Source: Clostridiales bacterium
GTDB taxonomy: Bacteria > Bacillota > Clostridia > UBA1381
Assembly (NCBI GenBank): GCA_029226065.1
Contig: JAQXXM010000039.1
Span: 1 to 38,153 of the forward strand
Reading direction: 5' to 3'
DNA length: 38,153 nucleotides
Both the position numbers and the translations under genes were made by a program. The first letter of the stretch is position 1. Every line of letters begins with the position of its first letter. The notes under the pieces were generated by a model, which was not told the origin of the DNA, did no database searches, and worked only from the letters and a program-made list of their open reading frames with translations. Shown in pieces: positions 1 through 38,153 of the stretch.

Positions 1-1227
1 GCTTTGTACGAGGGTATAAATCTTGGCGGTAAATTCGGCACAGTCGGTCTTATAACGTATATGCGTACCGACTCATTAAGAATATCAGACGATGCACTCA
101 GTGAGGCAAATGTATTTTTGAAAGAGGAATACGGCAGTGAAAATGTGTGCCGCAGACAGTTCAAGGCGAAAAAAAGTGCTCAGGATGCACACGAGGCTAT
201 CCGTCCGACATCTATACGTATCCGCCCTGATGATATAAAAGACAAGCTTACAACGGACCAGTATAAGCTGTATAAGCTTATATGGGAGCGTTTTGCGGCA
301 AGTCAGATGGAAAGCGCACAATACAGAGTAACAACAGCACAGATTGATGCAAAAGGACATACCTTCCGTGCAAACGGTTCAGAGGTTATATTTAAGGGCT
401 ATATGACAGTCTACGTCGAGTCTCAGGATAAAAAGGAAGAAAAGCCAAAGATACTGCCGAAACTATCGCCCAAAGAGGAACTGTCTTTGCAAAAATCAGA
501 GAGCAAACAGCACTTTACACAGCCTCCTGCACGGTTTACAGACGCTTCGTTAATACGTGAACTTGAGGAAAACGGTATAGGCAGACCGTCAACTTATGCT
601 CCGACTATTTCTACAATAGTATCACGAGGCTATGTTCAGCGTGTTAAAAAACAGCTTATTCCTACAGAGCTTGGCAATGTTACGACAGATATAATGAAAC
701 AGAGCTTTAAGGATATAGTTGACGTTGAGTTCACCGCAAATATGGAGCAGGAGCTTGATGACGTTGAGGCAGGAAAAGTCAATTATGTAACAGTTTTGAG
801 CGAATTTTATCCGCCATTTGAGGAAAATCTTGAAGAGGCACATAAAACTGTGGCAAAGGTAGAGATAAAGGATAAGGTATCGGACGTTATTTGTGACAAA
901 TGCGGACGGAATATGGTATATAAAGTCAGCAAATTCGGTAAGTTTTTAGCATGCCCGGGTTACCCTGAATGTAAAAACACTATGGCAATACGTGTCACAA
1001 CAGGAGCAAAATGTCCAAAGTGCGGAGGAGAAATTCTTGCAAAGCAGTCAAAACGAGGAAGAACATATTATGGCTGTGAGAAGTGGCCCAAATGCGACTT
1101 TATGGTGTGGGATAAACCCTTAGCGGACAGAAAATGCCCCAATTGCGGCGGACTTTTGCTTCAGAAAAACGGCAGAGGTGCTAAAGTTTATTGCTATAAC
1201 GAAAAGTGTGGCTGGACAGGCAAATAA
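1..1227 (+). CDS. topA: DNA topoisomerase I, C-terminal part (5' end outside window)
   Basis: These are the last 408 residues of type IA DNA topoisomerase I, which relaxes negatively supercoiled DNA through a transient 5'-phosphotyrosine break. The frame is open from base 1, so the true start and the Toprim domain lie upstream. The active-site tyrosine is in ITYMRTDS near residue 20 of the visible part, and the conserved GRPSTYAPTIS stretch follows near residue 193. The tail carries three tetracysteine zinc ribbons (starting CDKC, CPKC and CPNC), the usual C-terminal DNA-binding units. trmFO starts 20 bp after the stop, the topA-trmFO order known from Bacillus and many Firmicutes. Identity is not in doubt; only the N-terminus is missing. 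Confidence 0.97.
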   Translation, partial: ALYEGINLGGKFGTVGLITYMRTDSLRISDDALSEANVFLKEEYGSENVCRRQFKAKKSAQDAHEAIRPTSIRIRPDDIKDKLTTDQYKLYKLIWERFAASQMESAQYRVTTAQIDAKGHTFRANGSEVIFKGYMTVYVESQDKKEEKPKILPKLSPKEELSLQKSESKQHFTQPPARFTDASLIRELEENGIGRPSTYAPTISTIVSRGYVQRVKKQLIPTELGNVTTDIMKQSFKDIVDVEFTANMEQELDDVEAGKVNYVTVLSEFYPPFEENLEEAHKTVAKVEIKDKVSDVICDKCGRNMVYKVSKFGKFLACPGYPECKNTMAIRVTTGAKCPKCGGEILAKQSKRGRTYYGCEKWPKCDFMVWDKPLADRKCPNCGGLLLQKNGRGAKVYCYNEKCGWTGK

Positions 1228-1247
1228 GCTTGCATTAATATGGCAGA

Positions 1248-2564
1248 ATGGAGATGTTGGTTATAGAAACAGTAAAAGTTATAGGTGCAGGTCTTGCAGG
1301 GTGTGAGGCATCACTGCAGCTTGCAGAGCGTGGAATAAACGTCAGGCTATACGAAATGAAACCGAAGAAATATTCCCCGGCACATAAAAGCGAAAACTTT
1401 GCCGAGCTTGTATGCTCCAACTCATTAAAGGCTGACCGTGTTGAAAATGCTTGCGGATTATTAAAAGAGGAAATGCGTCACTTTAATTCTGTTATGATGC
1501 AGGCGGCAGACGTGAGCCGTGTACCGGCAGGCGGTGCGTTGGCAGTAGACAGAGATGAGTTTTCACAGTTTATAACTGATAAGGTAAAGTCACATCCCAA
1601 TATTGAAATTATAAATGATGAGGTAACACAAATAAACCCAGATGAGTATACGATTATCGCCACAGGCCCTTTGACATCAGAGGGCTTGTCGGAGACTATT
1701 ATGGAGCTTACAGGAGAGAGCGGACTGTCATTTTTTGATGCGGCAGCACCTATCGTAACGGCAGAAAGTATTGATTATGACAAGGTATTTAAGGCGGCAC
1801 GCTATGATAAAGGCACAGCCGACTACATAAACTGTCCTATGACAGAGGAGGAATACACAGCCTTTTATAATGAGCTTATATCAGCCGAAACGGCACAGCT
1901 TAAGGATTTTGAAAACAGTAAAGTGTTTGAGGGCTGTATGCCTGTTGAGGTAATGGCAAAACGAGGAGCACAGACACTTACATTCGGACCATTAAAGCCT
2001 GTAGGACTTATTAATCCAAAGACTGGTAAGGATGATGCTTATGCCGTTGTTCAGCTCCGACAGGATAACAGTGCAGGTACTCTCTACAATCTTGTAGGAT
2101 TTCAGACAAATCTTAAATGGGGCGAGCAAAAACGTGTGTTTTCGATGATACCCGGACTTAAAAATGCAGAATTTGTACGTTATGGTGTTATGCACAGAAA
2201 CACTTTTATCAATTCGCCGAAGCTTCTTGATAAGTATTACCGTATGAAAAAACATAATAAGGTATACTTTGCAGGTCAGATTACAGGCGTTGAGGGTTAT
2301 GTTGAATCTGCATCAAGCGGTATTATGGCAGGCTACAATATGGCGTGCGATATACTTGGAAAACCGATGCCTGAACTTAACACAAAAACTGTGACAGGTG
2401 CATTATCAATATATATATCAAACGAAAGCAACGTAAATTTTCAGCCTATGAACGCAAACTTCGGTATTGTGTCGGGGCTTAGTGAGAGGATACGTAAAAA
2501 GCAGGAACGCTACGGAAAAATAGCCGAGCGTGCCTTGGCGGAAATAAAACAAATACCTGTATAA
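1248..2564 (+). CDS. trmFO: Methylenetetrahydrofolate-dependent tRNA-(uracil-54-C5)-methyltransferase TrmFO
   Basis: TrmFO makes ribothymidine at position 54 of tRNA using FAD and 5,10-methylenetetrahydrofolate. The protein has 438 residues, a normal family length. The N-terminal dinucleotide-binding motif GAGLAG sits at about residues 13-18, followed by the family-typical LVCSNSLKA region. The conserved [13 protein letters not shown] segment near residue 225 contains the second conserved cysteine, and [12 protein letters not shown] lies near the C-terminal FAD site. Two starts are possible: ATG 1248 or ATG 1254 (two codons later). Neither has a strong ribosome binding site, which suits translational coupling to topA 20 bp upstream. 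The anaerobic, folate-using context also includes thyA further along. Confidence 0.95.
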
Positions 2565-2585
2565 GAAACAATTAAAACAGGAAAA

Positions 2586-2613
2586 CTTTAAAATATAATA
2601 TATTTTAAAGGAG
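2586..2613 (+). promoter_or_regulatory. Perfect inverted repeat overlapping the gpr ribosome binding site
   Basis: Arms CTTTAAAATAT (2586-2596) and ATATTTTAAAG (2600-2610) are exact reverse complements around a 3-nt centre. The second arm ends inside the AAAGGAG ribosome binding site (2607-2613) of gpr. In RNA this would be an 11-bp AU-rich hairpin with half of the Shine-Dalgarno sequence in its stem; in DNA it could be an operator. The role is inferred; the symmetry is directly visible. Confidence 0.5.
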
Positions 2614-2621
2614 TTTTGATT

Positions 2622-3470
2622 ATGGGTATAAGAACAGATATGGCAGTTGAGGCACACGAGCTGTCACGTGGTGAAGCAAAGGAGATAGAGGGAGTTACAC
2701 TTTCTTCTATGGAACATGGGAGCATAAAGCGCACCGTAGTTGATGTAATTAATGAGAACGGTGCTAAAAGAATTAATAAAATGATAGGAAGATATATTAC
2801 CATTGACGCACCGGAACTGAAAAACAGTATGGACGATTATGAGTCGGTGTGTAAGATGCTGTCAGATGATTTAAGGGCAATGTGCGGCAACTGTAAAAAC
2901 GTACTTGTTATTGGGTTGGGAAATCGTGCAATAACGCCCGACGCATTGGGCGGTGAAACGGTCGATAAACTGCTCGTAACTGCACATATAAAAAAGTGTA
3001 TGCCGCAGGTATTTGACGACAGCTACAGCAGTGTGTCGGCAATTGCACCGGGAGTTATGGGTACAACGGGTATAGAAACAGCAGAAATAATTAAGGGTGT
3101 AACCGAATACGTTAAGCCTGATGTTATTATAGCTATTGATGCCCTTGCAGGTGCCGATATAAACCGTGTTACGTCAAGTATTCAAATTGCCGATACAGGT
3201 ATTGCACCTGGTTCCGGTGTGGGCAACCACCGTAACGGACTGAATAAAGAAACATTGGGTGTAAAGGTAATAGCAATAGGTGTGCCTACAGTAATTGCGG
3301 CAGAACTGTTGGGCGGCGAGGAAATACCTGAAGAATTGCGTTCGCTTATGGTAACAACAAACGACATTGATGCTGTTATAAAGCGTATGTCAAAAACTGT
3401 TGCAAACGGTATAAATATGGCAATGCATAAAGGGGTAACGCTACGTGATTTGGAGGAGCTTGTTGGCTAA
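2622..3470 (+). CDS. gpr: Germination protease (GPR), spore endopeptidase
   Basis: GPR (peptidase family A25) degrades small acid-soluble spore proteins at germination; it is made in the forespore as a zymogen. The 282-residue product starts GIRTDMAVEAHE, matching the sequence around the zymogen cleavage region. It contains the GLGNRAITPDALG and IAIDALAG segments that carry the conserved aspartates, then QIADTGIAPGSGVGN and IAIGVPTVI blocks diagnostic of the family. It is shorter than the roughly 320-370 residues usual in Bacillus, mainly at the N-terminus (little propeptide) and C-terminus. I chose ATG 2622 because AAAGGAG lies 8 nt upstream; a TTG two codons earlier would sit too close. Its presence marks the organism as a spore former. 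Confidence 0.95.
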   Translation: MGIRTDMAVEAHELSRGEAKEIEGVTLSSMEHGSIKRTVVDVINENGAKRINKMIGRYITIDAPELKNSMDDYESVCKMLSDDLRAMCGNCKNVLVIGLGNRAITPDALGGETVDKLLVTAHIKKCMPQVFDDSYSSVSAIAPGVMGTTGIETAEIIKGVTEYVKPDVIIAIDALAGADINRVTSSIQIADTGIAPGSGVGNHRNGLNKETLGVKVIAIGVPTVIAAELLGGEEIPEELRSLMVTTNDIDAVIKRMSKTVANGINMAMHKGVTLRDLEELVG

Positions 3471-3493
3471 TTTAATTTGAAAGCAGGGAGAAT

Positions 3494-4774
3494 ATGAAAC
3501 AAATACAAATAAACGAAAATATTAAGCTAAACTATATAAATATGACAAAGCTTAAGACAACCTCGGTGGGGATTTATATCCATCGTCCGCTGACTAAGAA
3601 AAACGCATCGTATGATACGCTTTTAGCAGCTGTTTTAAAGAGTGCGTCACGTCTGTATCCGTCACGTGAGGATATAGCAGCCTCTCTTGATAATCTGTAC
3701 GGTGCGACAATGGGTTCAACAGTGCTTAAAATGGGTGAGGACCATATCATATATTTTGATGCGGAAACTATATCGGATAAATATACTCCTAACGGCGAAA
3801 AGCTTTTGTCAGAGCTTTTGCGACTTCTTATGTCGGTTGTTTTTGAACCGAAGGTTTGTGACGGAGCATTTGACGAAAAAATAGTCGAGCAGGAACGTCA
3901 GGGCGTTTTAGACAGGATTGATGCGTTTATAAACGATAAACGTCAGTACGCATCATCACGCTGTCAGGAGGAAACTGCACGTGGTACGGATTTTGCCATA
4001 ATGCGCTACGGCGACAAGGCGACAATTTCGCAAATAACACCGAAGTCTCTTTATGAATATTATAAATCAATTATAACATCGTCTGTAATAGATATATATG
4101 TTTGCGGTGATGCTGATATAAATACGGCAGTAAGTGCAGTAACAGACTATGTATCAGAATTGAATTTTGAAAAGGCGGAGGTAACAAAAACACAGATAAT
4201 AGACAGAGATGTCACGGAGGTTAATAACGTAACGGAAGCTATGGACGTAACGCAGGGCAAGCTGGCAATGGGATATATTACGGGCATAAAGCCTGATGAT
4301 GCTGATTATTATGCACTTGTTGTGTTTAACAGCGTTTTTGGTGCAGGTGCTCATTCAAAGCTGTTTAACAATGTAAGAGAAAAACTGTCTCTTGCTTATT
4401 ATGCATCCTCGCAGCTTGAAAAATTCAAGGGTATGCTTATAGTTAATGCAGGCATAGAATTTCAAAATTTTGAAAAAGCACGTGATGAGGTTATGATGCA
4501 GCTTGAAGAAATAAAGCAGGGCAATATTTCAGACCATGAATTTACATCAAGCATCAATGCAATTGTGAACACTTGTAATGCGTATTATGATGACCAGCGT
4601 GCGTTGGCAACATATTATTTGTCAGACTCAATAACCGCTACAAACCGAACTCTTGATGAATATATATCGGAAATTAAAAAGGTGACGGTTGAAGATGTGG
4701 CAAATGTTGCCAAGAAATTAAAACTTGATACGGTATATTTCCTTACGGGAAAAGGAGCAGAAAACAATGATTAA
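3494..4774 (+). CDS. M16-family peptidase-like protein, YfmF type (no zinc motif)
   Basis: A 426-residue M16 (insulinase/pitrilysin fold) protein resembling the Bacillus YfmF/AlbE side of a paired peptidase. The region that would hold the HxxEH zinc motif reads YDTLLAAVLKSAS near residues 38-50, so the metal ligands are missing and it is probably the non-catalytic subunit. The C-terminal M16 half contains GAGAHSKLFNNVREKLSLAYYASS, typical of the family. It overlaps the next gene, the zinc-bearing partner, by 8 nt, which suggests coupled synthesis of a heterodimer. The ribosome binding site GGGAG is 7 nt before ATG 3494. The substrate is unknown; related pairs process peptides, but nothing here identifies one. 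Confidence 0.88.
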   Translation: MKQIQINENIKLNYINMTKLKTTSVGIYIHRPLTKKNASYDTLLAAVLKSASRLYPSREDIAASLDNLYGATMGSTVLKMGEDHIIYFDAETISDKYTPNGEKLLSELLRLLMSVVFEPKVCDGAFDEKIVEQERQGVLDRIDAFINDKRQYASSRCQEETARGTDFAIMRYGDKATISQITPKSLYEYYKSIITSSVIDIYVCGDADINTAVSAVTDYVSELNFEKAEVTKTQIIDRDVTEVNNVTEAMDVTQGKLAMGYITGIKPDDADYYALVVFNSVFGAGAHSKLFNNVREKLSLAYYASSQLEKFKGMLIVNAGIEFQNFEKARDEVMMQLEEIKQGNISDHEFTSSINAIVNTCNAYYDDQRALATYYLSDSITATNRTLDEYISEIKKVTVEDVANVAKKLKLDTVYFLTGKGAENND

Positions 4775-6059
4775 ATTTGATATAAGAGAAGATAAACATA
4801 CAGGTGAAAAATTATATAGCGCCAGACACGAATCGGGGTTGGGTATATATATAATCCCAAAGCCTGAATACAGCGGAACGTATGCTATTTTAGGTACACG
4901 TTACGGCTCGGTTGATTCTGAGTTTGTAGTTCCCGGTGAAAAAGAGCCTATATGCGTTCCCGACGGTATCGCACACTATCTTGAGCATAAAATGTTCGAC
5001 CAGCCTGACGGAAGTAATGTTTTTGACAAGTTTTCAAAATACGGTGGAAACGCTAATGCATTTACATCGTTTAATATAACTGCATACCTTGTTTCGTCAA
5101 CATCAAACTTTGAAGAAAACCTCAGCACACTTTTAGACTATGTGCAAAGCCCTTATTATACCGATGAAACTGTCGAAAAGGAACAGGGCATAATCGGACA
5201 GGAAATACGTATGTATGACGATAATCCCGGTTGGAAGCTGTTCTTTAATTTCATAAACTGCCTGTACAGAGAGCATCCCGTAAAAAAAGAAATTGCAGGC
5301 ACGGTTGAGAGCATAAGCCACATTACAGCGGATTATCTGTATAAATGCTATAACACATTTTATAATCTGTCAAATATGTCGCTTGTTATCGCAGGAAACG
5401 TAGATATACAGAGTGCATCAAAGGTGATAGAGGCGGGCATAAAGAAAAATGAGCCGTTTACCGAGCCTATAAAGAAAATTTATCCGCAGGAGCCTAAGGA
5501 CATAAAGATGCAGTATGTTGAGAAAAAAATGGCAATTGCATCGCCTATGTTTATGATGGGATTTAAGGATAATGATGTTAATCTTTCAGGCAGAGAGCTT
5601 CTGAAAAAGGATATAGAAATGCGTATTCTGATGCGTATGCTGTTTGCAAAAGGCTCGGATATTTACAAAAAGCTTTACGAGTCAAATCTCATAAACAGCA
5701 CTTTTTCGTTAGACTATACCGTACAGCCCGATTACGGCTTTACAAGTCTTGACGGTGAGTCCAAAAACCCGAAAGAGGTTTATGAAACTATCCTTGACGA
5801 ACTTGAAAAACTGAGTAAGACAGGTCTTTCATATAATAAATATGAACGAGCAAAAAAAGTTGTATGGGGTAGATATATAAGGATGTATAACGATATTGAA
5901 GATTTATCAACTACATTTATGCAGTATCTGTTTATGGGTGTAGACTATTTTGATTATTATGACGTCTATAAGTCGGTAACCTTTGAGGACGTAGAGAATA
6001 GATTTAAGGAGCATTTTAAAAGAGAATACAGTGCCTTATCGGTAATAAATCCGTTATAG
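4767..6059 (+). CDS. M16-family zinc metallopeptidase, YmfH type
   Basis: A 430-residue active M16 metallopeptidase. The inverted zinc motif HYLEH is plain (about residue 73), in the context GIAHYLEHKMFD, followed by GGNANAFTSFNITAYLVSST, the usual downstream block. The distal conserved glutamate is within the EQGIIGQEIRMYDD segment near residues 140-153. I chose ATG 4767 because GGAG lies 8 nt upstream and homologues start near MIKFDIREDK; earlier in-frame codons lie inside the preceding gene. It overlaps the YfmF-type gene by 8 nt and is probably its catalytic partner. It is the last gene of the leftmost operon: a terminator hairpin follows about 100 bp downstream. Confidence 0.92.
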   Translation: MIKFDIREDKHTGEKLYSARHESGLGIYIIPKPEYSGTYAILGTRYGSVDSEFVVPGEKEPICVPDGIAHYLEHKMFDQPDGSNVFDKFSKYGGNANAFTSFNITAYLVSSTSNFEENLSTLLDYVQSPYYTDETVEKEQGIIGQEIRMYDDNPGWKLFFNFINCLYREHPVKKEIAGTVESISHITADYLYKCYNTFYNLSNMSLVIAGNVDIQSASKVIEAGIKKNEPFTEPIKKIYPQEPKDIKMQYVEKKMAIASPMFMMGFKDNDVNLSGRELLKKDIEMRILMRMLFAKGSDIYKKLYESNLINSTFSLDYTVQPDYGFTSLDGESKNPKEVYETILDELEKLSKTGLSYNKYERAKKVVWGRYIRMYNDIEDLSTTFMQYLFMGVDYFDYYDVYKSVTFEDVENRFKEHFKREYSALSVINPL

Positions 6060-6080
6060 GAAAAGGAATGTGAAAAAACA

Positions 6081-6288
6081 GCACCGAACGTTTGACGGCA
6101 AAAATCTATGTATATATTATCCCTTAAAAGCATTGTTAAAACAATTGTTTTGGAGAAAATCCGCCATTTTGTGGATTTTCTTTTATATATGCCGTCAAAC
6201 TACGAACGAAAACCGTCACTCACATACACGTGTATAGTTCGTGATAACCCTCATAGCTTTGCTATTCGGCGGTTTTCGTCCGTTCTGC
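6081..6288. other. Gene-free region of nested inverted repeats (candidate structured RNA or palindromic element)
   Basis: This gene-free stretch has inverted repeats in nested order. The outer pair is GCAccGAACG (6081-6090) with CGTTCTGC (6281-6288). Arm 1 is GTTTGACGGCA (6090-6100) with TGCCGTCAAAC (6190-6200), an exact 11-bp match; it encloses a 14-bp palindrome AAAACAATTGTTTT (6138-6151) and the hairpin GAAAATCC/GGATTTTC. Arm 2 is ACGAAAACCG (6206-6215) with CGGTTTTCGT (6270-6279), enclosing ATACACGTGTAT (6224-6235) and ATAGC-TTT-GCTAT (6253-6265). Together these draw a three-way junction. I recognise no known RNA family. It could be a structured RNA, a miniature palindromic mobile element, or part of a long 3' untranslated region. 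Confidence 0.5.
6155..6186 (+). terminator. Probable intrinsic terminator after the topA-M16 operon
   Basis: Stem GAAAATCC (6155-6162) pairs exactly with GGATTTTC (6173-6180) over a 10-nt loop, followed by TTTTAT. The stem is AU-rich, so termination may be partial. It lies inside the larger nested-repeat region. Confidence 0.5.
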
Positions 6289-6351
6289 ACTATTTTTTCG
6301 CATCCCAGCAGGAATTATCTAACGACTTAATTTACAGTTTCTTTTACGTCC

Positions 6352-6380
6352 TTGACAAAGTATGACAAATACTGTATAAT
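6352..6380 (+). promoter_or_regulatory. Consensus sigma-A promoter for the ABC-F operon
   Basis: TTGACA (6352-6357) and TATAAT (6375-6380) are separated by 17 bp, both hexamers perfect. Transcription would start near 6387 and give a leader of only about 30 nt before the ABC-F start codon. It probably drives the five-gene run to the terminator at 11412. Confidence 0.88.
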
Positions 6381-6418
6381 ATATCGTGAATAAGAATGTT
6401 TTAGAAAAAGGAGCAAAT

Positions 6419-8032
6419 ATGATTACAGTAACAAATTTGAGTGTGAATTTTGACGGTCAGCCGTTATTTAAGGACGTGGATTTGAAATTCACACCCGGTA
6501 ACTGCTACGGCGTTATAGGTGCAAACGGTGCAGGTAAATCTACATTTTTAAAGGTTCTCTCAGGAGATCTCGACTCTACAACAGGCGAGGTTTCTATTCC
6601 GTCTACTTGCCGTATGTCAGTTTTGAAGCAGGACCACTTTGAGTTTGATCAATATACAGTTTTAGATACGGTTATTATGGGCAACAAAAAACTGTACGAT
6701 ATTATGAAAGAGAAAGATGCTCTGTATATGAAGGAGGATTTTTCCGACGAGGACGGTTTACGTGCGGCAGAGCTTGAAGCGGAATTTGCCGAAATGGACG
6801 GCTGGGAGGCAGAATCTGATGCATCAAAGCTTATTCAGGGCTTAGGTCTTGAGGAGAGCATACTATATTCAAATATGTCAGAATTGGGCGGTAATGAAAA
6901 GGTCAAGGTTCTTTTGGCACAGGCATTGTTCGGCAATCCCGATATTATTTTGCTTGACGAGCCTACAAACCATCTTGACATAAACGCTGTTGAGTGGCTT
7001 GAGGACTTCTTGATGGACTATGACGGAACAGTAATAGTAGTATCGCATGACAGATATTTCTTGAATGTAGTTTGTACACACATGGTTGATATTGACTACG
7101 GAAAGATAAAGATGTATGTGGGCAACTATGAATTTTGGTATGAATCGTCACAGCTTGTGCAGAAAATGATAAAACAGCAGAATAAGCGTAATGAGGAAAA
7201 GATAAAGGAGCTCGAAACGTTCATTGCACGTTTTTCGGCTAATAAATCAAAGTCAAAGCAGGCAACAAGCAGAAAGAAAATGCTTGATAAGCTCACTGTA
7301 AACGAGATGCCCGCATCATCAAGGCGTTATCCGTTTGTAGGCTTTGAAATGGACCGTGAGGCAGGTAAGGACTTACTTACAGTCAGTGAAATATCAAAGA
7401 GCCTAAACGGTGAAAAGCTTTTTGAAAATATTTCATTTACGCTTAATCACGGCGACAAGATTGCAATAATTGGTGAAAATGAGCTTGCAGTAACGGCACT
7501 TCTGAAAATTCTTGCAGAGGAGGACGAGCCGGATTTTGGTGAAATAAAGTGGGGCGTAAGTACGTCAAGAAGCTATTTCCCGAAAGACAACAATGAGTTT
7601 TTTGAAGGCTCAACACTCAATCTGTGTGACTGGCTAAGACAGTATTCAAAGCCCGGATTTGAAACGCAGAACGAAACGTATATACGTGGTTTTCTTGGCA
7701 GAATGTTATTCTCGGGCGATGATGTGTTTAAGGAAGTGAGAGTGCTGTCGGGAGGAGAACGTGTACGTTGTATGCTTTCACGTATGATGCTCTACGGCTC
7801 AAACGTTCTTATACTTGACCAGCCTACAAACCATCTCGACCTTGAATCAATAACGGCTGTCAATAATGGTCTTGTTTCGTTTAAGGGAAATGTAATTTTT
7901 GCATCACACGACCACGAGTTTATGAATACTATTGCAAACCGAATAATCAGAATAAATAATGACGGAACAATTACTGACAGAATGTGTACGTATGATGAGT
8001 ATCTTGAAAAAGTAAAAGCAGGCGAGATATAA
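6419..8032 (+). CDS. ABC-F family ATPase (YkpA/YbiT-like), second nucleotide site degenerate
   Basis: A 537-residue soluble protein with two ABC ATPase domains and no membrane segments, the ABC-F layout of ribosome-associated translation factors. Domain 1 has Walker A GANGAGKST (about residue 39) and Walker B IILLDEPTNHLD. The linker between domains is lysine-rich (NEEKIKELETF...KSKSKQATSRKK). Domain 2 reads GENELAVTALL where Walker A should be, so the phosphate-binding lysine is missing, and Walker B is LILDQPTNHLD with Q for the catalytic E. The domain 1 signature is also altered (ELGGNEKV instead of LSGGEKV), while that of domain 2 (LSGGERV) is normal. ATG 6419 has AAAAAGGAG 5 nt upstream. 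I place it near YkpA/YbiT rather than an antibiotic-resistance subgroup, but the subgroup is uncertain. Confidence 0.93.
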   Translation: MITVTNLSVNFDGQPLFKDVDLKFTPGNCYGVIGANGAGKSTFLKVLSGDLDSTTGEVSIPSTCRMSVLKQDHFEFDQYTVLDTVIMGNKKLYDIMKEKDALYMKEDFSDEDGLRAAELEAEFAEMDGWEAESDASKLIQGLGLEESILYSNMSELGGNEKVKVLLAQALFGNPDIILLDEPTNHLDINAVEWLEDFLMDYDGTVIVVSHDRYFLNVVCTHMVDIDYGKIKMYVGNYEFWYESSQLVQKMIKQQNKRNEEKIKELETFIARFSANKSKSKQATSRKKMLDKLTVNEMPASSRRYPFVGFEMDREAGKDLLTVSEISKSLNGEKLFENISFTLNHGDKIAIIGENELAVTALLKILAEEDEPDFGEIKWGVSTSRSYFPKDNNEFFEGSTLNLCDWLRQYSKPGFETQNETYIRGFLGRMLFSGDDVFKEVRVLSGGERVRCMLSRMMLYGSNVLILDQPTNHLDLESITAVNNGLVSFKGNVIFASHDHEFMNTIANRIIRINNDGTITDRMCTYDEYLEKVKAGEI

Positions 8033-8068
8033 GCACTTATATTGTGAAAGGGGTTTGTGGATATAATT

Positions 8069-8896
8069 ATGAGTAAAGCTGATGAACTTTTTATAAAAAA
8101 TTGCCGTGACATAATAGATCATGGCTTTTCAGACGAAGGTCTTGACGTGCGTCCGAAGTGGGAGGACGGAGTTAGTGCCCACACTAAAAAGTGTTTCGGT
8201 ATCGTAAACCGATATAATTTAGCTGAGGAGTTTCCTATACTGACACTAAGACGCACATATTTAAAAAGTGCAGTAGACGAGATATTATGGATATGGCAAA
8301 AGAAGTCGAATAATATAAAAGACTTACATTCGCATATATGGGATTCGTGGGCAGATGAGAATGGCTCAATAGGTAAAGCTTATGGGTATCAGCTTGGTGT
8401 TAAGCACCAGTATCCTGAAGGTGAGTTTGACCAGGTAGACAGGGTTATATATGATTTAAAAAACAATCCTGCATCACGCCGTATTATGACAAACATATAT
8501 GTGCATCAGGATTTAAAGGATATGAATTTATACCCTTGTGCCTACAGTATGACTTTCAATGTGACAGGAAACAAGCTCAATGCTATTCTCAATCAACGTT
8601 CTCAGGATATGCTTGCCGCAAATAACTGGAATGTTGTACAGTACAGTGCATTACTGATAATGATGGCAAAGACGGCAAATCTTGAACCGGGCGAGCTGGT
8701 GCACGTTATAGCAGATGCGCATATTTACGACAGGCATATACCTATAATTGAAAAGATTATCAGTAATGAGCCTTACGATGCACCGATTTTGCATGTTGCG
8801 GACAAGACAGATTTTTACGAGTTTACACGTGACGATTTCACTTTGGAAAACTACAAGTATCACGACCTTGACGTAAAAATACCTGTAGCCGTATAA
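8069..8896 (+). CDS. thyA: Thymidylate synthase ThyA
   Basis: ThyA methylates dUMP to dTMP with methylenetetrahydrofolate, giving dihydrofolate. The catalytic cysteine is residue 157 in LYPCAYSMTFNV, and the substrate-binding block NQRSQDMLAANNWNV follows; both differ from the E. coli-like LPPCH and DVLLGLPFN forms and match the divergent clostridial branch. The C-terminal DLDVKIPVAV ends in the expected hydrophobic tail. I chose ATG 8069 because homologues begin near SKADELF. An in-frame GTG at 8057 is only 3 nt from AAAGGGG, whereas ATG 8069 is 15 nt away, so the exact start is uncertain. No dihydrofolate reductase gene is adjacent. Confidence 0.95.
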   Translation: MSKADELFIKNCRDIIDHGFSDEGLDVRPKWEDGVSAHTKKCFGIVNRYNLAEEFPILTLRRTYLKSAVDEILWIWQKKSNNIKDLHSHIWDSWADENGSIGKAYGYQLGVKHQYPEGEFDQVDRVIYDLKNNPASRRIMTNIYVHQDLKDMNLYPCAYSMTFNVTGNKLNAILNQRSQDMLAANNWNVVQYSALLIMMAKTANLEPGELVHVIADAHIYDRHIPIIEKIISNEPYDAPILHVADKTDFYEFTRDDFTLENYKYHDLDVKIPVAV

Positions 8897-8918
8897 GTAT
8901 GAGAAAGAGGGAATACAA

Positions 8919-9713
8919 ATGAAACTTGGATTTATAGGTGCCGGCAATATGGGCGGCGCAATTATAGGAGGTGTGGTATCATCAGGCTTTGTCAGTGCCG
9001 ATGATATTACTGTCACTGATCGTGATACGAAAAAGCTCAATGATTTACGTGACAGGTTTGGCGTGAATATTTCTATGGATAATTTGGAATGTACAGACTC
9101 AGATGTCGTATTTTTATGTGTTAAGCCTAACGTAATTGAATATGTCATAGATGAACTGACGGCGACAGCTAAAAATGACACTGTTTTTGTATCCATTGCG
9201 GCAGGGCAGACACTTGACAAGCTTGCAGGTATGTTTGACAATCCTCAGGCTAAAATTGTACGTGTTATGCCAAACACTCCCGCCCTTGTAGGCGAGGGAA
9301 TGTCAGCAGTCTGTGCAAACGAAAATGTCACAGAGGAAGAAATGCAGACGGTCTTAGACATTTTTAACTGTTTAGGAAAAGCACAAAGTGTGTCGGAAAA
9401 CATTATGGACGCAGTAACGGCAGTAAGCGGTTCTTCACCTGCGTATGTATTTATGTTTATCGAAGCAATGGCAGATGCCGCCGTACGTGGCGGAATGAGC
9501 CGTGATATGGCGTATACGTTTGCGGCACAGGCAGTTTTGGGCAGTGCTAAAATGGTGCTTGAAACAAAAAAACATCCGGCAGAGCTTAAAGATATGGTAT
9601 GCTCGCCCGGCGGAACAACAATTGATGCTGTAGCGGTACTTGAAGAGGAAGGTATGCGTAACGCTGTTATGAAAGCAATGCAAGCGTGTATCAACAAATC
9701 AAAAGAAATGTAA
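8919..9713 (+). CDS. proC: Pyrroline-5-carboxylate reductase ProC
   Basis: ProC carries out the last step of proline synthesis, reducing pyrroline-5-carboxylate with NAD(P)H. The 264-residue protein opens with the Rossmann motif GFIGAGNMGGAI. It has the VRVMPNTPALVGEGMS block near residue 113 and the C-terminal family signature around KDMVCSPGGTTIDAV near residue 226, with the SGSSPAYVF substrate-site segment before it. The length is typical. AGAGGG lies 8 nt before ATG 8919, and the gene sits 22 bp after thyA, so the two are likely cotranscribed. Confidence 0.96.
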   Translation: MKLGFIGAGNMGGAIIGGVVSSGFVSADDITVTDRDTKKLNDLRDRFGVNISMDNLECTDSDVVFLCVKPNVIEYVIDELTATAKNDTVFVSIAAGQTLDKLAGMFDNPQAKIVRVMPNTPALVGEGMSAVCANENVTEEEMQTVLDIFNCLGKAQSVSENIMDAVTAVSGSSPAYVFMFIEAMADAAVRGGMSRDMAYTFAAQAVLGSAKMVLETKKHPAELKDMVCSPGGTTIDAVAVLEEEGMRNAVMKAMQACINKSKEM

Positions 9714-9726
9714 GGGAGAAAAACGG

Positions 9727-10662
9727 ATGGAATTACTTGTGCCTATACCTGTGCTTATTATAGGTTTTGTCCTGTTAATTAAGGGGTCGGATATATTTGT
9801 AGACGGCAGCGTGTCAATAGCAAAGCTGTTGAGCGTTCCGACGGTTGTTATAGGTTTAACGATTGTATCTATGGGTACGTCTGCACCTGAGGCGGCAGTA
9901 AGTATTACTGCAGGCATAAAGGGCAGTAATGAAATAGCCATCTCAAACCTTGTAGGCTCGAATATATTTAATATACTGTGTGTTGCGGGAGCAAGTGCGT
10001 TAATCACTCCTTTTTTGGTTGATAAAGAGGTTTTAAAGCGAGATTTTCCGATTTCTCTTGCACTTATGGTGCTTCTTGCTGTAATGGCATTTACTGGAAA
10101 GGTTGTTTCGAGACTTGAAGGAGCTATACTTTCTGTAATATTCCTCTCCTATATTGCATATCTTATAAGAAACGCAATCAAAAATCGTGAAAAATCAAAC
10201 AACAACGAAAAACCTATGTCAGCCGCAAAAAGTATAATTTTTATATTTGTCGGTATTGCGGCAATAATCGGCGGCGGACAATTTGTTGTATGGAGTGCAA
10301 AGACACTCGCGGTTTTTTTCAGAATGACAGAAACTTTTATAGGTGTAACGGTAGTGGCAATAGGAACGTCACTTCCCGAACTTGTTACAAGCATAGTTGC
10401 GGCGAAAAAAGGGCAGAGCGATATTGCAATAGGAAATGTTGTAGGATCAAATATTTTTAATATCGCATTTGTGTTAGGTATGTCATCTGCAATTCACCCC
10501 ATTGCGATAGTGGACGAAACTGTAATAGATGCAGTTGCGATGGTAGCGGCCAATGCTGTAGGATTTATTTTTTGTCTTACTGCAAAAAAACTCAATCGTG
10601 GTGAGGGCTTGACTATGATATGTATGTATGCAGTGTATACAGCGTACTTATTAATCAGATAA
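9727..10662 (+). CDS. CaCA-family Na+(K+)/Ca2+ antiporter, YrbG-like
   Basis: An integral membrane cation antiporter of 311 residues and about ten hydrophobic segments. The two inverted alpha-repeats that build the ion site are clear: GTSAPEAAVSITAG...NLVGSNIFNI near residues 50-85 and GTSLPELVTSIVAA...NVVGSNIFNI near residues 217-252, each with the acidic residue after GTS. The short loop between halves (NREKSNNNEKPM) is cytoplasmic by analogy. Members export Ca2+ or related cations against Na+, K+ or H+; the exact pair cannot be read from sequence. It follows proC by 13 bp with GGGAG upstream. A second cation exporter, the P-type ATPase at 29.3-31.9 kb, is elsewhere in the window. Confidence 0.92.
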   Translation: MELLVPIPVLIIGFVLLIKGSDIFVDGSVSIAKLLSVPTVVIGLTIVSMGTSAPEAAVSITAGIKGSNEIAISNLVGSNIFNILCVAGASALITPFLVDKEVLKRDFPISLALMVLLAVMAFTGKVVSRLEGAILSVIFLSYIAYLIRNAIKNREKSNNNEKPMSAAKSIIFIFVGIAAIIGGGQFVVWSAKTLAVFFRMTETFIGVTVVAIGTSLPELVTSIVAAKKGQSDIAIGNVVGSNIFNIAFVLGMSSAIHPIAIVDETVIDAVAMVAANAVGFIFCLTAKKLNRGEGLTMICMYAVYTAYLLIR

Positions 10663-10685
10663 AACAATCGGAAAGGAGAATTGTA

Positions 10686-11258
10686 ATGAAAATATGTGTA
10701 TTTGGTGCGGCAAGCGATCTGATAGATAAAAATTATATAGAACTGACAGAACAACTTAGCTATAAACTCGCCCAAAGAGGACATGAACTTGTGTTCGGAG
10801 CAGGAGCAAACGGACTTATGGGTGCGGCGGCACGTGGCTTTAAGAAGGCAGGCTCAAAGATAACGGGTATAATTCCAGATTTTTTTAAGACGGAAACTGT
10901 CGAGGCAATATATGATAAATGTGATGAATTGATTTTTACTGACTCTATGCGTGAACGTAAAAAATTGATGGAGGATAAGGCGGAGGCTTTTGTTGTAGTG
11001 CCGGGGGGTATAGGAACGCTTGAGGAGCTGTTTGAGATTATAACCCTGAAACAGCTTGCACGCCACAAAAAGCCTATTGCATTTTATAATATAAATAACT
11101 ATTATGACGGCTTAATAGATTTTTTAAACCACTGCGAGAAAGAACAATTCATACGTGAGGGTTGCCATAATCTTTATTTAGCGACCGATAATGAAGATGA
11201 GCTTATAGAGTATATAGAGAATGACGAGTTTGCATTAGGGCTAAAAGACTTAAAATAA
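10686..11258 (+). CDS. LOG-family protein (TIGR00730), nucleoside 5'-monophosphate phosphoribohydrolase-like
   Basis: A 190-residue Rossmann-like protein of the LOG/YvdD family. The catalytic signature is present: MRERKKLMED near residue 90, then VVPGGIGTLEELFE near residue 107. Characterised relatives release a base from nucleoside 5'-monophosphates (cytokinin activation in plants; AMP or related nucleotide cleavage in bacteria). ATG 10686 has AAAGGAG 7 nt upstream, so I prefer it to an upstream in-frame codon inside the antiporter gene. It is the last gene before the two-way terminator at 11412. Confidence 0.92.
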   Translation: MKICVFGAASDLIDKNYIELTEQLSYKLAQRGHELVFGAGANGLMGAAARGFKKAGSKITGIIPDFFKTETVEAIYDKCDELIFTDSMRERKKLMEDKAEAFVVVPGGIGTLEELFEIITLKQLARHKKPIAFYNINNYYDGLIDFLNHCEKEQFIREGCHNLYLATDNEDELIEYIENDEFALGLKDLK

Positions 11259-11411
11259 AATATCTCCGCTCTTGTATGATGAAAATATCCAGAAAATGAT
11301 AAGGAATAACTAAAAAAGAGGCTGTTGCATTTAGCACAGACCGTTCAAAGGCTTAGAATGCCACAAAATCAATGTCTGATAAAGATTTATTGAATAAAAT
11401 TTTCCTATTAT

Positions 11412-11456
11412 AAAAAACCGGTGTCGACCGCTATAGCGATTGACACCGGTTTTTTT
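11412..11456. terminator. Bidirectional intrinsic terminator between convergent genes
   Basis: AAAAAACCGGTGTC (11412-11425) pairs exactly with GACACCGGTTTTTT (11442-11455); the loop holds the palindrome CGCTATAGCG. Flanking A and T runs serve both directions, ending the LOG operon from the left and the membrane protein operon from the right. The stop codon of the minus-strand gene lies inside the terminator's T run. The 150 bp between the LOG gene and this hairpin hold nothing I recognise. Confidence 0.92.
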
Positions 11457-11964
11457 ATGCTGCAATAAGTCCAAATCTAATTAATGCTGCCAAAATTGTC
11501 ATTATCAGTCCTGCAAGAAGTACCCCGAAGAAGATATACAAAAGACTTTTCTTTTTGTTAAGCCCCATAAGCACTGCCAAGAGTGCCCCTGTCCATGCAC
11601 CTGTGCCGGGCAACGGTATGCCAACAAACAGTAACAGTCCGAAGTAGCCGTATTTTTCAATCTGGCTTGACCTTTTCATTGTCTTTTCCTCTAATTTCAG
11701 AGGTATCTTTTTAAGTTTTTCTTTCGATTTCATCCAATTAAATATGGATTCAATAAATAACAATATAAATGGTATCGGAATCATATTTCCGATTACAGCC
11801 GTAATGTAAGTAGGAACAAAGGGAAGCCCCAAGAACCCGCCTACTACAAGTATACTGCCTCTTAGCTCCAAAAGTGGAATCATTGATATTAAAACTGTTA
11901 TTATCTGCGGATGAATACCCCAATTCATTAACGCATCAGTGATTGATATTGCTATATTATCCAT
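11455..11964 (-). CDS. Small multidrug export-like membrane protein (COG2426, PF06695)
   Basis: A 169-residue membrane protein with four or five hydrophobic segments. It matches the COG2426 family by IPLLELRGSILVGG-like text near residue 28 and the glycine/proline-rich GIPLPGTGAWTGALLAVLMG near residue 113. The family name (small multidrug export) rests on weak evidence, so transport substrate and function are unknown. Its ATG overlaps the stop of the upstream lipid kinase gene by one base (TAATG), with GGAGG about 11 nt upstream inside that gene, so translation is probably coupled. Confidence 0.82.
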   Translation of the reverse strand: MDNIAISITDALMNWGIHPQIITVLISMIPLLELRGSILVVGGFLGLPFVPTYITAVIGNMIPIPFILLFIESIFNWMKSKEKLKKIPLKLEEKTMKRSSQIEKYGYFGLLLFVGIPLPGTGAWTGALLAVLMGLNKKKSLLYIFFGVLLAGLIMTILAALIRFGLIAA

Positions 11965-12896
11965 TATTCAAAATTTCCTCCGTTATTGTTGCTTTTGCAT
12001 ACAAATTCAACTGCATTATGATTTACATTAAAATCAACACTGTAGTATTCGCCGCCGTATTCACCGTCAAGTGTCCATTTAACCGACTCATCGGTTTCTA
12101 TGCGTGCACTTTTGGCACAAATCATACTTGCTCCGTTAATATTGCGTTCGCCGTTTTTAATGCCTGTAATAATCGCACGCAAATCAAGAAGATTTACAGA
12201 CATAGGCACAACAAGTATTTCAAACAGGCCGTCGCTTGTATCAATGTCATAAAATTCACCAAAGGTAAATCCAGCAACACTCGTTGAATTCATAATCATC
12301 ACAAGTGCCGCAGTGGTGTCGATTACCTCACCTGTATCGGTTGTTATTACGGTGTGCACTCCTTTTATTTTCGGCAGGCTTTTAATCCCCTCTAAAAAAT
12401 ATGCGGCAGGGCCTAAAATATTCTTATATGTTTGCGGAGTGGCATACGAAACGTCCGTAAACGCACCAAAAGCCGCAACGTAGATAAACGGACGGCCGTT
12501 AAAGGAGCCGACATCGTAATTAATATATCTGCCATTTATTATTCCGTCTACAGCATCAAGAGGTGTAGCTGATATGTTATTTGTCGATGCAAAATCGTTC
12601 ATTGTTCCTGACGGAATGTAGCCTATAGGCACACGTTTCCCTTCCTCAAGCTTTAACATACCGTTTACGGCTTCGTTAAGAGTTCCGTCACCGCCCGATA
12701 TTACTATGAGGTCGTATGATTCTGCCCTTTCTTCTACATGCTTTTCGCAATCACCGGGCTTTTTTGTAGGATATAGTGTAATATCATACCCATTATCGGT
12801 AAATTTATCTATTATTTCAAAAAGTGCGTTCTTTATTTTACCTTTACCTGAATTAGGATTGAAAATAAAAAGCAATTTTTTATCCAAGACTTTCAA
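11964..12896 (-). CDS. Diacylglycerol/lipid kinase family protein (DagK/YegS-like)
   Basis: A 310-residue soluble lipid kinase of the DagK/YegS fold, expected to phosphorylate diacylglycerol or a related lipid at the inner membrane face. The N-terminal NPNSGKGK and SGGDGTLNEAVNGM (near residue 68) are the nucleotide-binding signatures; IPSGTMNDFA (near residue 95) and the C-terminal WTLDGEYGG (near residue 275) are also family marks. The first codon is TTG at 12896, with GAGGAG just 2 nt away. A second TTG three codons in (12887) gives a better 11-nt spacing and a start MDKKLLFIFNPNS closer to homologues, so the true start is uncertain. A consensus promoter lies upstream on this strand. Confidence 0.92.
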   Translation of the reverse strand: MKVLDKKLLFIFNPNSGKGKIKNALFEIIDKFTDNGYDITLYPTKKPGDCEKHVEERAESYDLIVISGGDGTLNEAVNGMLKLEEGKRVPIGYIPSGTMNDFASTNNISATPLDAVDGIINGRYINYDVGSFNGRPFIYVAAFGAFTDVSYATPQTYKNILGPAAYFLEGIKSLPKIKGVHTVITTDTGEVIDTTAALVMIMNSTSVAGFTFGEFYDIDTSDGLFEILVVPMSVNLLDLRAIITGIKNGERNINGASMICAKSARIETDESVKWTLDGEYGGEYYSVDFNVNHNAVEFVCKSNNNGGNFE

Positions 12897-12935
12897 CTCT
12901 CCTCTGTGTAATAATGAAAATTTATCCTTATGTGT

Positions 12936-12964
12936 ATTATAATATTTTTTTATAGTAATGTCAA
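12936..12964 (-). promoter_or_regulatory. Consensus sigma-A promoter for the lipid kinase operon
   Basis: Read on the minus strand, TTGACA (12964-12959) and TATAAT (12941-12936) are 17 bp apart, both perfect. It is divergent from the ruvX promoter 22 bp away, so both share a short intergenic region. Confidence 0.87.
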
Positions 12965-12985
12965 TCCTTTTTCTTTCATTAATGC

Positions 12986-13014
12986 TTGAAATATCAGTAC
13001 ATTTATGTTAAAAT
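12986..13014 (+). promoter_or_regulatory. Sigma-A promoter for ruvX
   Basis: TTGAAA (12986-12991) and TAAAAT (13009-13014) are separated by 17 bp. The ruvX start codon is about 20 nt beyond the expected transcription start. Confidence 0.75.
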
Positions 13015-13042
13015 AGACTAAAGACATAAAAGGAGTGAGATT

Positions 13043-13459
13043 GTGAGAATACTGGGTATTGATTACGGAGATGCAAGAGTGGGCGTTGCAGTTTCGGATT
13101 TGTTGGGAATTACATCGCAGGGTGTAAAAACTGTAAAAAATACGGGCGGAAAAAAGCTTTATTCAGAGCTTGCGGAAATTATTAAGGAGTACAAGCCTGA
13201 GGAAATCGTTATTGGTATGCCTAAGAATATGGACGGAACAGAGGGTTTTCGTGCAGATGCAACATACGAGTTTGCAGAACGGCTCAAAGAAATATATGAC
13301 GGAAAAATAGAGTTCGTGGACGAACGTCTCACAACAATGGGTGCTGCACAGTTTCTAAACGCAACAAACACACGCGGCTCAAAACGCAAAGATGTGATTG
13401 ATACCGTTTCTGCGTGCCTTATTCTTGACACGTATATGCAAAGAAAAAATAATAGTTGA
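13043..13459 (+). CDS. ruvX: RuvX/YqgF-family Holliday junction resolvase-like nuclease
   Basis: A 138-residue RNase H-fold protein of the YqgF/RuvX family, linked to pre-16S rRNA 5' end processing and, in some bacteria, Holliday junction resolution. It begins ILGIDYGDARVGVAVSD, with the first catalytic aspartate in GIDYG. The remaining acidic residues are seen in VDERLTTMGA (near residue 93) and RKDVIDTVSACLIL (near residue 115). Start is GTG 13043 with AAAAGGAG 8 nt upstream; no ATG fits better. The DUF1292 gene follows, an arrangement common in Firmicutes (ruvX-DUF1292). Confidence 0.95.
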   Translation: MRILGIDYGDARVGVAVSDLLGITSQGVKTVKNTGGKKLYSELAEIIKEYKPEEIVIGMPKNMDGTEGFRADATYEFAERLKEIYDGKIEFVDERLTTMGAAQFLNATNTRGSKRKDVIDTVSACLILDTYMQRKNNS

Positions 13460-13484
13460 CATTTGGTGTGAAATATATTAAAAT
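13456..13484 (+). promoter_or_regulatory. Sigma-A promoter upstream of the DUF1292 leader
   Basis: TTGACA (13456-13461, overlapping the ruvX stop) and TAAAAT (13479-13484) are 17 bp apart. Transcription would begin near 13491 and give an untranslated leader of about 130 nt. Confidence 0.8.
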
Positions 13485-13508
13485 GGATATGTAAATTATA
13501 TAAGCAAT

Positions 13509-13602
13509 GAAAACTGTTTTTGAAAAATGCCCGTTGCATATATGCGTACAATATCGTTTTTACGGATGCATAATCTGACGGGAGCTTTTCCCAAACAGTT
13601 AT
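13509..13602 (+). promoter_or_regulatory. Structured 5' leader of the DUF1292 gene
   Basis: Three nested exact pairings fold most of the leader: AACTGTTT (13512-13519) with AAACAGTT (13593-13600), CCCGT (13530-13534) with ACGGG (13578-13582), and TGCAT (13535-13539) with ATGCA (13566-13570). A competing local hairpin, GGGA with TCCC at about 13580-13592, could disturb the outer ones. The structure ends a few bases before AAAGGAG (13607-13613). I do not recognise a known riboswitch class. A cis-acting RNA for translation or stability is inferred. Confidence 0.5.
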
Positions 13603-13624
13603 TGTGAAAGGAGTCAATGATATA

Positions 13625-13903
13625 ATGGAAAGCAATATTATCTTATTAGAGGATGAAAACGGCGTTGAAATCGAGTTTGAGGTTATTGATGTATTTGAAA
13701 TGGAGGACAATACATTCTTCGCTATGACAGAGTGCATACCTGAAGAGGAAATGACAGACGATCTTGAGGTGCTTATTATGAGAGTCGAGGGCGATATCGA
13801 GAGCGAAGAAGCAGAGCTTGTTCCAATCGAAGATGAAGCTTTGCTTGAGCGAGCATTTGACGAGTTTGTAAAGCGTGACGAGGAATTCGCAAAAGGTGAA
13901 TAA
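13625..13903 (+). CDS. DUF1292 (YrzB) family protein
   Basis: A 92-residue, strongly acidic protein with no membrane segment. The opening IILLEDENGVEIEFEVID and the later FFAMTECIPEEEM and DLEVLIMRVEGD fit the DUF1292/YrzB family, whose function is unknown. ATG 13625 has AAAGGAG 11 nt upstream; an in-frame GTG at 13604 would start on top of that site and is less likely. It stands next to ruvX as in many Firmicutes but has its own promoter and a long folded leader, so it is probably regulated separately. Confidence 0.9.
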   Translation: MESNIILLEDENGVEIEFEVIDVFEMEDNTFFAMTECIPEEEMTDDLEVLIMRVEGDIESEEAELVPIEDEALLERAFDEFVKRDEEFAKGE

Positions 13904-13932
13904 ATTGTAATGCAATTGTAAAGAAATACCGC

Positions 13933-13961
13933 TTGTATTTTAACATATACTGTGGTATACT
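13933..13961 (+). promoter_or_regulatory. Sigma-A promoter of the 6S RNA candidate
   Basis: TTGTAT (13933-13938) and TATACT (13956-13961) are 17 bp apart. The expected start, near 13968, falls at the first base of the structured RNA. Confidence 0.75.
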
Positions 13962-13967
13962 ATGAAT

Positions 13968-14173
13968 GAAAAAACCCCCTGAGGTTTCGCGTGTATGGAC
14001 TGTTTTTTTTACCAACACAATTTTTACGGGATGCTTACTCCGATAGGCGGCGCACATGCCTCCTTTCACGTTAGTGACTGCCAGTGGACTTGTAAAGCCT
14101 GCGGGAAGCGACCCACCTGGATTTCCAGGTAGAAATTCCGGTCCGAGCTCACGGTTACTTTGGGGCTTTTTTT
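13968..14173 (+). ncRNA. ssrS: Probable 6S RNA (SsrS)
   Basis: An intergenic stretch of about 205 nt with its own promoter and a final T run (14165-14173). Its ends pair in the way expected for 6S RNA, the regulator that binds the sigma-A RNA polymerase by mimicking an open promoter. CCCC (about 13975) pairs with GGGG (about 14161); CGCGTG (13989) with CACGG (14150); and TGGAC (about 13997) with GTCCG (about 14143). The middle holds unpaired blocks and small hairpins, including ACCTGG-ATTT-CCAGGT near 14117-14132. The 3' part (GAAATTCCGGTCCGAGCTC then ACGGTTAC) resembles Firmicute 6S RNAs as I remember them. No competing coding frame is convincing. A covariance search would settle it. Confidence 0.68.
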
Positions 14174-14203
14174 CTTTTTAACAGATAATTTTTGCAAATT
14201 CAC

Positions 14204-14232
14204 TTTACAAATGAGACAAAAAAGGTTATAAT
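14204..14232 (+). promoter_or_regulatory. Sigma-A promoter of the site-2 protease/scpAB operon
   Basis: TTTACA (14204-14209) and TATAAT (14227-14232) are 17 bp apart, about 45 bp before the first gene. The eight genes to 20817 follow with short or negative spacing and no visible internal terminator. Confidence 0.8.
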
Positions 14233-14283
14233 AGAAAATGGATAGATTTAACTGATTTATAAAAAGGAGACAGTAGTTAGAAA

Positions 14284-14934
14284 ATGCAATATATAATAGA
14301 TACGCTCATTACAGTACCTATGGTACTTATTGCTCTTATGTTTCATGAGCTTGCACATGGCTTTGTATCAATAAAGCTTGGCGACCCTACGCCGAGAATG
14401 CAGGGCAGAATGACATTAAATCCGCTTGCACACCTTGATTTGGTGGGTACGATTTTAATGATATTTACAGGCTTTGGTTGGGCAAAGCCCGTGCAAATTA
14501 ATCCGAGATACTATAAGGACCCCAAAAAAGGCATGGCAATTACGGCACTTGCAGGCCCGTTGATGAATTTCATGCTGGCAATTTTGGCAATGCTTTTATA
14601 CGGAATATACTTTATAATCGTAAATAAGACAGGCTTAATGGCAGGTGCAATGTACAGTGTAGGATATCTTGTTATGCGATTTGTGACATTGAACCTATGC
14701 TTTATGGTGTTTAACTTTATTCCGATACCGCCCCTTGACGGATCAAGAGTTTTAGGCATATTCCTGTCAAACCGTGCATATTTCAAGGTGCAGGAGTACG
14801 AAAGATACAGTTTCCTTATCCTGATACTCCTATCAGCAACAGGCACATTTAACAGACTGATAGGCACAGGTGTCAGTGCTATATTCAATGTGATGCTTTC
14901 GGGACTTCAATCCCTTGTAATGATGGTGATATGA
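14284..14934 (+). CDS. Site-2 protease family (M50) membrane metallopeptidase
   Basis: A 216-residue polytopic membrane protein of the rhomboid-independent S2P/M50 type, which cleaves substrates within the membrane. The zinc motif HELAHG starts at residue 21 in the first hydrophobic segment. The partner aspartate is in FNFIPIPPLDGSR near residue 145. There is no PDZ domain, so it belongs to the short YwhC/YdiL-like group found beside scpA rather than RseP/SpoIVFB. Its TGA overlaps the scpA ATG (ATGA). The substrate is unknown; the linkage to scpAB is common in Firmicutes. Confidence 0.93.
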   Translation: MQYIIDTLITVPMVLIALMFHELAHGFVSIKLGDPTPRMQGRMTLNPLAHLDLVGTILMIFTGFGWAKPVQINPRYYKDPKKGMAITALAGPLMNFMLAILAMLLYGIYFIIVNKTGLMAGAMYSVGYLVMRFVTLNLCFMVFNFIPIPPLDGSRVLGIFLSNRAYFKVQEYERYSFLILILLSATGTFNRLIGTGVSAIFNVMLSGLQSLVMMVI

Positions 14935-15674
14935 TGGAGGAAATGAAATACAAGCTTGAAAGCTTTGAGGGGCCTCTTGATTTGCTTTTGACGCTTATAA
15001 AAAAGAACAAGGTTAATATATGGGATATCCCTATAGTTGAGATAACAGACCAATATCTCGAAGCGATATCGGGGATAGAAAAGTCGATGCTTGATAATAC
15101 AGGTGAGTTTATTATACTTGCATCACAGCTTTTGTACATAAAATCAAAAATGCTCCTTCCCAAAGACGAGGAGGAAGAGGAGGAGGACCCACGTGAGGAG
15201 CTTGCTCAAAGGCTTTATGAATATAAAAAATTCAAGGAAGCATCTCAATCAATGCGTAAAAGCGAGTTTTCCTCGAAATATATGGTGTTCCGTGATGAGG
15301 AGCCTATAAAGTTCCCTGTTCCCGAATACAGCATCAACCACGAAACAAGCGCATTGCTTGATGCGTTTAACAGTATAATGCAACGCCGTGTAAGAAAGTC
15401 TAAGCCTGAAAAACGTGCGTTTTACGGTATAGTAGGACGTGAAAAAGTATCGGTTGATGATATGGTGGTAAAGATAAACAATGTTTTAAAGCTCAATAAA
15501 AAGGTTGAGTTTTCGTCGCTGTTTCGTGAAGAAGATTCAAGACCTGAAATGATTGCAACATTTATGGCTCTGCTTGAAATGATAAAGCTCAATCAGATAT
15601 GTGCAGACTATGACGATAATAAGAGAGAGTTTGTCATAAGTGTAGGTAAGAACGGACTGAAAGGACAAGATTAA
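14931..15674 (+). CDS. scpA: Segregation and condensation protein A
   Basis: ScpA is the kleisin that bridges the heads of the SMC dimer in the bacterial condensin. The 247-residue protein opens YKLESFEGPLDLLLTLIKK, the N-terminal SMC-neck-binding helix. An acidic low-complexity stretch (DEEEEEEDPREELAQRL, near residue 77) leads to the middle region, and the C-terminal winged helix (SSLFREEDSRPEMIATFMALLEM, near residue 196) binds the SMC head. Several ATGs crowd the start; ATG 14931 gives the classic ATGA overlap with the protease stop. scpB starts right after its stop codon. Confidence 0.96.
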   Translation: MMEEMKYKLESFEGPLDLLLTLIKKNKVNIWDIPIVEITDQYLEAISGIEKSMLDNTGEFIILASQLLYIKSKMLLPKDEEEEEEDPREELAQRLYEYKKFKEASQSMRKSEFSSKYMVFRDEEPIKFPVPEYSINHETSALLDAFNSIMQRRVRKSKPEKRAFYGIVGREKVSVDDMVVKINNVLKLNKKVEFSSLFREEDSRPEMIATFMALLEMIKLNQICADYDDNKREFVISVGKNGLKGQD

Positions 15675-16262
15675 ATGGAAAACTTAAAATATGCCATTGA
15701 GGGTATATTATTCGCAGCGGGCGAAAGTGTAAAGACCGCCAAGCTTGCAGTGGTGCTTGATAAGACCGTTGACGAGGTAACAGAGGCAGTAGAGGAGCTT
15801 AGAGCTGAATATGACAGGGACAAGCGTGGCTTTACAATAATCGAAATATCTGACGGATATCAGATTTCTTCACGTCCCGATTATTATAAATACATACGTG
15901 AGATTTTAGGCGAACAGCGTAATCAGCCCTTATCTAATGCGGCAATGGAAGCTTTGGCAATTATTGCGTATAAACAACCCGTAACAAGGGGAATGATAGA
16001 GAAAGTACGTGGAGTAAATTCCGATGGATGTGTAAGCAGACTCTATGAGCGTGGACTCATTGAGGAGGCGGGCAGACTCGATGCACCCGGAAGACCTGTG
16101 CTGTATAAAACAACAGATACATTTTTACGCTGTTTCGGATTGCGTACACCACGTGACTTGCCGCCGATTGATTTCAAAAATACTATGCCTGAGCTTGCAG
16201 ATACAGGTGAACAGCTTGCAATAGTTGACGATGTGATAGAGGAGACACCAGAGGAAAACTAA
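15675..16262 (+). CDS. scpB: Segregation and condensation protein B
   Basis: ScpB dimers bind the ScpA linker in the SMC-ScpAB complex. The 195-residue protein has the two winged-helix units expected: YAIEGILFAAGESV at the start, and the strongly conserved ALAIIAYKQPVTRGMIEKVRGV near residue 94, then LIEEAGRLDAPGRPVLYKTT near residue 120. The C-terminal tail is acidic and variable. The start codon directly follows the scpA stop, with AAAGGA 9 nt upstream. Confidence 0.96.
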   Translation: MENLKYAIEGILFAAGESVKTAKLAVVLDKTVDEVTEAVEELRAEYDRDKRGFTIIEISDGYQISSRPDYYKYIREILGEQRNQPLSNAAMEALAIIAYKQPVTRGMIEKVRGVNSDGCVSRLYERGLIEEAGRLDAPGRPVLYKTTDTFLRCFGLRTPRDLPPIDFKNTMPELADTGEQLAIVDDVIEETPEEN

Positions 16263-16281
16263 AGGAAAGGGAGAAATAGTT

Positions 16282-16899
16282 ATGCGTGCATTATGTGTAA
16301 TATTAATTATCATTGCATTTATTGCACTGCTTCTTCATATCCCTGTCCGCATAAAGGTGTATGCAAAATATGAAAACCGTGAATTTACAAACGATTATAT
16401 TGTAAAATACGGATTTATCACTATAAAAAAGCGAAAAATAAAAGAAAAAAAAGATGCTGTGCAAAAAGAAGAAAAGGCTGATAAAAAAGAAAAAACATCG
16501 CCCCTTAACGCTATAAAATTCATAAAAGAAAACATCGACGATATAAAACGTCTTATAACAGACGTTGTTGGGTATACAGCAAAGAAGCTTATTCGATTTG
16601 CAAGCTTTTCCATTGATGCGTGTGTGGGAACGGACGATGCAATGAATACGGCACTCATTTACGGCGGTGCATCTGCGTTTTTATATAATGCGGTGGGCGT
16701 TCTTGAGAGGAACGTTAAAATGAACGGAATACAGATTGATTTTCAGCCTGATTTTACCGCACCCCAAATATTTATCGAATTCCAGTGCATAATAAAAACA
16801 AGAATACACAATGTTTTAGGCTTGGCATTTCTTGCACTAAGGCGTGCCTTGCCACTTTTGAAAAAGAGAGGAGAAATAAAAAATGGCAAATCCCATTAA
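16282..16899 (+). CDS. DUF2953 domain-containing membrane-anchored protein
   Basis: A 205-residue protein with one N-terminal hydrophobic segment (residues 3-22), a highly basic middle (many KK and KE pairs, about residues 50-75), and a C-terminal domain with an amphipathic end. It matches the DUF2953 family in position and form. The family has no established biochemical role but sits between scpB and ytfJ in many spore formers. Its last 17 bases overlap ytfJ, suggesting the two are made together. Confidence 0.82.
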   Translation: MRALCVILIIIAFIALLLHIPVRIKVYAKYENREFTNDYIVKYGFITIKKRKIKEKKDAVQKEEKADKKEKTSPLNAIKFIKENIDDIKRLITDVVGYTAKKLIRFASFSIDACVGTDDAMNTALIYGGASAFLYNAVGVLERNVKMNGIQIDFQPDFTAPQIFIEFQCIIKTRIHNVLGLAFLALRRALPLLKKRGEIKNGKSH

Positions 16900-17269
16900 A
16901 GAGCTAATAGAAAGCACTATCAATTCACTTGACGGTATGTTCACATCAGAGAGTATACTCGGTGAAACAGTGACAGCACCTGACGGAACAATGATAATAC
17001 CTATGTCAAGAGTGTCATTCGGTGTCGGTGGCGGAGGCTGTGAGTTCAAGGAAACAAATACGGCAGGCAATAACCTGTTTGGCGGCGGTGTCGGTGCAGG
17101 TGCGACTGTTAAGCCTGAGGGCTTTTTAGTAATAACAAAAATGGGAAGTGTACGTTTTGTATCAACAAATGACGGCTCAAATATTGCCGAAAAGCTTGTC
17201 GATTATGCACCTGAACTGATAGAGAGAATTACAGACTTATTCAAGAAAAAGGAAATAACAGAAGAATGA
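16883..17269 (+). CDS. ytfJ: Sporulation protein YtfJ/GerW family
   Basis: A 128-residue protein of the GerW/YtfJ family, spore-associated and needed for normal germination in some Bacillus; the mechanism is unknown. The signature TVTAPDGTMIIPMSRVSFGV lies near residues 31-50, followed by the glycine-rich GGGGCEF and the FLVITKMGSVRFV strand. GAGGAG precedes ATG 16883 by 8 nt. Its TGA overlaps the ATG of the radical SAM gene. With gpr this is the second spore marker in the window. Confidence 0.93.
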   Translation: MANPIKELIESTINSLDGMFTSESILGETVTAPDGTMIIPMSRVSFGVGGGGCEFKETNTAGNNLFGGGVGAGATVKPEGFLVITKMGSVRFVSTNDGSNIAEKLVDYAPELIERITDLFKKKEITEE

Positions 17270-19128
17270 TTACATTAAAGGATAAAATATTGTCAAGAGT
17301 TACTAAGCCTACGAGATATACAGGCGGTGAGCTTAACGCAGTAATAAAGGACCCAAAAACCGTTGATATACGTTTCGGATTTTGTTTCCCTGATGTCTAT
17401 GAAATTGCAATGTCGCATCTGGGACTGAAAATAATATATCACACACTCAATACACGTTCTGATACCTATTGTGAACGTGTCTTTGCACCATGGGACGATA
17501 TGGAGCAGGAAATGATTAAGCATAATATGCCGCTTTTTGCACTTGAGACAGGCGATGAAGTAACGCACTTTGACATTTTAGGCTTTACATTACAGTATGA
17601 GCTTTCATATTCAAATATTGTTAATATGTTAAAGCTTGCCAATGTTCCTGTTTTGGCGGAGGAGAGAGGGGAGGAGTATCCGTTAGTGTACGGCGGAGGC
17701 CCCTGTGCATATAACGCAGAGCCTATTGCAGACATATTTGATTTCTTTATGCTTGGCGAAGGTGAAGAACAGGTACACGAAACTATAGATGTAATTAAGG
17801 CATGGAAAAAAGAGGGCAAAAAGAGCAAAAAGGAGCTTTTGGAACGACTTGTAAAAGTAGATGGTATATACGTACCGTCATTTTATGATGTGGAGTATAA
17901 CGAAAACGGAACAGTTAAGTCTATTACTCCCAATAATCCCAACGCACCCAAGACTATTTTAAAATGTGTTATGAAAGACTTTGATGCAACGTATGCTCCC
18001 GATACTATTATAGTACCGTATGGCGAGGTTGTTCATGACAGAGTAATGCTTGAGGTAATGCGTGGCTGTATGCGTGGCTGTAGATTTTGTCAGGCGGGAT
18101 ATATATACAGACCTTTAAGAGAGAGAAAGCCCGAAACACTGCTTTCTCTTGCCGATAGTTTGCTTTCAAAGAGCGGATTTGACGAGATTTCGCTTTCATC
18201 ACTTTCTACAAGTGACTTTAGCGGTTTGCAGTGTCTTGCAGACGGCTTGCTCAAGATAACAGAGGAAAAGAAAATCGGATTATCATTGCCGTCATTGAGA
18301 ATAGATAATTTCTCATTAGAGCTTATGGAAAAGGTGCAGAAGGTTCGTAAATCAGGCATAACATTTGCACCCGAGGCAGGTACACAAAGACTCCGTGACG
18401 TTATAAACAAGAACATAACCGAGGATAATATCCTATCATCGACAAAGCTCCTCTTTAACGGTGGCTGGACGAATGTAAAGCTGTACTTTATGATAGGTCT
18501 GCCGACGGAGACGGACACAGACGTAGTGGGAATTGCAGACCTTGCAGGTAAGGTATTAGGCGTGTATTTTGACATTCCCAAAGAGGAGAGGGCAAAGAAT
18601 ATAAATATCACAGTAAGTACATCATCATTTGTGCCAAAGCCATTTACGGCTTTTCAGTGGATAGGTATGGACTCACGTGAGGAGCTTATACGTAAGCAAA
18701 AGCTTATTAAGGACTCTATTCCATCAAAACGTATACGCTATACTTATCACGATAATGAGACAAGCTATCTTGAGGGTGTATTTGCAAGAGGTGACAGACG
18801 ACTTTGCAAGTCAATTATCAGAGCTGTTGAGTTAGGCTGTAAGTTTGACGGCTGGGGCGAGTTCTTTGATTTTGACAAATGGATGCAGGCATTTTCCGAA
18901 ACAGGTATTGATCCTGATTTTTATACAGCACGTGAGCGTTCGTATGACGAGGTTTTGCCTTGGGATCACATTGATGTTGGCGTGACAAAGGAATTTCTGA
19001 TAAACGAAAATGAAAAGGCAAAGAAAGCCTCAACAACGCCCCATTGCAGATTGGAATGTTCAAATTGCGGTGCAAACAGATTTAAAACGGGTGTTTGTAC
19101 GGAAAAACGAGGTGCTGTAAATGGCTAA
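17266..19128 (+). CDS. Radical SAM protein, TIGR03960 family
   Basis: A 620-residue radical SAM enzyme. The iron-sulfur motif is C268-x3-C272-x2-C275 in RGCMRGCRFCQAG. The N-terminal 240 residues resemble a B12-binding-like Rossmann region (FGFCFPDVYEIAMSHLGLK near residue 37, GEGEEQVHETI near residue 165). GLPTETDTDVVGI near residue 412 is a usual SAM-domain segment. The C-terminus has four cysteines (CRLECSNCG...GVC), perhaps a second metal site. It overlaps the next gene by 8 nt; the pair TIGR03960-TIGR03936 is widely conserved, often beside ribonuclease G and rplU. The reaction is unknown; a tRNA or rRNA modification role has been guessed but is not shown here. Confidence 0.93.
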   Translation: MITLKDKILSRVTKPTRYTGGELNAVIKDPKTVDIRFGFCFPDVYEIAMSHLGLKIIYHTLNTRSDTYCERVFAPWDDMEQEMIKHNMPLFALETGDEVTHFDILGFTLQYELSYSNIVNMLKLANVPVLAEERGEEYPLVYGGGPCAYNAEPIADIFDFFMLGEGEEQVHETIDVIKAWKKEGKKSKKELLERLVKVDGIYVPSFYDVEYNENGTVKSITPNNPNAPKTILKCVMKDFDATYAPDTIIVPYGEVVHDRVMLEVMRGCMRGCRFCQAGYIYRPLRERKPETLLSLADSLLSKSGFDEISLSSLSTSDFSGLQCLADGLLKITEEKKIGLSLPSLRIDNFSLELMEKVQKVRKSGITFAPEAGTQRLRDVINKNITEDNILSSTKLLFNGGWTNVKLYFMIGLPTETDTDVVGIADLAGKVLGVYFDIPKEERAKNINITVSTSSFVPKPFTAFQWIGMDSREELIRKQKLIKDSIPSKRIRYTYHDNETSYLEGVFARGDRRLCKSIIRAVELGCKFDGWGEFFDFDKWMQAFSETGIDPDFYTARERSYDEVLPWDHIDVGVTKEFLINENEKAKKASTTPHCRLECSNCGANRFKTGVCTEKRGAVNG

Positions 19129-19774
19129 ATACATTGTAAAATACGGACGTGATGACAGAGTAAAATTTATATCGCACCTTGATTTTGTACGTTGCTTTCA
19201 CAGAGCTGTGAGACGTTCAGCATTAAATTTTGAGTTTTCACAAGGATTTAATCCGCATCCTGTAATGACAATTGCACAGCCGTTGCCTGTATGCGTTACA
19301 AGCGAGAGCGAATATATGAAGGTTGGTTTTGTCACCGAACTTTCAGAGAACGAGATAAAAGACGAGCTTAACCGCTCTATGCCGCCGGGATTTACTGTAT
19401 ACGCTGTAAGACGTGTTGAGGGCAAAGAGATAGACCTGACAAAAATCAACCGTGCAGAGTATATTACAGAGGTTGAATGTAACGGATTTTGTGATGCAAA
19501 AGAGTTATTGTCGGAAAAAGAGCTTGTTGTACCGAAAAAGACAAAAAGCGGTATCAAGGACTCCGATATAAGACCGTATATATTTGATATTCAATCGTTG
19601 GATTTCACAGATGGTATTCTGACACTGAAAATGACTGTTGCGTGCGGTAATGAATACAACCTCAAGCCTGAAACCGTAGTTGCGGCGATGGAAAAATATA
19701 TAGACGGATTTTGTTATACATTCTGTGCATCTCACAGAAAAAAGATGTTAATAAATAACAGTGAAGTTATGTAA
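19121..19774 (+). CDS. TIGR03936/DUF2344 radical SAM-associated protein
   Basis: A 217-residue protein of the DUF2344 family, which is either fused to or encoded next to TIGR03960 radical SAM enzymes. Family marks are KFISHLDFVRCFHRAVRRS near residue 14 and FSQGFNPHPVMTIAQPLPV near residue 39. It has no cysteine cluster of its own and is probably a substrate-recognition or accessory subunit. It overlaps the enzyme gene by 8 nt. In many Firmicutes ribonuclease G comes next, but here an MreB-family gene does. Confidence 0.92.
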   Translation: MAKYIVKYGRDDRVKFISHLDFVRCFHRAVRRSALNFEFSQGFNPHPVMTIAQPLPVCVTSESEYMKVGFVTELSENEIKDELNRSMPPGFTVYAVRRVEGKEIDLTKINRAEYITEVECNGFCDAKELLSEKELVVPKKTKSGIKDSDIRPYIFDIQSLDFTDGILTLKMTVACGNEYNLKPETVVAAMEKYIDGFCYTFCASHRKKMLINNSEVM

Positions 19775-19791
19775 GCGAGGAGAACAATTAT

Positions 19792-20817
19792 ATGTTCGCA
19801 AACGATATTAGTATAGATTTGGGAACGGCAACGACGCTTGTGTACATAAAGGACAGGGGCATCGTATTGACGGAGCCTACGGTGATTGCTGTGAATACGG
19901 ACACCAATAAAGTAGTAGGTGTCGGGGCTTCTGCAAGCAAGATGCTCGGCAGGACACCGCCGAATATTAAGGCGGTACATCCGCTCCGTGACGGAGTTAT
20001 ATCCGATTATACGCTTGCACTTGAAATGATACGCAGACTTATAAAAAGCGTAATAAACCGATCCCCGGGCAGACCGAGAATAATGATGTGTGTGCCGTCA
20101 GGCGTTACCGACGTAGAACAGCGTGCGGTTATAGATGCGGCACGAGAGGTAGGAGCAAAAGATATTTATGTTATAGAAGAGCCTGTTGCGGCGGCGTTAG
20201 GAGCAGGCTGTAAAATATGGCGGCCTCACGGTTGTATGGTGATTGACATAGGCGGCGGTACTACAGATATTGCGGTTATGTCGTTAGGCGGTGTGGTAGT
20301 AAGCCGTTCGCTGAAGATTGCAGGCGATGAGGTTACAGAGGAAATAATACGATATATGCGCCGTGAGATGAAGCTCCGTATCGGAGTTGTGACGGCAGAG
20401 AAGCTCAAACGCACAGTCGCAGGAGTAAAAAGACGTGATAAGGAGATACTTTGCGAGGCAAAGGGCATTTGCTCGGTTACGGGATTTCCGAAAAAAGTGG
20501 TTGTGTCATCGAATGATATGTGCAATATATTTGAGGAATTTGTGTTTAATATAACAGAGCGTGTACGTGAGGTTCTTGACGAAACTCCGCCCGAGCTTCA
20601 GGGCGATATTATCCTTGACGGAATAGTTATGACAGGCGGCGGCTCGTTGCTCTATGGACTTAATGAGCGTATTGCAGAGGAGATAGGCGTGAAATGCTAT
20701 TTAGCTGACGATATAGGAGAGTGTGTTGTAAAAGGGTCAGGAATTGCGTTAGACAACATTGATAAGACTACTGATCCGACACATATATATCACAAGAAGG
20801 CATATATCAAGGAATAG
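19792..20817 (+). CDS. MreB/Mbl-family rod-shape actin-like protein
   Basis: A 341-residue actin-fold ATPase of the MreB family, which forms membrane-bound filaments guiding lateral wall synthesis. The phosphate-1 motif SIDLGTATTLVYIK is at residues 7-20, the connecting-1 region is IEEPVAAALGAG near residue 127, phosphate-2 is VIDIGGGTTDIAVMS near residue 150, and the adenosine motif is DGIVMTGGGSLLYGL near residue 280. The N-terminal MFANDISIDLG is like Mbl and MreBH. It is not next to mreC/mreD, so it is probably an extra paralogue; which one cannot be told from the sequence alone. GAGGAG lies 9 nt upstream. Confidence 0.93.
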   Translation: MFANDISIDLGTATTLVYIKDRGIVLTEPTVIAVNTDTNKVVGVGASASKMLGRTPPNIKAVHPLRDGVISDYTLALEMIRRLIKSVINRSPGRPRIMMCVPSGVTDVEQRAVIDAAREVGAKDIYVIEEPVAAALGAGCKIWRPHGCMVIDIGGGTTDIAVMSLGGVVVSRSLKIAGDEVTEEIIRYMRREMKLRIGVVTAEKLKRTVAGVKRRDKEILCEAKGICSVTGFPKKVVVSSNDMCNIFEEFVFNITERVREVLDETPPELQGDIILDGIVMTGGGSLLYGLNERIAEEIGVKCYLADDIGECVVKGSGIALDNIDKTTDPTHIYHKKAYIKE

Positions 20818-20830
20818 TTATAAGTTATCA

Positions 20831-20855
20831 ATTGACGTTTTTATGTCAATATAAT
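20831..20855. promoter_or_regulatory. Inverted repeat upstream of fabZ
   Basis: ATTGAC (20831-20836) and GTCAAT (20845-20850) are exact reverse complements over 8 nt; the second arm runs into TATAAT (20850-20855). This could be an operator over a -10 box or a small hairpin. A TTGACG to TATAAT reading gives only 12 bp spacing, so it is not a normal promoter. Confidence 0.35.
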
Positions 20856-20884
20856 ATATTTTTAATAAAAGGAGAGAAAAAACT

Positions 20885-21322
20885 ATGATGAACAATATTG
20901 ATATTCAAAAAATACTTCCGCACAGATACCCGTTTTTGTTGGTGGACAAAATTGTGGAGTTAGAAGAGGGAAAGAGCATAAAGGGTATTAAAAACGTAAC
21001 GGTAAATGAGCCGTTTTTCCAGGGGCATTTCCCGGGAAACCCAATAATGCCGGGTGTTTTAATATGTGAGGCTTTGGCGCAGGTAGGTGCAGTGCTTCTG
21101 TTGGGTATGGAAGAAAATAAGGGCAAGCTTGGCGTGTTTACAGGCATAAACAACTTTAAATTCCGCAGACAGGTAGTGCCGGGCGATACATTGGAGCTAA
21201 AAGCAGACCTTGTTACATACCGTCACGGTATGGGAAAAGCAAACGTTGAGGCGACAGTTGACGGACAAATAGCCGCAAAGGGTGAAATAAGCTTTGCTGT
21301 TATAGAAAACAATGGAAATTAA
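20885..21322 (+). CDS. fabZ: 3-hydroxyacyl-[acyl-carrier-protein] dehydratase FabZ
   Basis: FabZ dehydrates beta-hydroxyacyl-ACP in fatty acid elongation. The 145-residue hot-dog protein has LPHRYPFLLVDKIVELE at the start, FFQGHFPGNPIMPGVLICEAL near residue 44 with the catalytic histidine and glutamate, and FTGINNFKFRRQVVPGDTL near residue 83. There are two in-frame ATGs at 20885 and 20888; AAAGGAGAG lies about 8 nt upstream. It is not inside a fab cluster here, unlike the usual clostridial arrangement, and its end overlaps the next gene by 11 nt. Confidence 0.95.
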   Translation: MMNNIDIQKILPHRYPFLLVDKIVELEEGKSIKGIKNVTVNEPFFQGHFPGNPIMPGVLICEALAQVGAVLLLGMEENKGKLGVFTGINNFKFRRQVVPGDTLELKADLVTYRHGMGKANVEATVDGQIAAKGEISFAVIENNGN

Positions 21323-22031
21323 CGAAACTCTTGACGATTTACAAAACGGTTATTACATAATACAGAAAAATGACGGATTTCGGTTTGGGATAGATGCAGT
21401 GTTGCTATCAGATTTTGCAAAATCCGCTTTTGGCAGAGTGATGGACTTGTGTACAGGCACAGGTATAATTCCGTTGCTGTTGTCGAAAAAATCCAAGGCA
21501 TCGCATATTGATGCATTGGAAATTCAACCGCAGATGGCGGATATGGCACAAAGAAGCGTCAAATACAATGCTTTAGAGAACAAAATCGACGTTAAATGTG
21601 CGGATTTAAAGTCTGCAACGGAGATATATTCAAAAAGCGTATACGATGCGGTTACAGTAAATCCGCCATATATGCGTACAGGTTCGGGAATTGTAAACAG
21701 CACTGATGCAAAAACTATATCACGTCATGAAATAAAATGTACTTTAGAGGACGTGATACGTGTATCGTCCGAACTTCTAAAACCACACGGGAAATTGTTT
21801 ATGGTACATCGTCCGTCACGCTTAGCTGAAATATTTACGCTTATGAGCAGATATAAAGTCGAGCCTAAGGAAATGAGGCTTGTAGCGCCAACATTCGGAA
21901 AAGAAGCAAACCTTGTGCTTGTTTGCGGTATAAAATCAGCAAAAAGTGACTTAAAGATAATGCCGACGCTGTACGTGTATGATGAGGACGGCGGATATAC
22001 AAAGGAGATTGATGAAATTTATGGCAGATAA
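21312..22031 (+). CDS. tRNA1(Val) (adenine-37-N6)-methyltransferase-like protein (COG4123)
   Basis: A 239-residue class I SAM-dependent methyltransferase. The SAM-binding motif VMDLCTGTGIIPLLLSKK is near residue 43 and the amino-methylase motif NPPY is near residue 116 (AVTVNPPYMRTGSG). The N-terminal GFRFGIDAVLLSDFA is typical of TrmN6/YfiC-like proteins. The following gene is rsmI, a pairing found in Bacillus (yabB-yazA-yabC/rsmI region) and many Firmicutes. Target base assignment is by family only. It overlaps fabZ by 11 nt and rsmI by about 20 nt. Confidence 0.9.
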   Translation: MEINETLDDLQNGYYIIQKNDGFRFGIDAVLLSDFAKSAFGRVMDLCTGTGIIPLLLSKKSKASHIDALEIQPQMADMAQRSVKYNALENKIDVKCADLKSATEIYSKSVYDAVTVNPPYMRTGSGIVNSTDAKTISRHEIKCTLEDVIRVSSELLKPHGKLFMVHRPSRLAEIFTLMSRYKVEPKEMRLVAPTFGKEANLVLVCGIKSAKSDLKIMPTLYVYDEDGGYTKEIDEIYGR

Positions 22032-22875
22032 TAAAGGAATTCTCTATTTGTGTGCAACGCCCATAGGCAACCTTGGTGATATTTCAAACCGATGTCTTGA
22101 AATATTGAACGAGGTGGATATAATTGCCGCAGAGGATACAAGACGTACATTGCAGTTGTTAAATCATTTCGGAATATCAAAGCCGCTTACAAGCTATCAT
22201 GAGCATAACAAAAAATCGAAGGGTGAGTATATAATAAGTCTGCTCCTTGATGGTAAGAATGTTGCTCAGGTGTCTGATGCAGGTACACCTGCAATTTCAG
22301 ACCCCGGCGAGGATTTAGTAAGGCTTGCTATTGAAAACGAAATAGATGTAACATCAATACCCGGACCTGTTGCAGGTATTAATGCGTTGATACTGTCAGG
22401 GCTTTCTGCATCAAGATATGCTTTTGAAGGCTTTTTATCAACGAATAAACGCAACAGATACGAGCATTTGGAGAATATCAAAAACGATACTCACACTCTT
22501 ATATTTTACGAAGCACCGCATAAACTTCTCACTACATTAAAGGATATGCAGGAATATCTGGGCGGTGAGAGGAAAATAGCACTTGCACGTGAGCTTACAA
22601 AGCTTCATGAGGAGATAATACGCACAACAATTAGCGGTGCGATTGATTTATACAGTGAAAAGTCACCGCGGGGTGAGTATGTACTCGTTATTGAGGGTGC
22701 ATCGGATATACGCAATGATGATGGTGTGTTCTGGCAGGATATGACGGTTAGAAAACACGTTGATGCGTATATCAATGATGGTATGACTCAAAAAGATGCA
22801 ATAAAGGCAACGGCAGTTGACAGGAATGTTCCAAAACGTGATATATATGCACAGTATCACGAAATTGGCGATTAA
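22012..22875 (+). CDS. rsmI: 16S rRNA (cytidine-1402-2'-O)-methyltransferase RsmI
   Basis: RsmI 2'-O-methylates C1402 of 16S rRNA at the decoding centre. The tetrapyrrole-methylase fold is evident: LYLCATPIGNLGDIS at the start, EDTRRTLQLLNHFGI near residue 41, VSDAGTPAISDPGEDLV near residue 86, SIPGPVAGINALILSGL near residue 118 and FYEAPHKL near residue 168. Two starts are possible, ATG 22012 (4 nt from AAAGGAG) and ATG 22021 (13 nt); both lie within the end of the methylase gene upstream. The C-terminal helical region (TQKDAIKATAVDRNVPKRDIY) is complete. Confidence 0.96.
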   Translation: MKFMADNKGILYLCATPIGNLGDISNRCLEILNEVDIIAAEDTRRTLQLLNHFGISKPLTSYHEHNKKSKGEYIISLLLDGKNVAQVSDAGTPAISDPGEDLVRLAIENEIDVTSIPGPVAGINALILSGLSASRYAFEGFLSTNKRNRYEHLENIKNDTHTLIFYEAPHKLLTTLKDMQEYLGGERKIALARELTKLHEEIIRTTISGAIDLYSEKSPRGEYVLVIEGASDIRNDDGVFWQDMTVRKHVDAYINDGMTQKDAIKATAVDRNVPKRDIYAQYHEIGD

Positions 22876-22914
22876 AAAGTCAGCCGTAATGACACGGCAG
22901 AAAGGATATGTTAT

Positions 22915-23214
22915 ATGAGCAAAAATAAAACAGGCAAGAAAATAATGCTTGCAACAGCAGCAGCGGCGGCTATATACTCGGCAGTGTCGGGTAAAGGCCC
23001 TTTTAACAAATACAGATTTAAGGCTCAGCACGAGGAGATGGACAAATACGTTAATTCCAATTACCCCGATTGTTCATATTCGCCGATATCAGTACATGGT
23101 AAAGGCTGGACATCGACAGTGTTGAGAATGGGAAAGCCTGTGTGCTTTGTGTATTTCACAAAGTCGGAGGATGGAACGTATATATTTACCGAGCTTGATG
23201 AAAAAATGAAATGA
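22915..23214 (+). CDS. Hypothetical small membrane-anchored protein
   Basis: A 99-residue protein I do not recognise. A basic N-terminus (SKNKTGKK) is followed by one short hydrophobic, alanine-rich segment (about residues 10-26), suggesting a membrane anchor or uncleaved signal. The remainder is soluble, with HEEMDKYVNSNYPDC and a mixed beta-like end. AAAGG sits about 9 nt before ATG 22915, and codon use resembles neighbours, so the gene is probably real. It lies between rsmI and a Cys-rich peptide gene; no function can be inferred. Confidence 0.65.
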   Translation: MSKNKTGKKIMLATAAAAAIYSAVSGKGPFNKYRFKAQHEEMDKYVNSNYPDCSYSPISVHGKGWTSTVLRMGKPVCFVYFTKSEDGTYIFTELDEKMK

Positions 23215-23232
23215 TGTAACACATTCTCTTTG

Positions 23233-23261
23233 TTCTGAATAGTATATAGTACAATTCAGAA
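23233..23261. promoter_or_regulatory. Imperfect dyad (29 bp) before the Cys-rich peptide gene
   Basis: TTCTGAAT (23233-23240) pairs exactly with ATTCAGAA (23254-23261). Moving inward there is one A-A mismatch and then GTA (23242-23244) with TAC (23250-23252) around a 5-nt centre. The right arm touches the AAAAGGAGGT ribosome binding site (23260-23269). It may be an operator or an RNA hairpin that limits translation. Confidence 0.5.
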
Positions 23262-23277
23262 AAGGAGGTAAGACAGT

Positions 23278-23400
23278 ATGTGTTTATTCGGAAACAATAA
23301 CAACGGCTGTGACTGGATTTGGATTTTAATCATAATCCTTTTGGTATGCTGCTGCGGTAATGGCAATGACTGCGGTTGCTCTAACAGCTCTTGCTGCTAA
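23278..23400 (+). CDS. 40-residue Cys-rich membrane miniprotein
   Basis: This short frame has a near-perfect ribosome binding site (AAAAGGAGGT, 8 nt before ATG 23278). The peptide starts MCLFGNNNNG, has one hydrophobic helix (WIWILIIILLV, about residues 13-23), and ends in a glycine/asparagine tail with seven further cysteines (CCC, CGC and final CC). Nine cysteines in 40 residues suggest a disulfide-rich or metal-binding surface peptide. Small glycine- and cysteine-rich membrane peptides of this kind occur in spore-forming Firmicutes, but I do not recognise a named family. A strong hairpin follows the stop codon, so it may be a one-gene transcript. Confidence 0.7.
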   Translation: MCLFGNNNNGCDWIWILIIILLVCCCGNGNDCGCSNSSCC

Positions 23401-23415
23401 TTGAAAATTGCGCAG

Positions 23416-23440
23416 ACTGAGCCGGAGACGGCTCAGTTTG
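23416..23440 (+). terminator. Strong hairpin after the miniprotein gene
   Basis: ACTGAGCCG (23416-23424) and CGGCTCAGT (23429-23437) pair exactly over the tetraloop GAGA. Only three T follow, so it may end transcription partly or protect the 3' end of the message. Confidence 0.55.
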
Positions 23441-23469
23441 GCGTACATAAATATAGAGGAGAATGAAAA

Positions 23470-23772
23470 ATGGTAAAGCATATTATACTTTGGACTTTAA
23501 AAGAAGAATTAAGCGGAGCAGAAAAGGCAGAAGTTAAAAAGAACATAAAAACAGGTCTGGAAAGTCTTAAAGGCAAAATCCCAGGTCTTACGGAAATACA
23601 AGTTGAGACAGAGGGCTTAGAGACATCTACGGCTGATTTAATGCTTAATTCAACCTTTGATAGTGCTGATGCATTAAAGGCTTATGCATCTCATCCCGAC
23701 CACGTATATGTAGCAGATACGTATGTAAGGCCCTACACTGCACTGCGTTCGTGCCTTGATTTTGAGATATAA
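23470..23772 (+). CDS. Dabb family (stress-responsive alpha/beta barrel) protein
   Basis: A 100-residue dimeric alpha-beta barrel protein. It begins VKHIILWTLKEE, the typical Dabb first strand (VxHxVxWxL), and later has LMLNSTFDSADALKAYASHPDHVYVADTYVRP, where the ASHPDH stretch is diagnostic. The biochemical role of most bacterial members is unknown; some act on small aromatic compounds. GAGGAG lies about 9 nt before the ATG. polC begins 17 bp after its stop. Confidence 0.88.
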   Translation: MVKHIILWTLKEELSGAEKAEVKKNIKTGLESLKGKIPGLTEIQVETEGLETSTADLMLNSTFDSADALKAYASHPDHVYVADTYVRPYTALRSCLDFEI

Positions 23773-23789
23773 TGCGAGAGGTAGCATAA

Positions 23790-26700
23790 ATGATTGAGTT
23801 TAGTACAGTTTTCGGTAGTTCCGGAAACGGCACTGTGGACAAGCTGAGTATAGCAAATTTAGTCGTATCAAAAACACAAAACAGTATACGGCTTGAGCTT
23901 GTAAATGAGCTTAGCGATGTAATAAAAAAACTTGCAACTGAGCATATACAGTCAAAATTAGGGAACGTAGAGGTAGAACTCGTTACGGACACGAGGTATT
24001 TAAAAGAAAAGAATGTCTGCGTGTATAATTTTAACCCCCATACCGACAGTGAGAAAAGACCAAAAGAGAAACCGTCGGTTATCGGAAAAGTTGTATGTGC
24101 TGATATTATGCTTTTAGGCAAGAAAATAAAGGACAGTGAAGTTGTATCTATAGCATCAGTAACAGAGAACTCGGGCAGAGTAACGGTGTCGGGGCGTATT
24201 TTTGATGCGGACGAGCGTGAAATAAAGACAAAAACAGGCAAGGAAATGCACATTGTTACATTCGATATAACCGATGGCAACTCTGCCATTACAGTTAAAG
24301 CGTTCGTTGACAAGGGTGAGAACGACGAGAAGTTCAATACGCTGTTTCCGCCTATTAAAAAGTCACTGAAAAAAGGCGGCTTATACGTAGTATGTCGGGG
24401 AACTGTCAAATATGATGATTATGCAAAAGAGGCGGTGTTGTTTGCAAATGATATTGCTGAAATAGAATCACCGCCCGTAAGAAAGGACAATGCCGAGGTC
24501 AAGCGAGTAGAACTGCATTTGCATACTCAGATGTCGCAAATGGACGCTGTAAGCTCTGCGGAGGACTTGATAGAACGTGCCATATACTGGGGGCATAAGG
24601 CAATAGCCTTGACAGACCATGGTGTTGTACAGGCATATCCTAACGCAATGCACGCATCGGATAATAATGAAAAAATAAAGGTTATTTACGGCGTTGAGGG
24701 CTATCTTGTAGACGATACAAAAAAGATAGTGTACGATATTACCGATGAAACAGTCGACTCACCGTTTGTCGTTTTTGATATAGAGACTACAGGTCTTGAT
24801 AAAAATAAATGTAAAATAATTGAGATAGGTGCTGTTAAAATTTTAAACGGTGAGATAATTGACAGATGGTCAAGCTTCGTAAATCCCAACACGTCAATAC
24901 CGAAAAATATAACAGAACTGACATCTATTACAGAGTCTATGGTAAGAGATGCATTGCCATTTGAAAAGCAGATAGACGATTTTATTGCGTTTTGTAAAGG
25001 CTGTGTAATGGTAGCGCATAACGCAAGTTTTGATATGGGATTTATGAAAAAAGAGTCCGAGGCTTGCGGCAGAAGTTTTGATTTGCCATACCTTGATACG
25101 CTTATTCTTGCAAGGTGTATGTATAAGCATCTGCCTAACCACAAGCTTGACACACTCTGTAAGCATTTAAACGTTATTAATGCACATCATCACAGGGCGG
25201 TAGATGATGCAGAGGCAACAGCACAGGCATTTGTTAAGATGCTTGATGAGCTTAAAGGTAACGGAAAATGCGAGCTTATAACATATAACGACGAATTTGA
25301 TATACGTACCGCCTCGTCAAAAACAAAGGCATTCCATATAATCCTTTTGGCAAAGACAACAGAGGGTGTAAGAAACATATACGAAATGGTGTCACAGTCA
25401 CATCTGAAATATTTTATGCGTACACCGAGAATACCAAAATCACTTCTTGAGGAAAAACGTGAGGGAATAATAGTAGGCTCTGCGTGTGAGGCGGGCGAGC
25501 TTATAAGTGCAATATGCGATGGCGCAGATGATGATACGCTTTGCGATATTGCAAGTTTCTACGATTATCTTGAAATCCAGCCGATAGGCAATAATGCGTA
25601 TATGAAAACAAGCGACAGGCATCCGTTTATAAATACAGACGAGGACTTGATGGATATAAACCGCCGTGTTGTAAAAATAGGCGAGATGCTCAATAAGCCT
25701 GTATGTGCAACGTGTGACGTGCATTTCTTAGATCCCGAGGGTGCAGAGTACAGAAAGATATTAATGCATTATAAAGGCTTTAAAGATGCGGATAATCAGG
25801 CACCGTTGTATTTGAGAACAACAAACGAAATGCTTGATGAATTTAAGTATTTAGGCAAAGAAAAGGCATACGAAGTTGTTGTTACTAACACAAACCTGAT
25901 TGCAGATATGATAGAGGACGTACGTCCTATCCCAAAAAAGAAGTGTCCGCCTGTCGTAGACGGTGCCGAGGAGGGTATAAGAAACGATTCGTTAAGGCGT
26001 GCCGAGGAAATTTACGGCTCACCGCTTCCCGAAAAGGTACAGAAACGTCTTGATAAGGAGCTTAATTCTATTATTACAAACGGTTTTGCCGTTATGTACA
26101 GAATAGCGCAGGAGCTTGTAAGAAAATCACTTCAGGACGGATACCTCGTTGGCTCACGTGGCTCGGTAGGCTCATCTTTTGTAGCGTATCTGTCAGATAT
26201 TACCGAGGTTAATTCGTTGCCGGCACACTATATTTGCCCTAACTGTAAAAATGTAGAATTTCACGAGAGTGATATAGGTATGTCGGGTTGTGATATGCCT
26301 GATAAGGTTTGCCCGAAGTGCGGTACGCAGTTCAGAAAAGAAGGACATGATATACCATTTGAGACATTTTTGGGATTTAAGGGAAATAAGGAGCCTGATA
26401 TTGACCTGAACTTTTCAGGTGAATATCAGCCGATAATTCATAAATATACAGAGACATTTTTTGGCGAGGGATTCGTGTTCCGTGCAGGAACTATCGGAAC
26501 GGTTGCGGAAAAGACAGCATTTGGCTATGTTAAAAAGTATTGTGAGGAAAAGGGCGTTATAATGCGTAACGCACAAATGAAATGGCTTGCAAAAGGCTGT
26601 GAGGGCGTTAAGCGTACATCAGGACAGCACCCGGGCGGAATAATAGTTGTGCCGTATACTAACGATATACATGAATTTTGCCCTGTTCAGCACCCCGCAG

Positions 26701-27833
26701 ACGATACAAACTCATCTATCTTTACAACACATTTTGACTACCACTCCATAGACTCAAACCTGCTCAAACTCGATGAGCTTGGTCACGATGATCCTACGGT
26801 AATCAGAATGTTGGAGGATTTGACAGGTCTTGACGCAAAACAAATACCTCTTGATGATGAGGAAACTTTGAGCCTGTTTACATCAAATAAAGCGTTAAAG
26901 ATATTAGACGGCAAGGATATCGGAACACCGCTTGGAACGTACGGCGTACCTGAGTTCGGCACAAAGTTCGTGAGACAGATGTTGATGGATACAAAGCCTA
27001 AGACATTCTCCGAGCTTGTACGTATATCGGGATTGTCACACGGTACAGATGTGTGGCTTGGCAATGCACAGGACTTAATAAGAGACGGATATTGCGATCT
27101 GTCACATTCAATATGTGCCCGTGACGATATTATGATATATCTTATGGCGGCAGGTGTTGAGGAGGAACATTCCTTTAAGATAATGGAGAGCGTTAGAAAG
27201 GGTAAAGGCTTAAAGCCCGAGGACGAGGCAGCGATGCGTGAAGCGAATGTGCCTGAATGGTATATTGACTCGTGCAAAAAGATAAAGTATATGTTCCCGA
27301 AAGCTCACGCTGTTGCATACGTTATGATGGCGTTCAGAGTTGCGTGGTTTAAGGTGCATCGTCCCGAGGCATACTATGCGGCATATTTTACGGTACGTGC
27401 TGACGACTTTGATACATCACTTATGGCATCGGGCGAGACGGTTGCACGTGAAGCGTTAGCGGACATAAACCAACGTAAAAAGGATGGTACTGCCGCACCA
27501 AAAGATGACGGACTTATCCCAATACTTGAGCTTGCAATTGAGATGTACTGTCGTGGATTTAAGTTCACAAAGGTGGATTTGTATAAATCTGATGCGACAA
27601 AATTTATCATAACCCCCGACGGCTTGTTACCGCCTCTTAATGCACTGCCCGGGCTTGGCGAAAATGCGGCAAAGGCAATAACGGCAGAGCGTGAAAACGG
27701 TGAATTTAAAAATATAGAGGATTTACGTTTGCGTACAGGCTCAACAAAAAGCGTTATAGATATTTTAGAGGACAACGGCTGCTTCGAGGGAATGAGCGAG
27801 AGCAATCAGGTAAGCTTATTTGAATTAGCCTAA
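23790..27833 (+). CDS. polC: DNA polymerase III, alpha subunit, PolC type
   Basis: PolC is the main replicative polymerase of Firmicutes, with built-in 3'-5' proofreading. Domain order over 1347 residues: N-terminal domain and OB fold (to about residue 225, ending in GTVKYDDYAKEAVLFANDIA), PHP domain from VELHLHTQMSQMD (residue 240), exonuclease from FVVFDIETTG (residue 325) with HNASFDMGF and HRAVDDAEAT motifs inserted in the PHP, then the polymerase with GSRGSVGSSF (residue 788) and the aspartates of EPDIDLNFSG (residue 868). A zinc-binding CPNC/CPKC pair is near residues 815-850. It is about 100 residues shorter than Bacillus PolC, mostly at the N-terminus. GAGAGG precedes ATG 23790. Confidence 0.97.
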   Translation: MIEFSTVFGSSGNGTVDKLSIANLVVSKTQNSIRLELVNELSDVIKKLATEHIQSKLGNVEVELVTDTRYLKEKNVCVYNFNPHTDSEKRPKEKPSVIGKVVCADIMLLGKKIKDSEVVSIASVTENSGRVTVSGRIFDADEREIKTKTGKEMHIVTFDITDGNSAITVKAFVDKGENDEKFNTLFPPIKKSLKKGGLYVVCRGTVKYDDYAKEAVLFANDIAEIESPPVRKDNAEVKRVELHLHTQMSQMDAVSSAEDLIERAIYWGHKAIALTDHGVVQAYPNAMHASDNNEKIKVIYGVEGYLVDDTKKIVYDITDETVDSPFVVFDIETTGLDKNKCKIIEIGAVKILNGEIIDRWSSFVNPNTSIPKNITELTSITESMVRDALPFEKQIDDFIAFCKGCVMVAHNASFDMGFMKKESEACGRSFDLPYLDTLILARCMYKHLPNHKLDTLCKHLNVINAHHHRAVDDAEATAQAFVKMLDELKGNGKCELITYNDEFDIRTASSKTKAFHIILLAKTTEGVRNIYEMVSQSHLKYFMRTPRIPKSLLEEKREGIIVGSACEAGELISAICDGADDDTLCDIASFYDYLEIQPIGNNAYMKTSDRHPFINTDEDLMDINRRVVKIGEMLNKPVCATCDVHFLDPEGAEYRKILMHYKGFKDADNQAPLYLRTTNEMLDEFKYLGKEKAYEVVVTNTNLIADMIEDVRPIPKKKCPPVVDGAEEGIRNDSLRRAEEIYGSPLPEKVQKRLDKELNSIITNGFAVMYRIAQELVRKSLQDGYLVGSRGSVGSSFVAYLSDITEVNSLPAHYICPNCKNVEFHESDIGMSGCDMPDKVCPKCGTQFRKEGHDIPFETFLGFKGNKEPDIDLNFSGEYQPIIHKYTETFFGEGFVFRAGTIGTVAEKTAFGYVKKYCEEKGVIMRNAQMKWLAKGCEGVKRTSGQHPGGIIVVPYTNDIHEFCPVQHPADDTNSSIFTTHFDYHSIDSNLLKLDELGHDDPTVIRMLEDLTGLDAKQIPLDDEETLSLFTSNKALKILDGKDIGTPLGTYGVPEFGTKFVRQMLMDTKPKTFSELVRISGLSHGTDVWLGNAQDLIRDGYCDLSHSICARDDIMIYLMAAGVEEEHSFKIMESVRKGKGLKPEDEAAMREANVPEWYIDSCKKIKYMFPKAHAVAYVMMAFRVAWFKVHRPEAYYAAYFTVRADDFDTSLMASGETVAREALADINQRKKDGTAAPKDDGLIPILELAIEMYCRGFKFTKVDLYKSDATKFIITPDGLLPPLNALPGLGENAAKAITAERENGEFKNIEDLRLRTGSTKSVIDILEDNGCFEGMSESNQVSLFELA

Positions 27834-27838
27834 AATGC

Positions 27839-27867
27839 TTGACATATCAGTAATTAAGTGGTAAAAT
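27839..27867 (+). promoter_or_regulatory. Sigma-A promoter for tyrS
   Basis: TTGACA (27839-27844) and TAAAAT (27862-27867) are 17 bp apart. Transcription from near 27874 leaves only about 27 nt before tyrS, so there is no room for the tRNA-sensing T-box leader that often precedes tyrS in Firmicutes. Confidence 0.8.
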
Positions 27868-27900
27868 TAACAATAGTTTATGTGAAAGGATTTACTATAG

Positions 27901-29127
27901 ATGGAATTAAAAGGTAATGTATTTGACGTTCTTAAAGAGCGTGGTCTAATCGCTCAATGTACACACGAAAACGAAATAAGAGAACTCTTAGGTAAGGAGA
28001 AGGTAACATTTTATATCGGATTTGATCCTACTGCAGATTCACTGCACGTAGGTCACTTCCTGCAGATGGTTGTAATGCGCTATATGCAGATGTACGGTCA
28101 TCGCCCAATCGCCTTGGTGGGAGGCGGTACAGGTCACGTAGGTGATCCGTCAGGCAGAACAGATATGCGCCAGATGATGACAGAGGAAATTATTAACCAT
28201 AACTGCGAATGTTTCAAAAAACAGCTTGCAAAGGTAGTCGACTTTTCAGACGATAAGGCTATAATGGTAAACAATGCCGATTGGCTTTTAAAGCTTAATT
28301 ATGTTGACTTTTTACGTGACATTGGTTCATGCTTCTCTGTAAATCAGATGCTTACAGCCGAGTGTTTTAAGCAAAGACTTGAAAAAGGCTTGTCATTTTT
28401 GGAGTTTAACTATATGCTTATGCAGTCATACGACTTTTTAATGCTTAGCCGTAAATATGATTGTAAGCTTGAGCTTGGCGGCGACGATCAGTGGAGTAAT
28501 ATCTTAGGCGGACTTGATTTGTGCCGCAGAAAGGACTCAAAGCAGGTTTACGGTATGACATTTACACTTCTTACAAACAGTGAGGGTAAGAAGATGGGTA
28601 AAACACAGTCAGGTGCCGTATGGCTTGATCCGAAAAAGACAACACCGTATGATTTCTATCAGTATTGGGTAAATGTTGCTGACAGCGACGTTATTAAGTG
28701 CCTGAAGCTTCTTACGTTTGTACCTATGGACGAAATCCGTGAAATGGAGAAATGGGAGGGTGCAGAGCTTAACAAGGCTAAACGTATTCTTGCTTATGAG
28801 GTTACAAAGCTTGTTCACGGCGAGGAGGAGGCAGACAAGGTAAAAGCCGCATCAGAGGCTGTATTTGCAGGTGGCGGCGTGTCGGCTGATATGCCCACAA
28901 CGGTTATTTCAGACGTTGTAGGAATGGGTGTACTTGATGTTCTCGTAACAGCAGGGCTTGTAGCGTCAAAGGGTGAAGCAAGACGAATTGTGAGCCAGAA
29001 CGGACTGTCAATAAACGATGCAAAGTATACTGACGTAAACGGAAAAATCACTGCCGATATGGTAACAGATGATGGTATCATAATTAAAAAGGGTAAAAAG
29101 GTTTTTCATAGAATAGTGATGGAATAA
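27901..29127 (+). CDS. tyrS: Tyrosyl-tRNA synthetase
   Basis: TyrS charges tRNA(Tyr) with tyrosine. The class I HIGH-type motif is LHVGH near residue 48 and the KMSKS-type motif is KMGKT near residue 231. The tyrosine-site segments [12 protein letters not shown] (near residue 176) and [13 protein letters not shown] (near residue 197) are conserved. The C-terminal S4-like RNA-binding domain ([16 protein letters not shown]) ends the 408-residue protein. AAAGGA lies upstream of ATG 27901. It follows polC by 67 bp with its own promoter. Confidence 0.97.
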
Positions 29128-29186
29128 AAATATGCAATGTTATAAAAAGTCACTATCGCAGAAATGAACGTTTTTTAGAACAAGCA

Positions 29187-29213
29187 AAATTGCTAACTCA
29201 AAACGAGCAATTT
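29187..29213. repeat. Inverted repeat downstream of tyrS
   Basis: AAATTGCT (29187-29194) and AGCAATTT (29206-29213) pair exactly over 11 nt, without a T run. It may support 3' end stability; the true terminator follows at 29224. Confidence 0.4.
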
Positions 29214-29223
29214 CATATTAGAT

Positions 29224-29273
29224 AAAAAATGAGGAGTGCAACAAAACTTGTGTTTTGCTACACTCCTTTTTTT
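29224..29273. terminator. Bidirectional terminator between tyrS and the P-type ATPase gene
   Basis: AGGAGTG (29232-29238) pairs with CACTCCT (29261-29267), and CAAAAC (29242-29247) with GTTTTG (29252-29257), separated by a 3-nt internal loop on each side. An A run on the left (29224-29229) and a T run on the right (29267-29273) let it act on both strands, as expected between convergent genes. Confidence 0.9.
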
Positions 29274-29296
29274 GAATTGCAGGGAACAGTGATTGC

Positions 29297-31906
29297 TTAT
29301 TTCTTTATCAAATGATAAATCATTTTTGACAGCTCCATAACTACAAGAGGAACAAGTATCAGTCCCAGTGCAATTAAATATAATTTTGCGGGTAGTATTA
29401 CAAGTCCGAATGCGATACCTATAGGAGTGAACAGCACAAGAAGCATTAATACAACAGATACTAATACTGCGCCATTGAGTGTCTTGTTTGTGAAAAAGCC
29501 TGTCTTAAACAGTGAGTGTGCCGAACGCATATTAAATGCCTGTATAACCTGTGACAGTGCAAGAGTCATAAATGCCATTGTCTGACCGCCCTCAAGTCCT
29601 ACGTATTCATCGCCAATTACAAACGCTATAAGTGAAAGCATTGCAAACATAAAACCCTGAAGAACTACTCTGATACCTAAACCCTGAGCAAATATTCCCT
29701 CATTTTTAGGCTTTGGTTTCTTGTCCATAACATCGCTTTCAACTGCCTCCATACCTAATGCAATGGCAGGCAAGCTGTCAGTAACAAGATTTATCCATAG
29801 TAATTGCATTGATAAAAACAGCGTTTTGTGCCATAAAATCATAGCAAGGAATACAGAGACAACCTCACCGATATTCGTACCGAGCAAAAAGCCTACAACC
29901 TTTTTAATATTAGCATATATTCCGCGTCCCTCACGAACAGCATCAACTATAGTTGCAAAGTTATCGTCGGTGAGAGTCATATCGGCGGCTCCTTTTGCGA
30001 CGTCTGTGCCTGTAATGCCCATTGCACAGCCAATGTCTGCGGCTTTGAGTGCAGGGGCGTCATTTACGCCGTCACCTGTCATTGCCACAACCTGATCCCG
30101 TCTTTGCCATGCCTTGACAATCCTGATTTTGTTTTCGGGTGATACACGTGCATAGACGGAAATTTTTGTTATAACCTCGTCAAATTCTCTGTCGGTCATA
30201 GCATCAAGCTCTGTGCCTGTTATTGCCATATCTCCGTCCTCTAATATTCCAAGCTCACGTGCAATAGCCGAAGCTGTAACAACGTGGTCACCGGTTATCA
30301 TAACAGGTTTAATCCCTGCCTTTTTACAGGTTGCAACGGCAACTTTTGCCTCCTCACGCGGTGGATCTATCATACCGACAAGTCCCATAAAAGTAAGACC
30401 GTTTTCCAATTCGTCAGGAGCGGGTTCTGACGGAATACTGTCAATTTCTTTATACGCAACCGCAAGAACACGCAAAGCGTCACGGCTCATACGTTCCGTT
30501 ATTTCCTTTGCCTTTGCAATGTCCCCCGAAACACATCGTTTTGCCATAACGTCAAATGCACCCTTGACAATTACAATGTTCTTACCATCAATCTTATTAA
30601 CGGTAGTCATAAGCTTTCTGTCCGAGTCAAACGGGATTTCAGCAAGTCTTGGGAATTGTTGCGATAATTGCTCTTTTGTGTAGCCAAGCTTGTGAGAAGC
30701 ATATACTATAGCCGTTTCTGTGGGATCGCCTATATGCTTAACCTCATCGCCATCGAATACAACCGAGCCGTCACAGCATAGTGTCGCATACTTTAACAGC
30801 TTTGTTATGCTGTCTGATACGTTATCGGCAATGTTGCTTTCAGATGAGTCACCGTCAGCGTATGCTTTAACAAGTGTCATACGGTTTTGCGTAAGTGTAC
30901 CTGTTTTGTCCGAGCATATAACCGATGCACTGCCCAATGTCTCAACGGCAGGCAGACGGCGTATAAGTGCATTGCGTTTAACCATTCGCTGTACACCGAT
31001 AGATAAAACAATTGTAACAATAGCAGGCAGTCCTTCGGGTATAGCCGATACGGCAAGCGAAACGGCTATCATAAATATCTCAATCGGCGAAATATTGTTT
31101 ACAAGACCTACAACGAATATTACGGCACATGCTATAATTGCTAAAACACCAAGATATTTTCCAAGCTGTGCAAGCTTTTGCTGTAGCGGTGTCTGGGCGT
31201 TATTCTCGCCCTCAAGCAGATTTGCAATTTTGCCCATTTGTGTATCCATACCCGTTGATGTAACAACGGCTGTTGCTGTGCCGTAGGTTACACTACAGCC
31301 TGAAAATATCATATTTGCACGATCGCCAAGCGGTGCGTTATCGGGAATTGCAGCATCAGCATCTTTTTCGGATGGTACAGATTCGCCCGTAAGTGCCGAC
31401 TCTTCACTCTTTAAGCTAACGCTGTGGAGAAGTCTTGCATCAGCAGGTATAAAATCACCCGCCTCAAGCTTTATAATGTCGCCCGGCACAAGCTCGGACG
31501 CATCAATTACTTCTTCTTTGCCACTGCGTATAACACGTGCATGGGGTGCAGACATACTCTTTAGTGCATCGAGTGCCTTTTCCGCCTTGCTCTCCTGCAT
31601 AACACCCATTATTGCATTAAGCACAACGATAAGAATTATCAGTGCCGGCTCAAAAAACTCTTTCGGGTTTCCCTCAATACACGCAATAACAAACGATACA
31701 ATCGCCGCCGCAATCAGTATCAAAATCATTGCGTCCTTGAACTGCCCCGCAAAACGCTCAAGAGTTGTTTTCTTTTTCTTTTCGGAGAGCTTGTTCGCTC
31801 CGAATTGTTCTTGCAGTGATTTAACTGCTTCAGGGCTTAACCCCTGTGTTTCGTCTGTTGCAAGAGCTTTTAATACCTCTGCCTTTTGTTTAGTGTAATA
31901 TTCCAA
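29297..31906 (-). CDS. Cation-transporting P-type ATPase (P2A, Ca2+/Mn2+ type)
   Basis: An 869-residue membrane pump of the calcium-ATPase (PMCA/SERCA-like) group. The actuator loop has LTGESVPSEKD (near residue 173), the phosphorylated aspartate is D333 in CSDKTGTLTQN, the nucleotide domain has IVKGAFDVM, and the hinge has MTGDGVNDAPALKAADIG. TM4 carries AIPEGLPA and TM6 carries INLVTDSLPA, the classic Ca2+ (site II) ligands. Start is TTG 31906: AGGAGG lies 8 nt upstream and no good ATG exists. An apparent yybP-ykoY riboswitch sits in its leader, so Mn2+ is a likely inducer and the pump may export Mn2+ as well as or instead of Ca2+; that is inference from the leader. Confidence 0.95.
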   Translation of the reverse strand: MEYYTKQKAEVLKALATDETQGLSPEAVKSLQEQFGANKLSEKKKKTTLERFAGQFKDAMILILIAAAIVSFVIACIEGNPKEFFEPALIILIVVLNAIMGVMQESKAEKALDALKSMSAPHARVIRSGKEEVIDASELVPGDIIKLEAGDFIPADARLLHSVSLKSEESALTGESVPSEKDADAAIPDNAPLGDRANMIFSGCSVTYGTATAVVTSTGMDTQMGKIANLLEGENNAQTPLQQKLAQLGKYLGVLAIIACAVIFVVGLVNNISPIEIFMIAVSLAVSAIPEGLPAIVTIVLSIGVQRMVKRNALIRRLPAVETLGSASVICSDKTGTLTQNRMTLVKAYADGDSSESNIADNVSDSITKLLKYATLCCDGSVVFDGDEVKHIGDPTETAIVYASHKLGYTKEQLSQQFPRLAEIPFDSDRKLMTTVNKIDGKNIVIVKGAFDVMAKRCVSGDIAKAKEITERMSRDALRVLAVAYKEIDSIPSEPAPDELENGLTFMGLVGMIDPPREEAKVAVATCKKAGIKPVMITGDHVVTASAIARELGILEDGDMAITGTELDAMTDREFDEVITKISVYARVSPENKIRIVKAWQRRDQVVAMTGDGVNDAPALKAADIGCAMGITGTDVAKGAADMTLTDDNFATIVDAVREGRGIYANIKKVVGFLLGTNIGEVVSVFLAMILWHKTLFLSMQLLWINLVTDSLPAIALGMEAVESDVMDKKPKPKNEGIFAQGLGIRVVLQGFMFAMLSLIAFVIGDEYVGLEGGQTMAFMTLALSQVIQAFNMRSAHSLFKTGFFTNKTLNGAVLVSVVLMLLVLFTPIGIAFGLVILPAKLYLIALGLILVPLVVMELSKMIYHLIKK

Positions 31907-31948
31907 TTACATATCCTCCTTGTAATAATCTTTTTTGTCAGCGATAAG

Positions 31949-31992
31949 AAAAAAAGACGACTCCTATCCGCTAACAGCAGATAAGTCTCGTC
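31949..31992 (-). terminator. Riboswitch-controlled terminator in the ATPase leader
   Basis: On the minus strand, GACGA-G-A-CTTATC-T-GC and GC-G-GATAGG-A-GTCGTC form a long stem around a short loop, ending in a run of seven T. The CTTAT part is the same segment that closes the riboswitch aptamer, so aptamer and terminator exclude each other: ligand binding should allow read-through (an ON switch). Confidence 0.85.
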
Positions 31993-32066
31993 AATTAAGA
32001 TGATGCCAGGACATACGTCCGAGTTTGTTGACTTCATCGCACTTTCGTGCCAACTACTCCCTTATT
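31981..32066 (-). promoter_or_regulatory. yybP-ykoY (Mn2+) riboswitch aptamer
   Basis: Read on the minus strand, the leader begins ATAAGGGAGTAGTTGGC, contains GTCAACAAACTCGG and GTCCTGGCATCATC, and closes with GAGACTTATC, where ATAAG pairs with CTTAT as the basal stem. The GGGAGTAG and GTCAACA-ACTCGG blocks are the conserved parts of the yybP-ykoY class, which binds Mn2+ and usually controls Mn2+ or related cation exporters, including P-type ATPases. The promoter start falls one base before the aptamer. A minor sequence difference from consensus cannot be scored by eye. Confidence 0.85.
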
Positions 32067-32073
32067 TACTGCT

Positions 32074-32102
32074 ATTATAACACAAAAAAATGGTAATTGC
32101 AA
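32074..32102 (-). promoter_or_regulatory. Sigma-A promoter of the riboswitch/ATPase transcript
   Basis: On the minus strand TTGCAA (32102-32097) and TATAAT (32079-32074) are 17 bp apart, giving a start near 32067, exactly at the aptamer. Confidence 0.75.
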
Positions 32103-32186
32103 TAGATATTCCTTATTTTTTTTAGCATAACCGTAAAATTTGGTTTTTATGTTAAAATAATTGTAAATTATTGGATAGTATTTATA

Positions 32187-32215
32187 TTGCATATAAATAT
32201 AGACTGTGATATAAT
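32187..32215 (+). promoter_or_regulatory. Promoter at the head of the RHS cassette array
   Basis: TTGCAT (32187-32192) and TATAAT (32210-32215) are 17 bp apart, with an extended -10 (TGA just before TATAAT). Transcription from about 32222 covers the small membrane protein gene and may run on into RHS module 1. Confidence 0.75.
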
Positions 32216-32252
32216 ACAAGTATCAATATAGTAGCGGCAAGGATAGGGCATT

Positions 32253-32735
32253 ATGAAAAAAATTGTATGTATACAATTGGGTATAATATTAATAGGCATG
32301 ATCGTGTTTTTTATTACAAATCCAAGTGTTTATAATAAAAATTATTGGAAAGACATAGGGTTAGGTGAATCACATCTGTATGCAGATGTGATCCGAGAAT
32401 TTGGTGAGCCAACAGAAATTCTACACATAAGTGATGCTGAGAGCGTTGTTAGGTACGATGGTGTTTCGTTTGTTTGGTATAATGCAGACTTAAATGGCAT
32501 TTTCGTTTGTAGCGAAATCACTTCGAGTAAAATATCATTTGGTAAAAAAAACGTCAGTGTTGGTATGAGTAAACAAGAAATCCAAAGAATTTATAATAGA
32601 GGATTTATAAAGCCAATCAAAGATTTATCAAATAATGAATTAGGGTATATTGATGGGACAGATGACACTTGGGTATATTTTAAGTTTAATGATAAAGATG
32701 TTGTTAACAAAATAGTTTTGGCACATGGAGTATGA
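32253..32735 (+). CDS. Small membrane-anchored protein, probable orphan immunity protein
   Basis: A 160-residue protein with one N-terminal hydrophobic helix (about residues 4-22) and an outward soluble domain. Two stretches, GLGESHLYADVIREFGEP (near residue 36) and VGMSKQEIQRIYNRGF (near residue 104), resemble the paired helical units of BamE/SmpA-like small domains (inference from pattern only). Its TGA overlaps the ATG of RHS module 1 (ATGA). Its position, size and anchor match the other three presumed immunity proteins of the array, but no toxin precedes it; the gene to its left is a housekeeping gene on the other strand. AAGGA lies 9 nt before ATG 32253. Function is not shown. Confidence 0.65.
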   Translation: MKKIVCIQLGIILIGMIVFFITNPSVYNKNYWKDIGLGESHLYADVIREFGEPTEILHISDAESVVRYDGVSFVWYNADLNGIFVCSEITSSKISFGKKNVSVGMSKQEIQRIYNRGFIKPIKDLSNNELGYIDGTDDTWVYFKFNDKDVVNKIVLAHGV

Positions 32736-34123
32736 AAACAATAAAAGTAACAACGGGAATGACAATCAGTGTATCTGATACATACAGATATGATCTGAGA
32801 GGCAACAGGACATCAAAGACAGGAATAGGTACAACAACACAATATATATATGACTTAAACAACCGACTGCTGAGTACAACAGAGGAGACAGCTGACACAA
32901 GCAGAAAGACTCGGTATTACTATGATAAAAACGGAAATACCATCTCGAAGGCAACAACGGAAGTCGCACCAAGCACTGGAGATACTCAATACACAATATC
33001 AGATACTGCCAACAGCTATGTAACATTCTATGACTACAACAGGTATAACCGTCTTACAAGTGCAGAAACAGACGGAGTAGTGTCAAGGTATACATATAAC
33101 GCAGACAATCTGAGAGCAACAAAGACCGTAGGAAATATCACAACTGAATATGTGTGGGACGGACAAAACCTTGCAGCAGAGACAAAGCAAGGTACAACCG
33201 AGGCCTATACATACGATATGACGGGTGTGCATACGAAAAAACAGGAAGACGAAGTAACGTCATATCTCAAGGACTATCACGGTAACATGATAGGCACCGC
33301 CGATAATACAGGGAGACTTGACTATGACGCATACGGCAATCAACTTCAAGGCGACGCCCCTGACCCATTCGGCTACTGCGGGGAATATTACGACAGTGAA
33401 ACAGGGTTAATCTATCTGCGTGCGAGATATTATGACCCAACCACAGGCAGATTTATCAATGAAGACCCAATCAAGGACGGTTTGAACTGGTATATGTATT
33501 GCGAGGGGAATCCAGTGATGTTTGTGGATCCAAGTGGATTATATGATCGCAATGCTGCGGTAAATTACGCATTAAAATATTCTGTTTTTAAAAATACTAA
33601 TCCATGGGAACAGACATTTGATGATAAAAAACCACCAGTAAGATTTTCTATGGACTGTACTAACTTTGTTTCATTCTGTTTAAAGGCGGGTGACTTACAT
33701 CAATCAGACGATTGGTATTATAATTGGACATGTGGTGGAGGAAATTATGTATGGGGCAGTTATTCAGCAACATGGACAAATTCAGAAGAACAATTTAAAG
33801 CATTTACAAATTGTACAGGAAAGTTTCCAAACTCCAGCTATGCTAATGGAGTAGCAATATGTATTCATGAATCAAAATGGATTCCAGTTACTATTAAAGA
33901 ATATGGGATACAAAAAGGTGATTTACTGTATTTTTTAAATAATAAAACATTGAAAATGGAACATACAGCGATGATTGTATCAGTTGACAATGGTGTCATA
34001 ATATATGCACAGCATGATATAGACAAAAATGATGGTAATCTAAATGAATATTTAGATAAAAATGGTGATGATCCAAACCAATTTAATTATGTGTTTGTGG
34101 TAAGGATTGATGATGATGCATAA
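32732..34123 (+). CDS. RHS module 1: RHS core tip with Amidase_6-like C-terminal domain
   Basis: A 463-residue protein made of several YD repeats (YRYDLRGNRT, YIYDLNNRLL, YYYDKNGNTI, YDYNRYNRLT), then the RHS-associated core (GYCGEYYDSETGLIYLRARY, about residue 217) ending DPSGLYD near residue 270. The rest is variable: YDRNAAVNYALKY, then catalytic-like C309 in MDCTNFVSFCL and H411 in MEHTAMIVS, a layout of the Amidase_6 (PF12671) NlpC/P60-like fold that cuts peptidoglycan peptides. There is no signal peptide and no large RHS shell, so this is a tip without its barrel. It starts inside the stop of the upstream gene. Probably a toxin cassette rather than a working secreted protein. Confidence 0.85.
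   Translation: MKTIKVTTGMTISVSDTYRYDLRGNRTSKTGIGTTTQYIYDLNNRLLSTTEETADTSRKTRYYYDKNGNTISKATTEVAPSTGDTQYTISDTANSYVTFYDYNRYNRLTSAETDGVVSRYTYNADNLRATKTVGNITTEYVWDGQNLAAETKQGTTEAYTYDMTGVHTKKQEDEVTSYLKDYHGNMIGTADNTGRLDYDAYGNQLQGDAPDPFGYCGEYYDSETGLIYLRARYYDPTTGRFINEDPIKDGLNWYMYCEGNPVMFVDPSGLYDRNAAVNYALKYSVFKNTNPWEQTFDDKKPPVRFSMDCTNFVSFCLKAGDLHQSDDWYYNWTCGGGNYVWGSYSATWTNSEEQFKAFTNCTGKFPNSSYANGVAICIHESKWIPVTIKEYGIQKGDLLYFLNNKTLKMEHTAMIVSVDNGVIIYAQHDIDKNDGNLNEYLDKNGDDPNQFNYVFVVRIDDDA
32948..33415 (+). repeat. RHS repeat copy A (aligned to copy C)
   Basis: This 468-bp segment aligns without gaps to 36569-37036, with about 20 mismatches counted by eye. Positions 33218-33389 also align to 35178-35349. 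Identity ends within the core, just before the variable toxin parts. Confidence 0.88.
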
Positions 34124-34727
34124 TAGTAGTTTTATGAAAAAAATATATTTTATAGCAATTATTATATTTTTAGTAAGTGCATTAGGTGTTATATGCATAG
34201 ATAAATTCTTAGATGGTATATGTCCTGATAATATAAGCAATATAGAATTGACAGTTGAAAAAGTGGATATACGAGATATTAATTCATATGATAATATATT
34301 CCATTTATATGGATGGGATGAAACATTATTAAAACAAGTTAGAAACGATTCTGATCATTATGTGATAGTATCCGTTCATTATCATATAAGGAACAAGTCG
34401 GATACTCTGACAATGAAGGATGTACGATTTATTCCTAAATTTGATAGTGAATTGAACGATAGCTTAAAAATGTATAATGTTGATAATGGAACTTACTATA
34501 CATATATAGAACCTTTGTCGGATAGTGGAATGACACAGGATTTATTATTTAAAATAAAAGATGATAAGAACGAAGTTTTAAATAAATTGAAAAACCAACA
34601 AGTTGACATGACATATTTTACCGGATGTTTATCTTCTAGTCATGGGCGAGGATTATATGGAATAGGAAAGCACCATTATAAGTTTGAAATTGGAGATTTT
34701 ATGCAAGTAGGGCGATATGAGGAGTAA
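34113..34727 (+). CDS. Membrane-anchored protein, presumed immunity partner of module 1
   Basis: About 204 residues, unrecognised. An N-terminal helix (KKIYFIAIIIFLVSALGVI) predicts anchoring with a soluble outer domain, rich in aspartate and tyrosine. It overlaps the end of RHS module 1 and lies right after the amidase-like domain, the usual place for an immunity protein against a wall-acting toxin. Several ATGs crowd the start (34110, 34113, 34116, 34134); AAGGA at 34102-34106 suits 34113 or 34116. Base composition is more AT-rich than the RHS core, as is common for such genes. Confidence 0.65.
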   Translation: MMHNSSFMKKIYFIAIIIFLVSALGVICIDKFLDGICPDNISNIELTVEKVDIRDINSYDNIFHLYGWDETLLKQVRNDSDHYVIVSVHYHIRNKSDTLTMKDVRFIPKFDSELNDSLKMYNVDNGTYYTYIEPLSDSGMTQDLLFKIKDDKNEVLNKLKNQQVDMTYFTGCLSSSHGRGLYGIGKHHYKFEIGDFMQVGRYEE

Positions 34728-34860
34728 ACCGAACGATATTCAAGTAGAAATATGCAACTATGGGCGAACCTTATTTTACAAATTCTACTGGACACAAAAG
34801 ATCGGCGATGCTAAAATGGAGATAAGAAGGAGTAACACCTCAAACTATACGCAAAACTAT

Positions 34861-35166
34861 TATGATACCGTAGGTAACATATACGGTTTTCTCGGAATTT
34901 GTGCCGTCTGACAATGACTCTGTATTAAGTTCACAAAGACCTCTGTATGTAAAATTAAATGTATTTCCGTTACGGTCTGTGTTGTGAGTAATAACCCTGT
35001 TGTTTGCTCATGCGTGTTTGTTTCCGTCTGATTCAATGCATCGGTTGTTGTTGATAGTCGGTTTGCATAATCATACGTGTAATTTGTGACAGCATAGTCG
35101 GCACCTGATTCTGTTACATAATCAAATCCGTTTATTGTTAGCGGTGATGTTAGGCCTGCATATACA
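34861..35166 (-). pseudogene. Inverted, frameshifted RHS fragment
   Basis: Read on the minus strand this encodes RHS-type repeats: DYAVTNYTYDYANRLSTTTD and TTGLLLTT in one frame, then, after a frameshift near TTGLLLTT, DRNGNTFNFTYRGLCELNTE in another. The segment is opposite to all neighbouring RHS modules and lies immediately before module 2. The bases between 34728 and 34860 hold a short frame of no recognisable content. It is a dead scrap left by rearrangement. Confidence 0.75.
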
Positions 35167-35177
35167 CACAATAGGTT

Positions 35178-35349
35178 ATGACAGGCGTGCATACGAAAAA
35201 ACAGGGAGACGAAGCAACGTCATATCTCAAGGACTATCACGGTAACGTCATAGGCACCACCGACAGCACAGGGAGACTTGACTATGACGCATACGGCAAT
35301 CAACTTCAAGGCGATGCTCCTGACCCATTCGGCTACTGCGGGGAATATC
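35178..35349 (+). repeat. RHS repeat copy B
   Basis: 172 bp aligned without gaps to 33218-33389 of copy A. It is nearer in sequence to copy C (GGAGACGAAGCAACG and ACCACCGACAGCACA are shared with C, not A). Confidence 0.85.
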
Positions 35350-36134
35350 AGGATTTGTGCAGTGGACTCATTTACCTACGAAATAGGTACTATGATCCAA
35401 GTATGGGAAGATTTATTACCGAAGATCCAGCAAAGGATGGGACAAACTGGTATGTGTATTGTAATAACAATCCTATAAATTATGTAGATCCGTTGGGATT
35501 AGATTCATTTATTATATATGATAACAATGCTGATAGTGGTGATGGTAAGCATACTATGGCAGATGAGGCTGAAATACGAAAAAAACAATTAGAAAAAACA
35601 TGGGGTACTAATGTACAAGTATTTGGCGTTAGTAGCGCATGGGAATTTAAGGAAGTATGGAATAAGCGAGTAGGATATGATTTGGATGGATATGAAGTAT
35701 CTATAGAAGAGGTAGTTATAGTTGCCCATGGTAGTATCACCGGAGATAAAGATGATGGATCTGCACAAGGCTATTTCTATTTTGAAGATGGAGGTGGTGG
35801 TATATATGCAAAGGATGGGAACTATACTGTTAATGATCTGAATTCGAAACATATGGAATGGTTGACTTTTAGCACATGTAATAGTGGGAATCCTGACGTA
35901 TATAATTTGGCATATGCATTTAAGTTGCGTATGACAATTAATCAATATATAGTTGCATGGGATGGAGGAACGATATTTGATTATTCTACGGGTGAATTAC
36001 TCAGAGGAGGATATAATTCTGGACATTGGGCAAAAGATATTATTGGTCAACATGCTTGGTATAAGTATGTAGATAAAACATGGTATGGAAAACCTAAGAG
36101 AAATAGAATTGGCTATAGGCAAATTAAGGGGTAA
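35178..36134 (+). CDS. RHS module 2: RHS core tip with possible clan CD (caspase-like) C-terminal domain
   Basis: A 318-residue tip. It opens TGVHTKKQGDEATSYLKDYHG, nearly identical to module 1, and has the core GYCGEYQDLCSGLIYLRNRY, ending NPINYVDPLGLDS (about residue 110). The variable part has VVIVAHGS (H184) and LTFSTCNSG (C234), each after a predicted beta strand and about 50 residues apart. A strand-His-Gly then strand-Cys pattern is seen in clan CD cysteine peptidases (caspase, CHAT, C80-like). This is an inference from motif order. ATG 35178 has no ribosome binding site, and the segment before it is the inverted scrap, so the frame is probably silent unless recombined. Confidence 0.75.
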   Translation: MTGVHTKKQGDEATSYLKDYHGNVIGTTDSTGRLDYDAYGNQLQGDAPDPFGYCGEYQDLCSGLIYLRNRYYDPSMGRFITEDPAKDGTNWYVYCNNNPINYVDPLGLDSFIIYDNNADSGDGKHTMADEAEIRKKQLEKTWGTNVQVFGVSSAWEFKEVWNKRVGYDLDGYEVSIEEVVIVAHGSITGDKDDGSAQGYFYFEDGGGGIYAKDGNYTVNDLNSKHMEWLTFSTCNSGNPDVYNLAYAFKLRMTINQYIVAWDGGTIFDYSTGELLRGGYNSGHWAKDIIGQHAWYKYVDKTWYGKPKRNRIGYRQIKG

Positions 36135-36138
36135 TTCA

Positions 36139-36552
36139 ATGAAAAGAATATGTAAATTATTAATTATTATATGTACAATATGTTTCATGGCTATAGTTTT
36201 GTCGAATTGTTTTTCTCACTATGAGAGTTTTAATTATTCAGAAATAAAAGGAATACAATATATTCAGTATTTGGGAGAATATGAAGTCAAAGAATATGTA
36301 GATTATGAAGATATAAAAAACGTATCTCAAAAACTACAGAAATTAAGATTTTATCCATCCAAAAACCAAAAATTGCAAGAATCCCCCACAGCTTCGCTCT
36401 ACATATTATATATGAATGGTTCTAAAAAAATAGTTAAAATTGCAGGAATGATGGCTCTGATTAAAAATGTTACAAGTAATAATGGGACATCTGAGGTAAA
36501 TGAAAGCATTTATTACATAAATCCAATAAGTATTAAAGCAATATTTCAATAA
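36139..36552 (+). CDS. Possible lipoprotein, presumed immunity partner of module 2
   Basis: A 137-residue unrecognised protein. The N-terminus MKRICKLLIIICTICFMAIV is a signal-like helix that leads into LSNC, an imperfect lipobox (N at -1 is unusual), so it is a lipoprotein or an anchored protein. AAGGGG lies 7 nt before ATG 36139. It starts 4 bp after module 2 and fits the immunity position for an extracellular or surface-acting toxin. AT-rich, like the other presumed immunity genes. Confidence 0.6.
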   Translation: MKRICKLLIIICTICFMAIVLSNCFSHYESFNYSEIKGIQYIQYLGEYEVKEYVDYEDIKNVSQKLQKLRFYPSKNQKLQESPTASLYILYMNGSKKIVKIAGMMALIKNVTSNNGTSEVNESIYYINPISIKAIFQ

Positions 36553-36568
36553 TATAAAATTATTATAT

Positions 36569-37036
36569 AAGGCAACAACGGAAGTTGCACCAAGCACTGG
36601 AGATACTCAATACACAATATCAGATACTGCCAACAGCTATGTAACATTCTATGACTACAACAGGTATAACCGTCTTACAAGTGCAGAAACAGACGGAGTA
36701 GTGTCTGAGTATACATATAACGCAGACAATCTGAGAGCAACAAAGACCGTAGGAAATGTCACAACTGAATATGTGTGGGATGGACAAAACCTTGCAGCAG
36801 AGACAAAGCAAGGTACAACTGAGGCCTATACATACGATATGACGGGTGTGCATACGAAAAAACAGGGAGACGAAGCAACGTCATATCTCAAGGACTATCA
36901 CGGTAACGTCATAGGCACCACCGACAGCACAGGCAGACTTGACTATGACGCATACGGCAATCAACTTCAAGGCGATGCTCCTGACCCATTCGGATACTGC
37001 GGGGAGTATTACGACAGTGAAACAGGGTTAATCTAT
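36569..37036 (+). repeat. RHS repeat copy C
   Basis: 468 bp aligned without gaps to copy A (32948-33415). The copy begins abruptly 17 bp after the preceding gene's stop codon, without a start codon, so its left edge looks like a recombination or duplication joint. Confidence 0.88.
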
Positions 37037-37777
37037 TTAAGAAATCGTTATTATGACCCTGTAACTTCACGCATGCTTTCGGAAGATACGCACTGGAATC
37101 CGGGAAATATGATTTATGGTGATAATGGAAACCATGGCACTCCTAATATTGATGCAATTATGCAAAGTAGTAATTTATATGTCTATTGCATGAATGACCC
37201 CATAAATTATACTGATTCTACAGGACATCGTTCTAAAAAAGATGCCGATAAGATTATAAAAAATAATGCACAGAACATAAAAGATGCAGCATCTGAGTTT
37301 GGTGTAAATCCTGCTATATTAGCAGCAACTATCTATGCCGAACAAAGATTAAACGTTAATTGGAAAGATGATTTTGTTGATCCACTTGCTTCAGATGTAT
37401 TAGATGTATCTCTTGGTGTAGGGCAAATTAGAATTTCTACAGCAATGAAATTAGAAGACAAGGGATATATGCCTAAAACTAAATATTATGAATGGCATAC
37501 AAATAATTCTGTGGAAAATCGTAGAGCAGGTGTTGCTATAAATTTGCAAAACGATAAAACCAATATTAGGTATGCAGCTGCATACTTATCATATATTCAG
37601 GATTTGTGGAAGTCGGAATATCCTGAAATTGATGGAAGAACAGCTATTTTAGCTACACTTTATAACATTGGGGAATATGGCTCACATGGACCAAATTCTA
37701 GTCCTAAAAGTAGACCATTTGGAGATTTTGCAAAAGATAATTACTATTATATGCAAGAATTACTTGGATTAAAATAA
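36569..37777 (+). CDS. RHS module 3: 5'-truncated RHS tip with lysozyme-like C-terminal domain
   Basis: An open frame continuous with the RHS core of module 1 but lacking a start: the homology begins mid-repeat at 36569, and the first in-frame GTG (36701) is within the repeat with no ribosome binding site. The core reads GYCGEYYDSETGLIYLRNRY and ends INYTDSTGHRSKK. The variable domain has FGVNPAILAATIYAEQRLN, with a glutamate (codon 37340-37342) where lytic transglycosylases place theirs, then SLGVGQIRISTAMKLED and AAAYLSYIQDLW. This matches a goose-lysozyme/transglycosylase-like fold, expected to cut peptidoglycan glycan strands. Family assignment is inferred. Probably silent until joined to an RHS shell. 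Confidence 0.78.
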   Translation, partial: KATTEVAPSTGDTQYTISDTANSYVTFYDYNRYNRLTSAETDGVVSEYTYNADNLRATKTVGNVTTEYVWDGQNLAAETKQGTTEAYTYDMTGVHTKKQGDEATSYLKDYHGNVIGTTDSTGRLDYDAYGNQLQGDAPDPFGYCGEYYDSETGLIYLRNRYYDPVTSRMLSEDTHWNPGNMIYGDNGNHGTPNIDAIMQSSNLYVYCMNDPINYTDSTGHRSKKDADKIIKNNAQNIKDAASEFGVNPAILAATIYAEQRLNVNWKDDFVDPLASDVLDVSLGVGQIRISTAMKLEDKGYMPKTKYYEWHTNNSVENRRAGVAINLQNDKTNIRYAAAYLSYIQDLWKSEYPEIDGRTAILATLYNIGEYGSHGPNSSPKSRPFGDFAKDNYYYMQELLGLK

Positions 37778-37791
37778 GGGAGGATACTATA

Positions 37792-38145
37792 ATGACAAAG
37801 CATAGAAAAACTATTGTTATTTTATTCCCTATATTGTGTTTTATTGTAATATGGGTGAGTTCATTAGTTAAGTGTGAAATTCTTACAGCATTGTATTATG
37901 ATAATTTTATTACATTTGAAGAAGTAAGTGAAGCTGAAACATTTAAAATTCTTTCATGTGACGATTATTCTGCCAGAATTTATTGTGTAACAACTAATTT
38001 TGAAAGTGGAAGTATTCATGATTTTACAAAGGAAAACAATGAATGGAAATACGACAAATGGGAAGATGAAGGTTGGTCAGCTTCTGGAAATGCTGATAGA
38101 GTGATTTGGCCATATTGGTGGCATGTCGTATATTTTTGGTTCTAA
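37792..38145 (+). CDS. Membrane-anchored protein, presumed immunity partner of module 3
   Basis: A 117-residue unrecognised protein. After THRKT-like basic residues, one helix (IVILFPILCFIVIWVSSLV, about residues 8-26) predicts an anchor; the rest is soluble, ending in a tryptophan-rich WPYWWHVVYFWF. GGGAGG lies 8-9 nt before ATG 37792, so unlike modules 2 and 3 themselves this gene has a good start. It begins 14 bp after the lysozyme-like module and fits the immunity place. The window ends 8 bases after the stop. Confidence 0.65.
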   Translation: MTKHRKTIVILFPILCFIVIWVSSLVKCEILTALYYDNFITFEEVSEAETFKILSCDDYSARIYCVTTNFESGSIHDFTKENNEWKYDKWEDEGWSASGNADRVIWPYWWHVVYFWF

Positions 38146-38153
38146 TAAAGAAC

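What the first reader, a model, noticed from the sequence alone, without database searches (positions are those of the whole stretch)
32253..38145. Tandem array of three RHS-tip/toxin/anchored-protein cassettes
Three RHS core ends are followed by three unrelated C-terminal domains, each with its own small anchored protein. No large RHS shell, secretion gene or signal peptide is present, and modules 2 and 3 lack usable starts. All three domains look able to act at the cell surface or wall, and the partner proteins all have N-terminal anchors with outer domains. This fits a store of exchangeable toxin/immunity cassettes for a full-length RHS gene in a spore-forming Firmicute, as known for polymorphic toxins in other bacteria.
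Basis: partly seen in the sequence, partly recalled or inferred. Interest (0 to 1): 0.78.

Follow-up and report, generated by a model that had tools for sequence, protein, structure and literature searches.

The report
Orphan RHS toxin–immunity cassette array
A Clostridia genome carries a row of three spare toxin tips, each with its own membrane-anchored protector protein, of the sort that bacteria recombine onto a large secreted RHS weapon; the arrangement is known in other bacteria, but here the toxins all appear to act on the outside of the cell.

Summary
At 32253-38145 lie three RHS core ends (TIGR03696 above cut-off), each followed by a different C-terminal domain (CT) and a small anchored protein. 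Core DNA is repeated at 91-97%; the CTs are unrelated. imm2 and imm3 have clear ribosome sites; tips 2 and 3 have only internal start codons.

It is an orphan RHS (WapA-type) cassette array. In the five loci tested with a long RHS gene and orphan pieces downstream, the pieces match that gene at 82-97% DNA identity. Imm1-3 have relatives beside relatives of their toxins; an imm0 relative follows another RHS tip. Monoglobus pectinilyticus keeps the order CT1-imm1-CT2-imm2, with CT2 in fragments. No full-length shell is in this fragmented assembly, so use of this array as a reserve is unproven.

CT1 is Amidase_6 (papain-like), CT3 Tse3-muramidase-like, CT2 an unclassified His/Cys family. In the sampled loci 33 of 40 proteins after RHS tips have an N-terminal membrane segment, against 29 of 88 controls, suggesting envelope-directed arsenals. 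Known kind; moderate interest.

The parts
32253..32735 (+). imm0: anchored immunity-like protein (160 aa) with no toxin tip before it
   Evidence: one N-terminal hydrophobic stretch; relatives directly after an RHS tip in L058 (37% id) and in a run of small anchored proteins in L054 (43% id); 6 of 391 class genomes incl. own
32732..34123 (+). orphan RHS tip 1: core about 32768-33538 plus CT1 33539-34123 (Amidase_6, papain-like)
   Evidence: TIGR03696 89.5 bits; PF12671 E 4.3e-15; CT1 66% identical to a Monoglobus orphan tip
34134..34727 (+). imm1: anchored protein, partner of CT1
   Evidence: 40% identity over 143 aa to the protein after the CT1 relative in Monoglobus; N-terminal hydrophobic stretch
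34860..35170 (-). inverted, frame-changed remnant of an RHS shell (internal YD-repeat part)
   Evidence: tblastn with long RHS proteins, best E 8e-11 (residues 1064-1122 of the 1840-residue frame of L048); the L040 match continues in a second frame
35171..36134 (+). orphan RHS tip 2: core 35171-35501 plus CT2 35502-36134 (His/Cys, protease-like, no Pfam or NCBIfam match)
   Evidence: TIGR03696 82.8 bits; CT2 in 7 of 391 class genomes incl. own, one of them a 22-residue fragment; invariant H76, C126, N127 in 7-member alignment; no family match
36139..36552 (+). imm2: anchored protein, partner of CT2; clear ribosome site
   Evidence: profile of 4 relatives next to CT2 relatives finds imm2 at E 4.5e-7, 4.9e-5 without the N-terminal 26 residues; best of 500 shuffles 0.059
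36569..37777 (+). orphan RHS tip 3: core 36569-37198 plus CT3 37199-37777 (Tse3-muramidase-like)
   Evidence: TIGR03696 59.9 bits; Tse3 chains E 0.0013; PF22115 E 6.8e-5, below its cut-off; CT3 in 7 of 391 class genomes incl. own
37792..38145 (+). imm3: anchored protein, partner of CT3; clear ribosome site
   Evidence: relatives (34-58% identity) directly after CT3 relatives at the five other places compared; the short matches in G406 and G240 were not looked at

Best explanation
It is an array of orphan RHS (WapA-type) C-terminal cassettes. A full-length, Sec-secreted RHS protein would carry one toxic tip; earlier tips, each with the end of the core and its immunity gene, were displaced into a row. 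The immunity genes would be expressed and protect the cell from kin that carry those tips. The tips have no export signal and no proper start, so they are silent until homologous recombination in the near-identical core joins one to a full-length shell. The toxins would then act outside the cytoplasm of neighbouring cells: CT1 and CT3 on peptidoglycan, CT2 probably as a surface protease; the anchored immunity proteins neutralise them outside the membrane. Shown: anatomy, core repeats, pairing conserved in relatives, long RHS genes with matching orphan pieces in relatives. Inferred: expression, recombination in this strain, toxicity, targets. Confidence that it is an orphan RHS cassette array: about 0.95; that it is a usable reserve as well as an immunity bank: the figure given here.
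For: Core repeats and RHS core domains. In the 5 loci tested that hold a long RHS gene and orphan pieces downstream (L039, L040, L041, L059, L102), the pieces match the long gene at 82-97% DNA identity. Long proteins in L039, L040, L041, L045, L052 and L056 begin with a signal-peptide-like segment by eye. Pairing: CT1-imm1 in Monoglobus; CT3-imm3 at six places including the window; CT2-imm2 in L101, L103, L104 and L107 (CT2 broken in L101 and L107); imm0 relative after an RHS tip in L058. Same order CT1-imm1-CT2-imm2 in Monoglobus. Mosaics: window cores 69-79% to each other, Monoglobus cores 87%, window to Monoglobus 50-57%, while CT1 is 66-69%. G+C 42.7-44.1% in cores, 25.6-35.2% in CTs and immunities. 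Ribosome sites on imm2 and imm3, none well placed on tips. Likely active residues kept: C and H of CT1 in both species, YAEQ in CT3 relatives, H and C of CT2; the roles of these residues are recalled. Salmonella precedent (PMC3967940, abstract).
Against: No full-length RHS shell in the assembled genome. The left neighbour is a divergent ATPase gene and the right side is unknown. Eight other loci with a long RHS frame showed no orphan core in the stretch fetched. Toxin decay while immunity remains (CT2 in Monoglobus, the missing toxin of imm0) suggests that the immunities may be what is kept. The L105 core is as close to window cores 1 and 2 (73-75%) as they are to core 3 (69-75%). Core copies differ at synonymous and non-synonymous codons (A against C 10 and 7; A against B 5 and 7; B against C 5 and 2), so there is no strong sign of selection on the cores. 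imm1 has no ribosome site of its own. No expression data; no excess of promoter-like sites (33 found, 34.3 expected).
Confidence: 0.62

Rival explanations
1. Immunity bank: only the anchored immunity proteins matter; they protect against kin carrying those RHS tips, and the tips are passengers on the way out.
For: imm0 has no toxin left; in Monoglobus CT2 is reduced to fragments while its imm2 relative is open; imm0 relatives in L131 and L132 have no RHS tip in the stretch shown; imm2 and imm3 have ribosome sites, the tips do not.
Against: All three CTs in the window are open with likely active residues kept, and CT1 is open at 66% identity in another order; decaying passengers should have broken more often.
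Confidence: 0.25
2. A wreck: remains of one or more dead RHS loci with no present use.
For: No shell found in the assembly; an inverted, frame-changed shell piece; truncated tips in relatives such as L043.
Against: Seven open cassette frames in a row; immunity genes with translation signals; conserved pairs and order across genera.
Confidence: 0.08
3. The tips are translated alone and act inside the producing cell as toxin-antitoxin modules, as reported for a Salmonella RHS element (PMC7043789, start of abstract in a listing).
For: Tip 1 has an ATG overlapping the stop of imm0 (ATGA), which could allow coupled translation.
Against: The immunity proteins have one N-terminal membrane segment and so probably lie outside, where they could not reach a cytoplasmic toxin; peptidoglycan-directed domains have no substrate in the cytoplasm; tips 2 and 3 start only at internal codons.
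Confidence: 0.05

Closest known systems
Orphan rhs modules of Salmonella and other Enterobacteriaceae (Koskiniemi 2014 PMC3967940, abstract; Jackson 2009 PMC2935791, passages)
   Same: Core fragment plus foreign tip plus immunity gene, no start or export signal, strings of dissociated tips, composition differing between core and tip
   Different: Those are in Gram-negative bacteria; here the relatives' shells look Sec-secreted and the immunities are anchored
Orphan cdiA-CT/cdiI arrays (Poole 2011 PMC3150448, passages)
   Same: Rows of toxin fragments with immunity genes, at least one shown expressed, and a shared boundary sequence
   Different: Different carrier (CdiA, VENN boundary)
WapA of Streptococcus suis (PMC12704120, passages) and Bacillus subtilis (recalled)
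   Same: Gram-positive Sec-type RHS with polymorphic tips; an orphan tip with incomplete core is reported in S. suis, and two tips acted only when sent to the E. coli periplasm
   Different: The passages I saw describe one orphan, not a multi-cassette array; I did not compare its toxin sequences with these
Papain-like, caspase-like and muramidase toxins of polymorphic systems (Zhang 2012 PMC3482391, passages); Tse3
   Same: CT3 resembles Tse3 by sequence; papain-like and caspase-like toxin classes are listed in the survey
   Different: CT2 matches no Pfam or NCBIfam family here; the survey passages name secreted or TM immunity for a subset of L,D-peptidase partners and one lipoprotein immunity as exceptional, whereas in the loci sampled here a membrane segment is the rule

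Membership tests
Orphan RHS toxin-immunity cassettes | RHS core end with DPxG-type boundary followed by a variable CT | tested here: met
   TIGR03696 on all three; tips 1 and 2 end in DPSG/DPLG, tip 3 in the variant DSTG
Orphan RHS toxin-immunity cassettes | Immunity gene directly downstream of each CT | tested here: met
   position and conserved pairing; protection itself not tested
Orphan RHS toxin-immunity cassettes | No own start or export signal on the tip | tested here: met
   tip 1 has an overlapping ATG without a well-spaced ribosome site; no signal predictor run
Orphan RHS toxin-immunity cassettes | Core homologous to a full-length rhs gene of the same genome | tested here: inconclusive
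   none in the assembly; seen in the 5 relative loci tested
Orphan RHS toxin-immunity cassettes | Recombination onto the main gene yields an active toxin | not testable with these tools
   needs strains or evolution experiments
WapA-type (Sec-secreted) RHS | Signal peptide on the full-length protein | tested here: inconclusive
   seen by eye in six relatives' loci, not in L048 or L059, no predictor run; no full-length gene in this genome
Amidase_6 (PF12671), CT1 | Profile match above curated cut-off | tested here: met
   56.6 bits against 23.2
Tse3 muramidase (PF22115), CT3 | Profile match above curated cut-off | tested here: not met
   23.3 bits against 27; Tse3 chains at E 0.0013: may work like it, not filed as a member
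Clan CD (caspase-like) peptidases, CT2 | His-Gly and Cys motifs in a caspase-like fold | tested here: inconclusive
   H and C invariant in 7 relatives, motif recalled; no profile match for the window CT2; AF2 model too poor, pLDDT 43.7

The most novel reading that the evidence does not exclude
In this part of the Clostridia the secreted RHS arsenal is specialised to kill from outside: its toxins attack wall and surface and need not cross the target's membrane, so the matching immunity proteins form a layer of membrane-anchored outside shields, collected in arrays and moved with the tips. CT2/imm2 would be a new surface-protease toxin family carried by RHS proteins, by a choline-binding-repeat protein with a GPD-like part, and by short effectors.
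Probability: 0.4. Interest if true: 0.62.

Novelty: new member of a known kind. Interest (0 to 1): 0.42.

Why it matters
Orphan RHS arrays are best known from Gram-negative bacteria. A clear Clostridia example with conserved toxin-immunity pairs, relatives with the shell attached, and an excess of membrane-anchored partner proteins makes it testable whether Gram-positive RHS weapons mainly act on the envelope, and gives candidate enzyme-inhibitor pairs (CT2/imm2 in particular) for study.

Tried and rejected
Full-length shell in this genome: sought with tip 1, with RHS_repeat and with a 7-member alignment of long RHS relatives; only C39 and the end of C60 were found. A further CT3/imm3 copy lies at the start of C107. 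Synteny: beside the ATPase in the three closest relatives (G011, G001, G012, of 14 relatives with a match) there is no RHS (G012's contig starts 268 bases before that gene). Of 12 relatives with a pheS match, none shows the window's array features in the stretch held, about 0.4-1.5 kb upstream (one, G009, is a 41% match and probably another gene). Both sites therefore look lineage-specific.

AlphaFold2 on CT2 and CT3 without an alignment gave mean pLDDT 43.7 and 48.7, so I ran no fold search. Relatives for an allowed alignment were sought in viral contigs without success; phage records gave none for the L104 version of CT2, and tip 2 matched 13 phage records of which the 8 listed cover mainly the core part. 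CT2 against the L048 CT has no BLASTP support and only 19% identity in the alignment, so L048 is a weak member. imm2 has no convincing PDB relative.

A first count of partners (36 of 43 against 46 of 144) used a looser rule for the tips than for the controls and was replaced (33 of 40 against 29 of 88, same rule for both). The same 34 loci were given in both calls; one search found 52 tip ORFs, and rows without a complete end, with a CT under 80 residues or without a following ORF were dropped; one search also dropped three partners over 400 aa (all with a segment). Nine of the 43 partners have two or more such segments, so 'membrane segment' is not always a single anchor. The measure takes the best of several possible starts in both groups. 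Loci were chosen because they hold RHS tips, several come from one genome, cassettes are paralogous, and other loci held (for example L103, L104, L107, L130-L132) were not given; the p-value of 1.6e-7 should not be read literally.

Not looked at: CT3 matches in G406 and G240, imm0 matches in G321 (fetched, not read) and G357, the CT2 fragment in G439 (fetched, not read).
Full report
What is there. The window is one whole contig (C39) of a 1.84-Mb, 187-contig, 91% complete assembly. A contig of a same-genus genome (G012 C236) has the same length and match as a public record titled uncultured Ruminococcus sp. RUG14178, so the genus is probably a Clostridia genus filed under that name; this is inference. 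At 32253-38145 there are, on the + strand, imm0, tip 1, imm1, tip 2, imm2, tip 3, imm3, and between imm1 and tip 2 an inverted RHS remnant. The contig ends 8 bases after imm3.

More than chance. The three tips carry TIGR03696 cores well above cut-off; their core DNA is repeated at 91-97%. The CTs are unrelated to one another (best BLASTP E 0.78) and the four small proteins each have one hydrophobic stretch, at the N-terminus. Base composition alternates: cores 42.7-44.1% G+C, CTs and immunities 25.6-35.2%, the first 32 kb of the contig 40.7%.

Start signals. imm2 and imm3 have clear ribosome-binding sequences and imm0 a weaker one; imm1 has none and may be coupled to tip 1. The first start codon of tip 3 is an internal GTG, of tip 2 an internal ATG of the core, and tip 1's ATG overlaps the imm0 stop with GGAG too close. 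This matches orphan modules as described for CDI (PMC3150448, passages) and Salmonella rhs (PMC3967940, abstract).

Relatives have the shell. Of 61 genomes (own and 60 relatives) 20 have a core match at E <= 1e-10. Several hold RHS proteins in one open frame of 1673-1964 residues; in L039, L040, L041, L045, L052 and L056 the start looks like a signal peptide by eye, in L048 it does not. In the five loci tested with a long gene and orphan pieces downstream (L039, L040, L041, L059 from Anaerovorax, L102 from Monoglobus, where the long gene is cut by the stretch) blastn finds nine pieces at 82-97% identity to the long gene; two of the nine match parts before the final core. This is a substrate for homologous recombination. 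Eight other loci with a long RHS frame showed no second core in the stretch fetched. In the window's own assembly no shell was found; another RHS end with an in-frame stop lies at the end of C60, and a partial CT3/imm3 copy at the start of C107 beside pheS. Assemblies tend to break in such repeats, and the inverted piece of shell (best E 8e-11 to a long RHS relative) suggests that a shell was once at this place.

Toxin and immunity pairs. CT1 and imm1 are 66% and 40% identical to neighbouring genes in Monoglobus pectinilyticus (record NZ_OY725736.1, called a plasmid but carrying tyrS). Right after them that record has fragments of CT2 and an imm2 relative: the order CT1-imm1-CT2-imm2 is that of the window. 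CT1 was found at E <= 1e-8 in none of the other 390 class genomes searched. CT2 is in 7 of 391 class genomes including own; relatives sit on an RHS tip (L105), on a 1775-residue RHS (L106), on a protein with choline-binding repeats and a sub-threshold GPD match (L103) and on short effectors (L104; L107, split between two frames). The imm2 family is supported by a profile from four relatives (E 4.5e-7; best of 500 shuffles 0.059). After L106 the partner is a different, longer anchored protein, and after L105 first a protein of another kind. CT3 is in 7 of 391 class genomes including own; at the six places compared, including the window, an imm3 relative follows, one of them on a carrier in which I saw no RHS core (L130). 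imm0 is in 6 of 391; a relative follows an RHS tip in L058, one lies in a run of anchored proteins in L054, and those in L131 and L132 have no RHS tip in the stretch shown.

Mosaic structure. Cores resemble each other within a genome (window 69-79%, Monoglobus 87%) more than cores of the same toxin between genomes (48-62% in the CT1 and CT3 comparisons), while these toxins are 53-69% identical between genomes. Against this, the L105 core is 73-75% identical to window cores 1 and 2. Tip 3 and the G073 tip share an end-of-core variant, so the exchange point lies some tens of residues before the CT. Tips have thus moved between cores.

Targets. CT1 is above the Amidase_6 cut-off, with weaker CHAP and NlpC/P60 matches. 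CT3 resembles the Tse3 muramidase, below Pfam's cut-off. CT2 keeps one His and one Cys-Asn in all seven aligned relatives, the arrangement of clan CD peptidases as I recall it; the seventh member is only 19% identical. With the same rule for both groups, 33 of 40 proteins after RHS tips have an N-terminal membrane segment against 29 of 88 after other genes in the same 34 loci, and 20 of 24 in the window's family. Some of these partners have several segments (9 of 43). Non-independence and the choice of loci limit this. If toxins act outside, immunity must be outside too; this is the simplest reading. Zhang 2012 (passages) names secreted or TM immunity for a subset and says that nucleic-acid-targeting toxins prevail overall; S. 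suis WapA tips active in the E. coli periplasm are in PMC12704120 (passages).

Prior art. C-terminal displacement (PMC2935791, passages), orphan CDI arrays (PMC3150448, passages), orphan rhs activation (PMC3967940, abstract), standalone cassettes (PMC3482391, passages) and a S. suis orphan (PMC12704120, passages) are in print. I did not see a description of multi-cassette RHS arrays in Clostridia, or of an anchored-immunity bias there, in the listings or in the passages read; these cover open-licence PMC text only.

Verdict. The kind of system is known.

Noticed in passing
L058 5270-7042 (-), G032 C36: An RHS tip is fused in frame to the N-terminal domain of a UDP-glucose/GDP-mannose dehydrogenase (PF03721 E 3.5e-33): perhaps an orphan tip inserted into another gene, or an assembly join.
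   Followed up: partly
L101 1941-11869, Monoglobus NZ_OY725736.1: A block of conjugative-element genes (VirB4-, VirB6-, VirD4-like) with a recombinase gene directly precedes the RHS cassette array, suggesting a route by which arrays move.
   Followed up: no
L102 and L148, Monoglobus NZ_OY725742.1: A 1952-residue RHS gene (record 73674-79532) and orphan tips are accompanied by repeated 'stalk domain-containing protein' genes, a larger partner type.
   Followed up: no
L127 2-569 (G000 C107): The same genome has a second CT3/imm3 pair (81% identity over the last 59 residues of CT3, imm3 58%) cut by the contig start, next to pheS and pheT-like genes.
   Followed up: yes
L054 12442-15536 (-), G021 C15: A run of small anchored proteins, including an imm0 relative, follows one RHS tip: looks like an immunity island.
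   Followed up: partly

What the first reader, a model, noticed from the sequence alone, without database searches (positions are those of the whole stretch)
35511..36134. Possible clan CD (caspase/CHAT-like) domain as an RHS payload
VVIVAHGS (H184) and LTFSTCNSG (C234) follow two predicted strands with spacing expected of a His-Gly/Cys dyad in clan CD peptidases. A self-cleaving or target-cutting peptidase of this fold as the payload of an RHS tip would be unusual. I do not recognise the domain as any named toxin.
Basis: inference. Interest (0 to 1): 0.65.

Follow-up and report, generated by a model that had tools for sequence, protein, structure and literature searches.

The report
Caspase-like protease toxin in RHS cassette
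A gut-type Clostridia genome carries a spare weapon cassette whose business end is predicted to be a caspase-like protein-cutting toxin, sitting next to a membrane-anchored protein that probably shields the owner; it belongs to an unannotated toxin family that turns up on several different bacterial delivery proteins.

Summary
In detail: ORF 35178-36134 has a VVIVAHGS...LTFSTCNSG pair (H184, C234) in a ~211-aa domain after an RHS core. No Pfam, NCBIfam or PDB-sequence match. Fourteen members from Clostridia and other Bacillota, mostly 23-42% identical to it, keep H184, C234 and D262-G263 without exception. AlphaFold2 (pLDDT 87, pTM 0.87) puts His and Cys directly after two core strands; the best structural match is Tce1, a putative cysteine-protease effector of the Pseudomonas H3-T6SS (Z 13.0), then gingipain, MARTX CPD, CHAT and caspases. 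So the clan CD reading is supported. The domain is always C-terminal, on RHS, VgrG plus choline-binding repeats, or PG-binding plus CHAP proteins, and is usually followed by a small gene with a hydrophobic N-terminus (14 of 16, against 3 of 28 control genes). In the window this is a homologue of DUF5301-like lipoproteins. Best explanation: a terminal protease toxin acting outside the cytoplasm, blocked by an exported immunity protein. Here it is an orphan cassette lacking its own signal sequence. Caspase-like C-terminal toxins were described in 2012, so this is a new variant of a known kind; catalysis and target are untested.

The parts
35178..36134 (+). ORF of 318 aa: truncated RHS core plus C-terminal caspase-like payload
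35171..35353 (+). 183-nt RHS-core repeat shared with 33211-33393 (91%) and 36832-37014 (95%); 5' border of the cassette
35178..35498 (+). RHS-associated core with R70, D83 and D104 in the pattern of the RHS aspartyl autoprotease, ending ...NYVDPLG
   Evidence: pattern compared with PMC13018210
35499..36131 (+). payload domain, clan CD (caspase-like) fold by AlphaFold2
35727..35729 (+). codon of H184 (H77 of the domain), predicted catalytic His
35877..35879 (+). codon of C234 (C127 of the domain), predicted nucleophile
35961..35963 (+). codon of D262 (D155 of the domain) of the invariant Asp-Gly; role unknown
36139..36552 (+). immunity candidate, 137 aa: N-terminal membrane helix plus DUF5301-like domain; starts 5 bases after the toxin stop, behind AGGGG
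32732..34123 (+). neighbouring RHS cassette with Amidase_6 payload
34107..34727 (+). membrane-anchored immunity candidate of the Amidase_6 cassette; L005:4342-4974 follows the same kind of payload
36701..37777 (+). next RHS cassette, lysozyme/transglycosylase-like payload (sub-threshold Tse3 catalytic match, E 2.7e-4)
37792..38145 (+). immunity candidate of that cassette, hydrophobic N-terminus

Best explanation
The payload is a clan CD (caspase-like) cysteine peptidase domain, the toxin of an RHS toxin-immunity cassette. Shown by computation: the fold, the placing of His and Cys in the chain, their invariance, the C-terminal position on several kinds of delivery protein, and the linkage to a small exported or membrane-anchored gene, homologous within most of the window-like subfamily. 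Inferred: when the cassette is joined to a complete RHS protein by recombination at the repeated core, the RHS shell delivers the domain and its own autoprotease frees it at ...DPLG|L; C234, activated by H184, then cuts a protein outside the cytoplasm of a neighbouring Gram-positive cell; the producer and its kin are protected by the membrane-anchored DUF5301-like protein, which binds the toxin at the outer face of the membrane. In the window the cassette is an orphan without a signal sequence, so it is probably a reserve.
For: AF2 pLDDT 87.1, pTM 0.87. VIA-align: Tce1 Z 13.0 (rmsd 2.9, 153 residues), RgpB gingipain 10.5, V. cholerae MARTX CPD 10.3, SAVED-CHAT 9.8, caspases and metacaspase 9.0-9.5; the Foldseek list is almost all CHAT and caspases, best E 2e-3. 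H, C, D, G invariant in 14 members. Scaffolds: full RHS with signal peptide (L021, L019), RHS with WXG100-like N-terminus (L020), VgrG/GPD-like spike with 24 choline-binding stretches (L015), 3x PG_binding_1 + CHAP (L004). Downstream genes with hydrophobic N-terminus 14 of 16 against 3 of 28, Fisher p 6e-7. Immunity homology across scaffolds: without the membrane helix the profile of the window group finds the Clostridium one at 1.9e-4; the Clostridium+Roseburia profile, helix kept, finds the window one at 4e-4. Immunity model: membrane helix plus a/b domain like 2mct (Z 9.4) and a C. perfringens lipoprotein 4r7r (Z 7.7). Precedent for this topology: TipC against TelC (PMC6193138).
Against: No activity data. 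No clan CD family matches by sequence at threshold; only L019 touches DUF4347 (E 0.009, 16.2 against cut-off 24.6). Foldseek TM-scores to known members are about 0.4. Tce1, the nearest fold, showed no toxicity in E. coli or yeast. L004 and L018 do not have a clear DUF5301-like gene as next neighbour. The site of action is inferred only from the anchor of the immunity protein. The family is rare (a few percent of Clostridia genomes searched), so the model rests on a shallow alignment.
Confidence: 0.62

Rival explanations
1. A processing peptidase that releases itself or another part of the RHS protein, like the internal caspase-like or C80 domains of larger toxins, and not the toxin.
For: Most caspase-like domains in polymorphic toxins are release peptidases (PMC3482391); the fold resembles the MARTX CPD.
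Against: It is the last domain in all members, with nothing after it to release; the RHS core has the Arg/Asp/Asp pattern of its own autoprotease; it comes with a homologous immunity gene.
Confidence: 0.1
2. A clan CD toxin that works in the target's cytoplasm; the exported immunity protein catches it at the surface before entry.
For: Caspases and CHAT proteases are intracellular, and Tce2 is toxic when expressed inside yeast.
Against: 14 of 16 downstream genes have a hydrophobic N-terminus, in two unrelated immunity families; the neighbouring cassettes carry cell-wall-type enzymes with the same type of immunity; one carrier is a PG-binding/CHAP protein.
Confidence: 0.15
3. A caspase-like fold that is not a protease: inactive, or using the dyad for another reaction or for binding.
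For: No activity data; some caspase-like repeats in toxins lack the catalytic residues (PMC3482391); Tce1 showed no effect when expressed.
Against: His and Cys are invariant while most other positions changed; Tce2 C115S loses yeast toxicity in a related fold.
Confidence: 0.1
4. An effector against eukaryotes (gut or rumen cells, fungi), as proposed for Tce2.
For: Nearest fold match belongs to the H3-T6SS, thought to be mainly anti-eukaryotic.
Against: Tce1 and Tce2 have no obvious immunity gene whereas this family has one; RHS cassette arrays with immunity genes are typical of rivalry between bacteria.
Confidence: 0.05

Closest known systems
Tox-Caspase domains of polymorphic toxins (Zhang et al. 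2012, PMC3482391)
   Same: caspase-like fold with H and C, C-terminal-most domain, RHS carriers, predicted toxin
   Different: they list Imm36 (DUF600) and Imm57 as partners; the partner here is an exported DUF5301-like protein without a PF04634 match; this sequence family is in no library searched
Tce1 (PA0256) and Tce2 of P. aeruginosa H3-T6SS (PMC13323088); Tce1 is a DUF4347 protein (PMC8262886)
   Same: best structural match (Z 13.0, 153 residues), similar His/Cys spacing (186/240 against 184/234)
   Different: Hcp cargo of a Gram-negative, no immunity gene, Tce2 antifungal; no detectable sequence similarity to the window domain
C80 cysteine protease domain of MARTX toxins
   Same: fold (Z 10.3), His-Cys dyad
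   Different: internal, autoprocessing, activated by inositol hexakisphosphate (general knowledge); here terminal with immunity gene
TelC/TipC of Streptococcus intermedius (PMC6193138)
   Same: toxin acting outside the membrane with an N-terminally anchored immunity protein that has an outward-facing a/b domain
   Different: TelC is a lipid II phosphatase of the T7SS, unrelated to this domain

Membership tests
clan CD cysteine peptidases | alpha/beta core with His after one central strand and Cys after the next | tested here: met
   DSSP of the model: strand 69-75 then H77, strand 118-125 then C127; the structural matches listed are clan CD proteins. Measured distance not available.
clan CD cysteine peptidases | invariant His-Cys dyad | tested here: met
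   14 of 14 members
clan CD cysteine peptidases | match to a Pfam family of the clan at its cut-off (not required for the clan, which is defined by structure) | tested here: inconclusive
   no match at cut-off; the set forms its own sequence family, so membership rests on the predicted fold
clan CD cysteine peptidases | peptidase activity | not testable with these tools
   needs a biochemical assay
DUF4347 (PF14252, Tce1) | score above the gathering cut-off | tested here: not met
   only L019, 16.2 against 24.6 bits
Tox-Caspase polymorphic toxins | caspase-like domain as the C-terminal-most domain of a modular toxin | tested here: met
Tox-Caspase polymorphic toxins | Imm36 (DUF600) or Imm57 partner | tested here: inconclusive
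   no PF04634 match in the partner genes; Imm57 not tested; partner is not strictly defining
RHS polymorphic toxin cassette | RHS-associated core followed by a variable C-terminus and an immunity gene | tested here: met
   TIGR03696 E 1.8e-23; gene at 36139 with homologues beside the same payload elsewhere
DUF5301 (PF17225) for the immunity protein | score above the gathering cut-off | tested here: inconclusive
   the Clostridium homologue L015:7049-7459 passes narrowly (23.4 against 23.1); the window protein alone does not match but is homologous to it by profile

The most novel reading that the evidence does not exclude
An undescribed family of Bacillota caspase-like protease toxins that act at the outer face of the target membrane or in its wall, carried by interchangeable delivery proteins (RHS, VgrG-like spikes with choline-binding repeats, wall-binding amidases), and neutralised by a membrane-anchored DUF5301-like inhibitor. 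This would give a first function to that orphan lipoprotein fold.
Probability: 0.42. Interest if true: 0.66.

Novelty: new variant of a known kind. Interest (0 to 1): 0.5.

Why it matters
If true, a caspase-like enzyme is used by one Gram-positive bacterium to cut a protein on the surface of another, with a dedicated membrane-tethered inhibitor. It links an orphan family of exported lipoproteins (DUF5301-like, resembling the solved but functionless structures 2mct and 4r7r) to toxin immunity, and gives a small tractable pair for asking what surface protein is essential enough to be the target.

Tried and rejected
Pfam, NCBIfam and PHROGs scans of the payload and its relatives: nothing above a cut-off. 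PDB sequence searches: nothing meaningful. No relatives in viral contigs or phage records. Two weak first hits were dropped as intact members: L002 is an AraC-type regulator, a chance match, and L003 keeps only the payload's last residues although its immunity gene is intact. A DUF4347 profile found no clear member in 119 phylum genomes to compare with. Considered and rejected: a release peptidase, and a chance motif. The tree of 14 domains supports two subfamilies (98/95) but has long branches and cannot order events inside them.

Full report
What is there. The window is contig C39 of a 1.84-Mb Clostridia-type genome assembly. Up to about 32 kb it holds ordinary genes, among them polC, tyrS, mreB and a cation P-type ATPase. 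From 32.7 kb to the contig end lies a row of three RHS C-terminal cassettes: 32732-34123 with an Amidase_6 payload, 35178-36134 with the payload in question, and 36701-37777 with a lysozyme-like payload; each is followed by a small gene with a hydrophobic N-terminus. The cassettes share RHS-core DNA: 183 nt at 91-100% in three copies and 300 nt at 97% in two. The ORF of the finding begins inside the repeat and has no signal sequence. The only other RHS stretch found in the held assembly is a partial one on C60. So the cassette is an orphan, of the sort thought to be swapped into a full RHS gene by recombination (inference from established knowledge of RHS and CDI loci).

The domain. Residues 108-318 match no family or PDB sequence. 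A tblastn search found relatives on two Clostridia plasmids, and profile searches of genomes found more. Fourteen usable members were aligned: Y7, F50, W54, I69, H77, C127, D155, G156 and G205 (domain numbering) are invariant.

Fold. AlphaFold2 on eight sequences gave pLDDT 87.1 and pTM 0.87. His follows strand 69-75 and Cys follows strand 118-125. VIA-align ranks Tce1 of the P. aeruginosa H3-T6SS first (Z 13.0, rmsd 2.9, 153 residues), then gingipain RgpB (10.5), MARTX CPD (10.3), SAVED-CHAT (9.8), caspases and a metacaspase (9.0-9.5). Foldseek gives mostly CHAT and caspases, with modest scores (best E 2e-3, TM about 0.4). Tce1's putative dyad is His186/Cys240 (PMC13323088), and Tce1 was earlier annotated as DUF4347 (PMC8262886); the only sub-threshold Pfam hit to a family of this kind in our set is DUF4347. 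The clan CD assignment therefore rests on fold and on the invariant pair, not on a named-family match. The inter-residue distance was not measured.

Delivery. The same domain ends proteins of different build: secreted full-length RHS proteins (L021 2052 aa, L019 1774 aa), an RHS protein with a WXG100-like N-terminus (L020), a VgrG/GPD-like spike with about 24 choline-binding stretches preceded by a PAAR-like DUF4280 gene (L015), a separate cassette beside such spikes (L016), and a protein with three PG_binding_1 domains and a CHAP domain (L004). The signal-peptide and WXG100 labels are read from the sequence, not from a dedicated predictor. The domain is always the last one. The RHS cores in front keep the Arg...Asp...Asp pattern ending in DPxG known from RHS autoproteolysis (PMC13018210), so release does not need the payload.

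Immunity. The gene at 36139-36552 starts 5 bases after the toxin stop, behind AGGGG. Homologues lie beside the payload or its broken remains in Clostridium, Roseburia, Monoglobus and other genomes. Profiles trained on one group find the other (1.9e-4 and 4e-4, search space 1000). One member passes the DUF5301 cut-off narrowly. The model has a membrane helix at 2-23 and an a/b domain like two Clostridia proteins of unknown function, 2mct (Z 9.4) and 4r7r, a putative lipoprotein (Z 7.7). The second subfamily of the toxin (L020, L069, L073) has another family of immunity candidates, also N-terminally anchored. In all, 14 of 16 downstream genes have a hydrophobic N-terminus against 3 of 28 control genes of the window. 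TipC, which protects against TelC from the outer face of the membrane, is a proven case of the same topology (PMC6193138).

Mechanism. Best reading: a terminal cysteine-protease toxin of caspase type that cuts something outside the target's cytoplasm, held off by a tethered inhibitor. Shown by computation: family, fold, dyad conservation, architecture, linkage. Inferred: proteolysis, site of action, inhibition by binding. Unknown: the substrate and the role of the invariant Asp-Gly.

Known or new. Caspase-like domains as C-terminal toxins were described by Zhang et al. in 2012 (PMC3482391), so the idea is not new. This family is unannotated, its immunity partner differs from those listed there, and its membrane-side setting looks distinctive. 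I class it as a new variant of a known kind.

Noticed in passing
window 34860-35192 (-): A fragment of RHS repeats lies in inverted orientation just before the cassette, a trace of rearrangement in the array.
   Followed up: no
L015 (G256:C1:893068-896080): Several paralogues of the immunity gene and a broken payload C-terminus follow the toxin gene, a homogeneous immunity array.
   Followed up: partly
L015:2704-7011: A VgrG/GPD-like spike protein of a Clostridium with about 24 choline-binding stretches between spike and toxin domain, after a DUF4280 PAAR-like gene: an unusual architecture for a Gram-positive.
   Followed up: partly
L020:6333-6800, L069:5505-5972, L070:2660-3340, L073:3594-4091: Second subfamily of the toxin (CNAGHLD...SDGT) is followed by another exported immunity family with a WWDL...VWAFIS-like pattern, no Pfam match.
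   Followed up: partly
L019:2333-3340, L032:5651-7882, L033:5455-7500, L034:597-2828: Secreted RCC1-like repeat proteins lie downstream of divergent members of the toxin family.
   Followed up: no
L033:820-4902: A second caspase-like motif pair (FATHGHNG...NNSCYS) lies upstream of the C-terminal domain in the same surface protein.
   Followed up: no
L005 (Monoglobus plasmid NZ_OY725736.1): An RHS cassette array with the same kind of Amidase_6 cassette and a broken copy of this payload, next to a recombinase-family gene and a type 44 toxin.
   Followed up: partly
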